From Halorussus caseinilyticus (lineage in GTDB: Archaea > Halobacteriota > Halobacteria > Halobacteriales > Haladaptataceae), in contig NZ_CP119809.1 in the NCBI RefSeq assembly GCF_029338395.1, positions 620,001 through 684,000 of the forward strand: a stretch of DNA of 64,000 nucleotides. The letters are read 5' to 3'. Below, one piece after another: positions 1-64,000 of this stretch (positions within the stretch are counted from its first letter, which is position 1; each line of letters opens with the position of its first letter). The notes below the pieces were generated by a model. It saw nothing but the letters and a program-made list of their open reading frames with translations. It was not told the DNA's origin and did not search any database. Both the position numbers and the translations under genes were made by a program.

Positions 1-27
1 TCGCTGTCGAAAACGTCGCCTTCGGGA

Positions 28-801
28 TTACTCCACGTCGAGCAGTTCGTCGGGCGCGTCCGCGAGTTCGGCGAGCGCGTCGGCCTCGACGTGGTGCAGG
101 TCGCCCGGCACCACGAGCAAGTGAAGCGGGTCGCCGAAGTCGCGGTCGGCGAGTTCCGAGAGTCGGTCGGCAGTCACGAGTGGGTCGGGACTCCCGGCGC
201 GCGCGACGACGACCGCCAACAGGTCGGGATACTCGTCGGCGAGCAGGTCGGCGGCGTGGTCGGCGGTCATGTACTCGTCGTTCCGGAGCTTGATGTCCAG
301 ATAGACCAGCGTGTGCAGACCCCGCTCGCGGTTCTCCTCGATTGCGTCGGTGACGCTGGCGGGGATGCCGTCGGCACCGTGGGCGTAGTCGAACGGGAGC
401 GTCGTCGCCTTGCCGAACCGGTAGTTCTGGAGTCCGGTGAGACCGCTGGCCGCGGACTCGGCGGTCGGGGCGTGGACGACGCGCGTGTCGATGCCCCGCT
501 GTTCGGCTCGGAGTCGGAGGTCCACGTGCGTGGTCGAAATCATCGTGTCGCCCGCGGTGAGGAAGACGGCATCGCCCTCTTCTCCGGCCCGCAAGATGGT
601 TTCGGGGTCCTGTTCGACGCCCGCGCGGTCCCGGACTTGGATTTCGGTGTCGTGGTGGGCTTCGAGGTCCGCGACGTTCGCACCGAGGAGTTTGCTGGTG
701 TAGAACTCGGCGAAGACGCTATCGGCGTCTCGGAGCGCGTCCCGTCCCTCGACGGTTATCGACCGCTCGTCGTAGAGACCGAGACCGACGAATGTGAGCA
801 T
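28..801 (-). CDS. dph5: Diphthine synthase
   Basis: Cytosolic SAM-dependent methyltransferase that methylates the modified histidine of elongation factor 2 during diphthamide synthesis. The 257-residue length is normal for the archaeal family. It begins with the typical N-terminus (GLGLYDERSIT, residues 6-16) and carries the SAM-pocket segment LTAGDTMIST near residues 81-90, followed by the conserved stretch that reads AHGADGIPASV. The ATG start is followed immediately by the conserved first strand, so the start is secure. Its coding end lies close to the window edge. The next gene, on the same strand, lies 85 bases upstream, so the two may or may not be co-transcribed. Confidence 0.95.
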   Translation of the reverse strand: MLTFVGLGLYDERSITVEGRDALRDADSVFAEFYTSKLLGANVADLEAHHDTEIQVRDRAGVEQDPETILRAGEEGDAVFLTAGDTMISTTHVDLRLRAEQRGIDTRVVHAPTAESAASGLTGLQNYRFGKATTLPFDYAHGADGIPASVTDAIEENRERGLHTLVYLDIKLRNDEYMTADHAADLLADEYPDLLAVVVARAGSPDPLVTADRLSELADRDFGDPLHLLVVPGDLHHVEADALAELADAPDELLDVE

Positions 802-886
802 ACCCGGTGTAGGCGTCCGAGGTTGCTATAGCCTTTCGAGTGCGACCGACGACGCTCGCCAAAAAAAGCGGTGTCGGAGTCCGGAT

Positions 887-1498
887 TCAGTACTGCTGGC
901 GGCTTCCGCCCTGCTGACCGAACTGTCGAGATTCGGTCTGCTGACCGAACTGCTGACCGGACTGGCCGTGCTGTCCACCCTGTCTCTGGACCGCGTTCAG
1001 ACCTTGGTCGAGCGTCTGAAGCGACTCACGGAGCTGCTGGACGGCCTCTTGGACTTCGGGCTGTTGGGCGTACTGCTGGAGTTCTTGGACGTTCTGCTGG
1101 AACGTCTGTCGCACGGCCTGCCCAATCGGTTGCGCGTACGGTGACTCGCGGACGATGAGTTTCTTCTCGAGGTGTGCGATGTCCTGCATGTCGTCGAGAG
1201 CGCGCACCGCCTCGGGCATCTGGCGTTTCGAGACCTTCGTCTTGGCCCACTCCGCGACCGATTCGATTCGGTCGAGGGTCTCGATGGTCTGTTGGACTTC
1301 CTGCGGGACGGTCTGGTCGAACTGCTGGCCGATTCGCTGGCCGAGCTGAGACCGTTGCATCTGAGGCTGTCGACCAACCTGAGACTGCTGGCCTACTTGC
1401 GACTGCTGGCCCATCTGGTGCTGTTGACCGAACCGCTGTTGGCCGAGTTGCGACTGCTCTTCCTGTCCGTACTGGGGTTGCTGGTACGTTTGTGCCAT
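887..1498 (-). CDS. Gln-rich low-complexity protein of unknown function
   Basis: No function recognised. This 203-residue protein has two Gln/Gly/Ser-rich tails (residues 1-65 and 165-203, with repeats such as QSQVGQ and GQQ) around a charged central segment of about 90 residues (roughly 68-160). The centre contains heptad-like runs (TIETLDRIESVAEW, DMQDIAHLEKKL, VQQLRESLQTLDQGL) that look alpha-helical and probably coiled-coil. No signal peptide or membrane segment is visible. Gln-rich tails are unusual among acidic haloarchaeal proteins and may mediate self-association. The ATG start fits the repeat-rich N-terminus. A paralogous or spore-coat-like helical fold is possible, but I cannot support it. 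Confidence 0.75.
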   Translation of the reverse strand: MAQTYQQPQYGQEEQSQLGQQRFGQQHQMGQQSQVGQQSQVGRQPQMQRSQLGQRIGQQFDQTVPQEVQQTIETLDRIESVAEWAKTKVSKRQMPEAVRALDDMQDIAHLEKKLIVRESPYAQPIGQAVRQTFQQNVQELQQYAQQPEVQEAVQQLRESLQTLDQGLNAVQRQGGQHGQSGQQFGQQTESRQFGQQGGSRQQY

Positions 1499-1862
1499 AG
1501 GTAGTCACCGACTCCGCCCGTCGCGGAGCCAACTCCGGCTACGACGATTTCCGTATTGAATGGCGACGCTCGTTCAGTGCCGTTCGGATTCGATTCCCGA
1601 TGCTTTCCCGCGATACCGGCGAGGGACTTCTCCCTCGCGGCGAATAGCCCCAGACCGTTCAAAACTGTTCACCCCGAGAACACTGAGCCTGTAGAACGAG
1701 TAACGCTATCACGTCGTACACCCCGAGGCATCGGAAGAGGACGATTGTAGCTGAGTAACGAACGCCCTCCCCGAATACAATCCGGGCAAAACCCGGACTC
1801 CCGGCGGGGAATCGGGACCGCGAAGCGTCACGCTTACCGCCGTACCCCGAAAAGTCGGGGGC
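1499..1862. other. Divergent intergenic region with a hairpin
   Basis: This 364-base stretch lies between the divergent Gln-rich gene and trm5 and holds no convincing gene. It contains a perfect hairpin at 1619-1638 (GCGAGGGA, loop CTTC, TCCCTCGC). The sequence just before trm5 includes a weak TATA-like CGCTTACCGC about 30 bases ahead of the start. I see nothing else. Confidence 0.6.
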
Positions 1863-2843
1863 ATGGAAGCGCCGTGCGTGCGCGTCGAACGAGAGCGAGG
1901 CGAGGAGACCCGAACGCGGTTGGCCGAGGCAAACCTGCTCGCCGAGGAGTTCGAAATCGAAGTCGCGGAGGGGTACCTCTACCTCCCGGTGACCGACCCC
2001 GAGGCGGTGCCCGACGAGTTGGAAGTCGTCGCGCGCGCTGTCGGCGAACGCGACACGCCCGACACGCCCACGGACTTGCTCGGCTTCGAACCCACCTACG
2101 AGCGACTCGGCGACATCGTGATTCTCGACGAGGACGACTCCGACCGCGCCCGCGACATCGCCGACGCGGTGATGGACTCGGACATCCCCGTGAAGACGGT
2201 GGTCAACCGCGCGTCGAAGGTCAAAGGCGAGTTGCGCGTCCGCGACTGGGAGGTGCTGGTCGGCGACGGCACCGAGACGGTCCACCGCGAGTACGGATGC
2301 GAGTACCTACTCGACGTGGCCGAGGTGTACTTCTCGCCGCGCCTCGCCACCGAGCGCCACCGCGTGGCCGAACAGGTCGAGTCGGGCGAGCGGGCCTTCG
2401 ACATGTTCGCCGGGGTGGGTCCCTTCGTCGTCCCGTTCGCCAAGCGCGGCGCTCAAGCCGTCGGCGTGGACTTGAACGAGCGTGCGGTCGAGTACCTGCG
2501 GGAGAACGCCCGCCGCAACGACGTGGAAGAGAGGGTGACGGCGATTCAGGGCGACGTACGGGAAGTCGCGCCCGAGTACGCGGACTGGGCCGACCGCGTG
2601 GTGATGAACCTGCCCCACAGCGCCGACGAGTTCCTCGACTCGGCGGTCGAACTCGCGGGCGACGACTGCGCGGTCCACTACTACGACATCCAGCACGAGG
2701 ACGACCCCTTCGGACCGGGCGAGGCGGCGATTCGCGCCGCCGCGGAACCCGACTACGACGTGGAAGTCGAGACCCGCCACGCCGTCCGGTCGTACGCGCC
2801 CCACGAGTTGAACGTCTGTCTCGACGTGCGACTGTCTCGCTAA
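1863..2843 (+). CDS. trm5: tRNA (guanine(37)-N1)-methyltransferase Trm5
   Basis: Methylates G37 next to the tRNA anticodon using SAM, preventing +1 frameshifts. The 326-residue protein has the archaeal Trm5 layout: an N-terminal D1-like region, a middle domain (about 75-165, with the segment YFSPRLATER before the catalytic domain), and a Rossmann methyltransferase domain starting with motif I DMFAGVGPF (180-188). The acidic SAM-ribose residue is in VGVDLNE (201-207), and the catalytic motif IV variant is NLPH (249-252). The downstream gene is the tRNA-Thr, 124 bases away. The sequence preceding the tRNA contains a short imperfect hairpin with CTGACC/GGTCAG arms. Confidence 0.94.
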   Translation: MEAPCVRVERERGEETRTRLAEANLLAEEFEIEVAEGYLYLPVTDPEAVPDELEVVARAVGERDTPDTPTDLLGFEPTYERLGDIVILDEDDSDRARDIADAVMDSDIPVKTVVNRASKVKGELRVRDWEVLVGDGTETVHREYGCEYLLDVAEVYFSPRLATERHRVAEQVESGERAFDMFAGVGPFVVPFAKRGAQAVGVDLNERAVEYLRENARRNDVEERVTAIQGDVREVAPEYADWADRVVMNLPHSADEFLDSAVELAGDDCAVHYYDIQHEDDPFGPGEAAIRAAAEPDYDVEVETRHAVRSYAPHELNVCLDVRLSR

Positions 2844-2967
2844 CGGCGGGCGATTTCGGAAGTCTTATTTCTCCCGTAGATGGAGTAAGAAGTGCAGGCG
2901 AAGTAGTCTGCCGGTGTCTGACCGAACGGAGTGAGGTCAGGCTCGGGACGCGAACGGACGTGAGCGT

Positions 2968-3042
2968 GCCGGTGTAGCTCAGACTGGCTAGAGCGATTCC
3001 TTCGTAAGGAATAGGCCGAGGGTTCAAATCCCTCCACCGGCT
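2968..3042 (+). tRNA. tRNA-Thr (anticodon CGU)
   Basis: A complete cloverleaf. The acceptor stem is GCCGGTG with CACCGGC, the D stem GCTC/GAGC, the anticodon stem ATTCC/GGAAT around loop TTCGTAA (anticodon CGU, reading ACG), and the T stem GAGGG/CCCTC around TTCAAAT. The discriminator base is U, and CCA is not encoded. It is 75 bases long without an intron. Its last 28 bases are the attachment site of the element that follows, so the gene stays functional after integration. Confidence 0.97.
3015..3042 (+). repeat. Left attachment site (attL) within tRNA-Thr
   Basis: A 28-base core covering the 3' part of the tRNA (end of the variable loop, T arm and acceptor 3' strand). It is identical to 8808-8835. 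The flanking bases differ on both sides (G before the core here, T before the right copy), which sets the core limits. Confidence 0.93.
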
Positions 3043-3969
3043 TTCGCAGAGCGAAACGTCGTAAAGGCACCTACGGGACGGTGTCTATATAAACTTCTCC
3101 CCCGGAAGACCTAACATTTGATTAGGTTTACCCGTGGGTTTTGCCGCTAACATTTGATTCCCCGACCGACACGGAGCCTCCGCGTCTGGCGGTTCTGAAA
3201 AAGGAGTCGTTCTGCTGTCGTTTGCGGCCCGCGCCTTTCACGGCGGGAAGGTGGTTCTTCGAGAATGTCCGCACGAGTAATTACTCTAAGTAATCCTCCA
3301 AGGGGCCTGTTCTCTGTCGGATGTTGCACGCTAAAGATGGGACCGGGTTGCCCAACCTTGGACTTCTCAGAAGCCCCAAACCTGCGGGAAGGCGCGAGTC
3401 CTTGTTAATCCGAACTTCTCTGGTCTGTCCTTCAAGACTCGAATCCTATGATTCCCTTCTGTACTCGGGAATCCCCAACTCTGCGGGAAGGCATAGTTCT
3501 CGTTTCGGCTAATCCGGGTCACGCCTATCCTCAAAGGATTGCTCACCTTCCCGCAGGTCTTGGCTCTTCCCGATTCCTCCCGGCTGTCTTGGAGGCAAAG
3601 GTTCTCGAACCCAATTCGCCCCTCCCCTATCGGGGATAATAGAAACGGCCTTAGAGTCGGTGTTGCCACTCCGAGTGTCCCAACTTGGCCGGAGCGCGGA
3701 AACGACCTACCTAAGGAGCGTTAGTCGCCACAGTCCGTCCTCGACCTCGGCGGGTTGTGTTCCCCACTTCAGTCTCCGGTCTGTGGCCCTCCACCATCGC
3801 TGTGCGCTATCCGAGAGCCGTACCCGGTGGATACGGCCCATGTATGAACCTCGAACTTGGGACGGTGCTTAGCCCACGATACTGACCTTCGGCCAGTTAG
3901 AACAATCCCGAACGCCGTGGGCGGGCGTCCGTTCTGCTTCCCTCACTAATAAGAATAGACAACCATTCA

Positions 3970-3991
3970 TATACCCTGTCGAGGGTATATA
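3970..3991. promoter_or_regulatory. Palindrome overlapping a TATA-like box
   Basis: Perfect 9-bp inverted repeat ATATACCCT / AGGGTATAT with a 4-base spacer (GTCG), running directly into TATATAAAGG. The overlap with a promoter-like sequence suggests an operator. No gene with a clear start follows on the right, so the transcript, if any, would be non-coding or from a decayed gene. Confidence 0.45.
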
Positions 3992-4138
3992 AAGGAAAGG
4001 CGGGGAAATCGGGAAGGCCCCTTACGCGCAAGGAAAATTGCTCATCAACGCGAGGCGGGTTACGTCTATACAGAAGGACCCTTCCGAAGTGGTGTAATAA
4101 CCGGGGGCACTACGCTGGCTATGATTCAGGGCCTTCTA

Positions 4139-4195
4139 TCAGCTTATACAGGCCCTTGTGAACACGCTTGACACATCCGAGTTACACGAAATGTT
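4139..4195 (-). pseudogene. Relic of the C-terminal part of the winged-helix gene
   Basis: Nucleotides 4140-4190 closely match 4969-5020, inside the intact winged-helix gene (shared blocks include ATACAGGCCCTTGTG and ATCCGAGTT). The match covers only the 3' end of that gene and no open frame extends from it, so this is a degraded duplicate of the regulator rather than a working gene. It shows that the element once had a second copy of the regulatory module, or arose by recombination between related elements. Confidence 0.7.
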
Positions 4196-4313
4196 GGCGA
4201 CTGGGACAGACTGACCGTGCTGAACGCGGGCACCGAATACCGGATATCAGGACGCTCATTATTTTTCACGCCTAAATTTCGGTTACTCTAACGAATCTTC
4301 TGGCTTTTGTCCT

Positions 4314-4814
4314 TTATAACTCAACCGCTTCTATGAAATCAAGAGTATCCTCTATTGCGTTTCTAACCTTCTTTTGAGTCTCTTCATCCTTTTCAATCTT
4401 CTCAAGGTATCCGTAATCGTGAACTAAGTTATTCCGTAAGTTCACGATGGGATTTTTATTGCTCTCTATACGATTGATTTCTTCGTCATGTTCTTGAAGT
4501 GCCCCGTACTTAGAGCATTCCGTTATCAATTTTCCAAGGCTGTAGCTGTTGTAGCCCTCGTTTTCAAACTCCTCTAAATCCCAACCGTAGTGAAGTCGGA
4601 TAGCCTCGCTTATAACGGTTTCCAGTCTTGTTGAAGTGAGTATAAGAGATAACGCATATTCATTGTCTTCCAAACGGTCACGGATAGTATCTACTGGAAA
4701 TGAGCGAGAGAGTGTAGCACTACATTCCACACCGGCCGAAGCATGTGCTGAGAGACTTTGAGGATTGCGGTCAGGTGAACTTCCCCCGGATTCGTCTGTC
4801 ACATATAACGACAT
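4314..4814 (-). CDS. HEPN-like protein, candidate RNase or toxin
   Basis: A 166-residue protein, AT-rich compared with the chromosome. Residues 50-165 are predicted helical and end in LRNNLVHDYGY, which contains R127-N-N-L-V-H132, the RX4-6H signature with the polar residue after Arg that is typical of HEPN ribonucleases and HEPN-like proteins. The first helices (SLILTSTRLETVISEAI) match the usual start of a HEPN bundle. The first 40 residues are low-complexity, so a later start is possible. HEPN proteins are common in toxin-antitoxin and anti-phage systems, but some lack activity. No adjacent MNT-type nucleotidyltransferase antitoxin is seen. Identification rests on the motif and helical pattern only. 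Confidence 0.6.
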   Translation of the reverse strand: MSLYVTDESGGSSPDRNPQSLSAHASAGVECSATLSRSFPVDTIRDRLEDNEYALSLILTSTRLETVISEAIRLHYGWDLEEFENEGYNSYSLGKLITECSKYGALQEHDEEINRIESNKNPIVNLRNNLVHDYGYLEKIEKDEETQKKVRNAIEDTLDFIEAVEL

Positions 4815-4944
4815 ATGATTTCAAATACTTAGCGTTTCCTGAATTTTTGAATATAACTTTACCATCTGACTTCCTTGAATATCAAGTCGGCAACCGTTTA
4901 TTGGCTCTGGAAACTGTCGATAGTCTCTCCTATTTCTTCTGGCG

Positions 4945-5151
4945 TTACTCTGATTCTGGGTCGCTCTCCAGCTCATACAGGCCCTTGTGGACGCGCTCGA
5001 CGTATCCGAGTTCCATGAAACGCTGGAGACGGTTGCGGACGTGCTGGCGGCTGTAGTCGTGTTCCTCGGCGATGTAGGCGGGCGTACATCGGCCCTCTCG
5101 CAACATCTCAAGGATAGCCCGGTCAGTCGGGCTAAGGTCTATCTCGGGCAT
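4945..5151 (-). CDS. Small winged-helix DNA-binding protein
   Basis: A 68-residue winged helix-turn-helix protein of the kind common in haloarchaeal proviruses and integrated elements. Helix 1 is in LSPTDRAILEMLRE, the HTH is roughly residues 24-45 (PAYIAEEHDYSRQHVRNRLQ) and the wing follows (MELGYVERVHKGLYEL). No other domain is present. It is divergent from the SWIM-domain gene. The 199 bases between them contain two related palindromes, so the protein probably binds there and represses itself and its neighbour (inference). A degraded copy of its 3' end lies at 4139-4195. The HEPN gene lies 130 bases downstream on the same strand. Confidence 0.85.
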   Translation of the reverse strand: MPEIDLSPTDRAILEMLREGRCTPAYIAEEHDYSRQHVRNRLQRFMELGYVERVHKGLYELESDPESE

Positions 5152-5183
5152 ACTGGTTGTTGTCTCCTTGCCTACTTATACTT

Positions 5184-5244
5184 TTGAACGTATGCATATG
5201 AAGCAAACCCTACGTAATAGTTGGTTCGTATGCATACAAACCAA
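5184..5244. promoter_or_regulatory. Twin palindromic operators in the divergent promoter
   Basis: Site 2 (5221-5244) is a 24-base palindrome with a single mismatched pair: arms TTGGTTCGTATG and CATACAAACCAA. Site 1 (about 5184-5206) shares the central TATGCATA (5191-5198) and the outer TT/AA. The two centres are 38 bases apart. TATA-like sequences flank them on both sides: CTTATACTTT at 5177 for the leftward winged-helix gene and AGGTATAAGA near 5246 for the rightward SWIM gene. This is the expected layout for a dimeric regulator controlling both divergent genes. Confidence 0.75.
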
Positions 5245-5350
5245 AGGTATAAGACAACGCCACTCTTACTCGGAAGTAGGAAGCGCGGTATTGCCTCGCA
5301 GAAAGGCCGGTGCTGGAACACCGACCGTGCTTCTGATGGAAGCCAGAAGC

Positions 5351-5854
5351 ATGACAACAAAGGAAACCAGCGGTAAAAAGAGTGCTGTTCGGGAACTAAC
5401 CTTCGGCGCAAAGACGGCCAAGCGTGTCGCGTGGGAGTCGTGGGAGTTCACCGTTGTCGGCCCGCACCTCGTGAAGGTCACGAACGCCAGCTACGGCTAC
5501 CTGAAGGAGGACCACGCCTACACGGTCGGTGTCGAGGAGCGCGACGGGCGTGGTGTTCCCGCCGAGTGCGACTGTCCCGCCGACGTTCACCACGAATCCG
5601 ACTGCAAGCACAAGGTCGCGGTCGCCACTATCGGCGGGAAGGTCCTGCTCGATGCGGCGGTCAACTTCTCGGCCCCCTCGGAAGGCGGGCGCGTTCCCGC
5701 CGAATCAGTCACCGTTGCCGACAAGCTCCGCGCCGATGGTGGTTCCTCGGTCGTGGCCGAAGCGTGTCCGAACGGGCAAGTCCGGTGTGGCGGTCCCGAA
5801 GACGACGAACTCCCGTGCTTCGCGTGCTACTCGGGGAACCGGAGTGAGGCGTGA
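5351..5854 (+). CDS. SWIM zinc-finger domain protein
   Basis: A 167-residue protein with a SWIM motif, C73-x-C75 then C85-x-H87 (segments CDCPADV and DCKHK), which binds zinc and usually mediates DNA or protein contacts. A second cysteine group near the C-terminus (C139, C146, C156, C159) may form another zinc site. SWIM proteins of this size are frequent in haloarchaeal plasmids and proviruses. The ATG at 5351 was chosen because the conserved part follows it. An in-frame ATG at 5336 is possible; further upstream reading runs through the promoter. GC-rich, unlike its AT-rich neighbours. It overlaps or abuts the next small gene, suggesting translational coupling. Confidence 0.85.
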   Translation: MTTKETSGKKSAVRELTFGAKTAKRVAWESWEFTVVGPHLVKVTNASYGYLKEDHAYTVGVEERDGRGVPAECDCPADVHHESDCKHKVAVATIGGKVLLDAAVNFSAPSEGGRVPAESVTVADKLRADGGSSVVAEACPNGQVRCGGPEDDELPCFACYSGNRSEA

Positions 5855-5859
5855 GTTCG

Positions 5860-6003
5860 ATGAACGGCTTGCTCCTGCTGTTCGAGGGCGTTTCGACGGA
5901 CGACGTTACCGAGGAATTCCTCGGTGACTTGATGGACGTGGCAGAGGACAACGACCTACTGCTTACGGGTATCTCGGTTTGGGGCGATGAATTAGAAGAA
6001 TAG
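5860..6003 (+). CDS. Small acidic protein of unknown function
   Basis: A 47-residue reading frame (50 residues if the GTG at 5851 is used, which overlaps the stop of the SWIM gene). The protein starts MNGLLLLFEGVSTDDV and is acidic, ending in DELEE. The tight junction with the SWIM gene suggests an operon and possibly translational coupling. Codon composition is haloarchaeal. No family recognised. Confidence 0.6.
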   Translation: MNGLLLLFEGVSTDDVTEEFLGDLMDVAEDNDLLLTGISVWGDELEE

Positions 6004-6062
6004 AGTTTTGAAAACGGATTGAATCTCTTCTCGGACCTTGCCGTTTAGAATCAACTCGATGT

Positions 6063-6392
6063 TCAAAGCTCGTCGTGTTCTTTTACAAGGTCGAAACGAA
6101 TATCCTCCACGCCACGCCCTTGCTTACGGGCCTCTGCCGTTTGCACAGTCTGTTTGGCAATTTCGGAGACGGTAGTATCGTAGTTGTTCTCCAGCATAAG
6201 CAGATACACGGACAGCAAATTGATGTGGGTATCCAAACCGTCGTTAGCTATAGTTCCGTTTTGTCCTGTAGCGTAGAGTTCACCGCTCTCACCTACATTT
6301 GAATCCCAATGCATGAATCCAAAGACGCTACCCGGAACAGTATCCTCAAGCCGGTCAATGATTTCCTGCTGTTTATCTGTATTTGAGGACAT
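6063..6392 (-). CDS. Hypothetical protein, 109 residues
   Basis: No family recognised. The protein is acidic and soluble with no membrane segment or signal peptide. It has an N-terminal helix (DKQQEIIDRLEDTV), a middle segment with Trp (FGFMHWDSNVG) and a helical second half (HINLLSVYLLMLENNY, TVSEIAKQTVQTAEARK). The gene is moderately AT-rich like its neighbours. It ends near the SWIM operon end (convergent) and starts divergently from the membrane-protein gene at 6485, with which it shares a roughly 90-base promoter region containing ATTTATAAAAAAG. This position next to the membrane/cyclase pair makes it a candidate third component, but nothing in its sequence shows what it does. Confidence 0.65.
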   Translation of the reverse strand: MSSNTDKQQEIIDRLEDTVPGSVFGFMHWDSNVGESGELYATGQNGTIANDGLDTHINLLSVYLLMLENNYDTTVSEIAKQTVQTAEARKQGRGVEDIRFDLVKEHDEL

Positions 6393-6484
6393 GATTTCAG
6401 TCTATCACCTCAACCACTTAGTGCTGTGGATTTATAAAAAAGATATATTCCCGAACCTTTTCGAGAAGGAGTGTTATCTACAGA

Positions 6485-6931
6485 GTGATGATACAAGGAG
6501 TCATAGACTGGCTATTTCTTAATGTCCGAAAAGCAGTAGCAATTGTCCTCATAACGTTCTTAGTAGCAATTATAGTCGCTCAATACTATGACACCGGAAA
6601 AAAGTATGCACGTATTGGAGAGGATTTCCGTGGAAAAGCGGCAGTCGCGGTAGCCCTGATAATAATCGCTCTCGGAAGTTCTTTTACTACTGCAATTCTC
6701 CAACCTCACCTTATCCGCATATTCCGTGATATTCGGATGCTGGTTTCTGCGCTCGGTCTTATCTGCTTTGCTGGTCTTTATCTTGCAAATCAAGAAGTGG
6801 ACGAATGGAATGTAAACGATGGAAGTCGGTTTATGCTCGCTTTGGCCCTTCTGGGGTTGGTACTCACATTCGGCCCGTGGGTATACGAGTCGATTTTACA
6901 ATGGATGATGGCCCAAATTCCTTTCATTTAA
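6485..6931 (+). CDS. Four-helix membrane protein, possible effector
   Basis: A 148-residue protein with four hydrophobic segments, about residues 17-36, 48-70, 83-101 and 115-135. Short charged loops separate them, and there is no separate soluble domain. Its start could be the GTG at 6485 or the ATG at 6488. A TATA-like ATTTATAAAA lies about 50 bases upstream. It converges on the cyclase-like gene with only 20 bases between their stops. A small membrane protein paired with a nucleotide cyclase resembles the membrane-effector arrangement of Pycsar defence, but the recognised effectors carry a cyclic-nucleotide-binding domain that I do not see here. Function otherwise unknown. Confidence 0.72.
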   Translation: MMIQGVIDWLFLNVRKAVAIVLITFLVAIIVAQYYDTGKKYARIGEDFRGKAAVAVALIIIALGSSFTTAILQPHLIRIFRDIRMLVSALGLICFAGLYLANQEVDEWNVNDGSRFMLALALLGLVLTFGPWVYESILQWMMAQIPFI

Positions 6932-6951
6932 TTCCTTTCCAAGCGTACTGT

Positions 6952-7671
6952 TTACTCCAATAGGTATTGTTCTGCCATCTCACGATGCTCCTCTATATCC
7001 TCCTTACTATACTCCAAGAAATATGAATTGGATTCACACCACTCGTAATACTCTTCGAGCGTCTGGTAGAGGAGACTACTAATATCGTCATCAACGTAAC
7101 GGAACCACTCGTGCCAGACTCGTTCAATTGGCTCATCACCATCAGGAGCGAATGCGCGCGCAGATTTATCAATAAAAATTCCAAATGGTGGTGCCTTAGT
7201 CTCGTTTTCAACAGCCTGAATCATGGGTAATCCCAAAAGAAGAGATTCTACGTAATCGGAATCAGCTACAAAATCCTGATTCACATCTTCTGAAATATTT
7301 TCTCCGTGTAAGATGGGTCCGTAGGAAAGAGACGCTCGGGGGATGTATGTGTATTCCGCACTCCGGTTCTCAATGTTGTCTTTAGCAAGTTTGCCGAAAA
7401 CATCTGAAAGAAGCTCAAGCATACTCATTTTATCGTCAGATGTCAGATATACGCCGTCCATGATGGGATAATGGGTCACAGCATCTCGGTCTATAGCATC
7501 ATCAACTGCAACATGGAGGTTAAGAATATCAATTGCAGATGTTTCGAGCGACCTTGACATTGTTCCTCGGACACCCATCAAATCCAACCAACAGACGTAC
7601 TCCTTCGTAATACCGTCCAACTGGTTAGAATCGGTATAGACGTGAGGAACATTAATCTCTTCCACCATCAC
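6952..7671 (-). CDS. Class III nucleotide-cyclase-like protein
   Basis: A 239-residue soluble protein whose motif order follows class III adenylate/guanylate cyclases. CWLDLMGVRG (residues 27-36) matches the first-strand metal Asp (D30). YPIMDGVYLTS (68-78) matches the second metal Asp hairpin (D72). RASLSYGPILHGE (112-124) matches the strand usually reading RxGxxxGxVxxG, and LLLGLPMIQAVENETKA followed by FGIFID matches the later helix and strand. Both metal-binding Asp positions are present; base-selecting residues cannot be assigned confidently. Pycsar cyclases are stand-alone proteins of similar size that make cCMP or cUMP on phage infection. Identification is by motif only and could instead be an inactive homologue. 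It sits 44 bases downstream of the integrase gene. Confidence 0.58.
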   Translation of the reverse strand: MMVEEINVPHVYTDSNQLDGITKEYVCWLDLMGVRGTMSRSLETSAIDILNLHVAVDDAIDRDAVTHYPIMDGVYLTSDDKMSMLELLSDVFGKLAKDNIENRSAEYTYIPRASLSYGPILHGENISEDVNQDFVADSDYVESLLLGLPMIQAVENETKAPPFGIFIDKSARAFAPDGDEPIERVWHEWFRYVDDDISSLLYQTLEEYYEWCESNSYFLEYSKEDIEEHREMAEQYLLE

Positions 7672-7715
7672 TATTACAGAGAGGAAGAAGTCAAATTAAT
7701 GTTTGGATGGAGATG

Positions 7716-8723
7716 CTATATATCCCGTAGATAGTCCCGCCGTCGCTCCGCTTTCTCGTCATGTGAACCCTTATCGTAGTGCTTGTCCAGAATCTTCCCG
7801 CTCATGTTCACCCTGTCGCCGGTTACGTCCTTGGGTTGCCCCGCATTCCGAGCCGCCGTCACGTAGCCCCGCCGGAGGGCATGGGGACTGACCGAACCGG
7901 GGCACTTGGAAGCGTGGCCCCATTGGGTCGCTTCGCAGGTGTCGGGGTCCCGGTCGAACGGGCACTTCCCGCCGTTGTAGAAGCACGGAGAGGTAGCGAG
8001 ATAGACGTGCTTGGTGATGGTCGTCCGACTGGTCCGACCGTGCTTGGTGGCAACCAGCGGCTTCCTGCCGTGCTTGTCCTCCACGTCGGGCCGCTGGTCG
8101 TTGATGAAGTCCGTGACGACCTCGGCGGCCTCGGGGGTGATGATTACGTCCCGCTCGCTGTGGTCCTTCCGCTTGAGAGGCGTGCCGCTCTCGGGGCGGT
8201 GTCGGAGTTCCACCGCCGGGCGTCCTTCGTCAAAGTCTCCGAGGTCGAGTGCCCGAAGGCCGCCAATTCGCATACCACACTTCCAGAGCAGAAGGAGAAT
8301 AATATGCCGAAGACTGGCGTAGTCGTACTTCCCGAGGCGGTCGAGGATGGCCGTGGCCTCTTCTCGGGTCAGCACGTCGTCGCAAATCTCGTCGTCCTCG
8401 TTGACTTTAGTGACGTTGACGAGTTCGTGAAGTCCGACCGGGACGGCTTGGATGGTTTCGCAGAACTGGATGAAGTTCTTGACTGTCCGCATATCGTTTC
8501 GGCAGGTAATGGGTTTCACGTCGTCCAGTCTCCATTCCTCGAACCGGGCTATCACGTCGCTGTCTACGTCCCGCATATCGGTGATGTTGCGCTCTTCGAG
8601 GTATTCGAGGAACCGGGTGAGGGCGGTGTCGTAGTTGTAGAGCGTCTTCTTGCTGACGTGGGCTTCTTTCCGTTTGAGGTATCTGTTCACGGCGTCTTCC
8701 GGTGGGGTTTGTTTGGTTCGCAT
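7716..8723 (-). CDS. Tyrosine recombinase (integrase)
   Basis: Catalyses site-specific integration and excision at the tRNA-Thr attachment site. The 335-residue protein has an N-terminal SAM-like core-binding domain (about 5-105) and a C-terminal catalytic domain. Visible catalytic residues are R152 (in GMRIGGLRALD), a lysine in TPLKRKDHSE, H281 and R284 (PHALRRGYVT), and Y316 (DKHYDKG). A four-cysteine cluster (C247, C254, C263, C274) between the lysine and the HxxR box is typical of haloarchaeal integrases and may bind zinc. The gene runs leftward from just inside attR, so its promoter lies between 8724 and 8807, next to a bulged hairpin at about 8781-8802. Confidence 0.93.
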   Translation of the reverse strand: MRTKQTPPEDAVNRYLKRKEAHVSKKTLYNYDTALTRFLEYLEERNITDMRDVDSDVIARFEEWRLDDVKPITCRNDMRTVKNFIQFCETIQAVPVGLHELVNVTKVNEDDEICDDVLTREEATAILDRLGKYDYASLRHIILLLLWKCGMRIGGLRALDLGDFDEGRPAVELRHRPESGTPLKRKDHSERDVIITPEAAEVVTDFINDQRPDVEDKHGRKPLVATKHGRTSRTTITKHVYLATSPCFYNGGKCPFDRDPDTCEATQWGHASKCPGSVSPHALRRGYVTAARNAGQPKDVTGDRVNMSGKILDKHYDKGSHDEKAERRRDYLRDI

Positions 8724-8780
8724 GGTTGTCTTGTACGACGCCCACCTGCTACGGCCTCCGCGTACTGACGCGGTAACGAC

Positions 8781-8802
8781 GACAGGGTTCAGCGAACCTG
8801 TC
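8781..8802. promoter_or_regulatory. Bulged hairpin between integrase and attR
   Basis: GACAGG, a single bulged G, TTC, loop AGC, then GAA and CCTGTC form a near-perfect stem. It lies in the integrase promoter region and immediately inside the attachment core, a place where recombinase accessory or repressor sites are expected. Role is inferred from position. Confidence 0.4.
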
Positions 8803-8807
8803 GGAGT

Positions 8808-8835
8808 GCCGAGGGTTCAAATCCCTCCACCGGCT
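8808..8835 (+). repeat. Right attachment site (attR)
   Basis: Exact 28-base copy of the tRNA-Thr 3' end at 3015-3042. Only the T arm and acceptor 3' strand are present, so it is not a second tRNA gene. It marks the right end of the integrated element. Confidence 0.93.
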
Positions 8836-9023
8836 CTTTCTGGCGAACATAACGAACGGCCAACTACTGCTGAGTGAAATTTGATTAAGGCGAATTGAAG
8901 TTCGTATAGACGAACTACTTTGAGTCTATAATATATCACACCATAAGACTTTTGAGTACGGCTATACTTCCTATATGTATAAGGGATAAAACAAATTGAC
9001 GTTTATTGTTGGTCACTAAATCT

Positions 9024-9389
9024 ATGAGTTCTGATGGAGAGGTCACCAATACGGCTACATCTGCAAAAAACACTATCAGTAGTTCATGGGATGAATGGGT
9101 AGAATCGATAGTCCGAGAACGGAAATCTGATTCTGGCTCTATCCGGCTTTTAGGATTTTTTAGACAGATAGTAACCGAGTTCATAGTTTACTTACTATTT
9201 GGCATTATTTTTTCTACATTTGTTCTTGTCATTGATCTATTTACCCCGTTTATTCTGATGCCGAACGCTTGGTATGCCTATCCGATGTACATAGGGGCCG
9301 CAGTTTCTCTTTTATTTATTACTGGCCATGACAAATGGCTCCGGCCGGAAGAAGAGCATCAAAAAAATTCGGATGATGCCGAAGATTAG
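9024..9389 (+). CDS. Hypothetical membrane protein, 121 residues
   Basis: No family recognised. The N-terminal 45 residues are polar and Ser/Thr-rich, followed by two hydrophobic segments (about residues 55-76, around VYLLFGIIFSTFVLVIDLF, and 84-100), and a charged tail (RPEEEHQKNSDDAED). The ATG at 9024 is preferred to an upstream in-frame codon because the polar N-terminus begins there. The gene is AT-rich and lies just outside attR. It converges with the next gene and their ends overlap by four bases. Confidence 0.65.
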   Translation: MSSDGEVTNTATSAKNTISSSWDEWVESIVRERKSDSGSIRLLGFFRQIVTEFIVYLLFGIIFSTFVLVIDLFTPFILMPNAWYAYPMYIGAAVSLLFITGHDKWLRPEEEHQKNSDDAED

Positions 9390-9958
9390 TTAAGCCGCTT
9401 GCTTCGCTTTTTACCGATGTGGAATGAATCGGTGAATGTCACGATGGGATTATTGAGACTGCTAGAAATCATTTCTCTTGCCGCGCTACTAAGACCACTA
9501 ATAAATAACAAAATAAAAATGAGGTCAACAGCTAAACCTCCAACACTAAGAGGGATTCCTCTCTGAATCATTGCCTTATCCCAAGCAGGATAGAGTAACG
9601 CAAATAGGAGGGCAACTGGGACAAGACCCTGACGTATAAGCGCCCCGCCAATTGCTCCGCTAAAGAGGATAGTTGCATTCACGTAAATAAACATGGTACC
9701 ACCTATTAGTAATTGTTTCCATAAAGCCAAGTCCTCAAAGTCACCTTCGTTTTCGTTTTCAACATAATCTTGGCTCATCAGGATAGCAAATCCAAAGATA
9801 GTAGCTAAGCCAAGTCCACCCCAGAGGGGGCCAACTTGATAAAGAGAGTAGAGAGAAAACGCTGACAAAATAACGTAGCCAATTATGAATCTACCCGTAT
9901 CACGACTGGTCCGAACAATAAATTCGATTGGACCGCTTGTCTGAGTAGATTCAGTCAT
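9386..9958 (-). CDS. Hypothetical multi-pass membrane protein, 190 residues
   Basis: No family recognised. About five hydrophobic segments are visible (roughly residues 23-41, 45-62, 82-106, 108-124 and 138-157), with a short acidic loop (ENENEGDFED) and a basic C-terminal tail (HIGKKRSKRLN). AT-rich relative to the chromosome, like its convergent partner at 9024-9389, which it overlaps by four bases. The pair probably arrived together by transfer, possibly with an older insertion at the same tRNA site. Confidence 0.65.
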   Translation of the reverse strand: MTESTQTSGPIEFIVRTSRDTGRFIIGYVILSAFSLYSLYQVGPLWGGLGLATIFGFAILMSQDYVENENEGDFEDLALWKQLLIGGTMFIYVNATILFSGAIGGALIRQGLVPVALLFALLYPAWDKAMIQRGIPLSVGGLAVDLIFILLFISGLSSAAREMISSSLNNPIVTFTDSFHIGKKRSKRLN

Positions 9959-10327
9959 GGATTAGTCCTGTAAGGATGGTTATATTCAGAGGATGTAAAT
10001 CTATTGGATTGTTTTGTATATGTTAAATACAAGCACTGCTTTAGGCACACCATACTGGTTATCTTCTGAATAAAGATTAATACGACATCGAGAGTTATGT
10101 GGGTTTTGGCTTTCTCGTTTTACTCATCGAAACTGACGAACTTTCTTAGAATTATTATGGCACCTTCCGATTCGAACCTGTCTAGTCTGAAATATATAGC
10201 GAACAGAAGATACGATAGAACGAATTGTGGCCGAGCCACCTTCAAATCAACCCTCGTCCCCCTAAGTATGTAGATCTGGCGCTTCCAGTACCGACGGCGG
10301 AGGCTGAGCGGTCACTACGGTTAGTTT
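9959..10327. other. AT-rich intergenic region
   Basis: This 369-base stretch holds no convincing gene. The AT-rich part ends at about 10230, where composition returns to that of the chromosome. It therefore marks the right limit of the foreign-looking DNA that begins at the tRNA gene. A fragment resembling TTCAAATC occurs near 10240, but the match to the attachment core is too short to call another att site. Confidence 0.5.
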
Positions 10328-11419
10328 TTATTCCTCAGGCACACTCACCCCGATTTCCGACCCGCTACCCACGTCCTCGCGCTCCACGCCGTCGAACTCC
10401 AGCACGTAGTCCGGGCCGAACGCCGACGCCGGGGTGTGGAACCCCGCACCGACCTCGCCCGCGAGGACCCGGCGCGCGGACTCCACCGCGGTCCGGGCCG
10501 TCAGGTCGTAGGTGTCGGGCGTCCGGAGTCGCGCCGTCGCCCGATTCCCCTCGTCGTCCTCGACTTCGCCCCAGACGCGACTCGCGCTCTGGGCGCGTTC
10601 CTCTGCGGTGGGTCCCGAGACGGTGGCGTCGATGGCGGCTTTCAGCGCGCGCTGGACGGGCTTGGCTCCGAGGAGCGGCGCGAGCGCGGCGGACTTCGCC
10701 ATCACCGTCGCGGCGTACTCCGGCACCGTGGCGTAGGTTTCGACGTTCGGAATCCCGGTGGTGTAGTAGGCCGAGGACACGTCGCCCCACGGAATCGTCA
10801 CCGCGGGCTTTGGCCCTTGGCCGAAGTCGAGGCGGCGGGTCTTCCACGCCGCCGGGACTTCCCGAATCCGGCCGTCCTGCCGGACCGCGCCGGGGGTCGA
10901 GAGACCTTCCACGATGGACTTGGCCGTGCCGGGCGAGAACGTGCCGAGACCGTCGATGGCCAGCGAGAGGCGGGTCGCCGACTCCAATCGGGTGTGGAGG
11001 TGGGCCGCCAGACAGTCGGTCGGCACCACGTCGAACCCCACCGCCGGGAGAAGCGTCACGTCGGCGTCCTCGGCGTCCGGGTCGCGTTCGGCGATTGCCT
11101 CCAGCACGTCGATTTCGCCCGTGATGTCGAGGTAGTTCGTCCCGGCCCGGAGGCACGCCGAGACCAGCGGGTCGGCGGTCTGCGAGAACGGCCCGGCGCA
11201 GTTCAGCACCGCGTCGAAGTCGGCGACCTGTCGCCGGACCACCTCGTGGTGCCGGAGGCTGAAGACCCGGTGGTCTACTCCGAGGTCGGTCGCCTGTCGT
11301 TCGACTCTCTCGGCCGTGCGCCCGGCGAGGACGGGCGACAGTCCCTCGTCCAGCGCGGTTTGGGCGACGAGCGCGCCGGTGTAGCCGTACGAGCCGTAGA
11401 CGAGTAGTTCGTCGGTCAC
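10328..11419 (-). CDS. Saccharopine dehydrogenase-like NAD(P) oxidoreductase
   Basis: A 363-residue protein of the saccharopine dehydrogenase / trans-acting enoyl reductase group. The N-terminal Rossmann motif is YGSYGYTGALVAQTAL. The conserved cofactor-domain segment VLNCAGPFSQTADPLVSAC follows, then YLDITGEIDV. The actual substrate is unknown: family members reduce lipid or polyketide intermediates, and the name does not imply lysine metabolism here. A GTG at 11419 is chosen as start because the Rossmann fold begins right after it; a TTG further upstream would add 14 residues. A pair of strong hairpins lies upstream (11542-11619). No operon partner. Confidence 0.85.
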   Translation of the reverse strand: MTDELLVYGSYGYTGALVAQTALDEGLSPVLAGRTAERVERQATDLGVDHRVFSLRHHEVVRRQVADFDAVLNCAGPFSQTADPLVSACLRAGTNYLDITGEIDVLEAIAERDPDAEDADVTLLPAVGFDVVPTDCLAAHLHTRLESATRLSLAIDGLGTFSPGTAKSIVEGLSTPGAVRQDGRIREVPAAWKTRRLDFGQGPKPAVTIPWGDVSSAYYTTGIPNVETYATVPEYAATVMAKSAALAPLLGAKPVQRALKAAIDATVSGPTAEERAQSASRVWGEVEDDEGNRATARLRTPDTYDLTARTAVESARRVLAGEVGAGFHTPASAFGPDYVLEFDGVEREDVGSGSEIGVSVPEE

Positions 11420-11541
11420 GACCCCCGATTGGACGGTGAGGCGTAAAACTCGCGGGGCCAACGTGCGACGACGGGACAGCTATTTCGTTCCAAAGAAAAC
11501 GTAAATATTTCTTAGAGAATCGTATTTCGTTTTCCATCGCA

Positions 11542-11619
11542 GGGTCGTCGTTCCGACGACCCACGCGGTTCCGCCGGGGTCGCGCGGTCCCGTCAAAATG
11601 ACGGGACCGCGCGACCCCG
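11542..11619. terminator. Two back-to-back perfect hairpins
   Basis: The first hairpin (11542-11562) has 9-bp arms GGGTCGTCG/CGACGACCC and loop TTC. The second (11575-11619) has perfect 21-bp arms around loop AAA, starting CGGGGTCGCGCGG. They fill the gap between two minus-strand genes: after the end of the gene at 11655-12188 and before the start of the next one. This position suits termination, RNA processing or end protection, although archaeal terminators normally rely on T-tracts rather than hairpins. Confidence 0.5.
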
Positions 11620-11654
11620 CTGTCGTCGCCGTTCGTCGGTCCCCGTCGGCGTTC

Positions 11655-12188
11655 TCACTCCGCGGACTCGGCCGTCGTCGGTTCGTCGGCGTCCGCGGGG
11701 TCGTCCTCGGCCGCAGTCTCGTCGTCCACCTCGGAGTCGGCGGCGTCCGCTCGGTCGCTCTCCGCGTCCGCTCCGTCGGCGGCGACCGTTCCGGTCGCCG
11801 CCTCCGTCCGGTCGTCCTCGGTGGCGTCTCCCACGTCGGCCGACCCAGTTACGTCTCGCGGGTCCACGTCCGGCGGGGTGTCGGCGACTTCCGCGAGGTC
11901 CGACTCCCTCCGACGCTCGCCCGCGCCACCCGACCGGCGCTGAGCGAGAGCGACCCCTATCCAGAACAGGCCGCCGAGCGCCTGCAAAGCCCCTCGCTTG
12001 CGCTCGCCCTTCAGGAAGGTCCGCCCGGCCCGGACCAGCGAGACGACGCCCGACGCGGCCGCGAGGTTGCCCGACTCTGCGTGGCGGGCGAGTTTCGGCC
12101 CGACCGTCTCCGCCAGCGACCCCGCTCGGTCGGCGACTCCGTTGCTACCCTCGTCTAACGTCTCGGTAACGGCGTCGGAAGAACTCAT
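11655..12188 (-). CDS. Acidic protein of unknown function
   Basis: A 177-residue protein from the ATG at 12188 (MSSSDAV). Residues 1-85 are helical and moderately hydrophobic, with a possible amphipathic or membrane-associated segment (ALQALGGLFWIGVALAQ). The rest is a long Asp/Glu/Ala-rich disordered tail. No known domain. Acidic tails of this kind are common in haloarchaeal proteins. On the same strand as the zinc-ribbon gene upstream, 43 bases apart, suggesting co-transcription. Confidence 0.7.
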   Translation of the reverse strand: MSSSDAVTETLDEGSNGVADRAGSLAETVGPKLARHAESGNLAAASGVVSLVRAGRTFLKGERKRGALQALGGLFWIGVALAQRRSGGAGERRRESDLAEVADTPPDVDPRDVTGSADVGDATEDDRTEAATGTVAADGADAESDRADAADSEVDDETAAEDDPADADEPTTAESAE

Positions 12189-12231
12189 GCGTACGGAACG
12201 AGGACAGCGGCGCAAAAAGGCGTGGTGGCGG

Positions 12232-12546
12232 TCAGTTGAGTCGTTCGCCGCAGTTGGTACACTCGACTTGCTTCTTGCCGGTCGGCGCGCGCGAGACGTG
12301 CAACGCCCCGCCGGTGTCGCACTCGGGACAGACGCTGGTGCCCGTCTCGGCGGCCTGCTGGCGGGCCATCCACGCGAGGAGGCGCTCTAACCGCTGGACA
12401 CGTTCGGTGAGTGCTTCGACGGACTGTCCGGACGGGTCCGGGCCGTCGCTGGCCGTCGCACCGTCGTCGCTTCGGACGCTCCGGGCCGGAGTCGAATCGT
12501 CGGGCGTCGAGCGGTCGTCGGTCGGGGAGGACTCGGAATCTGTCAT
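12232..12546 (-). CDS. Small zinc-ribbon protein
   Basis: A 104-residue protein starting at the ATG at 12546 (MTDSESS). A Ser/Thr/Asp-rich N-terminal half (1-45) is followed by a short coiled-coil (VEALTERVQRLERLLAWM) and a C-terminal zinc ribbon, CPEC (about residue 73) and CTNC (about 98). The layout of a coiled-coil plus one CxxC/CxxC ribbon is typical of many uncharacterised haloarchaeal regulators. The target is unknown. It probably shares a transcript with the acidic protein downstream. Confidence 0.75.
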   Translation of the reverse strand: MTDSESSPTDDRSTPDDSTPARSVRSDDGATASDGPDPSGQSVEALTERVQRLERLLAWMARQQAAETGTSVCPECDTGGALHVSRAPTGKKQVECTNCGERLN

Positions 12547-12729
12547 GGAGAGAGAGCCAAGCGTGTGGCTTGGGGACGTACGACGCGACCTAACGACAAA
12601 AAAGTACGTGGGCGGTCTGTCTCCCCCCGAGGATTTCATCGACGCTAACAGTTAACTCGGAGGAAACCCTAGAGGGAATGCTGCGAGGCGCTGCTGTTCG
12701 GCCGAACTCTGCACAACACAGGATACAGA

Positions 12730-13683
12730 ATGGTCACCGACCGACAACTTCGAAGAAGCAAGACGATTCAGCAGCGAACCGGCAGAACCTTCTACTTCGC
12801 TACGCGGTTGCTCCCCCGGCGCGTCCGTCACCCGACCTACGTTCTCTACGCGTTCTTCCGCGTGGCCGACGAGGTCGTAGACAGCGCGACCGACCGACCG
12901 CCGGAGGACCAACGCGAGCGACTCGAACGACTCCGGGCGGAAGCACTCGGCCGGGCCGAGACCGAAGACGACGTTCTCGCCGCCTTTCAGGAGGTGCGCG
13001 AGAAGTACGGGATTCCCGACGAGGAAATCGAAGTCTTCATCGACGCGATGCTCTCGGACATAGAGAAGCGCCGATGGGAGGACTACGACGAGTTGGAAGC
13101 GTACATGCGCGGGTCGGCCGCCGCGGTCGGTGTGATGATGCAGTCGGTCATGGGCGTCGAAGACTTCGAGGGCGTGAAACCGCACGCAGTCGCCCTCGGC
13201 GAGGCGTTCCAGTTGACGAACTTCCTGCGCGACGTGCGCGAGGACATCGAAGACCGCGACCGAATCTATCTCCCCGGCGACACCCGCGACCGCCACGGCG
13301 TCACGGAGGCCGACGTTCGGCGTTGCAACCCGACCGACGGCTTCCGGTCCGCGATGGCCGACGAACTCCGGCGCGCCGAGCGCAAGTACCGCGAGGGAGT
13401 CGCGGGCATCGAGCACCTGCCCGACGACTGTCAGTTCGCGGTGCTGTACGCCGCGGTACTCTACGCCGAACACCACCGACTCATCCGGGCGCTCGACTAC
13501 GACGTGTTCTCGTCGCCGCCCGAGGTAGGTCCGGTCCGCGCGGCGTGGCTCTGGGCGAAGACGCGCTGGTACTGGCAGAAGTCTCGGGACCCGGTGACGG
13601 TGTTCCGGGCAGTCAGCGCCATCCCGGAGGACGGCGGGACTCGCGCGAGCCATCACCCCGAAGGGGCACCGCAGGCGGACTGA
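12730..13683 (+). CDS. crtB: Phytoene synthase
   Basis: Condenses two geranylgeranyl diphosphates to phytoene, the first committed step to bacterioruberin. The 317-residue protein carries both Asp-rich metal-binding motifs of squalene/phytoene synthases: DEVVD near residues 47-51 and NFLRDVREDIEDRDRIYLP near 170-188, the latter being the family signature. The FYFATRLLPR segment (21-30) is also typical. It is placed head-on against cruF, with 13 bases between the two stops, so the cluster is split over both strands. Confidence 0.95.
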   Translation: MVTDRQLRRSKTIQQRTGRTFYFATRLLPRRVRHPTYVLYAFFRVADEVVDSATDRPPEDQRERLERLRAEALGRAETEDDVLAAFQEVREKYGIPDEEIEVFIDAMLSDIEKRRWEDYDELEAYMRGSAAAVGVMMQSVMGVEDFEGVKPHAVALGEAFQLTNFLRDVREDIEDRDRIYLPGDTRDRHGVTEADVRRCNPTDGFRSAMADELRRAERKYREGVAGIEHLPDDCQFAVLYAAVLYAEHHRLIRALDYDVFSSPPEVGPVRAAWLWAKTRWYWQKSRDPVTVFRAVSAIPEDGGTRASHHPEGAPQAD

Positions 13684-13696
13684 CTCCCTTCGGGTC

Positions 13697-14530
13697 TCAG
13701 TTCCGTCCGGGACGCTCCCGACCGACGCCCACGAAGTCGAAGCGGTCGGTCCGGACCAACCCGACGGAGAGACCGACCGCCAGTGCCACCGCAATCCAGT
13801 TGCCGAAGTAGACGTTCATCGCGCCCCAGAGGACGACGAAGCTCACGAAGTCGTCGAGCGCGAACTCGCAGTTCTCCAGTCGCGCCGCCAGCGCGTCGCG
13901 GTCGAATCCCCACTCGACCAGCGTGACCGCAATCGAACCGCTCAACACCCATCCCGCGAAGTTCGACAGGGGGACGCCGTAGTAGAACCCGCCGCCGTCG
14001 TAGGCCCAGAAGCCCAGACCGACCGCCGCGGGGTCCAGCACGAAGTCCACGACCAGTACGACCGCCAGCGCCGCGAGCGTCCGCCGAACCCGCGAGACCC
14101 GCGGGAGCAACAGCAAGACGAGCAGGTAGCTGTTGACCACCAGCGGTAGGAAGAAGACGGGCAGGCCGATTGGGACCCCGCCGACCATCGGACCCAACTC
14201 CAACTGGTAGCTGAACTCGCCGTAGGGCACGCCGTAGTGGACCCCGACGTACTCGACGGCGTAGCTGTAGGCCGTCACCGCCAGCAGGCCGAGTCCCGCC
14301 CGGCGGTCCACCAGCGGCGCGAGTCCCGCCACCAGCGGCAGGCGCATCACGAGTGTTCCGAACAGGACGAGCGCGGGGTTCATCGCCAGAAACGCCGGGA
14401 GCAGTCCCCGGTGACTCAGGACGAACAGCGCGGCCCCGACCAGCGGGAAGACGACCGCGATGGTGAATCGGTTCTCGCGGACCAGTCGGGCGAGCGTTGC
14501 CTCCGCGCTCGCCCGGTCGAAGCTACCCAC
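13697..14530 (-). CDS. cruF: Bisanhydrobacterioruberin hydratase CruF
   Basis: Membrane enzyme that hydrates the terminal double bonds of bisanhydrobacterioruberin to give bacterioruberin. The 277-residue protein has about seven to eight hydrophobic helices, and conserved loops such as YAVEYVGVHYGVPYGEFSY and LGFWAYDGGGFYYGVPLSN that mark this carotenoid hydratase family. Its start overlaps the end of lyeJ by eight bases, so the two are translated from one transcript. With lyeJ and crtD upstream, the order crtD-lyeJ-cruF is that of the known haloarchaeal bacterioruberin operon. Confidence 0.92.
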   Translation of the reverse strand: MGSFDRASAEATLARLVRENRFTIAVVFPLVGAALFVLSHRGLLPAFLAMNPALVLFGTLVMRLPLVAGLAPLVDRRAGLGLLAVTAYSYAVEYVGVHYGVPYGEFSYQLELGPMVGGVPIGLPVFFLPLVVNSYLLVLLLLPRVSRVRRTLAALAVVLVVDFVLDPAAVGLGFWAYDGGGFYYGVPLSNFAGWVLSGSIAVTLVEWGFDRDALAARLENCEFALDDFVSFVVLWGAMNVYFGNWIAVALAVGLSVGLVRTDRFDFVGVGRERPGRN

Positions 14531-15416
14531 GCACGACCCCCCAGAGACCGCCGAGCGTCAGCGCCATCCCGACCAGCGTGTTGAACGCCGGGAACCACCA
14601 GTAGGCCCGAGCCACGTCCACGTCGGTCTCGGCGACGCCGACCGCGAACAGGGGGTAGAGCGCGAGGAGCGCCCCGGCACGGGCGTCGAGCAGGCCGAAG
14701 GCTCCCGCCGCCAGCGACCAGCAGACCGCACAGTACGCCAAGGTTCGGCGCTCGCCGAGCAGGGTCGCGGTGGTCCGAATCCCGGCCCGGCGGTCGGGTT
14801 CGATGTCGGGCACCGCCGAGAAGGTGTGCATCGCCATCGCCCAGAGCCACCCGCCCGCGAGCGCGAGCGCGGGCGGTTGCTCGCCCGCGAGCGCGACGTA
14901 CGCGGCCGCGCCCGGCAGGACGTAGAGACCGTTCGACACCGAATCGAGCGGCGGCGCGGTCTTGAGTCGGAACGGCGGGCCGCTGTAGGCGTACCCCAAC
15001 GCGAGGAAGGCGAGGACCCACGCGCCCGCGCCCCACGCGACCGGTTCCGCGTTCGCGCTCGCAGGCGCAGACGCGCCTGCGAGCGCGCCCGTGGCGAGCG
15101 CGCCCGCCAGCGCGAGACCCGCGAGACCGCAGACTGCGACGACTGCGTTGACCGCGAGTCCCCCGCGGAAGCGTTCCTCGCGCGCGTCCTCGCCCGTCTT
15201 CTTGGGGTTCTGCGCGTCGATGTCCGCGTCGAAGGCGTCGTTGACGCCGTAGAGGTAGACGTTCGCGGGCACGAGGAAGTACGCGAACAACGCGACCGAG
15301 GCGGGCGCGAACAGGTCGGCGACGCCGGACGCGCCGTAGGCCACCCCGACGAGGACCGGCCCGGCGAGGTAGAGCCAGAACCGGGGCCGCGAGAGTTTCA
15401 GCAGGTAGCCGAGCAT
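14523..15416 (-). CDS. lyeJ: Lycopene elongase / hydratase (UbiA family prenyltransferase)
   Basis: Integral membrane prenyltransferase that adds C5 units to lycopene and hydrates the chain on the way to C50 bacterioruberin. The 297-residue protein shows the first Asp motif N59-D60-A-F-D63-A-D-I-D67, followed by AQNPKKTGE, and a second one in the loop DIEPDRRAG. About eight hydrophobic helices are visible. An Ala-rich insertion (around residues 95-125) is larger than usual. The gene lies six bases downstream of crtD and overlaps cruF. Confidence 0.93.
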   Translation of the reverse strand: MLGYLLKLSRPRFWLYLAGPVLVGVAYGASGVADLFAPASVALFAYFLVPANVYLYGVNDAFDADIDAQNPKKTGEDAREERFRGGLAVNAVVAVCGLAGLALAGALATGALAGASAPASANAEPVAWGAGAWVLAFLALGYAYSGPPFRLKTAPPLDSVSNGLYVLPGAAAYVALAGEQPPALALAGGWLWAMAMHTFSAVPDIEPDRRAGIRTTATLLGERRTLAYCAVCWSLAAGAFGLLDARAGALLALYPLFAVGVAETDVDVARAYWWFPAFNTLVGMALTLGGLWGVVRG

Positions 15417-15422
15417 GGGACG

Positions 15423-16931
15423 CTACTCGCCGTAGTCCTCCACCACGGCGTCGGCGGTGTGCTGGCCGCTGATGAGACACATCGGCACGCCGATACCGGG
15501 CGTGGTGAACGACCCCGTGAAGTACAACCCCGGCACCTCCGACGAGCGGTGGCCCGGACGGAGCGGCCCGGTCTGGCGGAGCGTGTGGGCGAGTCCGAGC
15601 GCGGTGCCCTCGATGGAGTTGTAGCGGTCGGCGAAGTCCGAGACGCAGAACCGCTCTTCGACCACGATGCGGTCCCGGAGGTCAACGCCGGTGTTCTCGG
15701 CGATGTCGTCCAACACGAGGTCCCGGTAGCGTTCGCGGGTCGCGGGACCGTCGTCGAGTCCGGGCGCGATTGGCACCAGCGCGAACAGGTTGCTGTGGCC
15801 CTCCGGCGCGACCGAATCGTCGGTCTCGCTCGGCACGCAGAGGTAGTACGCCGGGTCGTCGGGCCACGCCGGAGCCTCGAAAATCTCGTCGAAGTGGTCG
15901 TTCCAGTCCGAGGGGAGGACGAGCGTGTGGTGTGCGAGGGGGTCAACGTCGCCCTCAACGCCGAGGTAGAGCAGGAACGCCGAGGGCGCGTAGGTCCGCG
16001 ATTTCCAGTAGTCGGCGTCGTACTGGCGGCTCTGGGGTGGGAGCAGTTCCTGTTCGGTGTGGGCGTAGTCGGCGTCGCTGACCACGAAGTCGGCCCGCAA
16101 AAAGCCATCAGCGGTTTCCACGCGGAAGTTCCCCGCCGACCCGAGGATGGACTCGACTTCGCTGTCGGTCCGGAACTCGACGCCCAACTCTCTGCTCATC
16201 TCCACGATGCCGTCCACGACGCCGCCCATCCCCTCTTCGGGGTAGTGGACGCCGAGGTTGAAGTCCACGTGGCTCATCAGGTTGTAGAGCGCGGGCGTGT
16301 TCTTGGGCGACCCGCCGAGGAAGACGAGGGTGTACTGCATTATCTGCTGGAGTTTGGGGTGGTCGAAGTACTCCTCGACGTGGCCCTGCATCGACCCGAG
16401 GAAGGTCAGGCCGCGGGCGTGCCTGAACACGTCCAAGTCCACGTAGTCGCGGAACCGGGGCCGGTCGGTGTAGACGAAGTGTTCCATCCCGATTTCGTAG
16501 GTCTCCTCGGCCTCCTCGAGGTAGGCGTCGAGGGCCGCGCCCGCGCCGGGTTCGTACTCCTCGAAGGTGGCCTTGGTCTCCTCGCGGTCGGCCGTGACGG
16601 TCACGTCGTCGCCGTCCTTGAAGAAAATCTTGTAGTGGGGGTCGAGGTGTTCCAGTTCGTAGTAGTCGTCGGGACGCCGACCGAAGTGACCGAAGAACCG
16701 CTCGAACACGTCGGGCATCAGATACCACGACGGTCCCATGTCGAATCTGAAACCGTCGCGTTCGAGGACGCTCGCCCGGCCGCCCAACTGGTCGTTCTTC
16801 TCTACGACAGTCACGTCCGCGCCCGCGTCGGCGAGGTAGCAAGCGGTCGAGAGACCGCCGAAGCCACTCCCGACGACGACGACTGACCGGTCGGCGAGGT
16901 TCATGTCGGTGTCTGAGTGCGCGAGCGACAT
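15423..16931 (-). CDS. crtD: Carotenoid 3,4-desaturase
   Basis: FAD-dependent desaturase of the phytoene-desaturase family acting on C45/C50 intermediates in bacterioruberin synthesis. The dinucleotide-binding motif is VVGSGFGGLSTACYLADAG (residues 19-37), and the family C-terminal motif is present as GLYFTGSFTTPGIGVPM. The start at 16931 gives 502 residues; an ATG at 16904 (MNLADRS) would remove nine weakly conserved residues and is also plausible. First gene of the minus-strand operon crtD-lyeJ-cruF. Its promoter shares about 110 bases with the divergent small membrane protein gene. Confidence 0.92.
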   Translation of the reverse strand: MSLAHSDTDMNLADRSVVVVGSGFGGLSTACYLADAGADVTVVEKNDQLGGRASVLERDGFRFDMGPSWYLMPDVFERFFGHFGRRPDDYYELEHLDPHYKIFFKDGDDVTVTADREETKATFEEYEPGAGAALDAYLEEAEETYEIGMEHFVYTDRPRFRDYVDLDVFRHARGLTFLGSMQGHVEEYFDHPKLQQIMQYTLVFLGGSPKNTPALYNLMSHVDFNLGVHYPEEGMGGVVDGIVEMSRELGVEFRTDSEVESILGSAGNFRVETADGFLRADFVVSDADYAHTEQELLPPQSRQYDADYWKSRTYAPSAFLLYLGVEGDVDPLAHHTLVLPSDWNDHFDEIFEAPAWPDDPAYYLCVPSETDDSVAPEGHSNLFALVPIAPGLDDGPATRERYRDLVLDDIAENTGVDLRDRIVVEERFCVSDFADRYNSIEGTALGLAHTLRQTGPLRPGHRSSEVPGLYFTGSFTTPGIGVPMCLISGQHTADAVVEDYGE

Positions 16932-17042
16932 AAATCGACGGACCGCTGTCCCCGACGGTCGTGTCGGTTCACGATTACGTAATCTCCGGGACCTATCACC
17001 GGTACACTTATATCTAACTCGTTACCCTGTTGGAAATAGGAG

Positions 17043-17351
17043 ATGAACCCTGCGAAGTTCACCCTCCTTTTGGGTGTCGGTCTGCTCGCGTTCCTGTTCG
17101 TGGTGTCCCTCTACGTCGTCTGGACTCGCATCGTGGGACTGGACCCCACGCTCGCCCAGCGGTGCGCGAGGCTCTCGCGGCCCGCTCGGATGGGCATCGC
17201 GCTGGTCTCGGGCGTCGTCCTCGGCACCGCGAGTCTGGCCGCGCCCACCGTCGGGGTGGGTATCGCCGGGATGTCGCTACTCGCGGCCAGCACGTTCGCG
17301 GCGCTGATGCTGTTCGAGTTGGCCCAACAGCGCGAGCGCGCCACGACTTAG
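17043..17351 (+). CDS. Small membrane protein, 102 residues
   Basis: Two to three hydrophobic segments: residues 6-28 (LLLGVGLLAFLFVVSLYVV), 50-68 and 70-92. No catalytic motif is visible. The start is supported by a TATA-like CACTTATATC near 17005 and by GGAG directly ahead of the ATG. Divergent from crtD. Its stop overlaps the end of the convergent methyltransferase gene by four bases. Function unknown. Confidence 0.7.
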   Translation: MNPAKFTLLLGVGLLAFLFVVSLYVVWTRIVGLDPTLAQRCARLSRPARMGIALVSGVVLGTASLAAPTVGVGIAGMSLLAASTFAALMLFELAQQRERATT

Positions 17352-18067
17352 ATTTTCTCAAGTGCGACCCGGTAGTGGGGCGCGTTCTCGTCGGACCCGT
17401 ATCTGACTTCGGTGACTTCCCAACCAGTGCCGACGGTGGCCTCGCGGACCTTCTCGGGACCGAACAACCGGAACAGGAGGGTCTCGCCCACGTCGTCGTC
17501 GTACTCGAAGGTCATCACGCGCGAGGCCAGACCCGGCGTCGGGTCCTCGCGGTAGCCCAGCATCTCCTCGGGGACGATTCGCTCGGGGTCGTAGCAGTCG
17601 GTCACCGCAGTCGCGTCGGGCGTCGTGACGTGCGCGAGGTCCCCGAGGAACCGCCGGAGACCGGCTATCGACCCCGCGAGTCCCAACTGCGTGCCGATTG
17701 CGAGCGCCGACCGGAACCGGTCGCGGTCGAACTGCTCGCGGAGCGCGAACATGTCGCCCTCGCGGGCGTCTTCGACGCCGCGCTCGCGCATCGTCCGCAC
17801 GAGGTGGTCGCTGACCTCGATTGGGACCGTCTCGAACTGCTCTTGAAAGTACAGGGCGTGGCGGCCCGCGCCCGCCCCGAGGTCGAGTAGCGGGCCGTCG
17901 AGACGGGATTCGAGCCACCGGTCGGCGTCGCTCTCGCCGGTGAACTCGGTGAAGTAGAACCCCTCTATCGGGTGTTCGCGGGCCTGCTCGCCGTCGCGCT
18001 GAATCAGCGGGTCGTCGCGCTCGCCGCGGTGGTGGTCGAGGACGGCGCGACCGAACGGGTCGGACAT
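17348..18067 (-). CDS. SAM-dependent methyltransferase, substrate unknown
   Basis: A 239-residue class I methyltransferase. Motif I is LLDLGAGAGRHALYF (about residues 61-75), followed by the acidic second strand IEVSDHLVRTMRERG and a post-motif region. The ATG at 18067 (MSDPFGRAV) is chosen because upstream residues are not conserved-looking and run into promoter DNA. The substrate cannot be deduced. It lies 80 bases downstream of btuD on the same strand and may be co-transcribed with it. Confidence 0.85.
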   Translation of the reverse strand: MSDPFGRAVLDHHRGERDDPLIQRDGEQAREHPIEGFYFTEFTGESDADRWLESRLDGPLLDLGAGAGRHALYFQEQFETVPIEVSDHLVRTMRERGVEDAREGDMFALREQFDRDRFRSALAIGTQLGLAGSIAGLRRFLGDLAHVTTPDATAVTDCYDPERIVPEEMLGYREDPTPGLASRVMTFEYDDDVGETLLFRLFGPEKVREATVGTGWEVTEVRYGSDENAPHYRVALEKI

Positions 18068-18147
18068 GGCCGAAACGTCCGGAGCGAAGTGGAAAAGCGT
18101 TCGTGAGGCGTGGTATCGAATAGCGCCCGGCGGCACGCGCTCGCCTC

Positions 18148-19413
18148 TCACTCCGCGCGGGGAGGCGGCGACTCGTCGCTCGCGGCCACCGCCTCGACGA
18201 CCGCCGACAGCAGGTCGTCGGGACCGACGACCCGCCCGCGCTCGCAGAGTTCGCCGTAGAGGGCGGCGGCCTCGCTCCCGGCGTAGTTGCGCTCGTCGAA
18301 CGGTCGTTCCTCGACCACGACCATCGAGTCGGCCTCGCGCGCGGCGCGGAGGTTGGCGAGATTGCCCGCGCCGACTTCCACGTCACCGAGGACCGTCGCG
18401 TCGGCCTCCCGGACACGGGACTCGACTTCGCGCCGGGCGGCGTCGCCGACCGGCGCGAACGGTTCTTCGGTCACGGCGTCGAGTCCGAGCGACCGGGCGG
18501 TTTCGAGGTCCGAGTCGCCCTCGTTGAGCGCGCCGACCGACACCTCGTAGCCCGCGGCCGACAGCAGATAGAGCAGTCGTGAGACGGTGCCCCCGCCGCC
18601 GACGACGTGGACCCGGCCCTCCCGGTCGCTCGCGCGTTCGGGCAGGGCCGTCACGTAGGTCGAACCCGTGACGGGGTGGCTGGAGACCACCGCCCGCGTG
18701 TCGAACGCCGCTTCGAGGTGGTCCTCCGCGAGGACCGCCTCGGGGTCGCCGCTGGCTCGAATCCCGCCGCCCGCGAGCAGGCGGAGTTCGTCGCAGTAGT
18801 GGGCCGCGAGGTTCAGGTCGTGGATGGCGGCGACGACGGTCTTGCCGTCGTCGTCCACCAGTTCGCGGACGAGTTCGAGCGTCCGGACTTGGTGGTTGAT
18901 GTCGAGGCTGGCGGTGGGTTCGTCCAACAGGAGCGCGGGCGCGTCCTGTGCCAGCGCGCGCGCCAGCAGGACCCGCTGGCGCTCGCCGCCCGAGACGGCC
19001 GCGATGGAGCGGTCGGCGAGGTGTCCGACCTCGGTACGCTCCATCGCGGCCCGAACCCGCTCGCGGTCGGCGTCGTCGCCGGTCGGCCCGCTGAACCGCG
19101 TCCTGTAGGGGTGGCGGCCCATCGCCACGACTTCCTCGACCGGGAAGTCGAACGAGAGCGTGGTGTCTTGGGGCACGACCGCGACCCGCCGACTCGCCTC
19201 CCTCGAAGAGAGCGCGGACACGGGGTCGCCGTCGAGTTCGACAACGCCAGAGTTAGGTTTAAGAACGCCGTGGATTGCTCTGAGCAACGTAGTCTTGCCC
19301 GCGCCGTTAGGTCCGACGAGTCCGACGAACCGGCCGTCCCGGATTTCGGTGTTCACGCCGTCGAGAATCGGGTTGCCGCCGAGTTCGACCGTGACGTTAT
19401 CGAGGCGTATCAT
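18148..19413 (-). CDS. btuD: Corrinoid ABC transporter ATPase BtuD with C-terminal extension
   Basis: ATPase of the vitamin B12/cobamide importer. From the ATG at 19413 (MIRLDNVTVEL) the 421-residue protein has Walker A GPNGAGKTT (about 34-42), ABC signature SGGERQRVLLARAL, Walker B LLLDEPTASLD and the H-loop AAIHDLNLAAH. After residue 255 an extra domain of about 160 residues begins (VHVVGGGGTVSRLLYLLS, VGALNEGDSDLETARSLG), seen in haloarchaeal BtuD and of unclear role. The reading frame stays open upstream to 19659, adding 82 Asp/Asn/His-rich residues with a GNDHD/DHDDDH pattern. That could be a genuine metal-binding tail or merely read-through of repeated DNA. Confidence 0.88.
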   Translation of the reverse strand: MIRLDNVTVELGGNPILDGVNTEIRDGRFVGLVGPNGAGKTTLLRAIHGVLKPNSGVVELDGDPVSALSSREASRRVAVVPQDTTLSFDFPVEEVVAMGRHPYRTRFSGPTGDDADRERVRAAMERTEVGHLADRSIAAVSGGERQRVLLARALAQDAPALLLDEPTASLDINHQVRTLELVRELVDDDGKTVVAAIHDLNLAAHYCDELRLLAGGGIRASGDPEAVLAEDHLEAAFDTRAVVSSHPVTGSTYVTALPERASDREGRVHVVGGGGTVSRLLYLLSAAGYEVSVGALNEGDSDLETARSLGLDAVTEEPFAPVGDAARREVESRVREADATVLGDVEVGAGNLANLRAAREADSMVVVEERPFDERNYAGSEAAALYGELCERGRVVGPDDLLSAVVEAVAASDESPPPRAE

Positions 19414-20049
19414 GTCTTGGTCGTCGCTGGTGTTCTTGGGGTCGTCTTCCCCCTCGTTTTTGCGGTTTCCGTGGCTGTCGTGGTCGTTGCCGTGGTCGTC
19501 GTCGTGGTCGTTGTTGCGGTTGTCGGGTTCGTGGTTGTCGTCGTTGCTGTTTTTGCTGTTTTTGCTGTTTTTGTGGTCGCCGGAGCCGTCTCTGCGGTCT
19601 CTGCGGTCGGCGTCGTCGGAGTTGACGGTTCGGGAAGCCCTCTCCCGGTCGCTCTGCACCGCGACAGCAACCGCGGTAGCCGTCGTGGCGAAGGCTCAGA
19701 AAGCCCCCGCCCGGTCGCGGTCGCTCAGCGGGATATTCTCCGCTCGCTGACGCTCGCTCCGGATAGTGCCCGCTGAGGCGACCACGTAAACGCGACCGGG
19801 CGGCCCCTTTCGGTCCACCCGAACGGAGGCTAGCGTCACCGAGCGCGACCGGTGGACCGTCGGCCGAGCGCGGGGGCCTCGTCCTCCCCGACCGACTGCG
19901 CGTCTCGGTCGTCGCTCCCTCCGGTCGCTTCTCCCTGCGATGCTCGTCCCCTCGCGCGGAGGCGGTGCGGCGACGAGACGCCGCACCAGCGCGCGCCGGG
20001 AGGTGATGGTCGGCGGGGCGGTTCCGGCGGGACGTATCGAAATCCCGGC
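19414..20049. other. Low-complexity and repeat-containing gap between btuD and btuC
   Basis: This 636-base stretch separates two genes of one transporter. Bases 19430-19600 are a near-trinucleotide tract (on the plus strand rich in GTT/GTC/GTG) that encodes the Asp/Asn/His tail if btuD starts at 19659. Bases 19688-19820 are a copy of dispersed repeat family 2. The remainder is GC-rich with no gene. The unusual spacing within an operon suggests insertion of repetitive DNA. Confidence 0.6.
19688..19820. repeat. Dispersed intergenic repeat, family 2, copy 1
   Basis: A roughly 130-base element with inverted ends (CCCGCCCGGTCGCG near 19705 and CGCGACCGGGCGG near 19791). The inverse complement of 32551-32692 matches it along its length (shared blocks CAGAAAGCCCCCGCCC, TCGCGGTCGCTCA, GCTCGGATAG-like, CGACCACG, GGGCGGCCCCTTTC). 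A shorter copy is at 60858-60947. Confidence 0.72.
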
Positions 20050-21150
20050 TCACAGCGCGTGTACCTCCCGCGTTCGGAGCAGGTAGAGGAAGAACGGCGC
20101 GCCGAGGAACGCGGTCACGATGCCGACCGGCAACTCCGCCGCGCCCGACCGGGCCACCGTGTCCGTGGCGACGAGGAACGTCGCGCCCGCCAGCGCCGAA
20201 GTCGGCAGGAGGATGCGGTGGTCCGGGCCGACCAGCAGGCGCATGACGTGGGGGACCACCAGACCGACGAAGCCGATGACCCCCGACACCGCCACCGCCG
20301 CGCCCGTCATCACGCTGGCGACCCCCAGAAGGAGGCGCTTGGTGCGCTCTACCTCCACCCCGAGCGCGTGGGCGTCCTCCTCGCCGAGCAGGAGGACGTT
20401 CAGGTCTCGCGCGTACGCGAGCAGAACCGCGAACCCGACGAGCGCGACCGGGAGAACCAGTCGCACGTCCTCCCACGACGCCAGATGGAGGTGGCCCATC
20501 AGCCAGTAGACCGCCCGGCGAAGGCTCTCGCCGCTGTGAAGCAACAGGAACGACACCACCGCCCCGAGGAACGTCTGGACCGCCACGCCCGCCAGCAGGA
20601 GGGTGGCGACCGGCGTCCGACCGTCCTCGGTGGCGAGCAGGTAGACGCCGAACGCGGCCGCCACCGCCCCGAGGAACGCCGCCGTCGGGAGCGCGAAGGG
20701 GACCGCGAACGGGAGCGCGATGGTCGCCACCGCGCCCACCGCCGCGCCCGACGAGACCCCGATGATGGAGGGGTCGGCCATCGGGTTCCGGAAGAACCCC
20801 TGCATCACGACCCCCGCCGTCGAGAGCGCGAGACCGACGACCGCACCGAGCGCGATTCGGGGCAGACGGAGCGTCATCACGATGGTCTCGGCGGTGTCGG
20901 GCACCGTGAAGTCGAACACCGGCGCGAACGCCACCGACGGCGCGGGCGTCGTGAGCGCCACCCCCGCGACTCGGAGCGTCCGGTGAGTGAGTCCGACGCC
21001 AGCGGGCACCGCGAGCGCGTTCAACAGCACCTTCCCGACCACGAGGTAGTCGAGCGCCACCGGGCCAACCGTCGCGCTGGCGACCACGACGACCCCCAAC
21101 GCGGCGGCTAACCCTGCCGACCACCCGACGACTCGCGTACGCTGGCGCAT
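20050..21150 (-). CDS. btuC: Corrinoid ABC transporter permease BtuC
   Basis: Membrane subunit of the B12/cobamide importer (FecCD family). The 366-residue protein has about ten transmembrane helices and family landmarks [38 protein letters not shown], and, near the C-terminus, [19 protein letters not shown]. The ATG at 21150 (MRQRTRVVG) is chosen because upstream codons overlap the opposite-strand btuF gene. It is divergent from btuF with a 61-base shared promoter region that includes TATA-like AAATACTTATTGG. Confidence 0.93.
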
Positions 21151-21211
21151 CGTGTGAAAGCCAGATTGCTTTAGGTAAATACTTATTGGATACGCTTGGA
21201 GATGGGAGTGC
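21151..21211. promoter_or_regulatory. Divergent btuC/btuF promoter
   Basis: A short 61-base gap with TATA-like AAATACTTATTGG (about 21176-21188), placed about 25-35 bases before the btuF ATG, as for a leaderless or short-leader haloarchaeal transcript. The same AT-rich block can serve btuC leftward. No cobalamin riboswitch is visible, which fits protein-based control in archaea. Confidence 0.6.
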
Positions 21212-22360
21212 ATGAGACAGAAAGCGACGAGTCTGTTCGCGGTACTGCTGTTGCTCGCGGCCGGTGTCGCCCCCGTGGGGGCAGTCGTTGGGACTGGCGT
21301 CGAAGCCAGCGCGGTGCAGTCGAACTGTTCGTTCCCCGTCACGGCGACCGACGCGACGGGAACCGAAGTCACGGTCGAGCAAAAACCCGAGAACGTCGTC
21401 ACCCTCGGACCGAGCGAGGCCCAGACGATGTGGGAAATCGGCGGCAAGTCCCAAGTCGTCGGTCTCACGAAGTACGCCTCGTACCTCGACGGGTCGGACT
21501 CCCGAACCAACGTCTCGGGTGCTGGCCGGTCGTACGTCAACGTCGAGAAAGTCGTCGCCGAGGACCCCGGTATCGTCCTCGCGGCAAACATCGTCTCGAA
21601 CGAGACGGTCCAGAAGCTCCGTGACGCGGGCCTGACGGTCTACAAGTTCGAGAAGGCGAAGTCCCTCGAAGACATCTACGCCAAGACGACGCTCGTGGGC
21701 GAACTCACGGGCAACTGCGAGGGCGCGTCAGAGACGCTCTCGTGGATGAAAGACCGCATCTCGACGGTCCGTAGCGCCGTCGAAGGCTCCGACGCCCCGC
21801 GCGTGTTCGTCTCGCAGGGGGCCGGGTGGACCGCCGGAGAGAACACCTTCATCAACCGGATGGTCGAACTCGCTGGCGGCAACAACGTCGCCGTCGAAGC
21901 CAACGTCTCGGGCTACGGAAAGATTAGCGAGGAGGTCATCGTCGCCCAGAACCCCGAGTGGATTGTCCAACTCGGCGCGTTCGGCGCGTACCCCAAGACC
22001 GACGCCTACAACGGCACCGACGCGGTGAAGAACGGACGGGTCATGACGGTCAGCAACCAGAACGTCAGCCAACCCGCCCCGCGGGTCGTCTACGCCATCG
22101 TGAAGATGGCCGAGGCGTTCCACCCCGACGCCTTCGCCGCGGCGAACGCGACGACCACGGCGTCCGAAACCACGACGACCCAACCGACGGAATCGACCAC
22201 GGAGAGCGCACCCGAGACGACCACCGAGGGTGCGATGGAAGGAGACTCGACCGAGACGACCACCGACGCCGAGGATTCGACCGGCGGAACTCCCGGCTTC
22301 GGCGTCCCCGTGGCGCTCGCGGCGCTCGCGGGCGCGGCGATGCTCGCACGGCGTCGTTGA
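21212..22360 (+). CDS. btuF: Corrinoid-binding protein BtuF with PGF-CTERM anchor
   Basis: Extracellular substrate-binding protein of the B12 importer. The 382-residue protein has a Sec signal peptide (residues 1-25), a periplasmic-binding fold of the cobalamin/ferrichrome type ([37 protein letters not shown]), then a Thr/Glu-rich linker (about 310-355) and a C-terminal tripartite PGF-CTERM signal: [11 protein letters not shown], a hydrophobic helix and ARRR. The C-terminal signal marks it for processing by archaeosortase A and lipid attachment, so it is tethered to the outer face of the membrane. Divergent from btuC. Confidence 0.92.
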
Positions 22361-22432
22361 CGACGCTCTCGCCCGCTCGCTCGCCTCGCTCTTTTCCTAA
22401 CTTGTTTAATGGCCGGGGCGAGACGTTGACGT

Positions 22433-22714
22433 ATGGTCGAGAAAGTTCTGTGGCCTGCGTACTTCGACGCGGCGAAGAGTCGCAACGAGGGACGCCGGGT
22501 GGCCTCCGAGATGGCCGTCGATGAGCCGACGGTAGACGAAATCGCGCAGGCAGTTCAGCAGGTGGGCTACGACGCGATAATCGAACGCGACAAGGCCTAC
22601 TCGCGGGAGAACTGGAACGAGCGTGGTCGCGTGCTGGTCCAGAACGCCGACGACTCCTCGAAGAACGACCTGATTCAAGCAGTCGCGGCCTACGTCGCAG
22701 CACTGCGGGACTGA
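22433..22714 (+). CDS. srp19: Signal recognition particle protein SRP19
   Basis: Binds 7S RNA helices 6 and 8 and promotes assembly of SRP54 during co-translational targeting to the membrane. The 93-residue protein begins with the typical [18 protein letters not shown] and includes the conserved region [24 protein letters not shown]-like TGTTTAATGG lies about 25-30 bases before the start. Its stop overlaps the gar1 start codon (TGATG), so the two form an operon. Confidence 0.95.
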
Positions 22715-22947
22715 TGGCGATGCAGAAACTCGGCGATGTCGTCCGGACCGCCCAAGGTCTCGCCGTCGTCCGGTGTCCCGACGACGAACCCCCGGACGTG
22801 GGCACCGAGGCGGTGAACGAACAACTGAACGCCGTGGGCCGGGTCGTGGACGTGTTCGGCCCGGTTTCGCGCCCCTACGTCGCCGTCTCGCCGGACGAGG
22901 GGGTCGCGCTCGCGCCGCTACTCGGGTCGAAACTCTACGCGCGGTAG
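22714..22947 (+). CDS. gar1: H/ACA snoRNP protein Gar1
   Basis: Component of the box H/ACA ribonucleoprotein that guides pseudouridylation of rRNA; Gar1 contacts Cbf5. The 77-residue beta-barrel protein shows the family pattern NAVGRVVDVFGPVSRPYVAV followed by LLGSKLYAR. The ATG at 22714 overlaps the srp19 stop; a second ATG at 22720 is an alternative. The pairing of srp19 and gar1 is common in haloarchaea. Confidence 0.92.
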   Translation: MAMQKLGDVVRTAQGLAVVRCPDDEPPDVGTEAVNEQLNAVGRVVDVFGPVSRPYVAVSPDEGVALAPLLGSKLYAR

Positions 22948-23001
22948 GCTGGGGTCGTCCAGAACACTCGCGTTCGTCGCGGGCACTATTTTCGTGCTAC
23001 G

Positions 23002-23319
23002 CTACTCGCACCGCCGCCAGTCGTCGGCGTCGTCGAGGCGCGAGCGCTTGGACTCCACGTCGTCTTTCGCCGCGCCGTAGAACCGCTGGCGGCCGACCGG
23101 CGTCCGGACGCCGAGGACGACGGTGTGGTCGGTCACGTCGTAGACCGCCAGCGTCCGACCCGAGGTGACGTGTTCCCACTCCGCCACCAGCGTCGCGTCC
23201 GAAACGACCTGCGACCCCAGTTCCCAACTGAGGCGGTTCAGGGCGGGTACGGTGAACGGGACGGCACCGGGGAGGCGAGCGGACTCCGGCGACCGCCCTC
23301 TCGCTCCGTGACTTGACAT
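23002..23319 (-). CDS. Hypothetical protein, 105 residues
   Basis: No family named. After a basic, Arg/Ser-rich N-terminus the protein has a compact beta-rich core (about residues 30-85: LSWELGSQVVSDATLVAEWEH is the first block, then TLAVYDVTDHTVVLGVRT) and an acidic, charged end. No membrane segment or signal peptide. It converges with gar1 and diverges from the presenilin-like protease. The core looks like a real conserved small domain, but its role is unknown. Confidence 0.7.
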   Translation of the reverse strand: MSSHGARGRSPESARLPGAVPFTVPALNRLSWELGSQVVSDATLVAEWEHVTSGRTLAVYDVTDHTVVLGVRTPVGRQRFYGAAKDDVESKRSRLDDADDWRRCE

Positions 23320-23492
23320 ACCATCTCACGGGAAGGCCACTACAAAAAGCGTATCGGTTACTTCCCGGATAAAAGCCGCGAGGAGACGCGCGGAATTTAC
23401 TCGGATTCGGGTGGTCGCGCTTCGGCCGACCGTCGGTTCGGGAGCGACGGGAGACCACAACCCCAAAGGCCGCGGGGTGCCACGCCTCCGAC

Positions 23493-24524
23493 ATGGAGAC
23501 TCGAACGCGTGCGTTCGCGGCCCTCGGGTTGACCGTCGGGATGTTTCTGTTGGTCCAACTCGGCGCGCTGGCGCTGGTCGAGCCGTTTCAGCAGGCGGGC
23601 TACCAGCAGGTAGAGAACCCCTCCGACCCGACGAACAGTCTGGTGTACGTCGGGGCGGTGCTGGTCCTGACCGGAGTGATGCTCCTCATCATCAAATTCG
23701 ACGTGCAGTGGTTGCTCCGCGGTGCGCTCATCTTCACCAGCGGACTGCTCTCGTGGTACGTCTTCTCGGTCGTGGTACCCGACTGGGTGGTCGTGGAGGC
23801 GGGAGGCGCACCCCTCAACGTGGTCGCGCTGGCCGCCGCGGGCGTCGTCGCGTTGGCGCTTGCGGTCCACCCCGAGTGGTACGTCATCGACGCCGCGGGC
23901 GTCCTGATGGGCGCTGGCGCGGCGGGACTGTTCGGCATCAGTTTCGGCCTGCTCCCGGCAATCCTGCTGTTGACGGTGCTGGCGGTGTACGACGCCATCA
24001 GCGTCTACGGCACCGAACACATGCTGACGCTGGCCTCGGGCGTGATGGACCTCAAAATTCCGGTCATCCTCGTGATTCCGATGAGCCTCTCGTACTCGTT
24101 TCTCGACGACGAGGGGATGGCCGACGACGCGGGCGGCGAACCGGACGCCAGTGCCGCCGACGGCGGAGAACCGGCGGCGGACGCCGATGGGACTCCGGAG
24201 ACGGACGCGGAGGCCGAGCGCCCAGAGATGGGCGAGCGCGACGTGTTCTTCATCGGTCTCGGCGACGCCGTGATGCCGACGGTGATGGTCGCCAGCGCCG
24301 CGTTCTTCGCGCCCGCCGAACCGCTGGTCTCGGGTCTCGCACTGAACCTGCCCGCGTTGACCTCGATGATTGGTACCATCGCGGGCCTGCTGGTCCTGCT
24401 CTGGATGGTGATGAAGGGTCGGGCGCACGCGGGACTCCCGCTTCTGAACGGCGGCGCGATTGGCGGGTATCTGGTCGGTGCGCTGGCGAGCGGGATGACG
24501 TTGGTGCAGGCGTTGGGACTGTAA
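23493..24524 (+). CDS. Presenilin/signal-peptide-peptidase-like aspartyl protease
   Basis: Intramembrane aspartyl protease of the archaeal presenilin homologue group (family A22). The 343-residue protein has about nine hydrophobic helices. The two catalytic Asp motifs are visible: VYDAISVY (D167) in helix 6 and GLGDAVMP (D258) in helix 7, with the PAL-region equivalent GLPLLNGG near the C-terminus. An acidic, Ala/Gly-rich cytoplasmic loop of about 45 residues (205-250) separates helices 6 and 7. It probably cleaves signal-peptide remnants or other transmembrane segments. Stand-alone gene. Confidence 0.92.
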   Translation: METRTRAFAALGLTVGMFLLVQLGALALVEPFQQAGYQQVENPSDPTNSLVYVGAVLVLTGVMLLIIKFDVQWLLRGALIFTSGLLSWYVFSVVVPDWVVVEAGGAPLNVVALAAAGVVALALAVHPEWYVIDAAGVLMGAGAAGLFGISFGLLPAILLLTVLAVYDAISVYGTEHMLTLASGVMDLKIPVILVIPMSLSYSFLDDEGMADDAGGEPDASAADGGEPAADADGTPETDAEAERPEMGERDVFFIGLGDAVMPTVMVASAAFFAPAEPLVSGLALNLPALTSMIGTIAGLLVLLWMVMKGRAHAGLPLLNGGAIGGYLVGALASGMTLVQALGL

Positions 24525-24630
24525 CCGCGACTCTTCTCGGTCCGCGCTTCGTCACGATTGCGGTGGGCGCGTTTCGCCCGTGATATGCCATCACAAGTGA
24601 TTTGCGAGGCTCTGTCAACCCATAAACGAG

Positions 24631-24660
24631 ACGACATACTCAAGTGTGAGTAAATATTTT
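24631..24660 (+). promoter_or_regulatory. Promoter with operator-like inverted repeat
   Basis: TACTCA, spacer AGTG, TGAGTA (24637-24652) is a perfect 6-bp inverted repeat leading straight into the TATA-like TAAATATTTT (24651-24660). It faces a very short reading frame at 24693. Composition differs sharply from the GC-rich surroundings. Confidence 0.5.
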
Positions 24661-24692
24661 GTAGAGATATGCAGTGGCAACATCCCCGAAAC

Positions 24693-24776
24693 ATGACCGA
24701 CGTAGAGCGCAAGAAACACGAGACGAAGGCGGGCACCAACTCGTCGTTCATCGCGGCCGTGATGATTGCGGCCTGA
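24693..24776 (+). CDS. Very small predicted protein (27 residues)
   Basis: MTDVERKKHETKAG opens a 27-residue frame ending in a short hydrophobic stretch (SSFIAAVMIAA). The start is about 35 bases after a convincing TATA-like box. It could be a genuine microprotein with a polar N-terminus and a short membrane-associated end, or the surviving N-terminus of a longer membrane protein lost by deletion. No homologue recognised. An in-frame ATG at 24669 would lengthen it by eight residues. Confidence 0.35.
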   Translation: MTDVERKKHETKAGTNSSFIAAVMIAA

Positions 24777-24861
24777 GAACGGTGACTCGCTCGTTCGACT
24801 CTCCCTTTCTCCGAATTCCGTCCCGACGAGTCGCTCGACTACTCGTCGGCGAACGACCGGC

Positions 24862-25860
24862 CTACTTCCCCGTGAGCGCCTCGCTCGCCGGTGCGAGCGA
24901 GATGTCCGACCCGAGTCCGTCCTCGGTCGCCTTCTCGTAGAGCATGTGGGCCGCGGCCACCGTCTCGATGCCGGTGCCGCCGCTGTCGAAGACCGTGATT
25001 TCGTCGTCGGACTCGCGGCCCGGCGCTTGCCCGGCGACGACTTCGCCGAGTTCGGCGTGAACGTGGTCCTCCGAGACTACGCCCTCGTCGCGCGCCGCGA
25101 TGAACGACCCGGCGTCCTGCGTGACTCGCTCGCGGAGGTCGGGGACGTACTTCGCGCGCTCGACGGTCGTGGCGTCGAGTTCGCGCTTGTTTGGGTGGTA
25201 CTGACCCATCGCGGTGACGTGGGTGCCGCCCGCGAGCAGGTCGCCGTCGAAGACGGGTTCGCTCGCGGTCGTGGCGGTAATCACGATGTCGGCCTCCTCG
25301 ACTGCGGCGGCGCTGGAGGCGACGGCGGCGACCGAGGGGTCCAACTGCTCGTTCATCTCGCCAGCGAACGCCTCCCGACTCTCCTTGGTGGGCGAGTAGA
25401 CCCAGACGCTTTCGAGGTCCCGGACCGTCGCCGTCGCGCGGAGTTGCCCGCGGGCCTGCGAACCAGCGCCGATGACCGCGAGCGTCTCGGCGTCCTCGCG
25501 GGCAAGCGCGTCCACGCCCACCGCGCCCGCCGCGCCGGTCTTGAAGGGGTTCATGCTCGCGCCGTCGAGGAGCGCGAGCGGTTCGCCAGACTCGGCGTCG
25601 AACAGCGGCGCGACGAACCACGCGTCCGTCTCGCCGAACCCGGCGGCGTACATGTACCCGCCCATCGCGCCGGTCTCGGGCAGGACCGCCGAGTAGTCGG
25701 TGAGCATCCCCGGCGGTTCCTCGTTGGTGAGTTTCGCACGGGGTCGGGCCGGAGCGCCCTCCCCGCGCTGGCGGTAGCCCTCGCGGACCGCCTCGACGTA
25801 CTCCGCGGGCGTCGCCAATCCGGAAATCTCCTCGCTCGTCAGAAACACTGCGTCCGTCAT
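24862..25860 (-). CDS. Ornithine cyclodeaminase / alanine dehydrogenase family enzyme
   Basis: NAD(P)-dependent enzyme of the OCD/mu-crystallin family, 332 residues from the ATG at 25860 (MTDAVFLTSEE). The Rossmann motif is VIGAGSQARGQ, and the family motifs MGGYMYAAGFG and GGTHVTAMGQYHPNKREL are present. Members in archaea include alanine dehydrogenases and reductases of cyclic imines; the sequence does not let me choose. Upstream residues read in the same frame (to 26097) overlap the divergent promoter and are not part of the protein. Confidence 0.88.
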   Translation of the reverse strand: MTDAVFLTSEEISGLATPAEYVEAVREGYRQRGEGAPARPRAKLTNEEPPGMLTDYSAVLPETGAMGGYMYAAGFGETDAWFVAPLFDAESGEPLALLDGASMNPFKTGAAGAVGVDALAREDAETLAVIGAGSQARGQLRATATVRDLESVWVYSPTKESREAFAGEMNEQLDPSVAAVASSAAAVEEADIVITATTASEPVFDGDLLAGGTHVTAMGQYHPNKRELDATTVERAKYVPDLRERVTQDAGSFIAARDEGVVSEDHVHAELGEVVAGQAPGRESDDEITVFDSGGTGIETVAAAHMLYEKATEDGLGSDISLAPASEALTGK

Positions 25861-26182
25861 GGCCGGGACAACACAGTCCAGCCTCAAAACCGTTGAGGCA
25901 CCGGCGTCGAAAGTTCGAGACGGATGCTCGGAAGGTTCGTCCCGTGACGTATCCAGTCGCCGCGACGACTGCACGGAAGCGGTCCCGAAGAGTCCCCGCG
26001 CGCTCGCCACCGCCACGTCGCTTCGGTCGTCGGCGCGGAGCGCCGACGCACGTCCGGAGGAAGTCAGACAACTAGAAACAATTCTTAAAAATATCAATAA
26101 GCGTCTTTAACAATTCTATAGAATGCCAAAGCCCGCGCGACACGTCGCTTAAGGCGACGGAGAACCGAGAGACTACCGACAC
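25861..26182. other. Divergent promoter region with AT-rich palindrome
   Basis: This 322-base gap between the OCD gene and the XPB helicase gene holds no gene. An AT-rich block (about 26070-26125) includes a perfect 12-base palindrome ATTCTATAGAAT (26113-26124) and TATA-like TTCTTAAAAATA. It probably carries promoters in both directions. Confidence 0.55.
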
Positions 26183-27532
26183 GTGCCCGACGCGACCCTC
26201 ACCTTCGAGGACGGGACCGTCCGGGTCGAGACGGCCCCCGAAACGACGCTCGACCCGCCCCACACCGAGACCGACGCCCGGTCGAAGACCCGGAGAGCGC
26301 CCGCCTTCCGGTACGCCGCCCTGCGCCGGTGGTTGGACGAGCGAGCGGTCGACTACGAGGATTCGGTCCTCGACGCGCCCGACCTACCCAACGTCGCTTC
26401 GACCTACGAACTCCGGGAGTACCAGCACGATGCGCTCTCGGCGTGGCAGGACGCCGGACGCCGCGGGGTGTTGGAACTCCCGACCGGGAGCGGCAAGACC
26501 GTCATCGGCCTGAAAGCCATCGAGGACCTCCAGACGGCGACAATCGTCGTTGTTCCCACCATCGACCTGCTGGAGCAGTGGCGCCGCGAGTTGGAAGCCG
26601 AGTTCGGCGTCCCCGTCGGGCAGTTGGGCGGCGGCGAGCAGACCGTCGAGGCGCTGACCGTCTCGACCTACGACTCGGCGTACCTGCGGGCCGACGAGTT
26701 GGGCGACCGGTTCGGACTCGCCGTCTTCGACGAGGTGCATCACCTCGGCGGCGAGGGCTACCGGGACATCGCCCGACTGCTCACCGCGCCCGCCCGGATG
26801 GGCCTGACCGCGACGTTCGAGCGACCCGACGGCGCACACGAGGTAGTCGCCGAACTCGTGGGCGGGAAGGTCTACGCCATCGACCCCGACGAACTCGCCG
26901 GCGACCACCTCGCGCCCTACGACATCAAGCGCCTCGAAGTCGAGTTGACCCCCGAGGAACGCGAGCGCTACGAGGCCGCAAACGAGGTGTTCACGAACTA
27001 CCTCGCCAAATCCAACATTCGGATGCGAAGCGGGAGCGACTATCAGGAACTCGTCAAGCGCTCGGGGTCCGACCCCGAGGCGCGCGAGGCACTGCTCGCC
27101 AAGCAACGCGCCCGCGAGGTGATGATGAACAGCGACGCGAAGGTGGATGCGCTCGAAGCCATCCTCGACGACCACCGCCACGACCGAATCATCGTCTTCA
27201 CGGCGCACAACGACCTCGTGTACCGCCTCTCGGAACGATTCTTGCTCCCTGCCATCACCCACCAGACCGGCGCGGCCGAGCGCAGGGAAATCTTGGGCCG
27301 GTTCCGCGAGGGCGACTACTCGCGGGTCGTCACCTCGAACGTCTTGGACGAGGGCGTGGACGTGCCCGACGCCAACGTCGCGGTCCTCCTCTCGGGAAGC
27401 GGGAGCGAACGCGAGTTCACCCAGCGACTCGGACGAATCCTCCGACCGAAGGACGACGACCGACCGGCACTGCTCTACGAAGTCGTCAGCGCGGAAACCG
27501 CCGAGGAACGGGTGGCCGAGCGTCGGCGGTGA
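26183..27532 (+). CDS. XPB/Rad25-like DNA helicase
   Basis: SF2 helicase homologous to the XPB subunit of eukaryotic TFIIH, implicated in DNA repair together with Bax1. The 449-residue protein starts with GTG. Residues 1-70 form an N-terminal damage-recognition-like region. Walker A is PTGSGKT (100-106), motif II is DEVHH (183-187), motif III is the GLTATF segment, and motif VI QRLGRILRP is near 413. The thumb-like insertion typical of XPB lies in the second half (about 260-320). The partner Bax1 gene follows at 28070 with one opposite-strand gene between them. Confidence 0.92.
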   Translation: MPDATLTFEDGTVRVETAPETTLDPPHTETDARSKTRRAPAFRYAALRRWLDERAVDYEDSVLDAPDLPNVASTYELREYQHDALSAWQDAGRRGVLELPTGSGKTVIGLKAIEDLQTATIVVVPTIDLLEQWRRELEAEFGVPVGQLGGGEQTVEALTVSTYDSAYLRADELGDRFGLAVFDEVHHLGGEGYRDIARLLTAPARMGLTATFERPDGAHEVVAELVGGKVYAIDPDELAGDHLAPYDIKRLEVELTPEERERYEAANEVFTNYLAKSNIRMRSGSDYQELVKRSGSDPEAREALLAKQRAREVMMNSDAKVDALEAILDDHRHDRIIVFTAHNDLVYRLSERFLLPAITHQTGAAERREILGRFREGDYSRVVTSNVLDEGVDVPDANVAVLLSGSGSEREFTQRLGRILRPKDDDRPALLYEVVSAETAEERVAERRR

Positions 27533-27545
27533 GAACCGCCGACGC

Positions 27546-27992
27546 TCAGGGCCGGAAGTCAACTTCGATGTTTCCGCCTCGGGCGAACTGCCGGTAGGCA
27601 ACGTCGAACGACAGCGTGACCGTCTTCGTCTCGCCCGCGGGCACGGTGACTTCCCGCGACTCGCGGGCCGCAACCGTGTCGTCGCCGTCGTCGGTTTCGG
27701 TCTCGCTCTCTCCGGTCGCGTTATCGCTGGTTTCGGTCCCGGTGGTCGGTTCGCTGGCGGTCACGGTGACGTAGACGTGGCCGGTCCCCTCGGCGTCTCC
27801 GGCGTTTTTCACCGTCACCGTCACGACCAGATTCCCCGACTCGTCCTCCCGAAAGTCGAACCCCTCCTTCGAGAGGTCCGCCGACGGTCCCGACTCCGCG
27901 TCTCCGCTTCCCCCCGAACATCCCGCGAGCGACCCGAGACCCGCAGTCGTCCCGACGGCCAGACACTTCCGGAGCGCGTCGCGTCTGCGCAT
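27546..27992 (-). CDS. Tat-exported lipoprotein with CARDB-like fold
   Basis: A 148-residue protein with an N-terminal RRRDALRKCLAVGTTAGLG signal and lipobox SLAGC (C25), so it should be translocated by Tat and lipid-anchored at the cell surface. The mature part is a single beta-sandwich (NLVVTVTVKNAGDAEGTGHVY, REVTVPAGETKTVTLSFDV), resembling the CARDB/FxLYD adhesion-type domains. A Thr/Glu/Asp-rich loop (about 85-110) interrupts it. Inserted on the opposite strand between the xpb and bax1 genes. Confidence 0.85.
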   Translation of the reverse strand: MRRRDALRKCLAVGTTAGLGSLAGCSGGSGDAESGPSADLSKEGFDFREDESGNLVVTVTVKNAGDAEGTGHVYVTVTASEPTTGTETSDNATGESETETDDGDDTVAARESREVTVPAGETKTVTLSFDVAYRQFARGGNIEVDFRP

Positions 27993-28069
27993 AGCCCAGA
28001 GTCCGAGGCCAGCGAAATGAGTCTTCTGTCTTCCGACGATTTTTGTACGCGCCCCCCTTCCCTCCGGAT

Positions 28070-29581
28070 ATGCTCACGAAGGACCTGTTGCGCGTTTCCA
28101 GAGCGGGCGGGGGCTACCATCCCCAGTTCGCTGGCCGGAGACACCGGCCGCTGGCCGCGCGGGTCCTCGGCACGTATCAGGGACACGTCGGCGAACCCCG
28201 CGAGAGACTCGACGCCGCGCTCTCGGACCTCGAAGGCGAGGCCGACCACTTCAAACTCGTCCGCGGGTTCGCCAAACTCCTCGAACGCGAGGCCCTCTTC
28301 GAGACCCGCGCCGAGGTCCCGCCCGAGCGCGCACGCCGAGCCGCGTTCGAGACCGCCGAGGAAGTCGGCGTCGTCTCCGAGTCCGAACGCGCCGAGGCCC
28401 TCACGACCGCAAGCCAGCGACTCGCGGCGAACGCCGACCCCGAGTCCGTCGCCGACTCGCTCTACGCCGACTTGGACGAGCGACAGGTCCTCACCGAGTT
28501 CGACGCTCGGTGGAGTCCCGACGAACTGCTCGCCCAGTACAACCTCTCGCTGGCCCAAACCGCGCTCTTCGACGCCACCGAGGTCCGGGTCCGCACCTCC
28601 GACCCGAAGGCGCTCGTCTCGGCGGTCAAGCGCCTGCGCCTGCTGTACGAGATTCGTAAGACTGGCGCGGGCAGGGAAGTCGTCGTCACCGGTCCGGACG
28701 CCCTCTTTCGCTCGACCCGGCGCTACGGCACCCGGTTCGCGCGCCTGCTCCGAACCGTCGCCAAGGCCGACGAGTGGACCCTCTCGGCGACCGTGGACGA
28801 CTACGGCACCGAGCGCACCCTTTCTCTGTCCGACGACGACCCCGTGGCGGTTCCCGGTACCGAACCGGTCGCGGACGTGAGCTTCGACAGCGGCGTCGAG
28901 GCCGACTTCGCCGCCCGGTTCGAGTCGCTGGATTTAGACTGGGACCTCACCCGCGAACCCGAACCCCTCGAAACCGGCGCTCGGGTCATGATTCCGGACT
29001 TCGCGTTCGACTACGAACACGCCGACTTCCGGGTCTTCTTCGAGATAATGGGCTTCTGGACGCCCGAGTACGTCGAGAAGAAACTCGGCCAGTTGGAGAC
29101 CGTGGAAGATGTCGAGATGCTGGTCGCGGTGGACGAGAGTCTCGGCGTCGGCGAAGACATCGAGGCCCGCGACCACCGAGCGATTTCCTACTCGGGGACG
29201 ATTCGGCTCAAGGAGGTTCGGGACGCCCTCCGGCGCTACGAGGAGGAGTTAGTCGCCGAGAGCGCCGCGGACCTCCCCGACGAACTCGTCCCCGAGGCCG
29301 ACGTGACTACGCTAGCGTCTCTCGCCCGCGCGCGAGGCGTCAGCGAAGACGCCATCGAGGGTCAGTCGTTCCCCGACCACGAGCGCGTGGGTCGGACGCT
29401 CGTCCGGCCCGCCGTCCTCGCGGCCCTCGCCGACGAAATCGAGACCGGGATGACGTTCGCGGACGCCGAAGACGCCCTCGCGGACCGCGGCGTCGAGGAC
29501 GCCAGCGCGGTCCTCTCGGAACTCGGCTACGCCGTCGAGTGGGAGGGGTTGAGCGGCGGCACCGTGGTCGAGAAGTCCTGA
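28070..29581 (+). CDS. bax1: Bax1-type nuclease (DUF790 family), XPB partner
   Basis: Structure-specific endonuclease known in archaea as the binding partner of XPB, cutting near bubble or fork junctions. The 503-residue protein starts MLTKDLLRVSRAGGGYHPQF, the usual N-terminus. A C-terminal nuclease-like domain contains IPDFAFDYEHADFRVFFEIMG (the D...E pattern of restriction-enzyme-like folds; segments DFAF and FEIMGFW) around residues 310-335. The ATG at 28070 fits the conserved first residues. It lies 77 bases after the start of the lipoprotein gene on the other strand. Confidence 0.9.
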   Translation: MLTKDLLRVSRAGGGYHPQFAGRRHRPLAARVLGTYQGHVGEPRERLDAALSDLEGEADHFKLVRGFAKLLEREALFETRAEVPPERARRAAFETAEEVGVVSESERAEALTTASQRLAANADPESVADSLYADLDERQVLTEFDARWSPDELLAQYNLSLAQTALFDATEVRVRTSDPKALVSAVKRLRLLYEIRKTGAGREVVVTGPDALFRSTRRYGTRFARLLRTVAKADEWTLSATVDDYGTERTLSLSDDDPVAVPGTEPVADVSFDSGVEADFAARFESLDLDWDLTREPEPLETGARVMIPDFAFDYEHADFRVFFEIMGFWTPEYVEKKLGQLETVEDVEMLVAVDESLGVGEDIEARDHRAISYSGTIRLKEVRDALRRYEEELVAESAADLPDELVPEADVTTLASLARARGVSEDAIEGQSFPDHERVGRTLVRPAVLAALADEIETGMTFADAEDALADRGVEDASAVLSELGYAVEWEGLSGGTVVEKS

Positions 29582-29587
29582 CCCGTC

Positions 29588-30121
29588 TCAGCAGTAGCAT
29601 TGGGCCGCGTAGACCAGCGTCCGACCCCCGGCGTCCGTGCCGACGGCCGCGCCGGTCCCCTGCGCGTCCCACACGTCCCAGAACGCGAGTTCCTTCTTCT
29701 CGGGACTGGCCAGCAGGCGGTCGAACAGTCTCCGGGCCACTTCCGCTTCGGTGTACGACCCCGAGTCGAACCCGATTTTGAACAGGACGGCGTTGCCGAC
29801 CCGCGGCCCGTCTGAGTCCGCCGGGACGCCGCCACACGAGTAGTCGAACTTCCGGTAGCGGTCGGCCAGCGTCTCGCCGTCGGGCGAGGTCATCCGGAGG
29901 TACGAGTCGTCCAGCATGTCCTCGGCGTGGTAGCGCGCGACTTTCACCAGTTTCTCGTCGGTGGCGAAGTAGCCCACGCCGCGGTCGGTCCGGGCCTCGT
30001 TCACGTAGTCGCGCAGGTGGTCGGCTATCGCCGTCCGGTCCAGTTTCGGCCCGAGCAGGCGTCCGCTACACCCCGCGACCGCACCGGAGCAGGCGGTCGC
30101 CAAGAACGCGCGGCGGTTCAT
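29588..30121 (-). CDS. CAP/SCP-domain Tat lipoprotein
   Basis: A 177-residue exported protein. The N-terminus MNRRAFLATACSGAVAGCSG contains a twin-arginine signal and lipobox (AGC, C18). The mature domain resembles the CAP (SCP/PR-1) fold: YVNEARTDRGVGYFATDEKLVKVARYHAEDM matches the first helices and its catalytic-like His. Later segments (YTEAEVARRLFDRLLASPEKKELAF) are consistent. CAP proteins in haloarchaea are secreted with unknown ligands. It converges with the Bax1 gene, with 6 bases between their ends. Confidence 0.82.
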   Translation of the reverse strand: MNRRAFLATACSGAVAGCSGRLLGPKLDRTAIADHLRDYVNEARTDRGVGYFATDEKLVKVARYHAEDMLDDSYLRMTSPDGETLADRYRKFDYSCGGVPADSDGPRVGNAVLFKIGFDSGSYTEAEVARRLFDRLLASPEKKELAFWDVWDAQGTGAAVGTDAGGRTLVYAAQCYC

Positions 30122-30167
30122 ACCGGCCCTTCGAAGGAGGGGTACAAAATATCGGGGATTCGGTAGT

Positions 30168-30683
30168 TCAGAGGTCGCGCTGGCGACCCTTCGGCACCGG
30201 ACTCCGGAGTTCGTCGTGGACGTAGAGACCGACGCCGAGGGGTTCGCGGCCGCCCGCGAGTTCGTGGACCGCGACGAGATACCCCCAGTCGCCGTCCCAG
30301 TCGATTTCTTGGTCCTCGCCCCGGACGAACCGACGGGCCTGTTCGCGGGTGAGTTCGATGACGTTCGTACTCGCCTCGCGGCCGAACCGCTGGACCGCGT
30401 TGGTCGTCGGTTTCCAGTGTTCTTGGCGAGTCCGGAGGAACTTCATCCCGAGGGCTTCGATGCGGAGCGGCGACGACACGTCGCCGCGGAGAATCCAGAT
30501 TTTGCCCTTGCCCTTTTCCCAGAAGGTGTACCCCTCGAAGGTCTCGGGCGGAATTGCGAACCGCTGGTCCCACCACTCGACGACCTCCTCGCGGGTCGCC
30601 CGGCCTTCGACCTCCCGGTCGTCGGCGGTGGCGGGCAGGCGGTCGAACTGCTGGCCGTCGTTCGTGGGAGCGTCTTCGGTCAT
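30168..30683 (-). CDS. Conserved protein paired with the RNA m5C methyltransferase
   Basis: A 171-residue protein whose ATG (30681-30683) overlaps the stop region of the upstream methyltransferase gene, so both are in one operon. The segments EVVEWWDQRFAIPPETFEGY and FVRGEDQEIDWDGDWGYLVA, with LGVGLYVHDELRSPVPKGR near the end, look like the C-terminal PUA-like RNA-binding module that other NSUN proteins carry in the same chain. Here it appears as a separate protein, probably the RNA-binding partner. That assignment is by context and general resemblance, not a clear motif. Confidence 0.75.
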   Translation of the reverse strand: MTEDAPTNDGQQFDRLPATADDREVEGRATREEVVEWWDQRFAIPPETFEGYTFWEKGKGKIWILRGDVSSPLRIEALGMKFLRTRQEHWKPTTNAVQRFGREASTNVIELTREQARRFVRGEDQEIDWDGDWGYLVAVHELAGGREPLGVGLYVHDELRSPVPKGRQRDL

Positions 30684-31588
30684 CCCTCCACCTCCAGTTT
30701 CGCGCAGAAGAACCCGCCGGTGTCGTTGTGGTGGGGGTAGAAGCGTCTGGCCTTCCGGACGCTTTCGTGGTAGGACTCGCCGTCGAACTCGGTGACGCCG
30801 GGCCGGGAGTCCAGCGGGATGTCGAACTCCACGAGTCGGCAGTCCTCGGTTTCGAGGGCGTAGTCGAGGACGGCCTCGTTCTCCTCGGGCGCGAAGGTGC
30901 AGGTCGAGTAGACCACGGTGCCGCCCTCGCGGGTGGCTTGGACCGCGCGCCGGAGGATGCCCTTCTGGACCCCGGCGATGCTCCGAACGTGGTCTATCGA
31001 CCACTCGTCCAGCGTGGTCGGGTTCTTCCGGATGGTCCCCTCGCACGAGCAGGGCACGTCCACGAGGGCCTTGTCGAAGGCGTCGAAGTCGAAGGGCTTG
31101 AGCGAGAAGTTCCGCGAGTCGCTGTTCGTGACCGCGGTGTTCGTCACGCCGAGTCGCTCGGTGTTGAACCGCAGGGCCGAGAGGCGACCGAGGTTGTTGT
31201 CGTTGGCGACGACGAGTCCCGCGTCGTCCATCAGCGCGGCGAGTTGGGTCGTCTTGCTCCCCGGCGCGGCGCAGGCGTCCCAGACGCGCTCGCCGGACTC
31301 GGGCGCGAGGACTTCGGCCGGAATCGCCGAGACTTCCTCTTGGCCGTGAATCCACCCGTGGTACGACGCCCACGTGCTACCGGGGTTGTCGGTGTCCAAC
31401 TCCAGCACGGTGTCGGACCACTCGCGGCCGGTCCAGTCGATTCCGTCCTCGTCCAGCGCCGCCTTCGCTCGCTCCGGGGTCGCCTTGATGGTGTTGACCC
31501 GAACGACCGAGGGGAGCGGGCGCTGGCACGCGTCGAGGAAGGCGTCGAAGTCCTCGACCAGCGGTTCGTAGCGCTCCAGTTTCTCCAT
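30680..31588 (-). CDS. NSUN/RsmB-type RNA (cytosine-5) methyltransferase
   Basis: SAM-dependent enzyme that methylates C5 of cytosines in tRNA or rRNA. The 302-residue protein has motif I DACAAPGSKT (104-113), motif IV DVPCSCEGT with the release cysteine C180, and motif VI YSTCTFAPEENE with the catalytic cysteine C230. An N-terminal RNA-binding segment precedes the fold (VVRVNTIKATPERAK). The exact target cytosine is not evident. Overlaps the downstream gene by four bases. Confidence 0.93.
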   Translation of the reverse strand: MEKLERYEPLVEDFDAFLDACQRPLPSVVRVNTIKATPERAKAALDEDGIDWTGREWSDTVLELDTDNPGSTWASYHGWIHGQEEVSAIPAEVLAPESGERVWDACAAPGSKTTQLAALMDDAGLVVANDNNLGRLSALRFNTERLGVTNTAVTNSDSRNFSLKPFDFDAFDKALVDVPCSCEGTIRKNPTTLDEWSIDHVRSIAGVQKGILRRAVQATREGGTVVYSTCTFAPEENEAVLDYALETEDCRLVEFDIPLDSRPGVTEFDGESYHESVRKARRFYPHHNDTGGFFCAKLEVEG

Positions 31589-31696
31589 TGGCGGGGAGTT
31601 GGCGCGAGCGGCGTTTGTGGGTTTCGGAAGGCCGACGATAGGGCGTACTGGCGAGCAGAAAAATAATATGGTCGAGGAGAATCAGCAATCGTACAA

Positions 31697-32167
31697 ATGG
31701 ATGAACCAAATTGGGCAAAAGTAATCGAATACCTGTATCAAGACCCGGAAACGGTCAAACATCGAATGGCAGAAATTGAGGGACACGGACTCGTAGAAGA
31801 GACGGAACTCTCTGAGGACGAAGTGGAAAAATCACTACAGTTTTTAGAGCGTCAGGAGCTGGTTTCGAGGAAGCCAACGAACAAGACGGTCCCTGACGAG
31901 GCAGAATCTGTCGAAGAAGTAGCGGAAAGCATGGGGTGGGAAATAAAACTAACAGAAGAAGGTTTTCAGGTAGCACACGAGAGAGAAATAGCCAAGAGAG
32001 AAGATGATAGAAACGTTGCTATCGTGCTACTAACCTTTCTTTTAGCTGGAACGTCTGCGGTTCGTACAATGGAGCCAATTATCGGTGAAGATTCTCTCAC
32101 GTTGTTTGCGATATTGGTCTTTTCTGTATTTCTCGGAGTTATTTGGAAGACAGACTTTACATGGTAA
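31697..32167 (+). CDS. Winged-helix-like membrane-anchored protein, 156 residues
   Basis: N-terminal half (about residues 1-100) is acidic and helical, with a pattern like a winged helix (LSEDEVEKSLQFLERQELVSRK then EIKLTEEGFQVAHE). Two hydrophobic segments follow, about 108-123 and 132-150. This could be a membrane-tethered transcription regulator. The gene is clearly more AT-rich than its neighbours, suggesting recent acquisition. Its ATG follows a TATA-like AAAATAATATGG about 30 bases upstream. Family not recognised. Confidence 0.65.
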   Translation: MDEPNWAKVIEYLYQDPETVKHRMAEIEGHGLVEETELSEDEVEKSLQFLERQELVSRKPTNKTVPDEAESVEEVAESMGWEIKLTEEGFQVAHEREIAKREDDRNVAIVLLTFLLAGTSAVRTMEPIIGEDSLTLFAILVFSVFLGVIWKTDFTW

Positions 32168-32222
32168 GCCAAACTGAACGTTGGCCCCAGAGATTACCCG
32201 TGCATCTCTCGTCGTCTCTCTC

Positions 32223-32501
32223 ATGGCAAACGCGAACGCACCCGACGACGTGGACTGGGACGACGCGGCGCGCATGGAACTCGAACCCGACGCCATCCAC
32301 GAGAACGACGACGGCTACTACTTCGACTGCCCCGAATGCGGGTCCCCGGCGACCATCGAGAACATCATCGAGAAGGGCCGGTGCAACGGCTACCTGAACG
32401 AACAGGTCGAGGGCATCGACTTCGACGTGAAGAACATCTCGTGTTCGGCCCGCCTCCAACTCGAACTGGCGTACACCGCCGACCCCGAATCCGAGACGTA
32501 G
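32223..32501 (+). CDS. Small zinc-binding protein of unknown function
   Basis: A 92-residue acidic protein starting at the ATG at 32223 (MANANAPDDVDW). One CPEC pair sits near residue 39 and two more cysteines near residues 56 and 75 (RCNGYL, ISCSAR), so a single zinc site with unequal spacing is likely. No other domain. Promoter-like sequence is not obvious upstream. It precedes the repeat-rich gap at 32502-32896. Confidence 0.7.
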   Translation: MANANAPDDVDWDDAARMELEPDAIHENDDGYYFDCPECGSPATIENIIEKGRCNGYLNEQVEGIDFDVKNISCSARLQLELAYTADPESET

Positions 32502-32550
32502 CGCGCGACGGGCGACCGAACCACCGGCCGTGCTCGGCCGACCAACCGAC

Positions 32551-32692
32551 AGGGGTGGATGAAAGGGGCCGCCCGCTCGCGGGCCGATAGGCCCGTGGTC
32601 GTCTCAGCGACCCCTATCCGAGCGAACGAAGTGAGCCGAAGATATGTCGGTGAGCGACCGCGAGCGGGCGGGGGCTTTCTGGGCCTTCGTCG
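32551..32692. repeat. Dispersed intergenic repeat, family 2, copy 2
   Basis: The inverse complement of 19688-19820, sharing CAGAAAGCCCCCGCCC, TCGCGGTCGCTCA, a central variable part, CGACCACG and CGGGCGGCCCCTTTC. Inverted GC-rich arms (GCCCGCTCGCGG and CCGCGAGCGGGC) give a long stem. Partial tandem copies of its right part follow to 32787. Confidence 0.72.
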
Positions 32693-32780
32693 CAGATTTT
32701 GCGGTTACGGTGGCAGGACGTAGCGAGCGGGCGCGGGGATTTCTGAGCCTTCGTCGCAGATTTTGCGGTTACGGTGGCAG
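32683..32780. repeat. Two-copy direct repeat, 34 bases, period 64
   Basis: Exact 34-base copies at 32683-32716 and 32747-32780. The 30 bases between them are also similar to the sequence preceding copy one (GCGAGCGGGCG), so this is a tandem array of about 2.3 units derived from the end of the family-2 repeat. Confidence 0.8.
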
Positions 32781-32896
32781 TGCGTAGCGACCGGCGGGGG
32801 CTTGCGAGGTGTTCCTCGTCGGTTCGGAACGAACCGACTCCGTTCGAGACCCCTAGCGCCCCCGACCTTTAAGCAATCACTGCCCCATCTTCCGGC

Positions 32897-33643
32897 ATGG
32901 CAAGCGTCACGATACACGACGAGGACGTAGCGCTGACCGAACCGACGCTGGTCGAGGGACTGCCCGGCGTCGGACTGGTCGGCAAAATCGCGGCCGACCA
33001 CATCGTCGGGACGCTGGACATGACCTACTACGCCAGCATCGACTGCGAGGGCCTGCCCCGAATTTCGGTCTACGAGGAGGGGAGTCGGGACCTCCGACCG
33101 CCGGTCCGCCTCTACGCCGACGAGAGTCGGGACCTCGTGGCGCTCCAGAGCGACGTGCCGGTGTCGGCGTCGGCGGCGTCGGAGTTCGCCTCCTGCGTCA
33201 CGGAGTGGGTCGCCGACCACGACGGCACGCCAATCTACATGAGCGGCCTGCCAAAGCAGAAGGAGGCCGACCAAATCCCGTCGCTCTACGGCGTGGCGAC
33301 CGGCGCGGCGGGGGACCGACTCGACGACGAGGACATCGACGCGCCGACCGAACGCGGCGCGGTCAGCGGTCCCACGGGCGCGCTCCTGCACGAGGCGGGC
33401 GCGCGGGGTCTCGACGCGTTCGGTCTCGTCGTGGAGAGCGACCCGAAGTTCCCCGACCCGGAGGCCGCCCGCATCCTCATCGACCACGGCATCGCGCCGC
33501 TGGCGGGCGTCGAAGTCGGGACCGACGACCTCGTGGACCGCGCCGAGGAAATCAGCGAGCAGAAAGAGCAACTGGCCCAGCGCATGCAGGAGGCCGAGAC
33601 CGACGAGAGTTCGCAGGCCCAACCGTTGCGGATGTTCCAATAG
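32897..33643 (+). CDS. PAC2-family proteasome assembly chaperone-like protein
   Basis: A 248-residue protein of the archaeal PAC2 (proteasome assembly chaperone 2) family. The N-terminal motif LVEGLPGVGLVGKIAADHIV (residues 17-36) and the segment PIYMSGLPKQKE are characteristic. The C-terminus has a coiled-coil-like, Glu/Gln-rich tail (EEISEQKEQLAQRMQEAE). Archaeal homologues are presumed to assist 20S proteasome assembly, though some bind other partners. A TATA-like CCTTTAAGC is 28 bases ahead of the ATG, indicating a leaderless transcript. A family-1 hairpin element begins four bases after the stop. Confidence 0.88.
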   Translation: MASVTIHDEDVALTEPTLVEGLPGVGLVGKIAADHIVGTLDMTYYASIDCEGLPRISVYEEGSRDLRPPVRLYADESRDLVALQSDVPVSASAASEFASCVTEWVADHDGTPIYMSGLPKQKEADQIPSLYGVATGAAGDRLDDEDIDAPTERGAVSGPTGALLHEAGARGLDAFGLVVESDPKFPDPEAARILIDHGIAPLAGVEVGTDDLVDRAEEISEQKEQLAQRMQEAETDESSQAQPLRMFQ

Positions 33644-33647
33644 TACC

Positions 33648-33763
33648 TTTTTACGTCGTCGGGTGGCCGCAGGCCGTTCGGCCTGCGGCCACCGCTCCTC
33701 GCAAAAAGCTACGCTAAAAACGTCCGCTCGCTTCGCTCGCGGCGAAACGGCGCTTCGCGCCGT
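33648..33763. repeat. Gene-end palindromic repeat, family 1, copy D
   Basis: Starts four bases after the PAC2 stop. CCTTTTT leads into a perfect 13-bp hairpin (33663-33692, GTGGCCGCAGGCC / loop GTTC / GGCCTGCGGCCAC), followed by AAAAGCTACGCTAAAAAC and a second hairpin (33747-33763, ACGGCGC / TTC / GCGCCGT). The layout is shared with copies at 34351, 49668 and 52321. Confidence 0.7.
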
Positions 33764-33957
33764 ACGCTGGTGGGTGGTGTGGAACGGTCGGCCGCTCGGA
33801 GTGTTGGATGGGTGCGCGGCAGGCGACGGTGGACCGCCGCGGTTCCGCCGACGGCGGGACCGCGGAAACGTAGCTCATCCTTTCACAAACAAAATCCTTT
33901 CCTTTAGAAATCTATATAGTTCTCTAATCAACTAAATCCTGTCCGGCCTGCAAGCCC

Positions 33958-33990
33958 GTCGCGGCGCGTCGGTCGCCGACGCGCCGCGAC
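33958..33990. repeat. Perfect 15-bp hairpin
   Basis: Arms 33958-33972 and 33976-33990 are fully complementary with loop TCG (GTCGCGGCGCGTCGG and its complement). It sits 40 bases ahead of a small gene and after an AT-rich block, and belongs to the set of strong intergenic palindromes in this genome. Role unknown. Confidence 0.55.
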
Positions 33991-34029
33991 TTCATTAGAC
34001 CTAACTCGGCCGGGCGCGTTTTTGCGGGT

Positions 34030-34182
34030 ATGACCGACCTCGAAGACGCGGTTTCGGAGTTCCTGAGCGAAGCGGACACGGTGTACAGCGAGTACGACAA
34101 GGGGTACATGAACGCCGACGTTGCGCTGGACCGCTTGGAGAGCCACGTCGAAGACCTGCGAGAGCAAGCGGAGTCGGAGTAG
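34030..34182 (+). CDS. Small acidic helical protein (50 residues)
   Basis: MTDLEDAVSEFLSEADTVY begins a 50-residue, entirely helical, acidic protein with a heptad-like second half (ALDRLESHVEDLREQAE), suggesting a short coiled-coil dimer. Codon usage is haloarchaeal with GC third positions. TATA-like sequence is not clear. Small conserved helical proteins like this are frequent in haloarchaea; function unknown. Confidence 0.72.
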   Translation: MTDLEDAVSEFLSEADTVYSEYDKGYMNADVALDRLESHVEDLREQAESE

Positions 34183-34216
34183 CCCCAACCGGGCGCTGAA
34201 CGCCGACGCCAACGAT

Positions 34217-34433
34217 TTCTGCGGTTCGCACCGGCAACTACTGCGGTTCGCACCAGCAACCTCCGCGGTTCGCACCAGCAGTTCTACCGCGAGCGAACGA
34301 ACGTGAGCGAGCGGACCAAGGAGGACCAGAACGAACGAAGTGAGTGGCGGGACGACCGCCGTGTTTTTGGTCGAGCTTTTACCAGCGACGGAATCCGCCG
34401 CAGGCGGATTCCGGAGCGCAGTAAAAGGTCGTT
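34217..34433. repeat. 22-base tandem repeat and family 1, copy A
   Basis: Three copies of a 22-base unit (TGCGGTTCGCACC then RGCAAC) at about 34220-34285. The shared block with CTACCGCGAGCGA and GAGCGAGCGGACC follows, then the family-1 core 34351-34431: GGTCGAGCTTTT (34369-34380), a perfect 10-bp hairpin (34390-34412, GGAATCCGCC / GCA / GGCGGATTCC), and AAAAGGTCG. It ends two to three bases from the stop of the geranylgeranyl reductase gene. The same order occurs at 52163-52440. Confidence 0.7.
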
Positions 34434-35804
34434 TCAGTACTTCGGGTCCGCGCCGGTCGTCGCGTAGATGTCGTCCATGATGGAGTCGCGCTCGCGTTGC
34501 CACGCCTCCAGACCCTGCGGGCGACTCGGATACTTCCCGTAGTGGTCGATGAGGTCGTCTGCGAGGTTCTTCGTCTCGTAGAGGTCGTAGATGAGGTCCC
34601 AGTGGCCGAACGACTTGATTGCGGTCTGAATCTTGAGCCACCACCCGACGTTCGCACTGCCCGAGTAGAGCGCCTCGGCGAGTTTGCTCGCCGGGAGCGC
34701 ACCCAGTAGACCCATCAGGTCGTCCACGTCCACCGCGGTCGAGAAGATGTTGTACACGTCGAGACCCGCGTAGCGCGCGCCGAAGTGGTCCATCACGCGC
34801 CGGTTGTACTCCCAGAGGTTGGCCTCGCCCACGTCGCCGTCCTCGATGGCGTCGATGGCGGCCTCGGCCGCGTACTTGCCCGCGTAGGCCGCGCCAGCGA
34901 TGCCTCCTCCCGTCGTCGGGTTGACGTGGCCCGCGGCGTCGCCGACCGCCATGAATCCCGGCGCAGTCGCCGAGTCGTAGGGCCGTCGCGTGGGCAGGGC
35001 CGCGCCGAGTTTGTCCTCGACCGTCGCGTTCTCGAACTCCGGCCGACGCCGGAGGTCCCGCTTGAGGTCTTCGACCAGTTTCATCGGTTCCTCGTTCATC
35101 TGGAAGCCGAGTCCGGCGTTGATTTCGGTGTCCGTGCGCGGGAAGTACCAGAGGTAGCCCGCGGCCCGCTTGGTGGGTTTGAACACCAGAGCGTCGTCCC
35201 ACGGCACCGGCTCTTCGACCTCCACGATTTCGCGGTAGGCCGAGCAGAACTGGGAGTAGGTGACGTTGGTGTCGAAGGTGGGGTCTTCGAGGTCGGCCTT
35301 GTCCTGTAGAATCGACAGCGACCCCGCGGCGTCCACCACCACGTCGGCGCTGTACCGGTGGATGTTGCCCTTGCGCTTGCCCCGAACGCCGGTCACGCGG
35401 CCGTCTTCGCGCTGGGTCACGTCCTTGACCACCGTGTCGTAGTGGAACTCGACGCCCGCGCGCTCCGCGCCTTCGATGATGCGCCGACCGTATTCCCACC
35501 GGTCGATGACCGCCAACTCGCCGGGCACCGGAATCTCCAGCACCGTGTTCTCTTGAGGAATCTCGAACCGGCCGTGGTCTACCCCCGTGTTGGTGAACGA
35601 CGGTTCGAGTTGGGACTTCGGGATGGCCTCGGGGAAGGCGTCCGCGCCCTTCAGGGCGTCACCGCAGGCGATGTGGCCCGCTTCCTCCTCGGTCTTTCGC
35701 TCCACTACGACGACATCGTATCCTTCGCGTGCGGCGGTCGCGGCGGCGTAACAACCGGCCGTCCCCGCCCCGACGACGACGATGTCGCACTCGTGCGTAG
35801 CCAT
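34434..35804 (-). CDS. Geranylgeranyl reductase family protein
   Basis: FAD-dependent reductase of the digeranylgeranylglycerophospholipid reductase family, which saturates isoprenoid chains of archaeal membrane lipids or of menaquinone. The 456-residue protein opens with the dinucleotide motif VVVGAGTAGCYAAATAAREG (residues 9-28) and has the second FAD motif PGFMAVGDAAGHVNPTTGGG. The family PxxYxWxFP-type segment reads AAGYLWYFPRTDTEINAGLG. A promoter-like CTTTATACGC lies 33-42 bases upstream. Divergent from a 2Fe-2S ferredoxin gene, whose product could supply electrons (inference). Confidence 0.9.
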   Translation of the reverse strand: MATHECDIVVVGAGTAGCYAAATAAREGYDVVVVERKTEEEAGHIACGDALKGADAFPEAIPKSQLEPSFTNTGVDHGRFEIPQENTVLEIPVPGELAVIDRWEYGRRIIEGAERAGVEFHYDTVVKDVTQREDGRVTGVRGKRKGNIHRYSADVVVDAAGSLSILQDKADLEDPTFDTNVTYSQFCSAYREIVEVEEPVPWDDALVFKPTKRAAGYLWYFPRTDTEINAGLGFQMNEEPMKLVEDLKRDLRRRPEFENATVEDKLGAALPTRRPYDSATAPGFMAVGDAAGHVNPTTGGGIAGAAYAGKYAAEAAIDAIEDGDVGEANLWEYNRRVMDHFGARYAGLDVYNIFSTAVDVDDLMGLLGALPASKLAEALYSGSANVGWWLKIQTAIKSFGHWDLIYDLYETKNLADDLIDHYGKYPSRPQGLEAWQRERDSIMDDIYATTGADPKY

Positions 35805-35836
35805 GCATTCGGCTACGAGACGGAGGGGGCAAAACT

Positions 35837-35846
35837 CTTTATACGC
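35837..35846 (-). promoter_or_regulatory. TATA-like box of the reductase gene
   Basis: On the minus strand GCGTATAAAG lies about 33-42 bases before the ATG at 35804, matching the haloarchaeal TATA position. It lies between the divergent reductase and ferredoxin genes. Confidence 0.5.
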
Positions 35847-35923
35847 GAAGCGGCATCCTGTCGACGCACGGGGGACAGCCCCGGCGATAAAGAGTAAAGT
35901 GCGGGAGTTTCGTAGCACGAGGC

Positions 35924-36256
35924 ATGACCGAGTACACCGTCGAGTTCGTCGGCACGGGCGAGAGCATCGAAGTCTCGGACAAAGAGACCATCCTGAGCAA
36001 GTGCATCGAGGAGGGCGTCGCACAGGAGTACTCCTGTCGCGTCGGGATGTGTCTGGCTTGCTCGGCCGAAATCGTGGAGGGCGACGTGACCCAACCCGCG
36101 GCCCGCGGCCTGACCGACGAGGAGGCCGAGGAGTACGCCCTGACCTGCATGGCCCGACCCAACAGCGACCTCGTGTTGGACCGGGGGAAGTACCCGCCGA
36201 GCATCGAGGACGACGCTACGGCGATGGAGAACGAAGCGGCGGCCGCCGACGACTGA
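35924..36256 (+). CDS. 2Fe-2S ferredoxin
   Basis: Plant-type [2Fe-2S] ferredoxin, a soluble electron carrier. The 110-residue protein has the CX4CX2C...C ligand set C38, C43, C46 and C75 (segments YSCRVGMCLACSA and LTCMARP). An acidic C-terminal tail (VLDRGKYPPSIEDDATAMEN) is typical of halophilic ferredoxins. The divergent reductase is a possible client. Confidence 0.92.
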   Translation: MTEYTVEFVGTGESIEVSDKETILSKCIEEGVAQEYSCRVGMCLACSAEIVEGDVTQPAARGLTDEEAEEYALTCMARPNSDLVLDRGKYPPSIEDDATAMENEAAAADD

Positions 36257-36266
36257 TACCCGAACG

Positions 36267-37079
36267 CTACTCCCGATTCTGCTCGAACCACTCCGCCCCG
36301 TAGTCCACGAGCGCTCGCTGGGAGACGAGTTTCGCGTCCGCCATGCCGACCTGTCCCCGAGTGACCGCCTCCGGGTGGTCGTCCTCGAAGTCCGCGCCCG
36401 CGTCGGCGAAGTCGTCGGCGTCGTACGCGAGGTGTTCGAGCGTAATCGTCTCTTTCTCGCCGTCGTCGTCGAGAACCGTCGTGGTGTGGGTCGCAATTTC
36501 CTGCTGGCGGTCGGCGCGATGCTCCGCGAGGTGGAGCGAGGTGTTGGTGTCGTGGCCGGTGCCGAGCATGAGGATGGTGCCGTCGCGGTCGTAGACCGCC
36601 GCGAGCGGCGACTCCTCGCCGAGTCCGTCGTCGTAACTGTGGTCGGCGACGATTTCCTCGGCGTCCGCGCCCCACGCCGCGAACGAGTAGGCCGGGTGGC
36701 GACTCCGAATCGCGTCGGGATACGTCCGGAAGCACTCCGGAATCGCGCCGACGCTCCGCGTCGGCGTCACTTCGGGCCGGTAGGCCGGGCGCTCGGACCG
36801 AATCACGTCCTCCCAGTCGTCGGGGACCGGCGGGTTCTCCCACCGGGAGGGGTCGGTGTACTGGGCCGAGTGGGTCGGCATCACCAGTGTTCCCTCCGTC
36901 GTGACCGCCTCCATCAGCGCGTCCACGACCGCGGGTTGCCCGGCCGTGACCCACCCGAGCGACGACAGCGACGAGTGGACCAGCAGGGTGTCGCCGGGTT
37001 CGACGCCGAGGTCGGCGAGGTCGCTCTCGATTCGGTCGGGCGTTACCGGGTGGTCGGTGCGCTCTATGCGTTCTTCCAT
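36267..37079 (-). CDS. AAC(3)-family N-acetyltransferase-like protein
   Basis: A 270-residue homologue of aminoglycoside 3-N-acetyltransferases, acetyl-CoA-dependent enzymes. The family N-terminus reads LLVHSSLSSLGWVTAG (residues 33-48), followed by GTLVMPTHSAQYTDP and later ILMLGTGHDTNTSLHLAEH, all typical. Environmental homologues do not necessarily modify aminoglycosides; the native substrate is unknown, and archaeal ribosomes are largely insensitive to these drugs. Convergent with the ferredoxin gene; same strand as and downstream of the flavin reductase, with one base between them. Confidence 0.88.
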   Translation of the reverse strand: MEERIERTDHPVTPDRIESDLADLGVEPGDTLLVHSSLSSLGWVTAGQPAVVDALMEAVTTEGTLVMPTHSAQYTDPSRWENPPVPDDWEDVIRSERPAYRPEVTPTRSVGAIPECFRTYPDAIRSRHPAYSFAAWGADAEEIVADHSYDDGLGEESPLAAVYDRDGTILMLGTGHDTNTSLHLAEHRADRQQEIATHTTTVLDDDGEKETITLEHLAYDADDFADAGADFEDDHPEAVTRGQVGMADAKLVSQRALVDYGAEWFEQNRE

Positions 37080-37080
37080 G

Positions 37081-37674
37081 TTAGGGTGGTCGCTCCAGCG
37101 AGAACCGGTCGGCCGTCGTCGCGTAGAGACTCCCCGACAGACGGCCCACCGCGTCCAATTTCTCCACGTCCAACTTCCCGTCGGTGGTCACCTCGTCGGC
37201 GACGTGGACCCACTCGACTTCGCCGAGGACCATCGTGGACCCACCCACGTCTACCATCTCGGAGAGCGAACACTCGAAGGCGACGGGCGACTCGGCCACC
37301 CTCGGGGGCGTGACCGTGCGCGAGTCCGCCCGCGTGAGGTCCGCGCGGTCGAACTCGCTCTCGCCCGCGGGGAGGGTTGCGGCGGTTTCGTTCATCGCTT
37401 CGGCGACGGACTCGGTGACGACGTTGACGACGAACTCCCCGGTGGCACGGACGTTCCGGGGGGTATCTTTCAGGCCCTCGGGCGACCCGTCGTCGTCCAC
37501 GGGCGCGAACATCACCGTCGGCGGGTCGATAGCGACGACGTTGAAAAAGCTGTAGGGCGCGAGGTTGTCCACGCCGTCGGGGTCGGTGGTCGAGACCCAC
37601 GCGATGGGCCGGGGGACGACCGCACCCGCGAGCGTTCGGTAGAGCGAGGGCACCTCGTCGGGGTCGATTTCCAT
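37081..37674 (-). CDS. Flavin reductase-like protein
   Basis: FMN-binding split-barrel protein, 197 residues. Characteristic segments are VVPRPIAWVSTTDPDGVDNLAPYSFFN near the N-terminus, which I cite as VVPRPIAWVSTTDPDG then NLAPYSFFNVV, followed by GEFVVNVVTE and a later SPVAFECSLSEM. It probably supplies reduced flavin to another enzyme. Its stop is one base from the AAC(3)-like gene start, so the pair may be co-transcribed. Confidence 0.88.
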   Translation of the reverse strand: MEIDPDEVPSLYRTLAGAVVPRPIAWVSTTDPDGVDNLAPYSFFNVVAIDPPTVMFAPVDDDGSPEGLKDTPRNVRATGEFVVNVVTESVAEAMNETAATLPAGESEFDRADLTRADSRTVTPPRVAESPVAFECSLSEMVDVGGSTMVLGEVEWVHVADEVTTDGKLDVEKLDAVGRLSGSLYATTADRFSLERPP

Positions 37675-37746
37675 ACCGTCGGAAGGTGGTACGCCGGGGA
37701 AGGGCTTGCGGTCGCGGCGAGCGACGGAACGAGGGCGACTCGTCGG

Positions 37747-38928
37747 TCAGTCGTCGGCCGCCACCGCGCAGTTGTTCGGGCCGAGTTCCATCTCGAAGGC
37801 CGTCTCGTCGTCCAGCGACTCCCGGCCGAGGTTTACCGGGATGATGTCCTCGTAGTTGGCGGGTCGCGGCGGGAGCGAGTCCAGCACCCGGTCCACGAAC
37901 GCCGACTTCTCGTCGGGGATGCGGAGTCGGTCGCGCACGGCGGCGATTCCGGCGGTGTACGTGTCGTTCTCGTCGGGGTTCGGCGCGCTCTCGGGCGTCC
38001 GGTGGCCGGGCGCGACCAGCGTCTCGTCGGGGAGCGCGAGCAGTCGGTCTCGGAGGGTGTCGTAGAGGGTGCCCGCGAGGTCGCGGGCACCCTCGTCGCC
38101 GCGTTCGAGGTCCGGGCGGCCGAAACTGTCGGTGAACAGCGCGTCGCCGGAGAACAGCACGTCGCCGAGGCGGAGCGCGGTCAGTTCGGTGGTGTGGCCG
38201 GGCGCGGCGAGGGCGGTCAGCGCGACTTCGCCCATGCGAATCTCGTCGCCGTCTCCGAGCAGGGTCGCGTCGTAGGCGAGACCGCGGTCGGCCGCGCCCG
38301 CGGGCAGGACTGCGCGCGCGCCCGCCTCGCTGGCGAGTCGCCGGACGCCCGAGAGGTGGTCGGCGTGAACGTGGGTGTCGATGGCGACGGTCAGGTCTAC
38401 ACCGCGGGCCTCTGCGTCGGCGACGTAGCGGTCGGCGAACGCCCGCAAGGGGTCTACGACCGCGGCCTCGTCGCCGGAGACGACCAGATACGAGAGGCAC
38501 CCGCTGGCGGGCCGGTCGTACTGGAGGACGGTGGTATCGTCGGGCGCGCCGGGGACCTCGCGCGGGACGTAGACCCGCGCCCACCCTTCCATCCCCTCGG
38601 CGAGGTTCCGGGCGTCGATTCCCTGCTCGCGGAGGTCGGCGGCGACGGTGGCACTGACCTCCCCGCGGGGGCACACCGCCACGACGGGTTCGCCGAGACC
38701 GAGGTCCGCGACGAACGCCGAGAGGTCGCCGCGGGCCTTCGCCGCCATGAACTCGGCGTAGGTGATTTGGGTTGCTTCGACGCTCTCGCCGGTGATGCGC
38801 CACGCCTCGAACTCGTCGCGGTTGCGCACGTCGAGCAGGGTCACGCGCTCGCCGCGCCGGATTCGGTCGTGGAGGTCCTCGGCCGAGACGGACGGTGCGT
38901 CTGGGGTTTCCGCGCTCTCGTCGGACAT
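37747..38928 (-). CDS. Rhodanese-MBL fold hydrolase (persulfide-type)
   Basis: A 393-residue fusion. The N-terminal rhodanese domain (about 15-122) carries Cys86 in VAVCPRGEVSA. The C-terminal metallo-beta-lactamase domain (about 140-345) shows HVHADH (186-191), and GHTTELTALRLGDVLFSGDALF with further His/Asp ligands. Such fusions, related to ETHE1 persulfide dioxygenases, act on glutathione or small-molecule persulfides. The start at 38928 (MSDESAETPD) is preferred because upstream residues are disordered read-through. It fits the nearby sulfurtransferase and thiol-redox genes. Confidence 0.88.
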   Translation of the reverse strand: MSDESAETPDAPSVSAEDLHDRIRRGERVTLLDVRNRDEFEAWRITGESVEATQITYAEFMAAKARGDLSAFVADLGLGEPVVAVCPRGEVSATVAADLREQGIDARNLAEGMEGWARVYVPREVPGAPDDTTVLQYDRPASGCLSYLVVSGDEAAVVDPLRAFADRYVADAEARGVDLTVAIDTHVHADHLSGVRRLASEAGARAVLPAGAADRGLAYDATLLGDGDEIRMGEVALTALAAPGHTTELTALRLGDVLFSGDALFTDSFGRPDLERGDEGARDLAGTLYDTLRDRLLALPDETLVAPGHRTPESAPNPDENDTYTAGIAAVRDRLRIPDEKSAFVDRVLDSLPPRPANYEDIIPVNLGRESLDDETAFEMELGPNNCAVAADD

Positions 38929-39555
38929 GCGCGGGGGTACGGCGCGAGGGAAGAAAACGATGTGGCAGGCCGACGAGGGACGACTCCCCTTGCCGTTTCG
39001 CCTCTCCACCCCGGCGCGTGCGGGCACGACCCTCGTGGTCGCGCCCATCCGCACGAGGTCGTCCGGAGCGAAGCGACGGACTGCTCGTCGGAACTCGCTT
39101 CCGACGGTGTCGTCGGCGCTGTGCGCCGACTGCTCGGCAGACGCGGATTGTCTGCCGGTGGACGAGCGAGTACCCGAAGGGTACGAGTGAGCGAGTCGGT
39201 TGGGGAGGGTGTGGTCCGCGGTGGCGGTGCGGTGGCGGTCTTCATCGGTGTCGGCGATACTGCTGTTCGCGGTGGCAGTTGCGGTGCGGCGGCGGTTGCG
39301 GTGCGGTTGCGGTCTGAGTGGCTCAAGCCTGAAGCTACCACTCCGAAACCCCGTTCACGGTCACGATGAACGGCGGTCCGACCGACCGCGACATCGTTCC
39401 GGACGTTCCACGCCGGCAATCACGAGATTGTCTAAAGAATGGAAGATATTTTTCTAACATATTCAAATACTTCTAAGAGCAACAAAAAGAAGGGTAGAAG
39501 GGACGCGAAACGCTTCCGCAAACCTTCAAGCGCGATGACGCCGTAGACTCCCGAC
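38929..39555. other. Long intergenic region with GCGGT-type low-complexity tract
   Basis: This 627-base gap holds no gene. Bases about 39217-39312 are a degenerate GCGGTGGCGGT/GCGGTTGCGG tract, similar to the tract at 52163-52260 and to the GCGGTTACGGTGG units at 32700-32780. An AT-rich block (39425-39500) precedes the ferritin-like gene and probably holds its promoter. Confidence 0.6.
39217..39320. repeat. GCGGT-rich low-complexity tract
   Basis: Irregular units of GCGGTGGCGGT and GCGGTTGCGGTGCGG. No fixed period. The same composition occurs downstream of other genes in the window, where it neighbours the palindromic repeats, so it seems to be part of the same class of intergenic DNA. Confidence 0.55.
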
Positions 39556-40188
39556 ATGAATCCCGCGACCTTCTCCGACGACGTAGAGGACGCGAAGGCG
39601 ACCCAACTCGACCGCCTCGGGTCTCAGCAGGCGCTCGTCGCCCTGACCGACGCCGAACTCGACGCCGAGACGGTCCTGCGCGCCGCCGCCCGAAGCGAAC
39701 ACACCGCCCGCGAGACGTTCGACGGGTGGGCCGAGAGCGCGGACGACGCCGACGCCGAAGACGCGTTCGCGGCCCTCGCCGAACAGGAGGGCGACCACTA
39801 CGAGCGAGTCGTGGCGGAGTTGGACGGCGGGTTCGACCCCGACGACGCGGTGGACTCGGTACACGCCCACCTGCGAAATCTCGACTCGACCGTCGAGCGC
39901 GCGGCCGGACTCGTCGGTCGCTCGCTGGCGAGCGACCGGACCCAGTTGCAGGTCGTGAACTTCTTCGTCAACGAGGCCGACGAGCGCCGGGCCGACCTCT
40001 TCCGGGACCTGCGCGCGGACACGCAGGAAGCCGTCTCGGTCGGGACGGACCTGCTCGGGTCCCACTGCGAGGGCGAGGACGACTGGGAGCGCGCCCGCGA
40101 GACCGCCGAGGGAGTCGTCCGAATCGCGTACGACGACTACGCCGAGACGCTGGAGGGGATGGGTCTCGACCCGCGACCCATCTGCTGA
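39556..40188 (+). CDS. Ferritin-like/rubrerythrin-family four-helix protein
   Basis: A 210-residue helical protein. The segment ARSEHTARETFDGW and the later LAEQEGDHYERVV (with EH/ExxH-type pairs) fit a ferritin-like diiron bundle, and the second half has another helix pair (VNFFVNEADERRADLFRD). The diiron ligands are not as clear as in true rubrerythrin. No C-terminal rubredoxin site is present. The role could be peroxide handling or stress protection. A strong 16-bp palindrome follows the stop. Confidence 0.72.
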   Translation: MNPATFSDDVEDAKATQLDRLGSQQALVALTDAELDAETVLRAAARSEHTARETFDGWAESADDADAEDAFAALAEQEGDHYERVVAELDGGFDPDDAVDSVHAHLRNLDSTVERAAGLVGRSLASDRTQLQVVNFFVNEADERRADLFRDLRADTQEAVSVGTDLLGSHCEGEDDWERARETAEGVVRIAYDDYAETLEGMGLDPRPIC

Positions 40189-40209
40189 CCGGCGTTCCGA
40201 GGGTTGCCG

Positions 40210-40245
40210 GTCGGGTCCGCGCGCCGGTCGGCGCGCGGACCCGAC
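40210..40245. terminator. Perfect hairpin after a gene
   Basis: A 16-bp perfect stem (arms 40210-40225 and 40230-40245) with loop GGTC; the inner stem reads GGGTCCGCGCGCC. It lies 22 bases after the stop of the ferritin-like gene, as expected for a transcript-end structure. Confidence 0.5.
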
Positions 40246-40379
40246 TGGTGCGCTGACCAGTGCTCGGAACCCATCGGCTCGCTCACCGGGACGCCCGCTC
40301 GCCTTCCGAGGCGTCCTGTCACGGAACGCGACACTCCCGGTTATGTAGGTCGGCGTCGTGGTCCCGGTCGGTGGGGCAA

Positions 40380-41273
40380 ATGAACGATACGGATTACGAC
40401 ACCGACGTACTCGTCTCGGCCGACTGGGTGGAAGACCGACTCGAACAGTTCCGGAGCGACGACCCCGAGTACCGACTCGTGGAGGTCAACAGTCCCGAGT
40501 CGCCGGACACCGACTTCCCCTCGCGCTACGACGAGGGCCACGCTCCCGGCGCAATCGGGATGCAGTGGGACGAGGACCTCTCGGACCAGCAGGAACGCGA
40601 CATCCTCAAGAAGGAGGACTTCGAGCGAGTCGTCGGCGAGGCGGGAATATCGGACGACTCAACCGTCGTCTTCTACGGCGACGGGTGGATTCCCAACTGG
40701 TTCGCACTGTTCGCCTACTGGGAGTTCAAGTACTACGGCCACGAGGACGCCCGCGTCCTGAACGGCGGGAAGGACTACTGGGTCAACGAGGGCTATCCGA
40801 CGACCGACGAAGTGCCCGACTTCCCGGCGCAGGAGTACCGCGCCCGCGGACCCTTCGAGAGCATCCGGGCGTACAAGGACGACGTGGACAAGGCGATGGA
40901 CAGCGGTCTGCCGATGGTAGACGTGCGCTCGCCCGAAGAGTTCTCGGGCGAGGTCATCGCGCCCGAGGGTATGCGCGAGACGGCCCAACGCGGCGGTCAC
41001 ATCCCCGGCGCGTCGAACGTCCCGGTCAAGCAGGTCCTGAACGACGACGGGACGTTCAAGTCGCCAGACGAACTCCGGAGACTGTACGCCGACCACGGCG
41101 TGGACGGTGAGGAGTCGGTCATCACCTACTGTCGCGTCGGCGAACGGTCTTCCATCGAGTGGTTCGCGCTACACGAACTTCTCGGGTTCGAGGACGTGCG
41201 CAACTACGACGGGTCGTGGACCGAGTGGGGGAATCTGGTCCGCGCGCCCATCGAACGCGGCGACGGGGACTAG
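40380..41273 (+). CDS. Two-domain sulfurtransferase (rhodanese)
   Basis: Thiosulfate/mercaptopyruvate sulfurtransferase-like enzyme of 297 residues. The N-terminal rhodanese domain is inactive, having GDGW in place of a Cys loop. The C-terminal domain has the catalytic Cys251 in VITYCRVGERSS and the conserved PMVDVRSPEEFSG. The ATG at 40380 is chosen because upstream residues (MLGTHRLAHRD) do not fit the family. It precedes the Sco1-TlpA-CcdA operon, consistent with a sulfur/thiol theme. Confidence 0.9.
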   Translation: MNDTDYDTDVLVSADWVEDRLEQFRSDDPEYRLVEVNSPESPDTDFPSRYDEGHAPGAIGMQWDEDLSDQQERDILKKEDFERVVGEAGISDDSTVVFYGDGWIPNWFALFAYWEFKYYGHEDARVLNGGKDYWVNEGYPTTDEVPDFPAQEYRARGPFESIRAYKDDVDKAMDSGLPMVDVRSPEEFSGEVIAPEGMRETAQRGGHIPGASNVPVKQVLNDDGTFKSPDELRRLYADHGVDGEESVITYCRVGERSSIEWFALHELLGFEDVRNYDGSWTEWGNLVRAPIERGDGD

Positions 41274-41339
41274 TCGCCGACCTCGGTCTTTCGAGAGTTG
41301 CACCAGACTACCTTTCACCGGGCGGTGGTAAGGGCCGGT

Positions 41340-42005
41340 ATGGACCGACGCGAATTTCTTCGAACTGCGACCGCGGTCGGACTCGCGGGCGGGGTAGCGG
41401 GGTGTACGGGCGTCCTCGACTCGAACTCGAACGTTGCGCTGGGCGAACCCGACAGGGAGGTGGACGGCGAGAAACTGCCGTACCCGACGTGGGGCCAGAA
41501 GGTCCCGGACGTGACGCTCCCGGCACCGCTGGAGGACCGGACGGTCGAACTCCGGAGCGTCGGCAAACCGAGCGTCCTGACGTTCTTCTACAGTCACTGT
41601 AAGACGGTGTGTCCGGTGCTGGTCTCGACCGTGCGGAACGTCCAGACCGACTCGCTGAACGAGAGGTACGCCGACGACGTGGCGTTCTTCCCGACGACGT
41701 TCGACCCGGCGCGCGACGACGCCGACCGCTTGGAGGCGTACTCCGAGAAAATGAACGTGGACGCCGACGCCGGAAACTGGCACTTCCTCCGACCGGAGTC
41801 GAAAGACCGCGCGAAGGCCGTCGTCCAAGACGAGTTCGGGGTCGCCTTCGAGCGAACCGACCCCGAGGACATGGACATGTACATGTTCACCCACAGCGCG
41901 CTCACCTTCCTCGTGAACGCCGACGGCTACGTCGAACGCGCCTATCGGTCGAAGTCGCCGAAAGCGAAGCAGATAATTTCGGACCTCGAAACAGTTCGAA
42001 CATGA
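41340..42005 (+). CDS. SCO1/SenC-family copper lipoprotein
   Basis: Membrane-anchored thioredoxin-fold protein used in copper delivery to cytochrome oxidase. The 221-residue protein has a Tat-type signal (MDRREFLRTATAVGLAGG) and lipobox VAGC (C22). The copper site is C87-x-x-x-C91 (SHCKTVC) with His185 (YMFTHSALTF). The stop overlaps the start of the thioredoxin-like gene (ATGA), so translation is coupled. Confidence 0.92.
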   Translation: MDRREFLRTATAVGLAGGVAGCTGVLDSNSNVALGEPDREVDGEKLPYPTWGQKVPDVTLPAPLEDRTVELRSVGKPSVLTFFYSHCKTVCPVLVSTVRNVQTDSLNERYADDVAFFPTTFDPARDDADRLEAYSEKMNVDADAGNWHFLRPESKDRAKAVVQDEFGVAFERTDPEDMDMYMFTHSALTFLVNADGYVERAYRSKSPKAKQIISDLETVRT

Positions 42006-42526
42006 ACAGACGCACCCTGCTAGTCGCGCTCGGGGGTCTCGGTCTGACCGGCGCGAGCGCGTGGCTTCTGGGAAACGACCTCGGGTCGTCGGCGGACCTG
42101 CCCCTCCGCGTCGAGACGATGGACGCGCAGGGGTCCGAGGCGGGCGAGGTCCGTCTCCCCGTCGAGAACACCGTGACGGTCCTCGACCTCTTTGCGACGT
42201 GGTGTAGCCCCTGCAAGAAGCAGATGGACGCGCTCGATGCCGTCCACCGTGATTTCGGCGACGAGGTGGCGATGGTCTCGGTCACGAACGAACGCGTCGG
42301 CGGGTCGCTCTCGAAGGCCGACATCCGCGACTGGTGGCGCACCCACGACGGCGGGTGGACGGTCGGTCTCGACCCCGACAGCGAAATCGCGTCGGCGCTC
42401 GGCGCGCACGGCATCCCCTACGTCGTCGTCTTCGACGCCGACGGCGAGGTGCGCTGGCAGGACGGTGGTCTCACCGACGAGGGCGTCCTCCGGAAACAGA
42501 TAGCCGACGCACTCGCCGAGCGATGA
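42002..42526 (+). CDS. TlpA-like thioredoxin
   Basis: A 174-residue membrane-anchored thioredoxin-like oxidoreductase. A short N-terminal signal/anchor (RRTLLVALGGLGLTGASAWLL) precedes the fold, whose active site is CSPC (C68, C71 in LFATWCSPCKK), and the cis-Pro loop is GIPYVVVF. It likely keeps the Sco copper cysteines or cytochrome maturation cysteines reduced. It overlaps both neighbours in the operon by four bases (ATGA junctions). Confidence 0.9.
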   Translation: MNRRTLLVALGGLGLTGASAWLLGNDLGSSADLPLRVETMDAQGSEAGEVRLPVENTVTVLDLFATWCSPCKKQMDALDAVHRDFGDEVAMVSVTNERVGGSLSKADIRDWWRTHDGGWTVGLDPDSEIASALGAHGIPYVVVFDADGEVRWQDGGLTDEGVLRKQIADALAER

Positions 42527-43182
42527 CGACTTCCGAGTTCGCGGGCGCGGTGGCGTTCGCGGCGAGTACGGGCGTGACGACGTTCTTCGCGCCCTGCGCG
42601 TTCCCACTTTTGCCGGGATACGTCGGCTACTACGTCAGCGAGAACGACGACTCGTCGGGCGTAGTCCCCGCGGCGGCGGCCGCATCGGGCGCGCTGGTCG
42701 CGCTGGGAGCGATTGCCGCCCTCGCGTTCGCGCTCGGCCAGACAGTCACCTCGGTCCTGCCGCTTTTCGAACCCATCGTCGGGGTGGGTCTCGTGGCGTT
42801 CGGCGCGCTGACCCTGACGGGTCGCGCGCCCGACCTGCGGGTGGCGCTCCCCGAGCGTCCGGATTCGGTCGCCGGGTTCGGGGTCTTCGGCGCGGTATAC
42901 GCGCTCGCGGCCGCCGGGTGCGTCGCGCCGCTGTTCCTCGGCGTGGTGACGCAGGCGCTCGCGTTCTCGCCCGCCCGCGGTCTCGCAGTTCTGGGCGCGT
43001 ACTCGGGTGCGGTCGCGGCCCCGCTGGTGGGCGTGACGCTCCTGACGAGCGCGGGCGTCGAGACGTGGCGCGACCTCGGTCGGTACTCGGGGACGCTGGA
43101 GCGAGCGGCCGCCGTCGTGATGATACTCGCGGGACTCGGCCAACTCTACCTCTCGGTCGTGGTCCTCGAAGTTCTCCCGTGA
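42523..43182 (+). CDS. CcdA/DsbD-type thiol transporter
   Basis: Membrane protein that passes electrons from cytosolic thioredoxin across the membrane. The 219-residue protein has six hydrophobic helices with the two redox cysteines C25 (FFAPCAFPLLPG) and C133 (AAAGCVAPLFLG), the family hallmark. Its start codon overlaps the end of the TlpA-like gene. Together with Sco1 and TlpA it forms a compact module supplying reducing power to extracytoplasmic thiols. Confidence 0.92.
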   Translation: MTTSEFAGAVAFAASTGVTTFFAPCAFPLLPGYVGYYVSENDDSSGVVPAAAAASGALVALGAIAALAFALGQTVTSVLPLFEPIVGVGLVAFGALTLTGRAPDLRVALPERPDSVAGFGVFGAVYALAAAGCVAPLFLGVVTQALAFSPARGLAVLGAYSGAVAAPLVGVTLLTSAGVETWRDLGRYSGTLERAAAVVMILAGLGQLYLSVVVLEVLP

Positions 43183-43233
43183 TAGACGGGCAGTCAGACT
43201 AAGTTGCCAGACGGCGTGTCTTCGACAGAGACC

Positions 43234-43695
43234 ATGGGGGACCAAGACCAGCGTCAGGCGGCGCGACTCGTGGACCGCGTTATCGAGGAAGTCGCCGCGT
43301 GGCCCCACGTCGAGACCAACGAACACCGGTTCGAGGGCCGAGAGTTCACTCTCGGCCCGCGCGAGGTGGGCCACGTCCACCGATGGGGTATCGTGGACGT
43401 GCCGTTCACCAAGCGCCTGCGCGAGACCCTCGTCGAGGAGGACAGGACGAAAGAACACCACGTCGTCCCGGAGTCGGGGTGGACGACACACTACATCGAA
43501 GGCGACGAGGACGTGGAACGGGCTATCTGGTTGCTCCGATTGTCCTACCTCTACCACGTGAACAATCTCAAGAAGACGCCGAAGGGCGCGGAGATGTTCG
43601 AAGAGATAGACGTAGCCGAGGAATTGGAGGAGTTGGGCGTGAGCGACGAGGTTCGGGCGGCGTTCGAGCGGCGAGGGGTGATGGCAAACTTATAA
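43234..43695 (+). CDS. Conserved protein of luciferase-like domain type (DUF5519-like)
   Basis: A 153-residue soluble protein. Segments RFEGREFTLGPREVGHVHRWGIVD, which I note as REFTLGPREVGHVH, and HHVVPESGWTTHYIEGDEDVE match the small conserved domain sometimes annotated as luciferase-like in bacteria and haloarchaea. No cofactor motif is visible. The C-terminus is helical (DVAEELEELGVSDEVRAAFERRG). The ATG at 43234 is preferred over a TTG at 43204. Function unknown. Confidence 0.75.
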   Translation: MGDQDQRQAARLVDRVIEEVAAWPHVETNEHRFEGREFTLGPREVGHVHRWGIVDVPFTKRLRETLVEEDRTKEHHVVPESGWTTHYIEGDEDVERAIWLLRLSYLYHVNNLKKTPKGAEMFEEIDVAEELEELGVSDEVRAAFERRGVMANL

Positions 43696-43755
43696 TATAA
43701 ACTCATCTTCGACCGGAAAAGGTAGTAATTTAATTCTGGAGTTCAAACTAGAAAT

Positions 43756-44088
43756 GTGAAAAAGAAAACAGCAATCAATATATCAATTGGCGCTATTTCA
43801 TCATTATTATTGGTTGATTTTCCGGGAGGTGCTTTAATAGGGGGTAGTCTCGCTGGCTATCTGCAGAGGGGAAGTAGAAAAAAGAATATAATAGTTGGTC
43901 TTTTAACTGGTTTGGTGGCCATACTATTGCTGTGGATAATTACAATCAGTAATGAACTTCTCCAAGGAGAAATTAGATATTGGTGGGCACTGGTACAACC
44001 ATTGATTACGGCGTCTTTGTATGCAATCGTTATTTCACCTCTTGGCGGTGCCATTGGTGGATACGTGCGGGAGGAAACCTCCGAATAG
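43756..44088 (+). CDS. Small membrane protein (DUF5518-like)
   Basis: A 110-residue protein with a GTG start, three hydrophobic segments (about 6-25, 45-65 and 80-103) and Gly-rich motifs (GGALIGGSLAGYL, SPLGGAIGGYV) typical of the haloarchaeal DUF5518 membrane family. The gene is strongly AT-rich compared with its left-hand neighbours and starts an AT-rich island that extends to about 45.05 kb. Confidence 0.72.
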   Translation: MKKKTAINISIGAISSLLLVDFPGGALIGGSLAGYLQRGSRKKNIIVGLLTGLVAILLLWIITISNELLQGEIRYWWALVQPLITASLYAIVISPLGGAIGGYVREETSE

Positions 44089-44179
44089 AGCCACGATGCA
44101 CAATTAGCAACTATATATAAGTATAGATTATTTACATAAGATATAAAACTTTAAGTAGTTTATATGAATTTGTCATCTC

Positions 44180-44959
44180 GTGTCTAGTGAAAAAGACATA
44201 TTTGGAAGACGAAAAGCTCTCAAAATAGCAGGTTCTGGACTTTCTCTGGCTACTGTCGGGTCAGCTAGCGCCAACGCTTCTTCAGGACGAGAACTGAGCG
44301 ACATTCTCGAAAAAGCACGGCGTATTCGAGAGAGAACGGGAAGTCAAGAACAGTTCATTGCGTATCTTGAAAACCACGGTGTTTCAATTAATACGTCAAA
44401 AAACGAGTTTAAGAAGCCAGCTCGACCTTCCGACGGTACATCCGAAAATGTCACCACGCAGAAAGTAGAAGACGCAGACATGACCGGCTACTTGACAGTC
44501 GGTGGGAATCTCACCGAGACGTTCGCAGATTATAAAGTAGAAATAAAAGACGGATACGGAACTGGTGAAGATAATCACGACGTAATTGGTATTTCTTGGG
44601 TACCTGATGATTACGACTTACAGGAGAACGGTACTCGAACACAAGACGCCACCAACGCGTATCTCAAGGATTCCAGCTTCGATGGTGCGCTATGGGGATT
44701 CGACGATTTCAACGCGTGCGGGTGGGGATGTGACCTCTCCTTCTCGGTAGCCACCGACATGGACAAAACGACAACAGAGACACCGAGAAAGATAGAAGCT
44801 ACTTATCAAACGGTGTGGAACGAATCAACTAGTGTTGTCGGATTCTCCGTTGATTCCAGTGGTTCCATGTCTCTCAGTGTCTCAGGCGGTGGCGGGCAAA
44901 CATACGTCGAGCAAATAGACAGACAGGTAGTTAAAGAAAGCCAGTCAACCGAACTATAG
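44180..44959 (+). CDS. Tat-exported protein of unknown function
   Basis: A 259-residue protein with a GTG start and a twin-arginine signal (GRRKALKIAGSGLSLATVG) ending near residue 33. The mature part is AT-rich in coding, with a helical region (45-75) and a beta-rich core (about 105-255). Cys179 and Cys183 lie close together (NACGWGCD) and may form a disulfide. Ser/Gly-rich strands occur near the C-terminus (SVDSSGSMSLSVSGGGG). No family recognised. A secreted antimicrobial, adhesin or immunity target is conceivable, but nothing shows it. Neighbouring AT-rich DUF5518-type gene suggests joint acquisition. Confidence 0.7.
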   Translation: MSSEKDIFGRRKALKIAGSGLSLATVGSASANASSGRELSDILEKARRIRERTGSQEQFIAYLENHGVSINTSKNEFKKPARPSDGTSENVTTQKVEDADMTGYLTVGGNLTETFADYKVEIKDGYGTGEDNHDVIGISWVPDDYDLQENGTRTQDATNAYLKDSSFDGALWGFDDFNACGWGCDLSFSVATDMDKTTTETPRKIEATYQTVWNESTSVVGFSVDSSGSMSLSVSGGGGQTYVEQIDRQVVKESQSTEL

Positions 44960-45105
44960 GGCCATACATCCCACCTCTGATTTGATTGATTTTGCCATAT
45001 AATTAAACGAGATAGAAAAACCAATTTATATACTAAATGTAGAATCTGCTTCTCCTACGATGCCGTTTCTGAATCCTTAAACGCGCCCAACCGTTTGTAC
45101 CGAAC

Positions 45106-45735
45106 ATGACCGACGAGGAAGTCACCGAGCAGGTGCGGGAGGACGCCGAGGAGCAAGCAGAAGATGCCGAGGCCGAAACCGAGACCGAGGACCACCTCGG
45201 ACCGACCAGCACGAAACTCGTCGCGGAGGTGGCCACGCAGGACGCCAACCTCGCCACCGAACTCGAAGGCCACCTCGCGCAACTCGAAGCCGACAGAGAA
45301 GAGGCCCGAGAGCGCGCCGACGAACTCGAATCCAAACTCAAGCGCAAGCAGGCCGACTTCCAGAACTACAAGAAGCGCGCCAAGAAGCGCCAAGAGCAGA
45401 TGAAAGACCGGGCCACCGAGGACCTCGTGGAGAACCTGCTGGACGTGCGCGACAACCTCGTGCGCGCCGTCGAGGACGACCACGAGAACGTCGAGAGCCT
45501 CAAAGAGGGCGTCGAGATGACCCTGAAGGAACTAGACCGGGTGTTCGAAGGCGAGAACGTCGAGGCGATAGACCCCGACCCCGGCACCGAGACCGACCCG
45601 CAACGCCACGAGGTGATGATGCAGGTCGAGAGCGACCAACCGGAAGGGACGGTCGCGGATGTCTATCAGCCGGGCTACGAGATGGGCGAGAAGGTCCTGC
45701 GGGCCGCGCAGGTGACGGTCAGCGACGGCGAGTAG
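45106..45735 (+). CDS. grpE: Nucleotide exchange factor GrpE
   Basis: DnaK nucleotide exchange factor. The 209-residue protein has an acidic N-terminal tail, a long coiled-coil (about 60-120, with KLKRKQADFQNYKKRAKKRQ) and a C-terminal beta domain containing PDPGTETDPQRHEVM and VYQPGYEMGEKVLRAAQV, which are the usual GrpE signatures. Followed by dnaK at 46025 and dnaJ at 48493 in the same direction, giving the standard archaeal Hsp70 cluster. Confidence 0.95.
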   Translation: MTDEEVTEQVREDAEEQAEDAEAETETEDHLGPTSTKLVAEVATQDANLATELEGHLAQLEADREEARERADELESKLKRKQADFQNYKKRAKKRQEQMKDRATEDLVENLLDVRDNLVRAVEDDHENVESLKEGVEMTLKELDRVFEGENVEAIDPDPGTETDPQRHEVMMQVESDQPEGTVADVYQPGYEMGEKVLRAAQVTVSDGE

Positions 45736-45990
45736 GTCGGTTTCGTTTTCGGGACCTAGAGAGCGACTGCCGGGAACCGTGGTTCGGTCGGCCGAGCGCT
45801 TCCCGGTGGAAAGCACACCGGGCGAAGCGACCACCTCGGAACGCGGCTACCGATGCGGAGTTGACAGTCAGACGAGAAGTGGAATTGCGGTCGGATATAT
45901 AAGTATGCCATCTATCGGCACAGTGGTTTTCCGAAACCGCAAGCAGGCGTCGGGATGTTTGTGGAGGCACGAACGGCGAGACTAGCAAGG

Positions 45991-45997
45991 CTTAAAC
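45991..45997 (+). promoter_or_regulatory. TATA-like box of dnaK
   Basis: CTTAAAC (45991-45997) lies 28-34 bases before the dnaK ATG, giving a leaderless or very short leader. A second TATA-like GATATATAAG is farther upstream near 45892, and could serve a separate heat-inducible start. Confidence 0.5.
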
Positions 45998-46024
45998 GGC
46001 AGAACGCGCAAGGTATCGAACAAG

Positions 46025-47941
46025 ATGGCGAGCAACAAGATTCTGGGCATCGACCTCGGCACCACGAACAGCGCGTTCGCGGTCATGGAGGGCGGCGACC
46101 CGGAGATAATCGTCAACAGCGAGGGCGAGCGAACCACGCCCTCGGTCGTCGCCTTCGACGACGGCGAGCGTCTCGTCGGGAAACCCGCCAAGAATCAGGC
46201 GGTCCAGAACCCCGAGCGTACGATTCAGTCCATCAAGCGTCACATGGGCGAGGAGGATTACACGGTCGAAATCGACGGCGAGGAGTACACGCCCGAGCAG
46301 ATTTCGGCGATGACCCTCCAGAAAATCAAGCGCGACGCCGAGGAGTACCTCGGCGACGACGTGGAGAAGGCGGTCATCACGGTCCCCGCCTACTTCAACG
46401 ACAAACAGCGCCAAGCGACCAAGGACGCCGGTGAAATCGCCGGGTTCGAGGTCGAGCGCATTGTCAACGAACCCACTGCGGCGTCGATGGCGTACGGGCT
46501 TGACGACGAGTCCGACCAGACCGTCCTCGTCTACGACCTCGGCGGGGGCACCTTCGACGTGTCCATCCTCGACCTCGGCGGCGGCGTCTACGAAGTCGTC
46601 GCCACGAACGGTGACAACGACCTCGGGGGCGACGACTGGGACGAGGCCATCATCGACTACCTCGCCGACGAGTTCGAGAACGACCACAACATCGACCTCC
46701 GCGAGGACCGTCAGGCCCTCCAGCGCCTGAAGGACGCCGCGGAAGAGGCCAAAATCGAACTCTCCTCCCGGAAAGAGGCCGACATCAACCTCCCGTTCAT
46801 CACCGCGACCGACGAGGGGCCGGTCCACCTCGAAGACAGCATCACTCGCGCGAAGTTCGAGAGCCTGACCTCGGACCTCATCGAGCGCACGGTCGGCCCG
46901 ACCGAGCAGGCCCTCGAAGACGCGGGCTACTCGAAGTCGGACATCGACGAGGTGATTCTGGTCGGCGGTTCGACCCGGATGCCCCAAGTCCAAGAGAAGG
47001 TCGAGGAGATGACCGGCCAAGAACCGAAGAAGAACGTCAACCCCGACGAGGCCGTCGCGCTCGGCGCGGCGATTCAGGGCGGCGTCCTCTCGGGCGACGT
47101 GGACGACATCGTGTTGCTCGACGTGACTCCCCTCTCGCTCGGTATCGAGGTCAAGGGCGGTCTCTTCGAGCGACTCATCGACAAGAACACCACGATTCCG
47201 ACCGAGGAGTCGAAGGTGTTCACCACCGCCGCGGACAACCAGACTTCGGTGCAGGTCCGCGTGTTCCAAGGCGAGCGCGAAATCGCCGAGGAGAACGAAC
47301 TGCTCGGCGAGTTCCAACTGACGGGCATCCCGCCCGCACCGGCCGGAACACCCCAAATCGAAGTCGGGTTCAACATCGACGAGAACGGCATCGTCAACGT
47401 CACCGCCGAGGACCAAGGGTCGGGTAATCAGGAAGAGATTACCATTGAGGGCGGCGCTGGTCTTTCGGACGACGAAATCGAGCAGATGCAGGAAGAGGCC
47501 GAGAAGCACCAAGAAGAAGACCAGAAGCGCCGCGAGCGCATCGAGGCCCGCAACGAGGCCGAGAGCGCCATCCAGCGCGCCGAGACCCTCCTCGAAGAGA
47601 ACGAGGAGAACGTGGACGACGACCTGAAGGACGACATCGAGTCCGAAATCGAGAGCGTCCGCGAGGTGCTGGCCGACGAGGACGCCACGAAGGAGGACCT
47701 CGAAGACGCCACCGAGAGCCTGAGCGACGAACTGCAGGAAATCGGCAAGCAGATGTACCAGCAACAGGCCCAAGCCGGTGCTGGCGGCGCTGGCGCTGGA
47801 CCCGGCGGCGCGGGTCCCGGCGGTGCGGCGGGTGCCGGACCCGGCGGCATGGGCGGACAGGCCGGACCGGGCGGTGCTGGCGGCGACGACGACGAGTACG
47901 TGGACGCAGACTTCGAAGACGTGGACGACGACGAGGAGTAA
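46025..47941 (+). CDS. dnaK: Molecular chaperone DnaK (Hsp70)
   Basis: ATP-dependent Hsp70 of 638 residues. The nucleotide-binding domain starts with [15 protein letters not shown] and has the family motifs [17 protein letters not shown] and [14 protein letters not shown]. The substrate-binding domain and helical lid follow, then a Gly/Ala/Pro-rich tail (about 580-620). The conserved motif of Hsp70s is present without truncation, and the acidic composition is normal for halophiles. The extensive open frame on the opposite strand is a shadow. Part of the grpE-dnaK-dnaJ cluster. Confidence 0.97.
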
Positions 47942-48089
47942 TCGCGTTCAGGTAGTCTACTATTTTTACCGTCGTGCGGCCGGATGTCGGATGTTCCACC
48001 CGCGGGTTCCGATTCGCTGGAATCGGATAGCGGCGTCGTACGTAATAACTCACAGCGACTCGGAAAATCTCCGAGCAGTTAGCGTCGAG

Positions 48090-48302
48090 CTATAATCTGG
48101 ACGCACTCACGGACGAGTAGCAATCCCAATAACACGGCGGAAGCGTACAGCCTTGCGTACCGGCATCAGACTGGACCGTGGAGGTATCCTGAGGTTCTAT
48201 GCAGTCATCTGTTCCGGCGTCAGCGGCCGACACCGAACCGGTTCCTGCGGTAACTAAACACACTGCAAGTACGAGCGTGATTGCGAGTCGTTTGACATTC
48301 AT
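48090..48302 (-). CDS. Small secreted Cys-rich peptide precursor
   Basis: A 70-residue protein with a clear Sec signal peptide (MNVKRLAITLVLAVCLVTAG, probable cleavage after VSAA). The mature part is about 43 residues with four cysteines: DDCIEPQD, then QGCTLPPCYWDCYSS. Two disulfides are likely. It sits on the opposite strand between dnaK and dnaJ, breaking an otherwise co-directional chaperone cluster. Short Cys-rich secreted peptides include halocin-type antimicrobials, but it resembles no halocin that I can name. It has its own start and likely its own promoter. Confidence 0.62.
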   Translation of the reverse strand: MNVKRLAITLVLAVCLVTAGTGSVSAADAGTDDCIEPQDTSTVQSDAGTQGCTLPPCYWDCYSSVSASRL

Positions 48303-48492
48303 TGTCTACCACGAACCAATAGTTTGCTGTCCTATATTATAAATTTTATCAAGGGATTGGAAGATAGATTTGCCGGTGCAGTCGGACGAGAGGGTCGGCA
48401 CAGAAACGCTACGCTCGTGAGATTGCTCGCTTCGCCGAGTCGGAGTAACCCGGTCCCTTCAAGTGGCAGAACCGATTACGAAGGCACAACGA

Positions 48493-49662
48493 ATGAGCGA
48501 GGACTTCTACGACGTACTCGGCGTGAGTAGGGACGCCGACGAGGACGAAATAAAATCGGCTTACCGCGACAAGGCGACCGAGTACCACCCCGACGTGAGC
48601 GACGACCCGAACGCCGAAGAGAAGTTCAAAAAGCTCCAGAAGGCCAAGGAAGTGCTGACCGACGACGAGAAGCGTCAAGCCTACGACCAGATGGGCCACG
48701 ACCGGTTCGAACAGGCCGAGAAGCGCGGCGGGTTCGACGGTGGCGCTGGCGCGGGCGGCGCGGGTCCCGGCGGCATGGGCGGCGGTCCGTTCGGCGGCGG
48801 CATGGGCGGACAGGGCGGCATGGGCGACATCTTCGAGCAGTTCTTCGGCGGCGGCGGTCGGAGTCGCCAGTCCAACCGGCCCCAGAAGGGCCAAGACCTC
48901 CGCACGCGCATGACCATCGACCTCGAAGACGCCTTCGAGGGCGTCGAAAAGCAGGTCAGCGTCCGGCGTCCGGAGCGATGCGACGACTGCGACGGCGAGG
49001 GCCACCCGCCGGGTACCGACTCCCACACTTGCGAGGAGTGCAACGGCCGCGGGCAGGTCACGCAGGTCCAGCAGACCCCGCTCGGTCGGGTCCAGCAGAC
49101 CCAGACCTGCCGTCGCTGTGGCGGCGAGGGCGAAATCTACGCCGAGACGTGTTCGACCTGCGGCGGCGACGGCACGGTCCGCCGCGAGGCCACCCTCTCG
49201 GTCGAAGTCCCGGCGGGCATCCAGTCGGGCCAGACCCTCCAGATGGACGGCGAGGGCGCGCCCGGACCCAACGGCGGGCCGAACGGCGACCTGCTCATCG
49301 AAGTCGAAGTCGAGGACCACCCCGACTTCGAACGCGAGGGCGACGACCTGCGGCGACAGGAACCCGTCTCGTTCCCGCAGGCGACGTTCGGCGATACGGT
49401 CGAGATTCCGACCCTCGACGGCACCGTCGAGATGGACGTGCCCGCGGGCACCCAGAGCGGCGAGACCTTCCGCCTGCAGGGGAAGGGCATGCCCCACCTC
49501 CGCGGGCGGGGACAGGGCGACCTCTACGTGACGGTGCAGGTCGTCACGCCCACGGACCTCAACGACGAGCAGAAGGAAGCCCTCCAGCAGTTCGCGGAGG
49601 CCGGTGGAGAGGAGATTAGCGTCGAGGAAGGCTTCTTCGAGAAGATTAAGAACTCCTTCTAA
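48493..49662 (+). CDS. dnaJ: Chaperone DnaJ (Hsp40)
   Basis: DnaK co-chaperone of 389 residues, starting at the ATG at 48493 (MSEDFYDVLG). The J-domain has HPD at 32-34 (YHPDVSDD), followed by a long Gly-rich region (about 75-125, GGGMGGQGG type repeats), four zinc-binding motifs (CDDCDGEG, CEECNGRG, CRRCGGEG, CSTCGGDG) and a C-terminal beta domain. Domain order is complete and matches type I DnaJ. A family-1 hairpin element starts just after its stop. Confidence 0.97.
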   Translation: MSEDFYDVLGVSRDADEDEIKSAYRDKATEYHPDVSDDPNAEEKFKKLQKAKEVLTDDEKRQAYDQMGHDRFEQAEKRGGFDGGAGAGGAGPGGMGGGPFGGGMGGQGGMGDIFEQFFGGGGRSRQSNRPQKGQDLRTRMTIDLEDAFEGVEKQVSVRRPERCDDCDGEGHPPGTDSHTCEECNGRGQVTQVQQTPLGRVQQTQTCRRCGGEGEIYAETCSTCGGDGTVRREATLSVEVPAGIQSGQTLQMDGEGAPGPNGGPNGDLLIEVEVEDHPDFEREGDDLRRQEPVSFPQATFGDTVEIPTLDGTVEMDVPAGTQSGETFRLQGKGMPHLRGRGQGDLYVTVQVVTPTDLNDEQKEALQQFAEAGGEEISVEEGFFEKIKNSF

Positions 49663-50222
49663 TCGACCGTTTTATCCCGAGCGCAGTCGCCGTCGGCGAC
49701 TGCGCTCGATAAAAGCTCGACCGAAAAGCCGTCGTCACCCCTCAGAAGCGCGGGGCGCTTCTTCGAGGGTTCCTCGGCCTGTTCGCGTCGGCGCGCCGAC
49801 GACGCCGACGGTGGAATCGTGGTGGGCACCGCAGAAGTCGTCGGCGTGAACCGCGAGAGAATCGGGCGAGCGAAGCGAACGCGCCGCCCGTCCTTCCCGT
49901 AGTCGGAGACCCAAACGATGAAATACAATTCCTAAAGCAACTTTCTCCGTTTCTTAAGAAATAATTTTGTTTTCTCTGGCTCGCTCTCGGAGGCTTTCGA
50001 GGTATTCACCGACGCAGTTCCTGCGGTTGCGGTGCTGTCGCGGACCGATGGGCTTTCGGCGCGTTCGTCACAGCAGTTTCCGCGGTCACAGTCGTAGTCG
50101 CAGGGACGTTCGAGGAACCTTTCGTAGTCAAACCGTCACCGGCGATACCATCGCCCGAATCGACCACGCGCGGGTCCCGAGACACCACCGACTTTTGTCC
50201 ACGGCCTCCCTACCTTCGACCG
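49663..50222. other. Intergenic region with family 1 repeat, copy C
   Basis: This 560-base gap holds no gene. The family-1 repeat (about 49668-49762) sits directly after the dnaJ stop. Its first hairpin is 49679-49707 (perfect 13-bp arms GAGCGCAGTCGCC, loop GTC), followed by AAAAGCTCGACCGAAAAGCC, and a second hairpin 49744-49762 (AGAAGCGC / GGG / GCGCTTCT). An AT-rich block with promoter-like sequence at about 49920-49970 follows, then GC-rich filler. Confidence 0.68.
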
Positions 50223-51248
50223 ATGCCGCCAGCGCCGCAGTACCCGTCGTTCGCCGCCGTCACCATGTTCGTCCTCGGGTTGCTCATCGTCCTCGCGCGG
50301 GCCTCCCAAGCGATGTTCGAGGACCCCGACGAGACCGACGAGCGGTCCGATACCGGCGACGACTCGGACTCGCGCCCGCCCGCGACCGGTGCGGCCCGAA
50401 TCGAACGCCACGCCGACACCGGGCGGACGCGCGCCGAGCGAATCGAGCGCGAGGTCCTCGACGGCGAGGACGACGGAGGTGACGCGAGTCCGTGGAACGA
50501 CGCCGAGGGGACTTCCGACGCCGACGCGAGTCCGTGGGGCGAAAACGAGGCCGAACTCGACGCCCGGCGAGCGTCGGCGGAGCGCGACCCCGACGCCCGC
50601 CAGCAGGAGCGTCTCGAATTCACCACCGGCGCGTTGCTGGCGAACGTCGCCCTGAGTCAGGGCGTCTTCGGCGCTATCCTCGTGGCCGCGGCGTGGGTCG
50701 CCGACCTGCCGCTTGAGGCCCTCGGCGTCCGACTCGGCGACCCGTGGAGCGTCGGACTCCCGGCGCTCGCAGTGGGCACGGCGGTCGGCGTCGCGCTGTA
50801 CGCCGCGAACGAACTCTCCACGACGGTTCTGGACTCTACGGGCGTGGACTACTCCGAGGGACTGCGCGAAGCCCTCGCCCCCGACACGCCCCGGGGTTGG
50901 GCAGTGCTACTCGGCGTCGTCCTGCCCGTCATCGCCGTGTTCGAGGAACTGCTGTTCAGGGCCGCGCTCGTCGGCGCGTTCGCGGCGGGGTTCGGCGTCT
51001 CGCCGTGGGCGCTCGCGGTGTTCTCCACCGTCGCGTTCGCCATCGGACACGGCGCGCAGGGACCCGGCGGCGTGGCCGTGACCGGCCTGCTCGGGTTCGC
51101 GCTGGCGGCCGCGTTCGTCCTCACCGGGAGTCTGCTCGTCGTGGTGGTCGCCCACTATCTGGTCAACGCGCTGGAGTTTGTCGTCCACGAGGGATTTGGC
51201 GTCGAGTGGGCGCGGGAACCGCCGACCAGCGAAGACGAACGTTTTTAG
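50223..51248 (+). CDS. CPBP-family intramembrane glutamic protease
   Basis: A 341-residue membrane protein of the CPBP/Abi (CAAX protease-like) family. The conserved motif is E241-E-x-x-x-R246 (VFEELLFRAALV), with later GHG and HYLVN segments (FAIGHG, VVVVAHYLVNALEF). A soluble acidic insertion follows the first helix (residues 32-130), with the pentapeptide DASPW twice. Substrates in archaea are unknown; some family members confer self-immunity to bacteriocins. It is followed 18 bases later by another membrane-protein gene, suggesting an operon. Confidence 0.9.
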   Translation: MPPAPQYPSFAAVTMFVLGLLIVLARASQAMFEDPDETDERSDTGDDSDSRPPATGAARIERHADTGRTRAERIEREVLDGEDDGGDASPWNDAEGTSDADASPWGENEAELDARRASAERDPDARQQERLEFTTGALLANVALSQGVFGAILVAAAWVADLPLEALGVRLGDPWSVGLPALAVGTAVGVALYAANELSTTVLDSTGVDYSEGLREALAPDTPRGWAVLLGVVLPVIAVFEELLFRAALVGAFAAGFGVSPWALAVFSTVAFAIGHGAQGPGGVAVTGLLGFALAAAFVLTGSLLVVVVAHYLVNALEFVVHEGFGVEWAREPPTSEDERF

Positions 51249-51266
51249 ATACAGACAGATAACTGT

Positions 51267-52148
51267 GTGAGTAGAAACGTGACGGCCGAACACTCACCTC
51301 CCGACGCCGCAGGGTCGGCGACCGACACCGACGCCTTCTTCGGACTCGTCGTGGGCGTGTACGCGGCCACGCTCGTCGTTCCCGCCGTCTCGATTGCGGT
51401 CGCGCTCCGAGTGCCGACCGACCCCGGCGTCCTCTTTTTTCTCTCGCTCGGGGTCGGCGTCGCCGTCACCGCGGCGGTGGGCCGAATTGCGGGCCGAACG
51501 CCGCTGGCGGTCCGCCTCGGCGGGTCGCGGTGGGTGTGGACCGCGATGGCGCTTCCGTTCCTCTATTTCGGTGTCCTTCCGCTCGGGACGACCTTCGCCC
51601 GCGGTGACGCCCTCCCCGGCGGGATGGTGGCCGTCGCGCTCGTCGGCGCGATAGCCGGGTTCCTCTCCGGCGTCGGCGTGGTCGCGGCCTCTCGGAACCG
51701 ACACGCGAAGGCGATGGTGGCCGACGCGGAGACGGTCGTCCGCTTCGCCGCGTCCGCACCGGCCCGAGACCGCCGGGTCACGACGTGGGCGGTGGCCGGA
51801 CTGTTCGGCGCGGCCATCCTCGGGTTCGTCGGGTCGGCCCTCCTCGATTTCGCACCGCTCCGGTGGTTGTTCCAGTTGCTCGTTCCGGCGGGGACGGCCC
51901 TCTACGGGACGACTACCGAGCGCCGGGTCACGATTTCGGACGCGGGCATCGTCGTCGCCACCCCCGCCTACAAGCATTTGCGGTCGTGGTCGGCCTACGA
52001 GAGTTTCGACGTGACCGACGAGGAAATCGTCGTCCGGCGCGCCGGGTGGTCGCCGTGGGGCCTGCGTGATTTCCGTCGGGACGCCACGGAAGTCGAGGAC
52101 CCCCGAGCGGTCGCCGCGACCTTGGAGCGGTTTCTGCCCCGCGAGTAG
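51267..52148 (+). CDS. Membrane protein with a PH-like C-terminal domain
   Basis: A 293-residue protein from a GTG at 51267. About six hydrophobic segments lie in residues 25-150 and 175-205. The C-terminal 80 residues are soluble and beta-rich (VTISDAGIVVATPAYKHL, YESFDVTDEEIVVRRAGW), resembling the bacterial PH-type domain often attached to membrane helices. The role is unknown. It lies 18 bases downstream of the CPBP protease gene, so both may function together. Confidence 0.75.
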   Translation: MSRNVTAEHSPPDAAGSATDTDAFFGLVVGVYAATLVVPAVSIAVALRVPTDPGVLFFLSLGVGVAVTAAVGRIAGRTPLAVRLGGSRWVWTAMALPFLYFGVLPLGTTFARGDALPGGMVAVALVGAIAGFLSGVGVVAASRNRHAKAMVADAETVVRFAASAPARDRRVTTWAVAGLFGAAILGFVGSALLDFAPLRWLFQLLVPAGTALYGTTTERRVTISDAGIVVATPAYKHLRSWSAYESFDVTDEEIVVRRAGWSPWGLRDFRRDATEVEDPRAVAATLERFLPRE

Positions 52149-52320
52149 CCTCACTCCGGGTCGCGGTGCGATGGCGGTTGCGGTCGCGGTGCGGTGGCGG
52201 TGCTGTGCGGTAGCGGTGGCAGTACTGTGCGGTGGCGGTGCGGTAGCGGTACGAACCGCGATTGCTACCGCGAGCGAGGAAGCGCCGGAGGCGCGACGAG
52301 CGAGCGGACCGAGGAACCGT

Positions 52321-52440
52321 CGGAAGCGCGTCCGTCGGACGCGCTTCCGGCGGTGACGACGGTTTTTGGTCGAGCTTTTGCAAGGGAGGGACGCGTCTGA
52401 GTCTGCGACTCAGACGCGACCGACCGCTGGAAAAGGTCGT
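52321..52440. repeat. Palindromic repeat, family 1, copy B
   Basis: Same order as at 34351-34431 but with different stem sequences: first hairpin 52321-52349 (arms GGAAGCGCGTCC and GGACGCGCTTCC), conserved GGTTTTTGGTCGAGCTTTT, second hairpin 52392-52418 (CGCGTCTGAGTC / TGC / GACTCAGACGCG), then AAAAGGTCG. Unlike the other copies, no gene ends beside it; it lies ahead of the acyl-CoA synthetase gene. Confidence 0.72.
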
Positions 52441-52494
52441 GGTCGAAAGGTCGTTGAGCAAGTTACTTGGCACGTCCCCGCAACATTTTCTGAC

Positions 52495-52500
52495 AGGAGG
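52495..52500 (+). promoter_or_regulatory. Shine-Dalgarno site of the acyl-CoA synthetase gene
   Basis: AGGAGG ends five bases before the ATG at 52506. Since most genes in the window look leaderless, this is one of the few with a strong Shine-Dalgarno sequence, and it fixes the start codon. Confidence 0.7.
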
Positions 52501-52505
52501 ACACT

Positions 52506-54515
52506 ATGGATACGCTCGAAGACGTAGACGAAATCGTCCACGAACCGACCGAGGAGTTCGTGGAATCGACCAACGTCTACCAGTTCATGCAGGAACACGA
52601 CATCGAGGACTACGACGAACTCGTCGAACGAACCACGACCGAGGTGGAGGGCGTCGAGGAGTCCGGCGTCGAGTGGTTCTGGGACGAGATGGTCGAGTAC
52701 CTCGACATCGACTTCTACGAGGACTACGACGCGATTCGGGACGACAGCGAGGGACCCCAGTTCTCGGAGTGGTACGACGGCGGCGAGTTGAACATCGCCC
52801 ACAACGTGGTGGACCGCCACGCCGCCCCCGACAGCGAGACCCGAAACAAGGTCGCGTGCATCTGGGAGGGCGAGGGCGGCGAGGTCCGGGAAATCACGTT
52901 CCACGAACTCGCCCGCCAGTCGAACAAGGTCGCCAACGCCCTCGAAGCGCGCGGCGTCGGCGAGGGCGACGCGGTGGGTCTCTACATGCCGATGGTGCCC
53001 GAAGTCATCTCCATCCTCTACGGCGCGTTCAAGGTCGGCGCAATCGCGGTACCTATCTTCTCCGGGTTCGGCGTGGACGCCACCGCCACCCGCATCGAGG
53101 ACCCCGAGTGTAAGGTGCTGTTCACCGCCGACGGCTTCTACCGCCGCGGCGACGAGGTGACGCTGAAGGACGCCGCCGACGAGGCCATCGACCAAGCGGG
53201 CCACGTCGAACACACCATCGTCTACGAGCGACTCGGCCACATCTCCAGCGACGAGGTGTCGCTGAGGTGGCGAAGCAGAGACGAGACGTGGGACGAGGCG
53301 GTCGAGACCCAATCGGACGAGTACGACACCGCGTCGATGGCCTCGGGCGACGAGTCGATGCTCCTCTACTCGTCGGGCACCACCGGCAAGCCCAAGGGCA
53401 TCGTCCACACCCACGCTGGCGCGCTGATGCAGGCCGCCAAGGAGATTTACTTCGGCTTCGACCACAAGCCGAGCGACCGCTTCTTCTGGGTGTCGGACAT
53501 CGGGTGGATGATGGGACCGTGGACGCTCATCGGCAACCACGCGTTCGGCGGCACCGTCTTCATGTACGAGGGCGCGCCCGACCACCCCGAACCCGACCGC
53601 TTCTGGAAGATGATAGACCGCCACGGCATCTCGACGTTCGGCATCTCGCCGACCGCGATTCGCGCCCTCCGCAAGCACGGCGACGAGTACGTAGAGAAAC
53701 ACGACCTCTCGACCCTTCGCCTGCTGGGTTCGACCGGCGAACCGTGGGACCCCGAGAGCTGGCAGTGGTTCTACGAGAAGGTCGGCGGGAGCGAGGCACC
53801 CATCATCAACATCTCGGGCGGCACCGAAATCATGGGCTGTTTCCTGATGCCGATGCCCATCCAGTCGCTCAAGCCCTGCACGCTCGGCGGGCCGGGGCTG
53901 GGAATGGACATCGACATCGTGAACTCTCAGGGCGAGTCCATCGCCGACACCCACGAACGCGGCTTCCTCGTCGCCAGAGACTCCTGTCCCTCGATGACTA
54001 AATCGCTCTGGTCGGGCGACGAGCGATACCTCGAAGAGTACTGGTCTAGCTTCGAGGACCCGCCGCTGTGGGACCACGGCGACTGGGCACAGAAGGACGC
54101 CGAGGGCTTCTGGTTCCTCCACGGCCGGGCCGACGACGCCATCAACGTGGCTGGCCGGAAGGTGGGTCCCGCCGAAGTCGAGGGCGCGCTCATCGACCAC
54201 GACGCCGTGAATCAGGCCGCCGCGGTCGGCGTCCCCGACGACACCACCGGGCAGGCCGTCGTCACCTACGTCATCCTCGAAGACGGCTACGAGGTGAGCG
54301 ACGACCTGCGCGAGGAACTCCGGGCGCAGGTCGGCGAGGAACTCGGCAAGCCGTTCCGCCCCCGCGAAGTCCTGTTCGTCTCCGAGTTCCCCAAGACTCA
54401 ATCGGGCAAAATCATCCGGCGGGCAATCGAGGCGACCTACACCGGCGAGGACTTGGGCGACATGTCCTCCATCGAGAACCCCGAGGCGCTGGACGAACTC
54501 GAAGACGCCGAGTAG
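52506..54515 (+). CDS. AMP-forming acyl-CoA synthetase (acetyl-CoA synthetase-like)
   Basis: Adenylate-forming ligase of 669 residues that activates a short-chain carboxylate to its CoA thioester. The P-loop motif YSSGTTGKPKG is near residue 290, a GGTEIMG motif follows near 438, and the C-terminal lysine motif is KTQSGKIIRRAIEATY near 635. An N-terminal extension (about 1-85) fits the acetyl/propionyl-CoA synthetase subgroup. The exact acid is not determined; acetate or propionate is most likely. Downstream is an aldo/keto reductase, a half-size AMP-binding protein and a short-chain fatty acid transporter, fitting fatty acid or acetate use. Confidence 0.9.
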   Translation: MDTLEDVDEIVHEPTEEFVESTNVYQFMQEHDIEDYDELVERTTTEVEGVEESGVEWFWDEMVEYLDIDFYEDYDAIRDDSEGPQFSEWYDGGELNIAHNVVDRHAAPDSETRNKVACIWEGEGGEVREITFHELARQSNKVANALEARGVGEGDAVGLYMPMVPEVISILYGAFKVGAIAVPIFSGFGVDATATRIEDPECKVLFTADGFYRRGDEVTLKDAADEAIDQAGHVEHTIVYERLGHISSDEVSLRWRSRDETWDEAVETQSDEYDTASMASGDESMLLYSSGTTGKPKGIVHTHAGALMQAAKEIYFGFDHKPSDRFFWVSDIGWMMGPWTLIGNHAFGGTVFMYEGAPDHPEPDRFWKMIDRHGISTFGISPTAIRALRKHGDEYVEKHDLSTLRLLGSTGEPWDPESWQWFYEKVGGSEAPIINISGGTEIMGCFLMPMPIQSLKPCTLGGPGLGMDIDIVNSQGESIADTHERGFLVARDSCPSMTKSLWSGDERYLEEYWSSFEDPPLWDHGDWAQKDAEGFWFLHGRADDAINVAGRKVGPAEVEGALIDHDAVNQAAAVGVPDDTTGQAVVTYVILEDGYEVSDDLREELRAQVGEELGKPFRPREVLFVSEFPKTQSGKIIRRAIEATYTGEDLGDMSSIENPEALDELEDAE

Positions 54516-55295
54516 CTACTCGAACAACTTCTTCTGGCGGTCGATGGACTCGATTCTCGCCACGTCCTCGTCGTCCAGCGACAACTCCAGCGCGGCCAGA
54601 TTCTCCCGGAGGTGGTCGTCGCTGGACGACCGCGGAATCGGGACGACGTTCTCCTTGCCCGCGAGCCACGCCAGACTCACCTGCGCGGGGGTCGCGTCGT
54701 GCTTCTCGGCGACGGCCCGAATCTCGGGCAGGTCGAACACCTCGCCCTGCGCCAGCGGCGAGTAGGCCACGAGCGAGTAGCCGCGTCGCCGGGCGTCGGC
54801 GAGCAGGTCGTCCTGCCGGTAGAGCGGGTGCATCTCGACCTGATTCGCCGCGACGGGCGCGTCCAGAATCTCGCGGGCCTCGGCGACCTGTTCGGCGTCG
54901 AAGTTGCTCACGCCCACCGCGCGGACCCGGCCCTCCTCGCGGAGTCGGTCGAACGCGGGCAGGGTCGCCTCGGGGTCGTAGGTGTCGATGGGTCGGTGGA
55001 CGTAGAGCAAATCGACGTAGCCCACGCCGAGTTCGTCGAGGCTCTCGCGCGTGCTGGCGAGTACGTCCTCGGGCGCGAGGCTGTCGGCCCACACCTTCGT
55101 CGCCACCGAGAGGTCCGCGCGTTCGACCGAGGCCCGTTCGACGCCGCGGCCGACGACCCCTTCGTTCTCGTAGATTTGGGCGGTGTCGAGGTGTCGGTAG
55201 CCGAGTTCGACCGCCGAGGCGATGCGGTCGGGGTCCTCGATGCCCATCGTTCCGAGTCCGAGTTTCGGGGTCACGTCCAGCGGGTCGTCGTTCAT
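54516..55295 (-). CDS. Aldo/keto reductase
   Basis: NADPH-dependent (beta/alpha)8-barrel reductase of 259 residues. Family features: KLGLGTMGIE at the N-terminus, LDTAQIYENEGVVG (with the catalytic Asp and Tyr), ATKVWAD (Lys) and YVHRPIDT (His), with the C-terminal cofactor site VVPIPRSSSDDHLREN. The tetrad is intact. Substrate unknown. It ends one base from the acyl-CoA synthetase stop (convergent). Confidence 0.92.
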   Translation of the reverse strand: MNDDPLDVTPKLGLGTMGIEDPDRIASAVELGYRHLDTAQIYENEGVVGRGVERASVERADLSVATKVWADSLAPEDVLASTRESLDELGVGYVDLLYVHRPIDTYDPEATLPAFDRLREEGRVRAVGVSNFDAEQVAEAREILDAPVAANQVEMHPLYRQDDLLADARRRGYSLVAYSPLAQGEVFDLPEIRAVAEKHDATPAQVSLAWLAGKENVVPIPRSSSDDHLRENLAALELSLDDEDVARIESIDRQKKLFE

Positions 55296-55319
55296 GCCCC
55301 GACGTTCGCGCCCGGACAG

Positions 55320-56090
55320 TTAGTCTAACCGAACGTCGGCGGGGCGGACGACTGCCGATTCTGCTTCGGGCGCGTCGTCCGACGCGACTGCGAAGTCGCC
55401 GGTCGCCTCGTCGTCGGGGAGCAGGACCGCCGCGCCCGCGAGCAGGGGCGCGAGGACGCCCGCAACGACGGTGCCGGGGGCCGCGAGCGAGGCCCGAACC
55501 GCCACCTCGTCGTCGGGTTCGAGACCCCAGTTGTCGGCCACCCGGCGGGCCGAAGCGAGCAGGTCGGCGTGCGAGAGACCGGGGGCGTCCCCGTTCCCGC
55601 GGACGCTATCGCGCTCGTCGCCGTCGCCGACGGCGACGAGCGCGACCGATTCGGGGTCGATTGCGGTCCGGGGGAACGAGGGGTTCTCGCTCCACACGTC
55701 GCGCTCGAAGTGGTGAACCGACGGGTCGTCGGGCGGGCCGCCGTAGCAGACTCGTTGGCCGCCCGCCGAGAGGTCGTAGTCGCCGACCGACTCGCCCGGT
55801 GCGACGACGACTCGGGCGTCGGCGGCGTCGGCGTCCGAGCGCGGGACGAACCGGGTCCCCGCGCCGAGGAGCGCCGCGCCGAACAGCGCCAGCAGTGCCT
55901 CTGGTTCGGGGTCGTCCGCGACGGCGACCACGGCGTCGTCGTGGACACCTATCCGCCGGAAGAAGTTGCCCGTCTTCCACGCGGTGGTACAGAAGCGGTG
56001 GTAGTCGTAGCGTCGGCGCTCGCGCGGCGCGACGACGGCGGGGTCGTCGGACCGCCGGTCGCGGGCCACGATGTCGCCAAGCGTCTCCAT
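55320..56090 (-). CDS. Half-size AMP-binding-fold protein
   Basis: A 256-residue protein that resembles only the N-terminal region of adenylate-forming enzymes: RRRYDYHRFCTTAWKTGNFF and VVAVADDPEPEALLALFGAALLGAG correspond to the early strands and helices. The P-loop (YSSGTTGKPKG) and the C-terminal lysine domain are missing, so it cannot form an adenylate by itself. It may be a conserved haloarchaeal stand-alone module, perhaps regulatory, or a decayed synthetase. Codon usage looks normal and there is no frameshift, which favours a functional truncated form. Confidence 0.7.
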   Translation of the reverse strand: METLGDIVARDRRSDDPAVVAPRERRRYDYHRFCTTAWKTGNFFRRIGVHDDAVVAVADDPEPEALLALFGAALLGAGTRFVPRSDADAADARVVVAPGESVGDYDLSAGGQRVCYGGPPDDPSVHHFERDVWSENPSFPRTAIDPESVALVAVGDGDERDSVRGNGDAPGLSHADLLASARRVADNWGLEPDDEVAVRASLAAPGTVVAGVLAPLLAGAAVLLPDDEATGDFAVASDDAPEAESAVVRPADVRLD

Positions 56091-56199
56091 AGTCGGCGGT
56101 TGGTCGGAGACCCAAAAAGCGCCGCGGTCGGCGGCGACGTTCGGCGGGAGTCGCGGCCGGGCGGGTCCCGGTCGGTCAAGTTCGCGCGCCTCGGGGCTA

Positions 56200-56230
56200 A
56201 TCTAACAATGCTTATCATAGGTTGTTAGAT
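56200..56230. promoter_or_regulatory. Inverted repeat around a promoter (fatty-acid transporter operator)
   Basis: Perfect 9-bp arms ATCTAACAA (56200-56208) and TTGTTAGAT (56222-56230) separated by 13 bases that include TATA-like GCTTATCATA. Located 16-46 bases before the transporter ATG, a typical place for a repressor binding across the TATA box. Confidence 0.6.
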
Positions 56231-56245
56231 ACTATCTCACGGATT

Positions 56246-57679
56246 ATGACGAACGTAATCAGAAGACTGTCCGAGAGCAGTTCGCGTCTCGTGGAGCGCT
56301 ACCTCCCGGACGCGTTCCTGTTCGCGCTCGTGTTGACCTTCGTGACCTACGCGATGGCGATAGCGCTGGTCGAACCCGCGCCGGGCGCGGGGTACGGTAC
56401 CCACGCCCAGAACGTCCTGATGGACGGGTGGCAGGCCGGGTTCTGGAACCTGCTGTCGTTCGCCATGCAGATGACGCTCATCCTGATGACGGGGTACGCG
56501 CTGGCCCAGACCGACCTCGTTGACCGACTCCTCTCGTGGGCCGCGACCCTGCCATCGACCGAACGCCGGGCCGCCGCGCTGGTGCCGGTGGTCGCGGCGC
56601 TCGCGTCGTTCGTCCACTGGGGTCTCGGTCTCGTCGTCGGCGCAATCTTCGCCCGGAAGGTCGCGCAGGCAAACCGGTCCATCGACTTCCCCATCGTCGT
56701 GGCGGGCGCGTACTCCGGGTTCGTCGTCTGGCACGGCGGACTCGCGGGGTCGATACCCCTCCTGCTCAACACGGAGGGCAACTTCCTGCTGGAGGCGGGC
56801 GTCCTCTCGGGGACGATTTCCACCGGCCAGACCATCTTCACGGTGGCGAACCTCGCCATCTTCGGGGTCGTCACGTTCCTGTTCCTGCCGGGACTATACG
56901 CGCTGATGTACCCGGAGAACGACGAGAAGAAGACGCCAATCGACCCCAGCGAGTTCGAGGACGCCGCGGCCGATGGTGGGGTCGCGGCCGAGCAGTCGCC
57001 CGCCGCGGAGACGACAGTCGCCCAGCGAATCGAACACTCCCGGCTCGTCGGCGTGGCGACCGGACTGCTCGGACTGGTCGCGGTCGGGTTCTACTTCGGC
57101 ACGCCGCTCGTCGAGGAAGGCGTCATGCCGTGGAACAACCTCGGACTCAACGTCGTGAACTTCGCGTTCCTCTTCCTCGGGTTGACGCTCCACGGCACGC
57201 CCGCGGCCTACGTCGAGTCGATGAAGGAAGCCGTCGAGAACGTCTGGGGCATCATCCTCCAGTTCCCCTTCTACGCGGGTATCATGGGCATCATGGCCTA
57301 CGCGCCCGAGGGTTCGACCAGCCTCGCCACCCAAATCGCACAGGGCATGGTCGCAGTCGCTCCGGACGGCGCGCTCCCGGCAATCGCGTTCCTGACCGCG
57401 GGACTGGTCAACGTCTTCGTCCCGAGCGGCGGCGGCGAGTGGGCCGTCATCGGCGAGACGCTCGTCACGGCCGCCAAGACCAGCGGCGCGAGCGTCCCCC
57501 GAGTCGCGGTGGCCGCGTCGTGGGGCGACGCGTGGTCGAACATGATTCAACCGTTCTGGGCGATTCCGCTCCTCGCAATCAGCGGTCTCTCGGTCCGGGA
57601 CATCATGGGCTACTGCGTGATGGTGTTGCTCGGCGTCGGCATCGTCGTCTCCGTCGGCATCACCGTGTTGCCGATGTAG
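56246..57679 (+). CDS. Short-chain fatty acid transporter (AtoE-like)
   Basis: A 477-residue membrane permease of the short-chain fatty acid uptake (AtoE) family. More than ten hydrophobic helices are visible. Family segments include SRLVERYLPDAFLFALVLTF near the N-terminus and GLVNVFVPSGGGEWAVIG late in the protein. An acidic loop (about 225-265) lies in the middle. The ATG at 56246 was chosen because the preceding eight in-frame residues start with TTG and lie inside the promoter region. It sits downstream of an operator-like inverted repeat and near an acyl-CoA synthetase, so it may import short-chain acids for that enzyme (inference). Confidence 0.9.
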   Translation: MTNVIRRLSESSSRLVERYLPDAFLFALVLTFVTYAMAIALVEPAPGAGYGTHAQNVLMDGWQAGFWNLLSFAMQMTLILMTGYALAQTDLVDRLLSWAATLPSTERRAAALVPVVAALASFVHWGLGLVVGAIFARKVAQANRSIDFPIVVAGAYSGFVVWHGGLAGSIPLLLNTEGNFLLEAGVLSGTISTGQTIFTVANLAIFGVVTFLFLPGLYALMYPENDEKKTPIDPSEFEDAAADGGVAAEQSPAAETTVAQRIEHSRLVGVATGLLGLVAVGFYFGTPLVEEGVMPWNNLGLNVVNFAFLFLGLTLHGTPAAYVESMKEAVENVWGIILQFPFYAGIMGIMAYAPEGSTSLATQIAQGMVAVAPDGALPAIAFLTAGLVNVFVPSGGGEWAVIGETLVTAAKTSGASVPRVAVAASWGDAWSNMIQPFWAIPLLAISGLSVRDIMGYCVMVLLGVGIVVSVGITVLPM

Positions 57680-57819
57680 TCGCCGCCGGGTTCGACTCCC
57701 CGTCGGTCGGACCCGTCGCTCGCCGAGCGACGACCGGGACGACTCGAAAAAACGAGACTGCGACGCGGCCGTCGGTGAGGGACGGCGACTTCTGAGGGGT
57801 CGCGTCCCCGGATTCCGAC

Positions 57820-58008
57820 TTACTCGGCCGCCACTTCGTCTTCGAGTTCGATTTCGGTGTTACTCCGACCCGACAGCCACGTGGTCAGCGCCACGGAACC
57901 GGCGGCCAGCGCGCCGATTTTCGTCCCTTTCCCGCCCACTTTCCGGACGAGGAGGGTCGCAACGATGCCTGCAACGATACCGCGAAGGAGGCTCTTTTTG
58001 AGTCCCAT
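57820..58008 (-). CDS. Small membrane-associated protein (62 residues)
   Basis: MGLKKSLLRGIVAGIVATLL opens a 62-residue protein with a positively charged N-terminus, a hydrophobic segment (about 8-22) and a second one (30-46), and an acidic tail (EIELEDEVAAE). It may span the membrane twice. TATA-like ATATATCTATCT is 25-40 bases upstream on this strand. Unknown family. Confidence 0.68.
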   Translation of the reverse strand: MGLKKSLLRGIVAGIVATLLVRKVGGKGTKIGALAAGSVALTTWLSGRSNTEIELEDEVAAE

Positions 58009-58080
58009 GATTGGGTCTACGTAAGGTGTCCTAAAAGATATATCTATCTCGGCGCGAAAAACGGAGAAAAACCGAGTGCG

Positions 58081-60093
58081 CTACTGCGGACTCGGACTGC
58101 CTGTACCCTGACGGCCGACCTGCCGTTCGAGCGCCGACCCGGTGATGTTCTTCAGGCGGTCCACGAGGCTGTCCTTCTCGGCCTCGCCCGCGAGGGCGAC
58201 TTCGAGAACCTCGCTGATGTGGGAGACGGGGATGATTTCTATCTGTTCCTCGTACTCCTCTTCTATCATCACGTCGTCCTCGTTGGCCGCCGGGATGATA
58301 ACCCGGTCGAGACCCGCCTTCGCCGCGGCCTCGATTTTGTGCGTGACGCCGCCGACCGGCAACACGTCGCCCCGGACTGACAGCGAACCGGTCATGGCGA
58401 GGTCCTGTTCGACCGGAATCTCTTCGAGGGCCGAGATGACGGCGGCCGCGACCGTAATCGACGCCGAGTCGCCGTCTACGCCCTGTTGACCGGCTTGGAC
58501 GAACTGGATGTGAACGTCCTTCTCGGTGATGTCCTCGTCGCTGAACTTCTTGATGATGGCCGAGACGTTCTGGACTGCCTCCTGAGCCATCTCCTTGAGT
58601 TGCCCCGTGGCGATGACTTCGCCGGGACCCTGCGAAGGGGTCACTTCGGCCATCACGGGGAGGACGATACCGGAGTCCTCGCCCATGACCGCGAGTCCGT
58701 TGACGCGGCCGACGACTTCGCCCTGATTGACGGTGAGTTCGTAGTCCTTGCGGCGTTCGATGTAGTCGTCGGCGACCTGTTGCTCGATGGAGCGACTCCG
58801 GCGCTTGGCCTGAAGCACGTCCTCGCGCTCGGTCTGGTCTTTGTTCGCGGCGCGAGCGATGTCCCCCGCCACGCGAACGAGTCCGCCGAGGTCACGAAGC
58901 TTGAGCGTGAGGTGGTCCTTTCGGCCCGACCGACGCTGTGCTTCGAGGATTATCTCTTCGACCGCTTCCTCGTTGAAATGGGGCAGGCGACCGTCTTTCT
59001 CGACCTCTTGGGCGATGAACCGGGTGTACTTCCGGCGCATCTCCGGGGTATCGTCGATGGTGTCGTCCATGTACACCTCGTAGCCGTATCCCTTGATGCG
59101 CGACCGGAGCGCCGGGTGCATGTTCTCCATCGCGTCCATGTTCCCCGCGGCAATCATGATGAAGTCGCAGGGGACGGGTTCGGTCTGAACCATCGCGCCC
59201 GAGGAGCGCTCGGACTGGCCCGTGATGGAGAATTCGCCCTCCTGAATCGCGGTCATCAGCTTCTGCTGACTGCGGATGTCGAGGGTGTTTATCTCGTCCA
59301 CGAACAGCACGCCCTTGTTGGCCTTGTGGATGGCTCCCGGTTCCACGCGGTCGTGGCTCGGGGTCTCCATCCCGCCGGACTGGAAGGGGTCGTGGCGCAC
59401 GTCGCCCAGCAGGGCACCGGCGTGGGCACCGGTGGCGTCCTCGAAGGGCGCGGTGGTCTGGTCGGCGTGGTTGACCAGCAGGTTTGGAATCATCGCGTCG
59501 TTGCCCCGCGACCCGTAGCGGAACGCGAGATAGATGACGCCCGCCGCGAGGATGCCCAGTAGCGGTCGGGTAGCGATGAGGAGCGAGTACCCCACCACGA
59601 TGGCGATGATGACCCACATCAGGAACGACCGCATCTGGTTGCGCTTGCGGGCCTCTTCCTTGTGGGCCTCGATTATCTGCTCGCCCTTTCCGGCCGGGAC
59701 CGTCCGGACTTTCGGCTCGTTACCGTCGTCGGGGTTGTGGTAGACGAGTACGTCCTGTAGGTCCTCTTTCGGCAGGAGTTCGCTCATCGCCTTCGCCAGC
59801 ATCGACTTGCCCGTTCCGGGCGTGCCAATCATCATGACGTGGCGGCGCTGTTTGGCCGCCTTCTGGACGACATCCCGAGCGTGGTCCTGCCCGATGACCT
59901 GATCCACCAGTCGGTCGGGAATCTCGATTTCGTCGGTGGTCTCTATCTCCAATCCGCCGAGCAGGTCGGCTTCGACTGCCTCGTCGTCCGTCACGTCGGG
60001 TTCAACGTCACTACCGAGGTCTTCGAAGCCCGGACTGTCTTGTCCGGTTGACTGCTCCGGCGGCGGAGCCTCGTTATCGGTGTCCTTACTCAT
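58081..60093 (-). CDS. lonB: Archaeal membrane-bound Lon protease (LonB)
   Basis: ATP-dependent membrane protease of 670 residues. The AAA domain has Walker A GTPGTGKS (90-97) and Walker B VLFVDEIN (262-269). Two hydrophobic segments (about 156-174 and 177-193) lie between, placing LonB in the membrane as usual in archaea. The protease domain has the Ser-Lys dyad, S543 (GDSAS) and K586 (VTHKIEAA). An acidic disordered N-terminus (1-45) precedes the AAA domain. It probably regulates membrane-lipid and carotenoid enzymes, as known for LonB in Haloferax. A TATA-like AGTATATCAA lies about 45 bases upstream (60136-60147). Confidence 0.96.
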   Translation of the reverse strand: MSKDTDNEAPPPEQSTGQDSPGFEDLGSDVEPDVTDDEAVEADLLGGLEIETTDEIEIPDRLVDQVIGQDHARDVVQKAAKQRRHVMMIGTPGTGKSMLAKAMSELLPKEDLQDVLVYHNPDDGNEPKVRTVPAGKGEQIIEAHKEEARKRNQMRSFLMWVIIAIVVGYSLLIATRPLLGILAAGVIYLAFRYGSRGNDAMIPNLLVNHADQTTAPFEDATGAHAGALLGDVRHDPFQSGGMETPSHDRVEPGAIHKANKGVLFVDEINTLDIRSQQKLMTAIQEGEFSITGQSERSSGAMVQTEPVPCDFIMIAAGNMDAMENMHPALRSRIKGYGYEVYMDDTIDDTPEMRRKYTRFIAQEVEKDGRLPHFNEEAVEEIILEAQRRSGRKDHLTLKLRDLGGLVRVAGDIARAANKDQTEREDVLQAKRRSRSIEQQVADDYIERRKDYELTVNQGEVVGRVNGLAVMGEDSGIVLPVMAEVTPSQGPGEVIATGQLKEMAQEAVQNVSAIIKKFSDEDITEKDVHIQFVQAGQQGVDGDSASITVAAAVISALEEIPVEQDLAMTGSLSVRGDVLPVGGVTHKIEAAAKAGLDRVIIPAANEDDVMIEEEYEEQIEIIPVSHISEVLEVALAGEAEKDSLVDRLKNITGSALERQVGRQGTGSPSPQ

Positions 60094-60233
60094 AGAACTG
60101 TCCTGTACGTACCTGAATTGAGGGCTGGAGAATTGATATACTTTCTCCCTCGATTCGCCAACAGTGGCTACGGTGAACTCGGCGATAGAGGCGTCGAAGT
60201 GGGCGTTTGGGACGGAAGCGGCATCTCGCCACC

Positions 60234-60243
60234 CTTATAAAAC
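60234..60243 (+). promoter_or_regulatory. TATA-like box of nadM
   Basis: CTTATAAAAC lies 21-30 bases before the nadM ATG, fitting a leaderless transcript. Confidence 0.6.
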
Positions 60244-60263
60244 CTCACGGCCCAACGATAGGT

Positions 60264-60782
60264 ATGACCCGCGGGTTCTACATCGGTCGCTTCCAACCGT
60301 ACCACAACGGACACCACAACGTGGTCCAGTCTATCGCCGAGGAAGTAGACGAGTTAGTCCTCGGTATCGGGAGTGCGGGCGATTCGCACACACAACACGA
60401 CCCGTTCACCGCGGGCGAGCGAATCATGATGATAACCAAGTCGCTGGTCGAGTCGGACCTCGTGACCTACGCGGTTCCCATCGAGGACTTGGACCGCAAC
60501 TCGGTGTGGGTCAGTCACGTCCAGAGCATGAGTCCGGACTTCGACGTGGCCTACTCGAACAACCCGCTCGTCATCCAGTTGTTCGAGGAGGCTGGCGTCG
60601 AGGTGCGCCAGTCGCCGATGTACAACCGCGACGTACTGGAGGGAACCGAGGTCCGCGACCGGATGATAGAGGGGAAAGACTGGGAGCGTCTGGTGCCGGA
60701 CGCGGTGGTCGAAGTCGTCGAGGAGACCGGCGGCTTGGAGCGGATTCAGCGCGTGAGCGACTCGGACAGCAACGGGGAGTAG
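60264..60782 (+). CDS. nadM: Nicotinamide-nucleotide adenylyltransferase NadM
   Basis: Forms NAD+ from NMN and ATP. The 172-residue protein has the nucleotidyltransferase motif GRFQPYHNGHHN (residues 8-19), which contains the HxGH catalytic pair, and the C-terminal motif SGTxVR-type segment as GTEVRDRMIEG. The ATG at 60264 is chosen because it begins directly at the family N-terminus MTRGFYIGRF. It stands alone, with a promoter-like CTTATAAAAC before it. Confidence 0.95.
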   Translation: MTRGFYIGRFQPYHNGHHNVVQSIAEEVDELVLGIGSAGDSHTQHDPFTAGERIMMITKSLVESDLVTYAVPIEDLDRNSVWVSHVQSMSPDFDVAYSNNPLVIQLFEEAGVEVRQSPMYNRDVLEGTEVRDRMIEGKDWERLVPDAVVEVVEETGGLERIQRVSDSDSNGE

Positions 60783-61108
60783 GCGCTTTTCTCGCTCGTT
60801 TTCGTCTCACGACCGGTCCTCTGCATCGTAACTCGTACCAGAACTACCGCCGGAGTCAGAAAGACGACTCCCCCGAAAGCCACGGCCGGTCGCGGTCGGC
60901 CAGACGACCACGCAAACGCGACCGGCCGTGCCCTTTCAGTCCGACCGACCCCACCGTAACCGCGGGCCACGGAGGGTGCGTCGGGGGACGACCTCCCCCC
61001 GAGCAGTCGGCGCTTCGCGCCGACGACGCCAGCACGCGCCGACCGGTATTCCTCCGACGATGCGTGAACTTCGACGCCTTTGTATCCGCACCGCCGGAAC
61101 CACCACCG
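60783..61108. other. Intergenic region with a family 2 repeat
   Basis: This 326-base gap between nadM and pyrF holds no gene. It contains copy 3 of dispersed repeat family 2 (about 60858-60947) and GC-rich sequence with short inverted repeats (TCGGCGCTTCGCGCCGA near 61007). A promoter for pyrF is not obvious. Confidence 0.6.
60858..60947. repeat. Dispersed intergenic repeat, family 2, copy 3
   Basis: A short version of the repeat at 19688-19820, with the central part missing. Inverted arms ACGGCCGGTCGCG and CGCGACCGGCCGT flank GACGACCACGCAAA. The terminal GCCCTTTCAGTCC matches GCCCCTTTCGGTCC of copy 1. Confidence 0.7.
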
Positions 61109-61918
61109 ATGACCGCGTTCTTCGACCGACTCGCCGACCGCATCGCCGAGGTGGACAGCATCGTGTCGGTCGGGTTGGACCCCGACACAGACCGCTTGCC
61201 CGCCGAGGTCCGAGACGCCGACCTACCGCGCTGGGAGTTCAACCGCCGAATCGTCGACGCGACCGCCGACCACGCCGCCGTCTTCAAGCCCAACGCGGCG
61301 TTCTACGAGGACCCCGACGGGTGGCGCGCGCTGGAGCGGACCGTCGAACACGCCCGCGAGAAGGGCGTCCCGGTCCTGCTCGACGCCAAGCGCGCCGACA
61401 TCGGCAACACCTCCCGACAGTACGCGAAGGTACTCGACTCGGTGGACGCCATCACCCTCAATCCGTTCCTCGGCCGGGACTCGCTCGCGCCGTTCCTCGA
61501 CCGGGAGGACGCGGGGTGTTTCCTGCTCTGTCGGACCTCGAACCCCGGCGGCGCGGACGTACAGGAGTTGGAACTCGCCGACGGGGACCTCGTGTACGAG
61601 CGCGTGGCCGACCTCGCCAGCGAGTGGAGCGAGGACGGCAACGGCAACGTCGGTCTCGTCGTCGGCGCGACCACCCCCGACGAACTCCGGACGGTCCGCG
61701 AGCGAGTCCCCGACCTGCCGTTCCTCGTCCCCGGCGTCGGCGCACAGGGCGGCGACGCCGAGGCCGCCGCAACCTACGCCACGGCGACGAACGGCGCTGG
61801 ACTGGTCAACTCCACGCGGGGCATCATCTTCGCCGGAGAAGAGTCGGACCAATCGTACGCCGACGCCGCCGAGGAAGCCGCCCGCGACCTGAAAGAGCGA
61901 CTGAACCGGTACCGATAG
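61109..61918 (+). CDS. pyrF: Orotidine 5'-phosphate decarboxylase
   Basis: Final step of UMP synthesis. The 269-residue protein is of the longer decarboxylase type used by haloarchaea. The catalytic block LDAKRADIGNTSRQYA (residues 91-106) holds the Lys-Asp pair. IFAGEESDQSYADAAEEAAR is close to the C-terminal phosphate site. The ATG at 61109 was picked because the first barrel strand (IVSVGLDPDTDRLP) begins soon after. Upstream reading to 60164 is spurious. The gene is followed by a small membrane-protein gene 31 bases later. Confidence 0.94.
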   Translation: MTAFFDRLADRIAEVDSIVSVGLDPDTDRLPAEVRDADLPRWEFNRRIVDATADHAAVFKPNAAFYEDPDGWRALERTVEHAREKGVPVLLDAKRADIGNTSRQYAKVLDSVDAITLNPFLGRDSLAPFLDREDAGCFLLCRTSNPGGADVQELELADGDLVYERVADLASEWSEDGNGNVGLVVGATTPDELRTVRERVPDLPFLVPGVGAQGGDAEAAATYATATNGAGLVNSTRGIIFAGEESDQSYADAAEEAARDLKERLNRYR

Positions 61919-61949
61919 CCCTAATCGACGCGAACCCCAACCGCCGGTC

Positions 61950-62219
61950 GTGAGTACCAACGCGACAGTCTCCGGACGGCCCATCTTCGCCGCCGTCGCC
62001 GTCATTGTCGTCCTCTTGGCGGGCGGCATCGGCGCTATCGTCGGCGCGTCCGGGCAGAAGCGCGCCGTCTCGATGGACCTTCTCGGCGTCGTCTCGTTCC
62101 AGATGTCGCCCGTCTCGATGGCGGCGTTCGGCATGCTCGTGACCGCGGGCGTGCTGGCGCTCCTGTTCGGTCTCGTCACCCTCGCGTCCCGGTACGACGA
62201 CGCCGACGAGCGCGCCTGA
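61950..62219 (+). CDS. Small membrane protein (89 residues)
   Basis: GTG start, 89 residues with two hydrophobic segments (about 12-33 and 52-76) and a charged end (SRYDDADERA). The first segment resembles haloarchaeal small membrane families of unknown role (FAAVAVIVVLLAGGIGAIVG). It lies 31 bases after pyrF, so it is likely co-transcribed. No function proposed. Confidence 0.72.
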   Translation: MSTNATVSGRPIFAAVAVIVVLLAGGIGAIVGASGQKRAVSMDLLGVVSFQMSPVSMAAFGMLVTAGVLALLFGLVTLASRYDDADERA

Positions 62220-62263
62220 GGGCGGGCGGACACGCTCGTCGGCCGTGCGCGCCCGACCGCCGA

Positions 62264-62488
62264 GTGCGCACGGGAGGCAAAAAACCACCCACCGCAATCA
62301 ACCCCACAACCAACCTACCTCTCGACTCTGCAATTTACCTCTCGATTCCGACCACGGCCCTCATCTACGTCGGGGTCGCCGTCGCCGTGGAACTGGCCTA
62401 CTCGAGGTGGACGCCCTCGGAGGCCGGACCGAAGCCAGCACCGGGAGCGACTGAGCGACAGCAGAACAGGCAGTTACACCGTCGGTAA
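62264..62488 (+). CDS. Possible small membrane protein (74 residues)
   Basis: A GTG-started frame that encodes a low-complexity N-terminus and a single hydrophobic segment (about 32-46, TTALIYVGVAVAVELAY) followed by a Pro/Ala-rich tail. Its end overlaps the end of the TRIC-like gene on the other strand by 15 bases. Upstream composition (rich in ACC/CAA repeats) is unlike coding DNA, so it may be a chance frame. Confidence 0.3.
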   Translation: MRTGGKKPPTAINPTTNLPLDSAIYLSIPTTALIYVGVAVAVELAYSRWTPSEAGPKPAPGATERQQNRQLHRR

Positions 62489-63097
62489 CTCCCACTCGTA
62501 GCGAATAGCCAGCGAGCGCAGTCCGAAGACCACGACCGCACAGACGAGCGCACTCGCGCGCTGACCGACGCCGACCGTGGCAACCAGCCAGAAGACGCTT
62601 CCACCGACGATAGCGCAGGTCGCGTAAAAGTCTTCCACGAGGACGAACGGGACGTTCCGAAGGAGGACATCGCTGACGAGACCGCCGCCGACGCCGGTCA
62701 CTGTTGCGAGGACGACCACGCCGAACGCTGAAAGCCCGGCGTCGGTGGCGACGAGCGCGCCCGTGGTAGCGAACGCCGCCAGTCCGACCGCGTCGGGGAG
62801 CAGGACGACCGCGTGGTCCGTCAGCGATTGGTCCGTCAGGTCGTCGCCGAGTCGGGCCAGTGCGATGCCAGCGACGACGCCGAACAGCACGACGCTCACG
62901 TCGGTCGTAGAGCGGAGCGCCACCGGAACACTGTCCACCAGCAGGTCGCGGGTGACGCCGCCACCGAGAGCGGTCAGCACCCCGAGGACCGCGACACCCA
63001 GCACGTCGAGGTCGGCGTCCGCACCCCGGAGCGACCCGACGACCGCGAACGCCAGCAGGCCGACGACGTTCATCACCGCAAAGGCGTCGAGTCCCAC
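62474..63097 (-). CDS. TRIC-type cation channel family protein (UPF0126-like)
   Basis: A 207-residue membrane protein from a GTG at 63097. Two similar halves each have about three hydrophobic helices, in line with the duplicated TRIC/UPF0126 family: FAVMNVVGLLAFAVVGSLRG opens the first, with GVLTALGGGVTRDLLVDSVP, and the second half repeats the pattern as VGGGLVSDVLLRNVPFVLVED. Archaeal TRIC homologues form K+-permeable pores. The GTG start preserves the family opening GLDAFAVMNVV. It starts one base from the stop of the downstream-oriented neighbour. Confidence 0.88.
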   Translation of the reverse strand: MGLDAFAVMNVVGLLAFAVVGSLRGADADLDVLGVAVLGVLTALGGGVTRDLLVDSVPVALRSTTDVSVVLFGVVAGIALARLGDDLTDQSLTDHAVVLLPDAVGLAAFATTGALVATDAGLSAFGVVVLATVTGVGGGLVSDVLLRNVPFVLVEDFYATCAIVGGSVFWLVATVGVGQRASALVCAVVVFGLRSLAIRYEWELPTV

Positions 63098-63098
63098 G

Positions 63099-63860
63099 CT
63101 ACACCTCGACGTGGATTTCGTCGCTGACCGAGACGCCGAAGGCGTCGTCGCCCCGGCCACGGTTGACCGCCAACTCGACGTTGCCGTGGCTTCCGACCGT
63201 GACGAGTCGCTCGCCCGGCGCGACTTCGGCGTAGGCCCGCGCGACGGGCGCGGACTCGCCGTTGACCGCAACCGACTCCCGGCCGTCGAGCAGTTCCGCG
63301 GGGAGGTTGGTGACGGCGTTGCCGAACCCGTCCACGACCAGCACCTCGCCGACGGCGGTGGCTCCTTCGAGTTCGGGGTCGGGAAAGCGCAGGTCCTCGA
63401 AGCCGTCGTCGGGCACCACGTCGTCGCGCTCGTGGAACGATTCGACGCCTTCCTCGTGGATTGCGGCGGCGGCGGGCGCGAACACGTCCCGGCCGTGGAA
63501 GGTGGAACTCGCGGGGTCGGCGTACTCGACTTCGAACACCTCGACCTCCGTGCCCTCGCTGTCGGCCAACTCGCGTGCGACCGGAAGCAGGACACCGTTG
63601 TCCGGTCCGACCAGCGCGTGGTCGCCCGCCCGCACCGCGAGCGCCGCCCGGTCGGTGCCGACGCCGGGGTCCACGACGACGAGGTGGACCGCGGGCGGGA
63701 AGTACGGCAGGACCTCTCGAAGCCAGAACGCGGTCGCTCGCACGTCTTGGCGGGGGAAGTCGTGGGCCACGTCCACCAGTCGCGCATCGGTTCGCTGGAG
63801 CATAACGCCCTTCATCGCGGCGGGGTAGGGCGTGCCGAAGTCGGAAGCGAGCGTTATCAT
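63099..63860 (-). CDS. SAM hydroxide adenosyltransferase (DUF62 family)
   Basis: A 253-residue enzyme related to SAM-dependent fluorinase/chlorinase that hydrolyses SAM to adenosine and methionine. Family motifs: ITLASDFGTPYPAAMKGVML at the N-terminus, VVDPGVGTDRAALAVRAG and LVGPDNGVLLPVAREL in the first domain, STFHGRDVFAPAAA and DGFGNAVTNLPAELL later. The second domain is a small barrel. It shares a short gap with the TRIC-like gene, suggesting one transcript. Confidence 0.92.
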   Translation of the reverse strand: MITLASDFGTPYPAAMKGVMLQRTDARLVDVAHDFPRQDVRATAFWLREVLPYFPPAVHLVVVDPGVGTDRAALAVRAGDHALVGPDNGVLLPVARELADSEGTEVEVFEVEYADPASSTFHGRDVFAPAAAAIHEEGVESFHERDDVVPDDGFEDLRFPDPELEGATAVGEVLVVDGFGNAVTNLPAELLDGRESVAVNGESAPVARAYAEVAPGERLVTVGSHGNVELAVNRGRGDDAFGVSVSDEIHVEV

Positions 63861-64000
63861 ACGCGAGCGTTCGGCTTCGACGGCCTAAAACGCACCAGTT
63901 CGAGGGGAGTCGGCGGTTGGGAGCGTCGTCGAGCCGTATAAATCTGTGTTTGAGGCGTGTTTTCGTTTTCTTACCGCGGATAAATATTTCTTAACCGAAG
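63861..64000. promoter_or_regulatory. Promoter-like region at the window end
   Basis: AT-rich elements GTATAAATCTGTG (about 63935) and CGGATAAATATTTC (63978) look like TATA boxes, the latter pointing out of the window. They probably serve genes on both sides of the border. Confidence 0.4.

Follow-up and report, generated by a model that had tools for sequence, protein, structure and literature searches.

A probable two-layer decision point, combining a repressor-operator DNA switch with a leader RNA, in an integrated haloarchaeal mobile element

The 199-bp divergent interval between the starts of a small winged-helix regulator gene and a SWIM zinc-finger gene, in an integrated haloarchaeal element, probably works as a two-layer decision point, in which a repressor-operator DNA switch would be combined with a leader RNA able to fold in two states. 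The window, i.e. the whole 64-kb stretch of DNA that was analysed, is the segment 620001-684000 of a haloarchaeal chromosome, and both genes belong to a 5.8-kb low-GC element whose 28-bp exact repeat is the 3' end of tRNA-Thr (Table 1). The sequence-only reading had proposed that two palindromes in this interval form a switch read by the small winged-helix protein. Conservation, position relative to the promoters and homology to phiH RepR give that proposal good support; what it missed was a conserved leader RNA in the same interval, a probable second layer.

The Phage_integrase domain of the element's tyrosine recombinase scored 25.9 bits against a cut-off of 27.1, and several further element proteins gave no Pfam matches. 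The start of the SWIM gene was set at ATG 5351 and not at 5336, because the leader described below fixes it. A second, decayed copy of the regulator gene is located at 4119-4205 (-), with 83 nt that are 76% identical to the intact gene and an in-frame stop. Just beyond the right att repeat, the low-GC stretch 8936-9958 contains two membrane-like ORFs and possibly consists of remnants of another element; a further low-GC region (0.45-0.56) is found at 43001-45000 within the GC-rich window.

Table 1 Features of the integrated element and of its divergent regulatory interval (positions in the 64-kb window).
Feature	Position	Strand	Basis or remark
Integrated mobile element	3015-8835	.	28-bp att direct repeats, 100% identical; low GC
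att repeats	3015-3042 (within tRNA-Thr 2968-3042) and 8808-8835		Repeat search
Winged-helix regulator, 68 aa (MarR_2 / HTH_24)	4945-5151	-	Above Pfam cut-offs
Regulator TATA-like box, AAAGTATAAG	5175-5184	-	About 27 nt before the regulator ATG; from sequence
Operator site 1 (putative), GAACGTATGCATATGAAG at 5186-5203	5184-5206	.	Adjoins the regulator promoter
Operator site 2 (putative), 24-bp palindrome TTGGTTCGTATGCATACAAACCAA	5221-5244	.	Abuts the SWIM-gene promoter
SWIM transcript TATA-like box, AAAGGTATAAG	5243-5253	+	About 28 nt before the leader start; from sequence
Structured leader RNA	5278-5353	+	Predicted transcription start to SWIM ATG; covariance model, covariation, two-state energies
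P1	5279-5289/5324-5334	+	Covariance model
P2	5293-5296/5304-5307	+	Covariance model
P3	5308-5312/5319-5323	+	Covariance model
P4	5326-5335/5344-5353	+	Shares 5326-5334 with P1; pairs the AUG itself here
SWIM zinc-finger protein, 167 aa (PF04434)	5351-5854	+	Pfam
Tyrosine recombinase (integrase), 335 aa	7716-8723	-	N-terminal SAM-like domains above the Pfam cut-off

The near-perfect 24-bp palindrome claimed for site 2 is there, with 11 of its 12 arm pairs matching. Palindromes of this quality were reached in 1 of 2000 first-order Markov versions of the 127-bp stretch from the regulator to the leader. The palindrome by itself is not unique in the 64-kb window, which holds seven such 24-mers; site 2 is the AT-rich one among them, located between divergent starts. 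The related site 1 was also recovered, its centre 38 bp from that of site 2, and proved much less symmetric. Both sites have in common the core CGTATGCATA, whose two occurrences in the 4.39-Mb genome are both in this interval. A direct-repeat search found a 37-nt direct repeat, at a spacing of 38 and with 70% identity, spanning both sites; given this repeat and the single site present in the closest relatives, the two window sites probably arose by tandem duplication. The TATA-like boxes predicted outside each site could be placed, one per gene, and each site abuts the upstream side of its box. The regulator transcript is predicted to be leaderless because of the short distance between its TATA-like box and its ATG, so that TATA spacing predicts a leaderless repressor mRNA and a leadered early mRNA in the element. 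A regulon defined by the half-site TGCATACGTTC was rejected: with one mismatch, the half-site is too common across six genomes.

Relatives of the regulator were detected in 109 of 391 Halobacteria genomes (E<=1e-8). When palindromes were searched for upstream of related winged-helix genes, the check on which the sequence-only reading had staked its switch, the site was kept between the same divergent genes in all four of the closest relatives with the same gene pair (L054, L055, L056, L058). Each of them has one site, near GAACGTATGCATACGTTC, in the same place and flanked by two TATA boxes in the divergent interval; the 'twin' arrangement is therefore real in the window but a local feature. 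Other regulator subclades have a different palindrome at the corresponding place, for example CCTTAGGcCCTAAGG with LQYVRD proteins (subclades were grouped by recognition-helix pattern, and their association with palindromes was judged by inspection). A palindrome that varies with the regulator subclade is the pattern expected of a co-evolving local repressor and operator, and the palindromes are very probably operators of the adjacent regulator.

An alternative, which we regard as improbable, is that an activator or a host factor, and not the element's own repressor, recognises the palindromes. The change of palindrome with the adjacent regulator subclade argues against it, and a GvpE-type upstream activating sequence (TGAAACGG-N4-TGAACCAA-like) had no match with up to 3 mismatches. 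The two sites do occupy the position immediately before the TATA boxes at which GvpE and similar haloarchaeal activators bind (PMC8241225), but the homologous proteins of phiH and phiCh1 are repressors: in each of these viruses Rep represses the early genes divergent from it, and the phiH1 T4 promoter is Rep-repressed (PMC4284463). Repression by the adjacent regulator is also the reading favoured by the comparison with these viruses. The window regulator shows the domains of a small winged-helix DNA-binding repressor (Pfam MarR_2 and HTH_24) and homology to phiH1 RepR (29% identity, hhalign probability 95%), and its divergent early gene has palindromic operators, by prediction, between the promoters. 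The immunity regions of phiH and phiCh1 share with the window a small winged-helix regulator divergent from an early gene (T4/ORF49 in the viruses), operators between the promoters and a leaderless regulator transcript (the last two predicted in the window). They differ in the sequence of the regulator (only about 29% identity between the window protein and RepR) and of the palindrome; furthermore, the early product of the window is a SWIM protein, and the window element, 5.8 kb long and integrated at a tRNA gene, has no recognised virion genes. Judged by its sequence, the window arrangement is a phiH/phiCh1-type repressor-operator system, and the 68-aa protein a distant RepR relative.

The leader was first noticed when the SWIM side of the relatives was compared, as a region of about 70-95 nt that ends at the ATG and contains covarying helices. 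P1 closes a three-way junction with P2 and P3, and is followed by the P4 hairpin and then by the ATG; the P2 loop is purine-rich and GAAA-like, P3 is of the GGUG-CUGGAA-CACC type, and across the family P4 ends 0-6 nt before the ATG or takes it in. Searches were run with the covariance model R1 and then with R2, to which P2 had been added. In the alignment of 97 leaders, which like that of an earlier set of 53 (A7, A8) is fitted to the model and leans towards it (81 of the 97 rows were unused in building the model), 94.1% of the pair cells are standard and 20 of the 21 pairs vary on both sides; the 53 leaders gave a similar value (about 93%). Slid-register controls of the 97 leaders reached 30-51% standard pairs, and all shuffles were far below. 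An alignment based on nucleotide sequence only recovers P1 and P3 unprompted. In the new rows, G-U outnumbers A-C mismatches (67 vs 30), which favours an RNA of this strand. Across the family, AT content peaks between -30 and -24 relative to the leader start, which puts the start of transcription at the 5' end of the leader. Comparative evidence is needed here, since single-sequence folding of the window leader was barely better than shuffles (z -1.27). What the comparison yields is a conserved, covarying, aptamer-like structure in the 5' leader, which is almost certainly a real conserved RNA.

We give hardly any credit to the notion that the fold acts as DNA (a cruciform, an origin or a recombination site). 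It does belong to mobile elements, which often contain inverted repeats, but it ends at the ATG and starts about 27 nt after the TATA peak, it tolerates G-U over A-C on this strand, and its 5' end coincides with the start site of phiH1 T4. Downstream of the leader RNA, a pattern near AAACGGTATCG, at about +26/+27, was observed in the first 13 codons after 48.5% of the leaders, compared with 7.2% after codon shuffling; it is found in two reading phases and at many loci (e.g. L190, L092, L079), and the RNA element may extend into the coding region.

The covariance model matches 207 of 391 Halobacteria genomes and 69 of 86 genera (E<=1e-3). In the phylum sample it matched 15 Halobacteria and, of about 160 genomes from the rest of the phylum, none; in its own genome, the window copy alone passes (E<=1e-3). 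The leader is likewise present on viral contigs (L050-L053), in virus BJ1 and on plasmid pNRC200 of Halobacterium salinarum, where it is located upstream of VNG_RS11530. A search of the window and 18 relative loci against Rfam 15 gave no leader match at E<=1, just tRNA and chance matches. Most of the distinct leaders (113/132) have opposite them, on the other strand, a putative gene for a small regulator, belonging to the winged-helix family in 74 cases, to a second family in 29 and to a third in 10, with none recognised in the remaining 19; the proposal of an A1-type winged-helix gene opposite every leader was thus rejected. The second family (about 70-80 aa, TEREREQI-like; MAKTRALLTETEREQIAGE...YQAxSRVRRRI...) was seen in the regulator position at L100, L109, L102, L192 and about 25 further loci, and neither it nor five kinds of early protein had Pfam matches.

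The genes downstream of the leaders are varied, often small and without known function. At L203, the protein encoded immediately after the leader (1448-1533, +) begins with a sequence resembling a tyrosine integrase. These contexts bear on whether the SWIM zinc-finger protein autoregulates its synthesis by binding to the leader. It stands right before the SWIM start in 29 of the 30 closest SWIM homologue loci, as such autocontrol would have it, but the majority of the leaders detected with the model stand before genes unrelated to SWIM, among them that of the integrase-like protein of L203, and we consider autocontrol very improbable; that the leader belongs to SWIM genes at all was rejected on the same grounds.

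The T4 transcript of phiH has been studied since the 1980s. According to the phiH1 record, this early lytic transcript starts at 34556, and the RepR transcript starts at the RepR ATG. Folded by energy alone from the mapped start, the phiH1 T4 leader forms a long P1 that contains both P2, with the loop GGAAAA, and P3, CCGUG-CUGGUAU-CACGG, and phiCh1 has the same P1/P2/P3 fold; a P1/P2/P3 leader at the T4 start is hence a further likeness to the window. The covariance model found no significant match in phiH1 or phiCh1; visual inspection and energy folding identified the folds, which therefore count as a shared architecture and not as proved homologues. The phiH T1 leader, target of the antisense RNA Tant (L155, MK002701, 38582-38735), resembles the window leader in having GAGC at the 5' side, GCUC in the middle and GAGC again at the 3' side just before the AUG; unlike it, the T1 leader is longer (151 nt) and is missed by the covariance model. 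In Halorubrum virus BJ1 (ORF6 regulator / ORF7), the regulator is 53% identical to that of the window and a divergent leader match ends at ATG 3598, whereas the operator is of the CTTAGGCCCTAAG type and the first gene is unrelated to SWIM. The annotated valine start of BJ1 ORF7 (L154, AM419438, 3547-3600), at 3547, falls inside the leader, which points to ATG 3598 instead.

In 119 of 130 leaders, at least 3 nt belong both to the 3' strand of P1 and to the 5' strand of P4. The energy gap between the two folds has a median of -0.5 kcal/mol (interquartile -2.9 to 2.5, 130 leaders), with energies taken from standard parameters, not for molar KCl. When the same five nucleotides are paired with the 5' strand, 88.5% of the cells are standard and all five pairs change on both sides; when they are paired with the strand preceding the ATG, 90.5% are standard and four of the five pairs change on both sides. 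Comparative and energetic evidence thus both support mutually exclusive helices, and covarying alternative pairings of this kind are likely the comparative signature of a two-state switch. Swapping 5' and 3' strands produced a small excess in similarity (4.83 vs 4.48), a weakly informative result because GAAGC is so common. P4 may not block initiation in every case, given that in many copies it ends just before the AUG without pairing it. Like riboswitches and attenuator leaders (the archaeal fluoride riboswitch, ribosomal leaders), the window leader has a conserved junction and exclusive helices near the start codon; it differs from them in having no known ligand or Rfam 15 match, and in belonging to a family located on varied mobile-element genes and not on a metabolic pathway. 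As there is no candidate ligand, it was not filed as a riboswitch.

These data incline us, by a modest degree, towards two-state translational control by the leader. A simpler view keeps the operators as the only switch and takes the leader as a static conserved structure, for instance an mRNA stabiliser or a means of leadered translation independent of SD. The diverse downstream genes, which give no hint of a ligand, the P1/P4 overlap that is just partial in AGCA-type leaders, and the location of the AUG outside P4 in most copies would all suit a static structure; such a structure would nonetheless have no need of two pairings of the same five nucleotides that both covary and are nearly isoenergetic, and we consider it rather unlikely.

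In the two-layer arrangement that we favour, a dimer of the 68-aa winged-helix protein would bind the CGTATGCATA palindromes, which lie one against each of the two back-to-back promoters, on its upstream (TFB/TBP-binding) side. Binding would shut the SWIM early promoter and regulate the repressor's own leaderless gene, as RepR/Rep do in phiH/phiCh1. Once the early promoter fires, the mRNA would begin with a 75-nt leader having two exclusive folds: an open one, in which P1 closes the P2/P3 three-way junction and the start codon is free, and a closed one, in which P4 takes over the 3' strand of P1 and, by covering the AUG or lying directly against it, would be expected to block translation. A host or element signal would set the balance between the two folds. 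Protein binding, the direction of regulation, the control of translation and the existence of a ligand are what we infer here. More tentatively, and with some doubt on our side, the leader might represent a new class of natural archaeal RNA switch, present in many haloarchaeal mobile elements and in phiH, that would sense a common host-state signal and license translation of the first early gene after repressor release.

Repressor-operator control of haloarchaeal proviruses was already known. No description of the leader was found in the searchable literature, beyond whose reach lie the key phiH work of the 1990s and the 2007 work on the phiCh1 operators. About half of the haloarchaeal genomes in the sample have the leader; the small regulators that it faces belong to three or more families, and the T4 transcript of phiH shows the same architecture. 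Should the leader switch translation, the archaeal lysis/lysogeny decision would gain a second layer, and a group with very few known natural RNA regulators would gain another. The leader is also a handle for finding, and correctly annotating, the early operons of archaeal mobile elements.

Follow-up and report, generated by a model that had tools for sequence, protein, structure and literature searches.

A conserved gene for a small, putatively exported cysteine peptide between dnaK and dnaJ in Halorussus, and its possible role as an extracellular antagonist

In the window analysed here, which is a continuous stretch of 64,000 nucleotides from the genome of Halorussus caseinilyticus (G000), the chaperone genes dnaK and dnaJ are separated by a gap of 551 bp, and part of this gap is occupied by an open reading frame (ORF) of 70 codons that is antisense to both neighbours. 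The question raised by the locus is whether this ORF is a real gene and, if so, what a peptide encoded in such a place may do. Small archaeal exported peptides are easily missed by annotation, and few of them have known roles. The initial annotation had placed a 70-residue ORF in this position and orientation, and the same coordinates are obtained here; the encoded precursor is MNVKRLAITLVLAVCLVTAGTGSVSAADAGTDDCIEPQDTSTVQSDAGTQGCTLPPCYWDCYSSVSASRL. The features of the locus are as follows:

48090–48302, minus strand: peptide precursor gene of 70 aa (70 codons), ATG start, TAG stop, recognised by ORF reading, homologues and selection
48225–48302, minus strand: predicted Sec signal peptide, residues 1–26, cleavage after VSA, from anatomy and conservation
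48093–48224, minus strand: predicted mature peptide, 44 aa, 4 Cys, net charge −6
48303–48308, minus strand: TAGACA, abutting the ATG, kept in 7 of 8 copies (TAGACG in G004)
48339–48347, minus strand: TATA-like box AAAATTTAT, presumed function
47963–47967, plus strand: T-tract just 3′ of dnaK, a possible dnaK terminator, also present in G009 and G014
46025–47941, plus strand: dnaK (Hsp70), PF00012, flanking
48493–49662, plus strand: dnaJ, PF01556, PF00226 and PF00684, flanking, ATG at 48493
45106–45735: grpE, upstream of dnaK

No Pfam or NCBIfam family was matched by the precursor up to an E-value of 1. A structured RNA was also considered and rejected: no Rfam match was found in 47900–48520, and the folds at the gene end and at the dnaK end are ordinary (z of −0.67 and 0.78, respectively).

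Only the peptide ORF, among the 115 ATG ORFs of 40–110 aa in the window, passes a hydropathy-based filter for a signal plus four cysteines, whereas 40 Markov-1 versions of the window gave 8,351 ORFs, of which one passes the same filter. Since this filter was devised after the ORF had been seen, conservation is the stronger proof of a gene. The search for homologues proposed in the initial annotation yielded 8 copies in 7 of 18 Halorussus genomes (E 3.5e-43 to 2.7e-20; every other match had E > 0.1 and was dropped), and the other copies are 56–74% identical to that of the window. The frame of the peptide gene is the only one of the six that is open in all eight copies, and it has the lowest pN/pS (0.44); the other five frames range from 0.49 to 1.58, each with stops in at least three copies. 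Pooled over 28 pairs, the Nei-Gojobori dN/dS is 0.31 for the whole precursor, 0.22 for the signal and 0.29 for the mature part, and the changes by codon position (481/374/886) are most numerous at third positions. Judged from these comparisons, 48090–48302 on the minus strand is a real gene under purifying selection. The overlapping plus-strand ORF 48199–48342 was rejected as a gene, as stops interrupt its frame in 7 of 8 copies; its pN/pS of 0.49 belongs to a frame that has its third positions in common with the peptide gene frame. A disrupted frame in close relatives had been named beforehand as a ground for rejecting the gene, and no such disruption is seen in seven copies, but the copy of G003 has ATT in place of ATG, together with an altered TATA-like box (TTTGT) and no in-frame upstream start. 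This copy may be silenced and, in view of its altered start codon and box, the peptide gene therefore appears dispensable.

The precursor begins with a basic segment (MNVKR) followed by a hydrophobic core and a VSA cleavage site after residue 26. The basic n-region, the hydrophobic core and a small-x-small cleavage site are conserved in an alignment of nine sequences (supported by the hydropathy filter), and this anatomy gives good support for reading the segment as a Sec-type export signal. The signal is the most conserved part of the precursor and the mature part varies (pooled pN 0.110 versus 0.289). D28, T31 and C34 are found in all nine sequences, and C52 and C57 in all eight Halorussus copies. 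Each of these eight copies has four mature cysteines, at mature positions 8, 26–27, 31–32 and 35–36 in six copies and at 8, 25, 26 and 31 in G009b and G014. That is to say, the latter two lack one of the Cys positions but have gained an adjacent Cys-Cys, so that the total stays at four; the homologue in G035, described below, also has an even number (two). Such paired loss and gain at an even number is as expected for a disulfide-bonded extracellular peptide. A fifth cysteine, C15, lies inside the hydrophobic signal. The bacterial lipobox motif is [LVI][ASTVI][GAS]C, and a bacterial-type lipoprotein was rejected: C15 follows V or L in the middle of the core and is missing in G004 and G035. The net charge of the mature peptide is −5 to −8 among the copies, and this acidic composition would fit a haloarchaeal exported peptide, unlike a cationic membrane-lytic peptide. 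An AlphaFold2 model built from three sequences shows the signal as a helix and leaves the mature part without a confident fold (mean pLDDT 50.2, with values below 50 for residues 22–70), and a profile search of PDB sequences returned no match. Signal anatomy, cysteine number and selection together give good support to the earlier description of a small secreted cysteine-rich precursor, with secretion itself a prediction.

The carriers include H. aquaticus (G002) and H. halobius (G004). In all 7 Halorussus carriers, the peptide gene lies in the dnaK-dnaJ gap and faces opposite to both genes; in G004, a 506-aa ORF separates it from dnaK, and in G009 there are two copies in tandem. By eye, the DNA downstream of one G009 copy resembles that of G002, G003 and G016, and that of the other resembles G000 and G014, and therefore an ancestral pair of copies with later losses is plausible. 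In the 10 non-carrier genomes of the genus that have a dnaJ match, the gap is 63–189 bp, and in all 10 genomes of two sister genera of the family it is 45–211 bp and contains no such ORF (gaps of relatives were measured to the second codon of dnaJ). The remaining genome, G015 (62% complete), has no dnaJ match and is counted among the 11 of 18 without the peptide gene. These short gaps bear out the earlier remark that the place is normally empty. On a dnaJ tree, six carriers and two non-carriers group together, with weak support, and G004 stands apart, a pattern that would fit vertical descent followed by losses, or a measure of transfer into the same site.

A profile search across 392 genomes of the order added one convincing homologue outside the genus, in G035 of another family (E 4.9e-9). 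Taken separately, both its signal and its mature part are similar to the profile (0 and 1 of 5,000 shuffles, respectively, reach the score), and its locus is not dnaK-dnaJ; it adjoins trehalase and LanM genes. At this locus (L061), the homologue (8683–8862, minus strand) stands tail-to-tail with a LanM gene (5083–8118, plus strand) and a 50-aa Cys-rich candidate LanA (8260–8412, plus strand). No further copy was found in 59 genomes around G035. An enlarged profile added nothing credible from 391 genomes of the class, a sample that included only 3 of the 7 carriers, and rare homologues may have been missed by it. A contig search among named genomes returned no relative with a single protein as query and two with the alignment. 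The weak profile matches in G010, G018, G108, G184, G198 and G362 (all E 1.9e-4 or weaker, in frames of 184–688 aa) were rejected: those in G108, G184, G198 and G362 read out as other proteins sharing only a signal-like start, and for those in G010 and G018 the E-value and the length of the frame were the only grounds. Cargo of a mobile element was likewise rejected: plasmids and phages gave no match, and in viral contigs no match was confirmed. A literature search, which was not exhaustive and so leaves room for a record in print, found no named peptide between dnaK and dnaJ. On the genomes compared, this is a new, nearly genus-restricted family of small, putatively exported cysteine peptides at a fixed site.

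Whether this site ties the peptide to the chaperones can be considered from the DNA around the start codon. The TTTAT of AAAATTTAT begins 40–42 bases 5′ of the ATG in 7 of 8 copies, the remaining one being the TTTGT of G003, and the majority of bases between the TATA-like box and TAGACA differ among the copies; the spacing would suit a TATA box with a short leader. The upstream element of dnaJ itself, CCCTTSAAGT or a close variant, is kept in carriers and non-carriers (TTTTTAAAGT in G002 and G016). Since dnaJ keeps its own element, separate from the box of the peptide gene, separate transcription is argued for. The gene stands where it does through inheritance at a single fixed site, with losses, and its position gives no evidence of control by heat shock. 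The stress linkage once suggested from location has, as far as these sequences go, no positive support beyond position, because the two elements are separate and the outside homologue lies elsewhere.

Some other genes near the peptide gene or elsewhere in these genomes deserve description. The dnaK-dnaJ gap of G002 and G016 contains a further antisense gene, located between the peptide gene and dnaJ, for a Tat-type precursor with a Cys-rich tail. It belongs to a family of such precursors (L089, L090 and 17 further matches) found in 12 of 18 genus genomes. The members have about 200–330 aa, are related in their middle part and end in a C-terminal tail that is Cys-rich and hypervariable; four of them were scanned and had only weak or signal-only Pfam/NCBIfam matches. 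The family looks halocin-like in layout, and its member in the genome of the window lies outside the window (G000:C1:702727–703272, L100). Just upstream of grpE, 44180–44959 (plus strand) encodes a 259-aa protein with a Tat-like start (GRRKALK) and no Pfam/NCBIfam family; it has matches in 7 of 18 genus genomes, its own included, the two best others having 48% identity. A 110-aa membrane protein of the DUF5518 family is encoded at 43756–44088 (plus strand).

From the above, the product is tentatively taken to be a lineage-specific, Sec-exported, disulfide-bonded peptide that acts outside the cell as a narrow-spectrum antagonist, a reading to which a probability of about 0.4 is given. Narrow-spectrum antagonism is, at the same rough figure, the likeliest single role. 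The antimicrobial or signalling function suggested in the initial annotation may apply. The gene would be transcribed from its own TATA-like box as a single gene, and the precursor would be exported by Sec and cut after VSA. Two disulfide bonds would then fold the acidic peptide of about 44 residues outside the cell. With less certainty, the peptide would act on other cells in the manner of a narrow-spectrum microhalocin and without modification enzymes. The dnaK-dnaJ place would be an inherited address, with no shown functional tie to the chaperones. Antagonism is favoured because the gene is dispensable and patchy, because its export signal stays constant while the core attached to it varies, and because Cys-rich or lanthipeptide-type neighbours recur: in 3 of 8 carrier genomes (7 Halorussus and G035), another Cys-rich exported or lanthipeptide-type gene adjoins the peptide gene. 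Several features count against it. The neighbouring immunity gene that the initial annotation had suggested looking for is not in the gap; indeed, neither an immunity gene nor a transporter nor a modifying enzyme stands beside the peptide gene in the 551 bp, which hold no second ORF of note. The core is under purifying rather than positive selection (no sign of the latter on the mature part in this small set of copies, pooled dN/dS 0.29). The precursor is a bare 70 aa, whereas halocins C8 and S8 come from larger ones, the strong acidity does not suit a cationic membrane-lytic peptide, and the model has no confident fold for the mature part. The peptide gene is a clean and simple case, namely one short gene without helpers at a site that is empty in relatives; with named carrier species and a definite prediction of about 44 aa and two disulfides, direct testing is feasible.

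Other roles can be read from the same facts. A self-directed role in the envelope or outside it, such as metal or thiol binding, protection or a part in the S-layer, with expression that stress might raise along with that of the chaperone neighbours, would agree with the fixed place beside dnaK-dnaJ in all 7 Halorussus carriers, with purifying selection and with acidic composition. It is nevertheless rather unlikely: the gene is not needed, being absent from 11 of 18 genus genomes (one a 62% complete draft) and possibly silenced in G003, its promoter-like box is separate from that of dnaJ, and the homologue of G035 adjoins trehalase and LanM genes. A signalling peptide (pheromone) read by its own species seems more improbable still, for the gap holds no receptor or regulator gene, although a small exported peptide with a species-variable core, of which variant types coexist in tandem in G009, is what such a role calls for. 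To our knowledge, haloarchaeal peptide pheromones offer no fitting precedent. That the ORF is a chance or decaying frame without function is very hard to credit when all 8 copies are open, pN/pS is lowest in this very frame and both the promoter-like box and the signal are conserved; the patchy spread on the dnaJ tree and the ATT start and altered box of G003 are what speak for it.

It is equally improbable, though worth raising since the G035 homologue adjoins a LanM, that the gene encodes a LanA, the precursor of a class II lanthipeptide, which a LanM encoded far away would modify in trans. LanM-type LANC_like genes exist in 11 of the 18 genomes of the genus, among them 6 of the 7 carriers, and the cores contain Ser, Thr and Cys. 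However, the excess in carriers, 6 of 7 as against 5 of 11 in the rest of the genus, is weak (by hand, a one-sided Fisher test gives about 0.11), carrier G002 has no LANC_like match at all, and the LanM of G035 comes with a LanA candidate of its own. The genus has 21 LANC_like loci, and not one of the 8 Halorussus copies is close to any of them; none of the small ORFs beside these loci matches the family profile better than E 0.1. G014 has six LANC_like genes; that of the window's own genome (G000:C1:219507–220538, L074) lies outside the window, about 448 kb from the peptide gene. Moreover, LanM substrates do not usually carry a Sec signal as their leader. The leader motif Kx(Y/F)(D/E)xx(F/Y), given for haloarchaeal LanA in the available part of PMC10105419, is absent by inspection from all nine sequences. 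On motif, linkage and profile evidence the LanA reading was rejected, and that of an antagonist acting without modification is preferred.

Compared with known systems, haloarchaeal class II lanthipeptides (archalans and their relatives) are similar in being short peptides with Cys, Ser and Thr that, as far as the consulted sources go, are common in Halorussus; they differ in that the peptide gene has no adjoining LanM in any of the 7 Halorussus carriers, and its product has a Sec signal in place of the leader motif described for them. According to the accessible portion of PMC12144867, Halorussus holds 26 of 67 deduplicated archaeal LanMs, and archaeal lanthipeptides antagonise haloarchaea; on that account, peptide antagonism is a known habit around the genus. 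The Tat precursors of Halorussus are likewise exported and Cys-rich, with one in the dnaK-dnaJ gap in both G002 and G016, but they differ in their size (about 200–330 aa), Tat signal, long related middle and hypervariable tail, and an informal look noticed no sequence similarity to the 70-aa peptide. A more far-reaching idea, which is doubtful, is that the peptide represents an unnamed class of archaeal antagonistic peptides, which would be exported by Sec from a minimal precursor and stabilised by disulfides only, with neither a modifying enzyme nor a large proprotein; the dnaK-dnaJ gap would be its fixed home in Halorussus, in which an unchanging export signal is coupled to cores that undergo diversification, duplication and loss, and in which further Cys-rich exported precursors settle.

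The closest comparison is with the microhalocins C8 and S8. Both contain cysteines, as the present peptide does, and the precursor of halocin S8 is a larger proprotein. Peptide halocins of less than 10 kDa are known from haloarchaea, and C8 and S8 typically require proteolytic processing of a precursor, as stated in the available text of PMC12893001. The likeness would extend to being a secreted haloarchaeal peptide below 10 kDa, the 44-aa mature peptide here being predicted and its secretion presumed. The difference, within what that text describes, is that the microhalocins are cut from a precursor by proteolysis and the present gene encodes a bare signal plus peptide of 70 aa, so that release from a larger precursor is a halocin trait not found here. 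The peptide is not filed as a halocin, and it may work like one.
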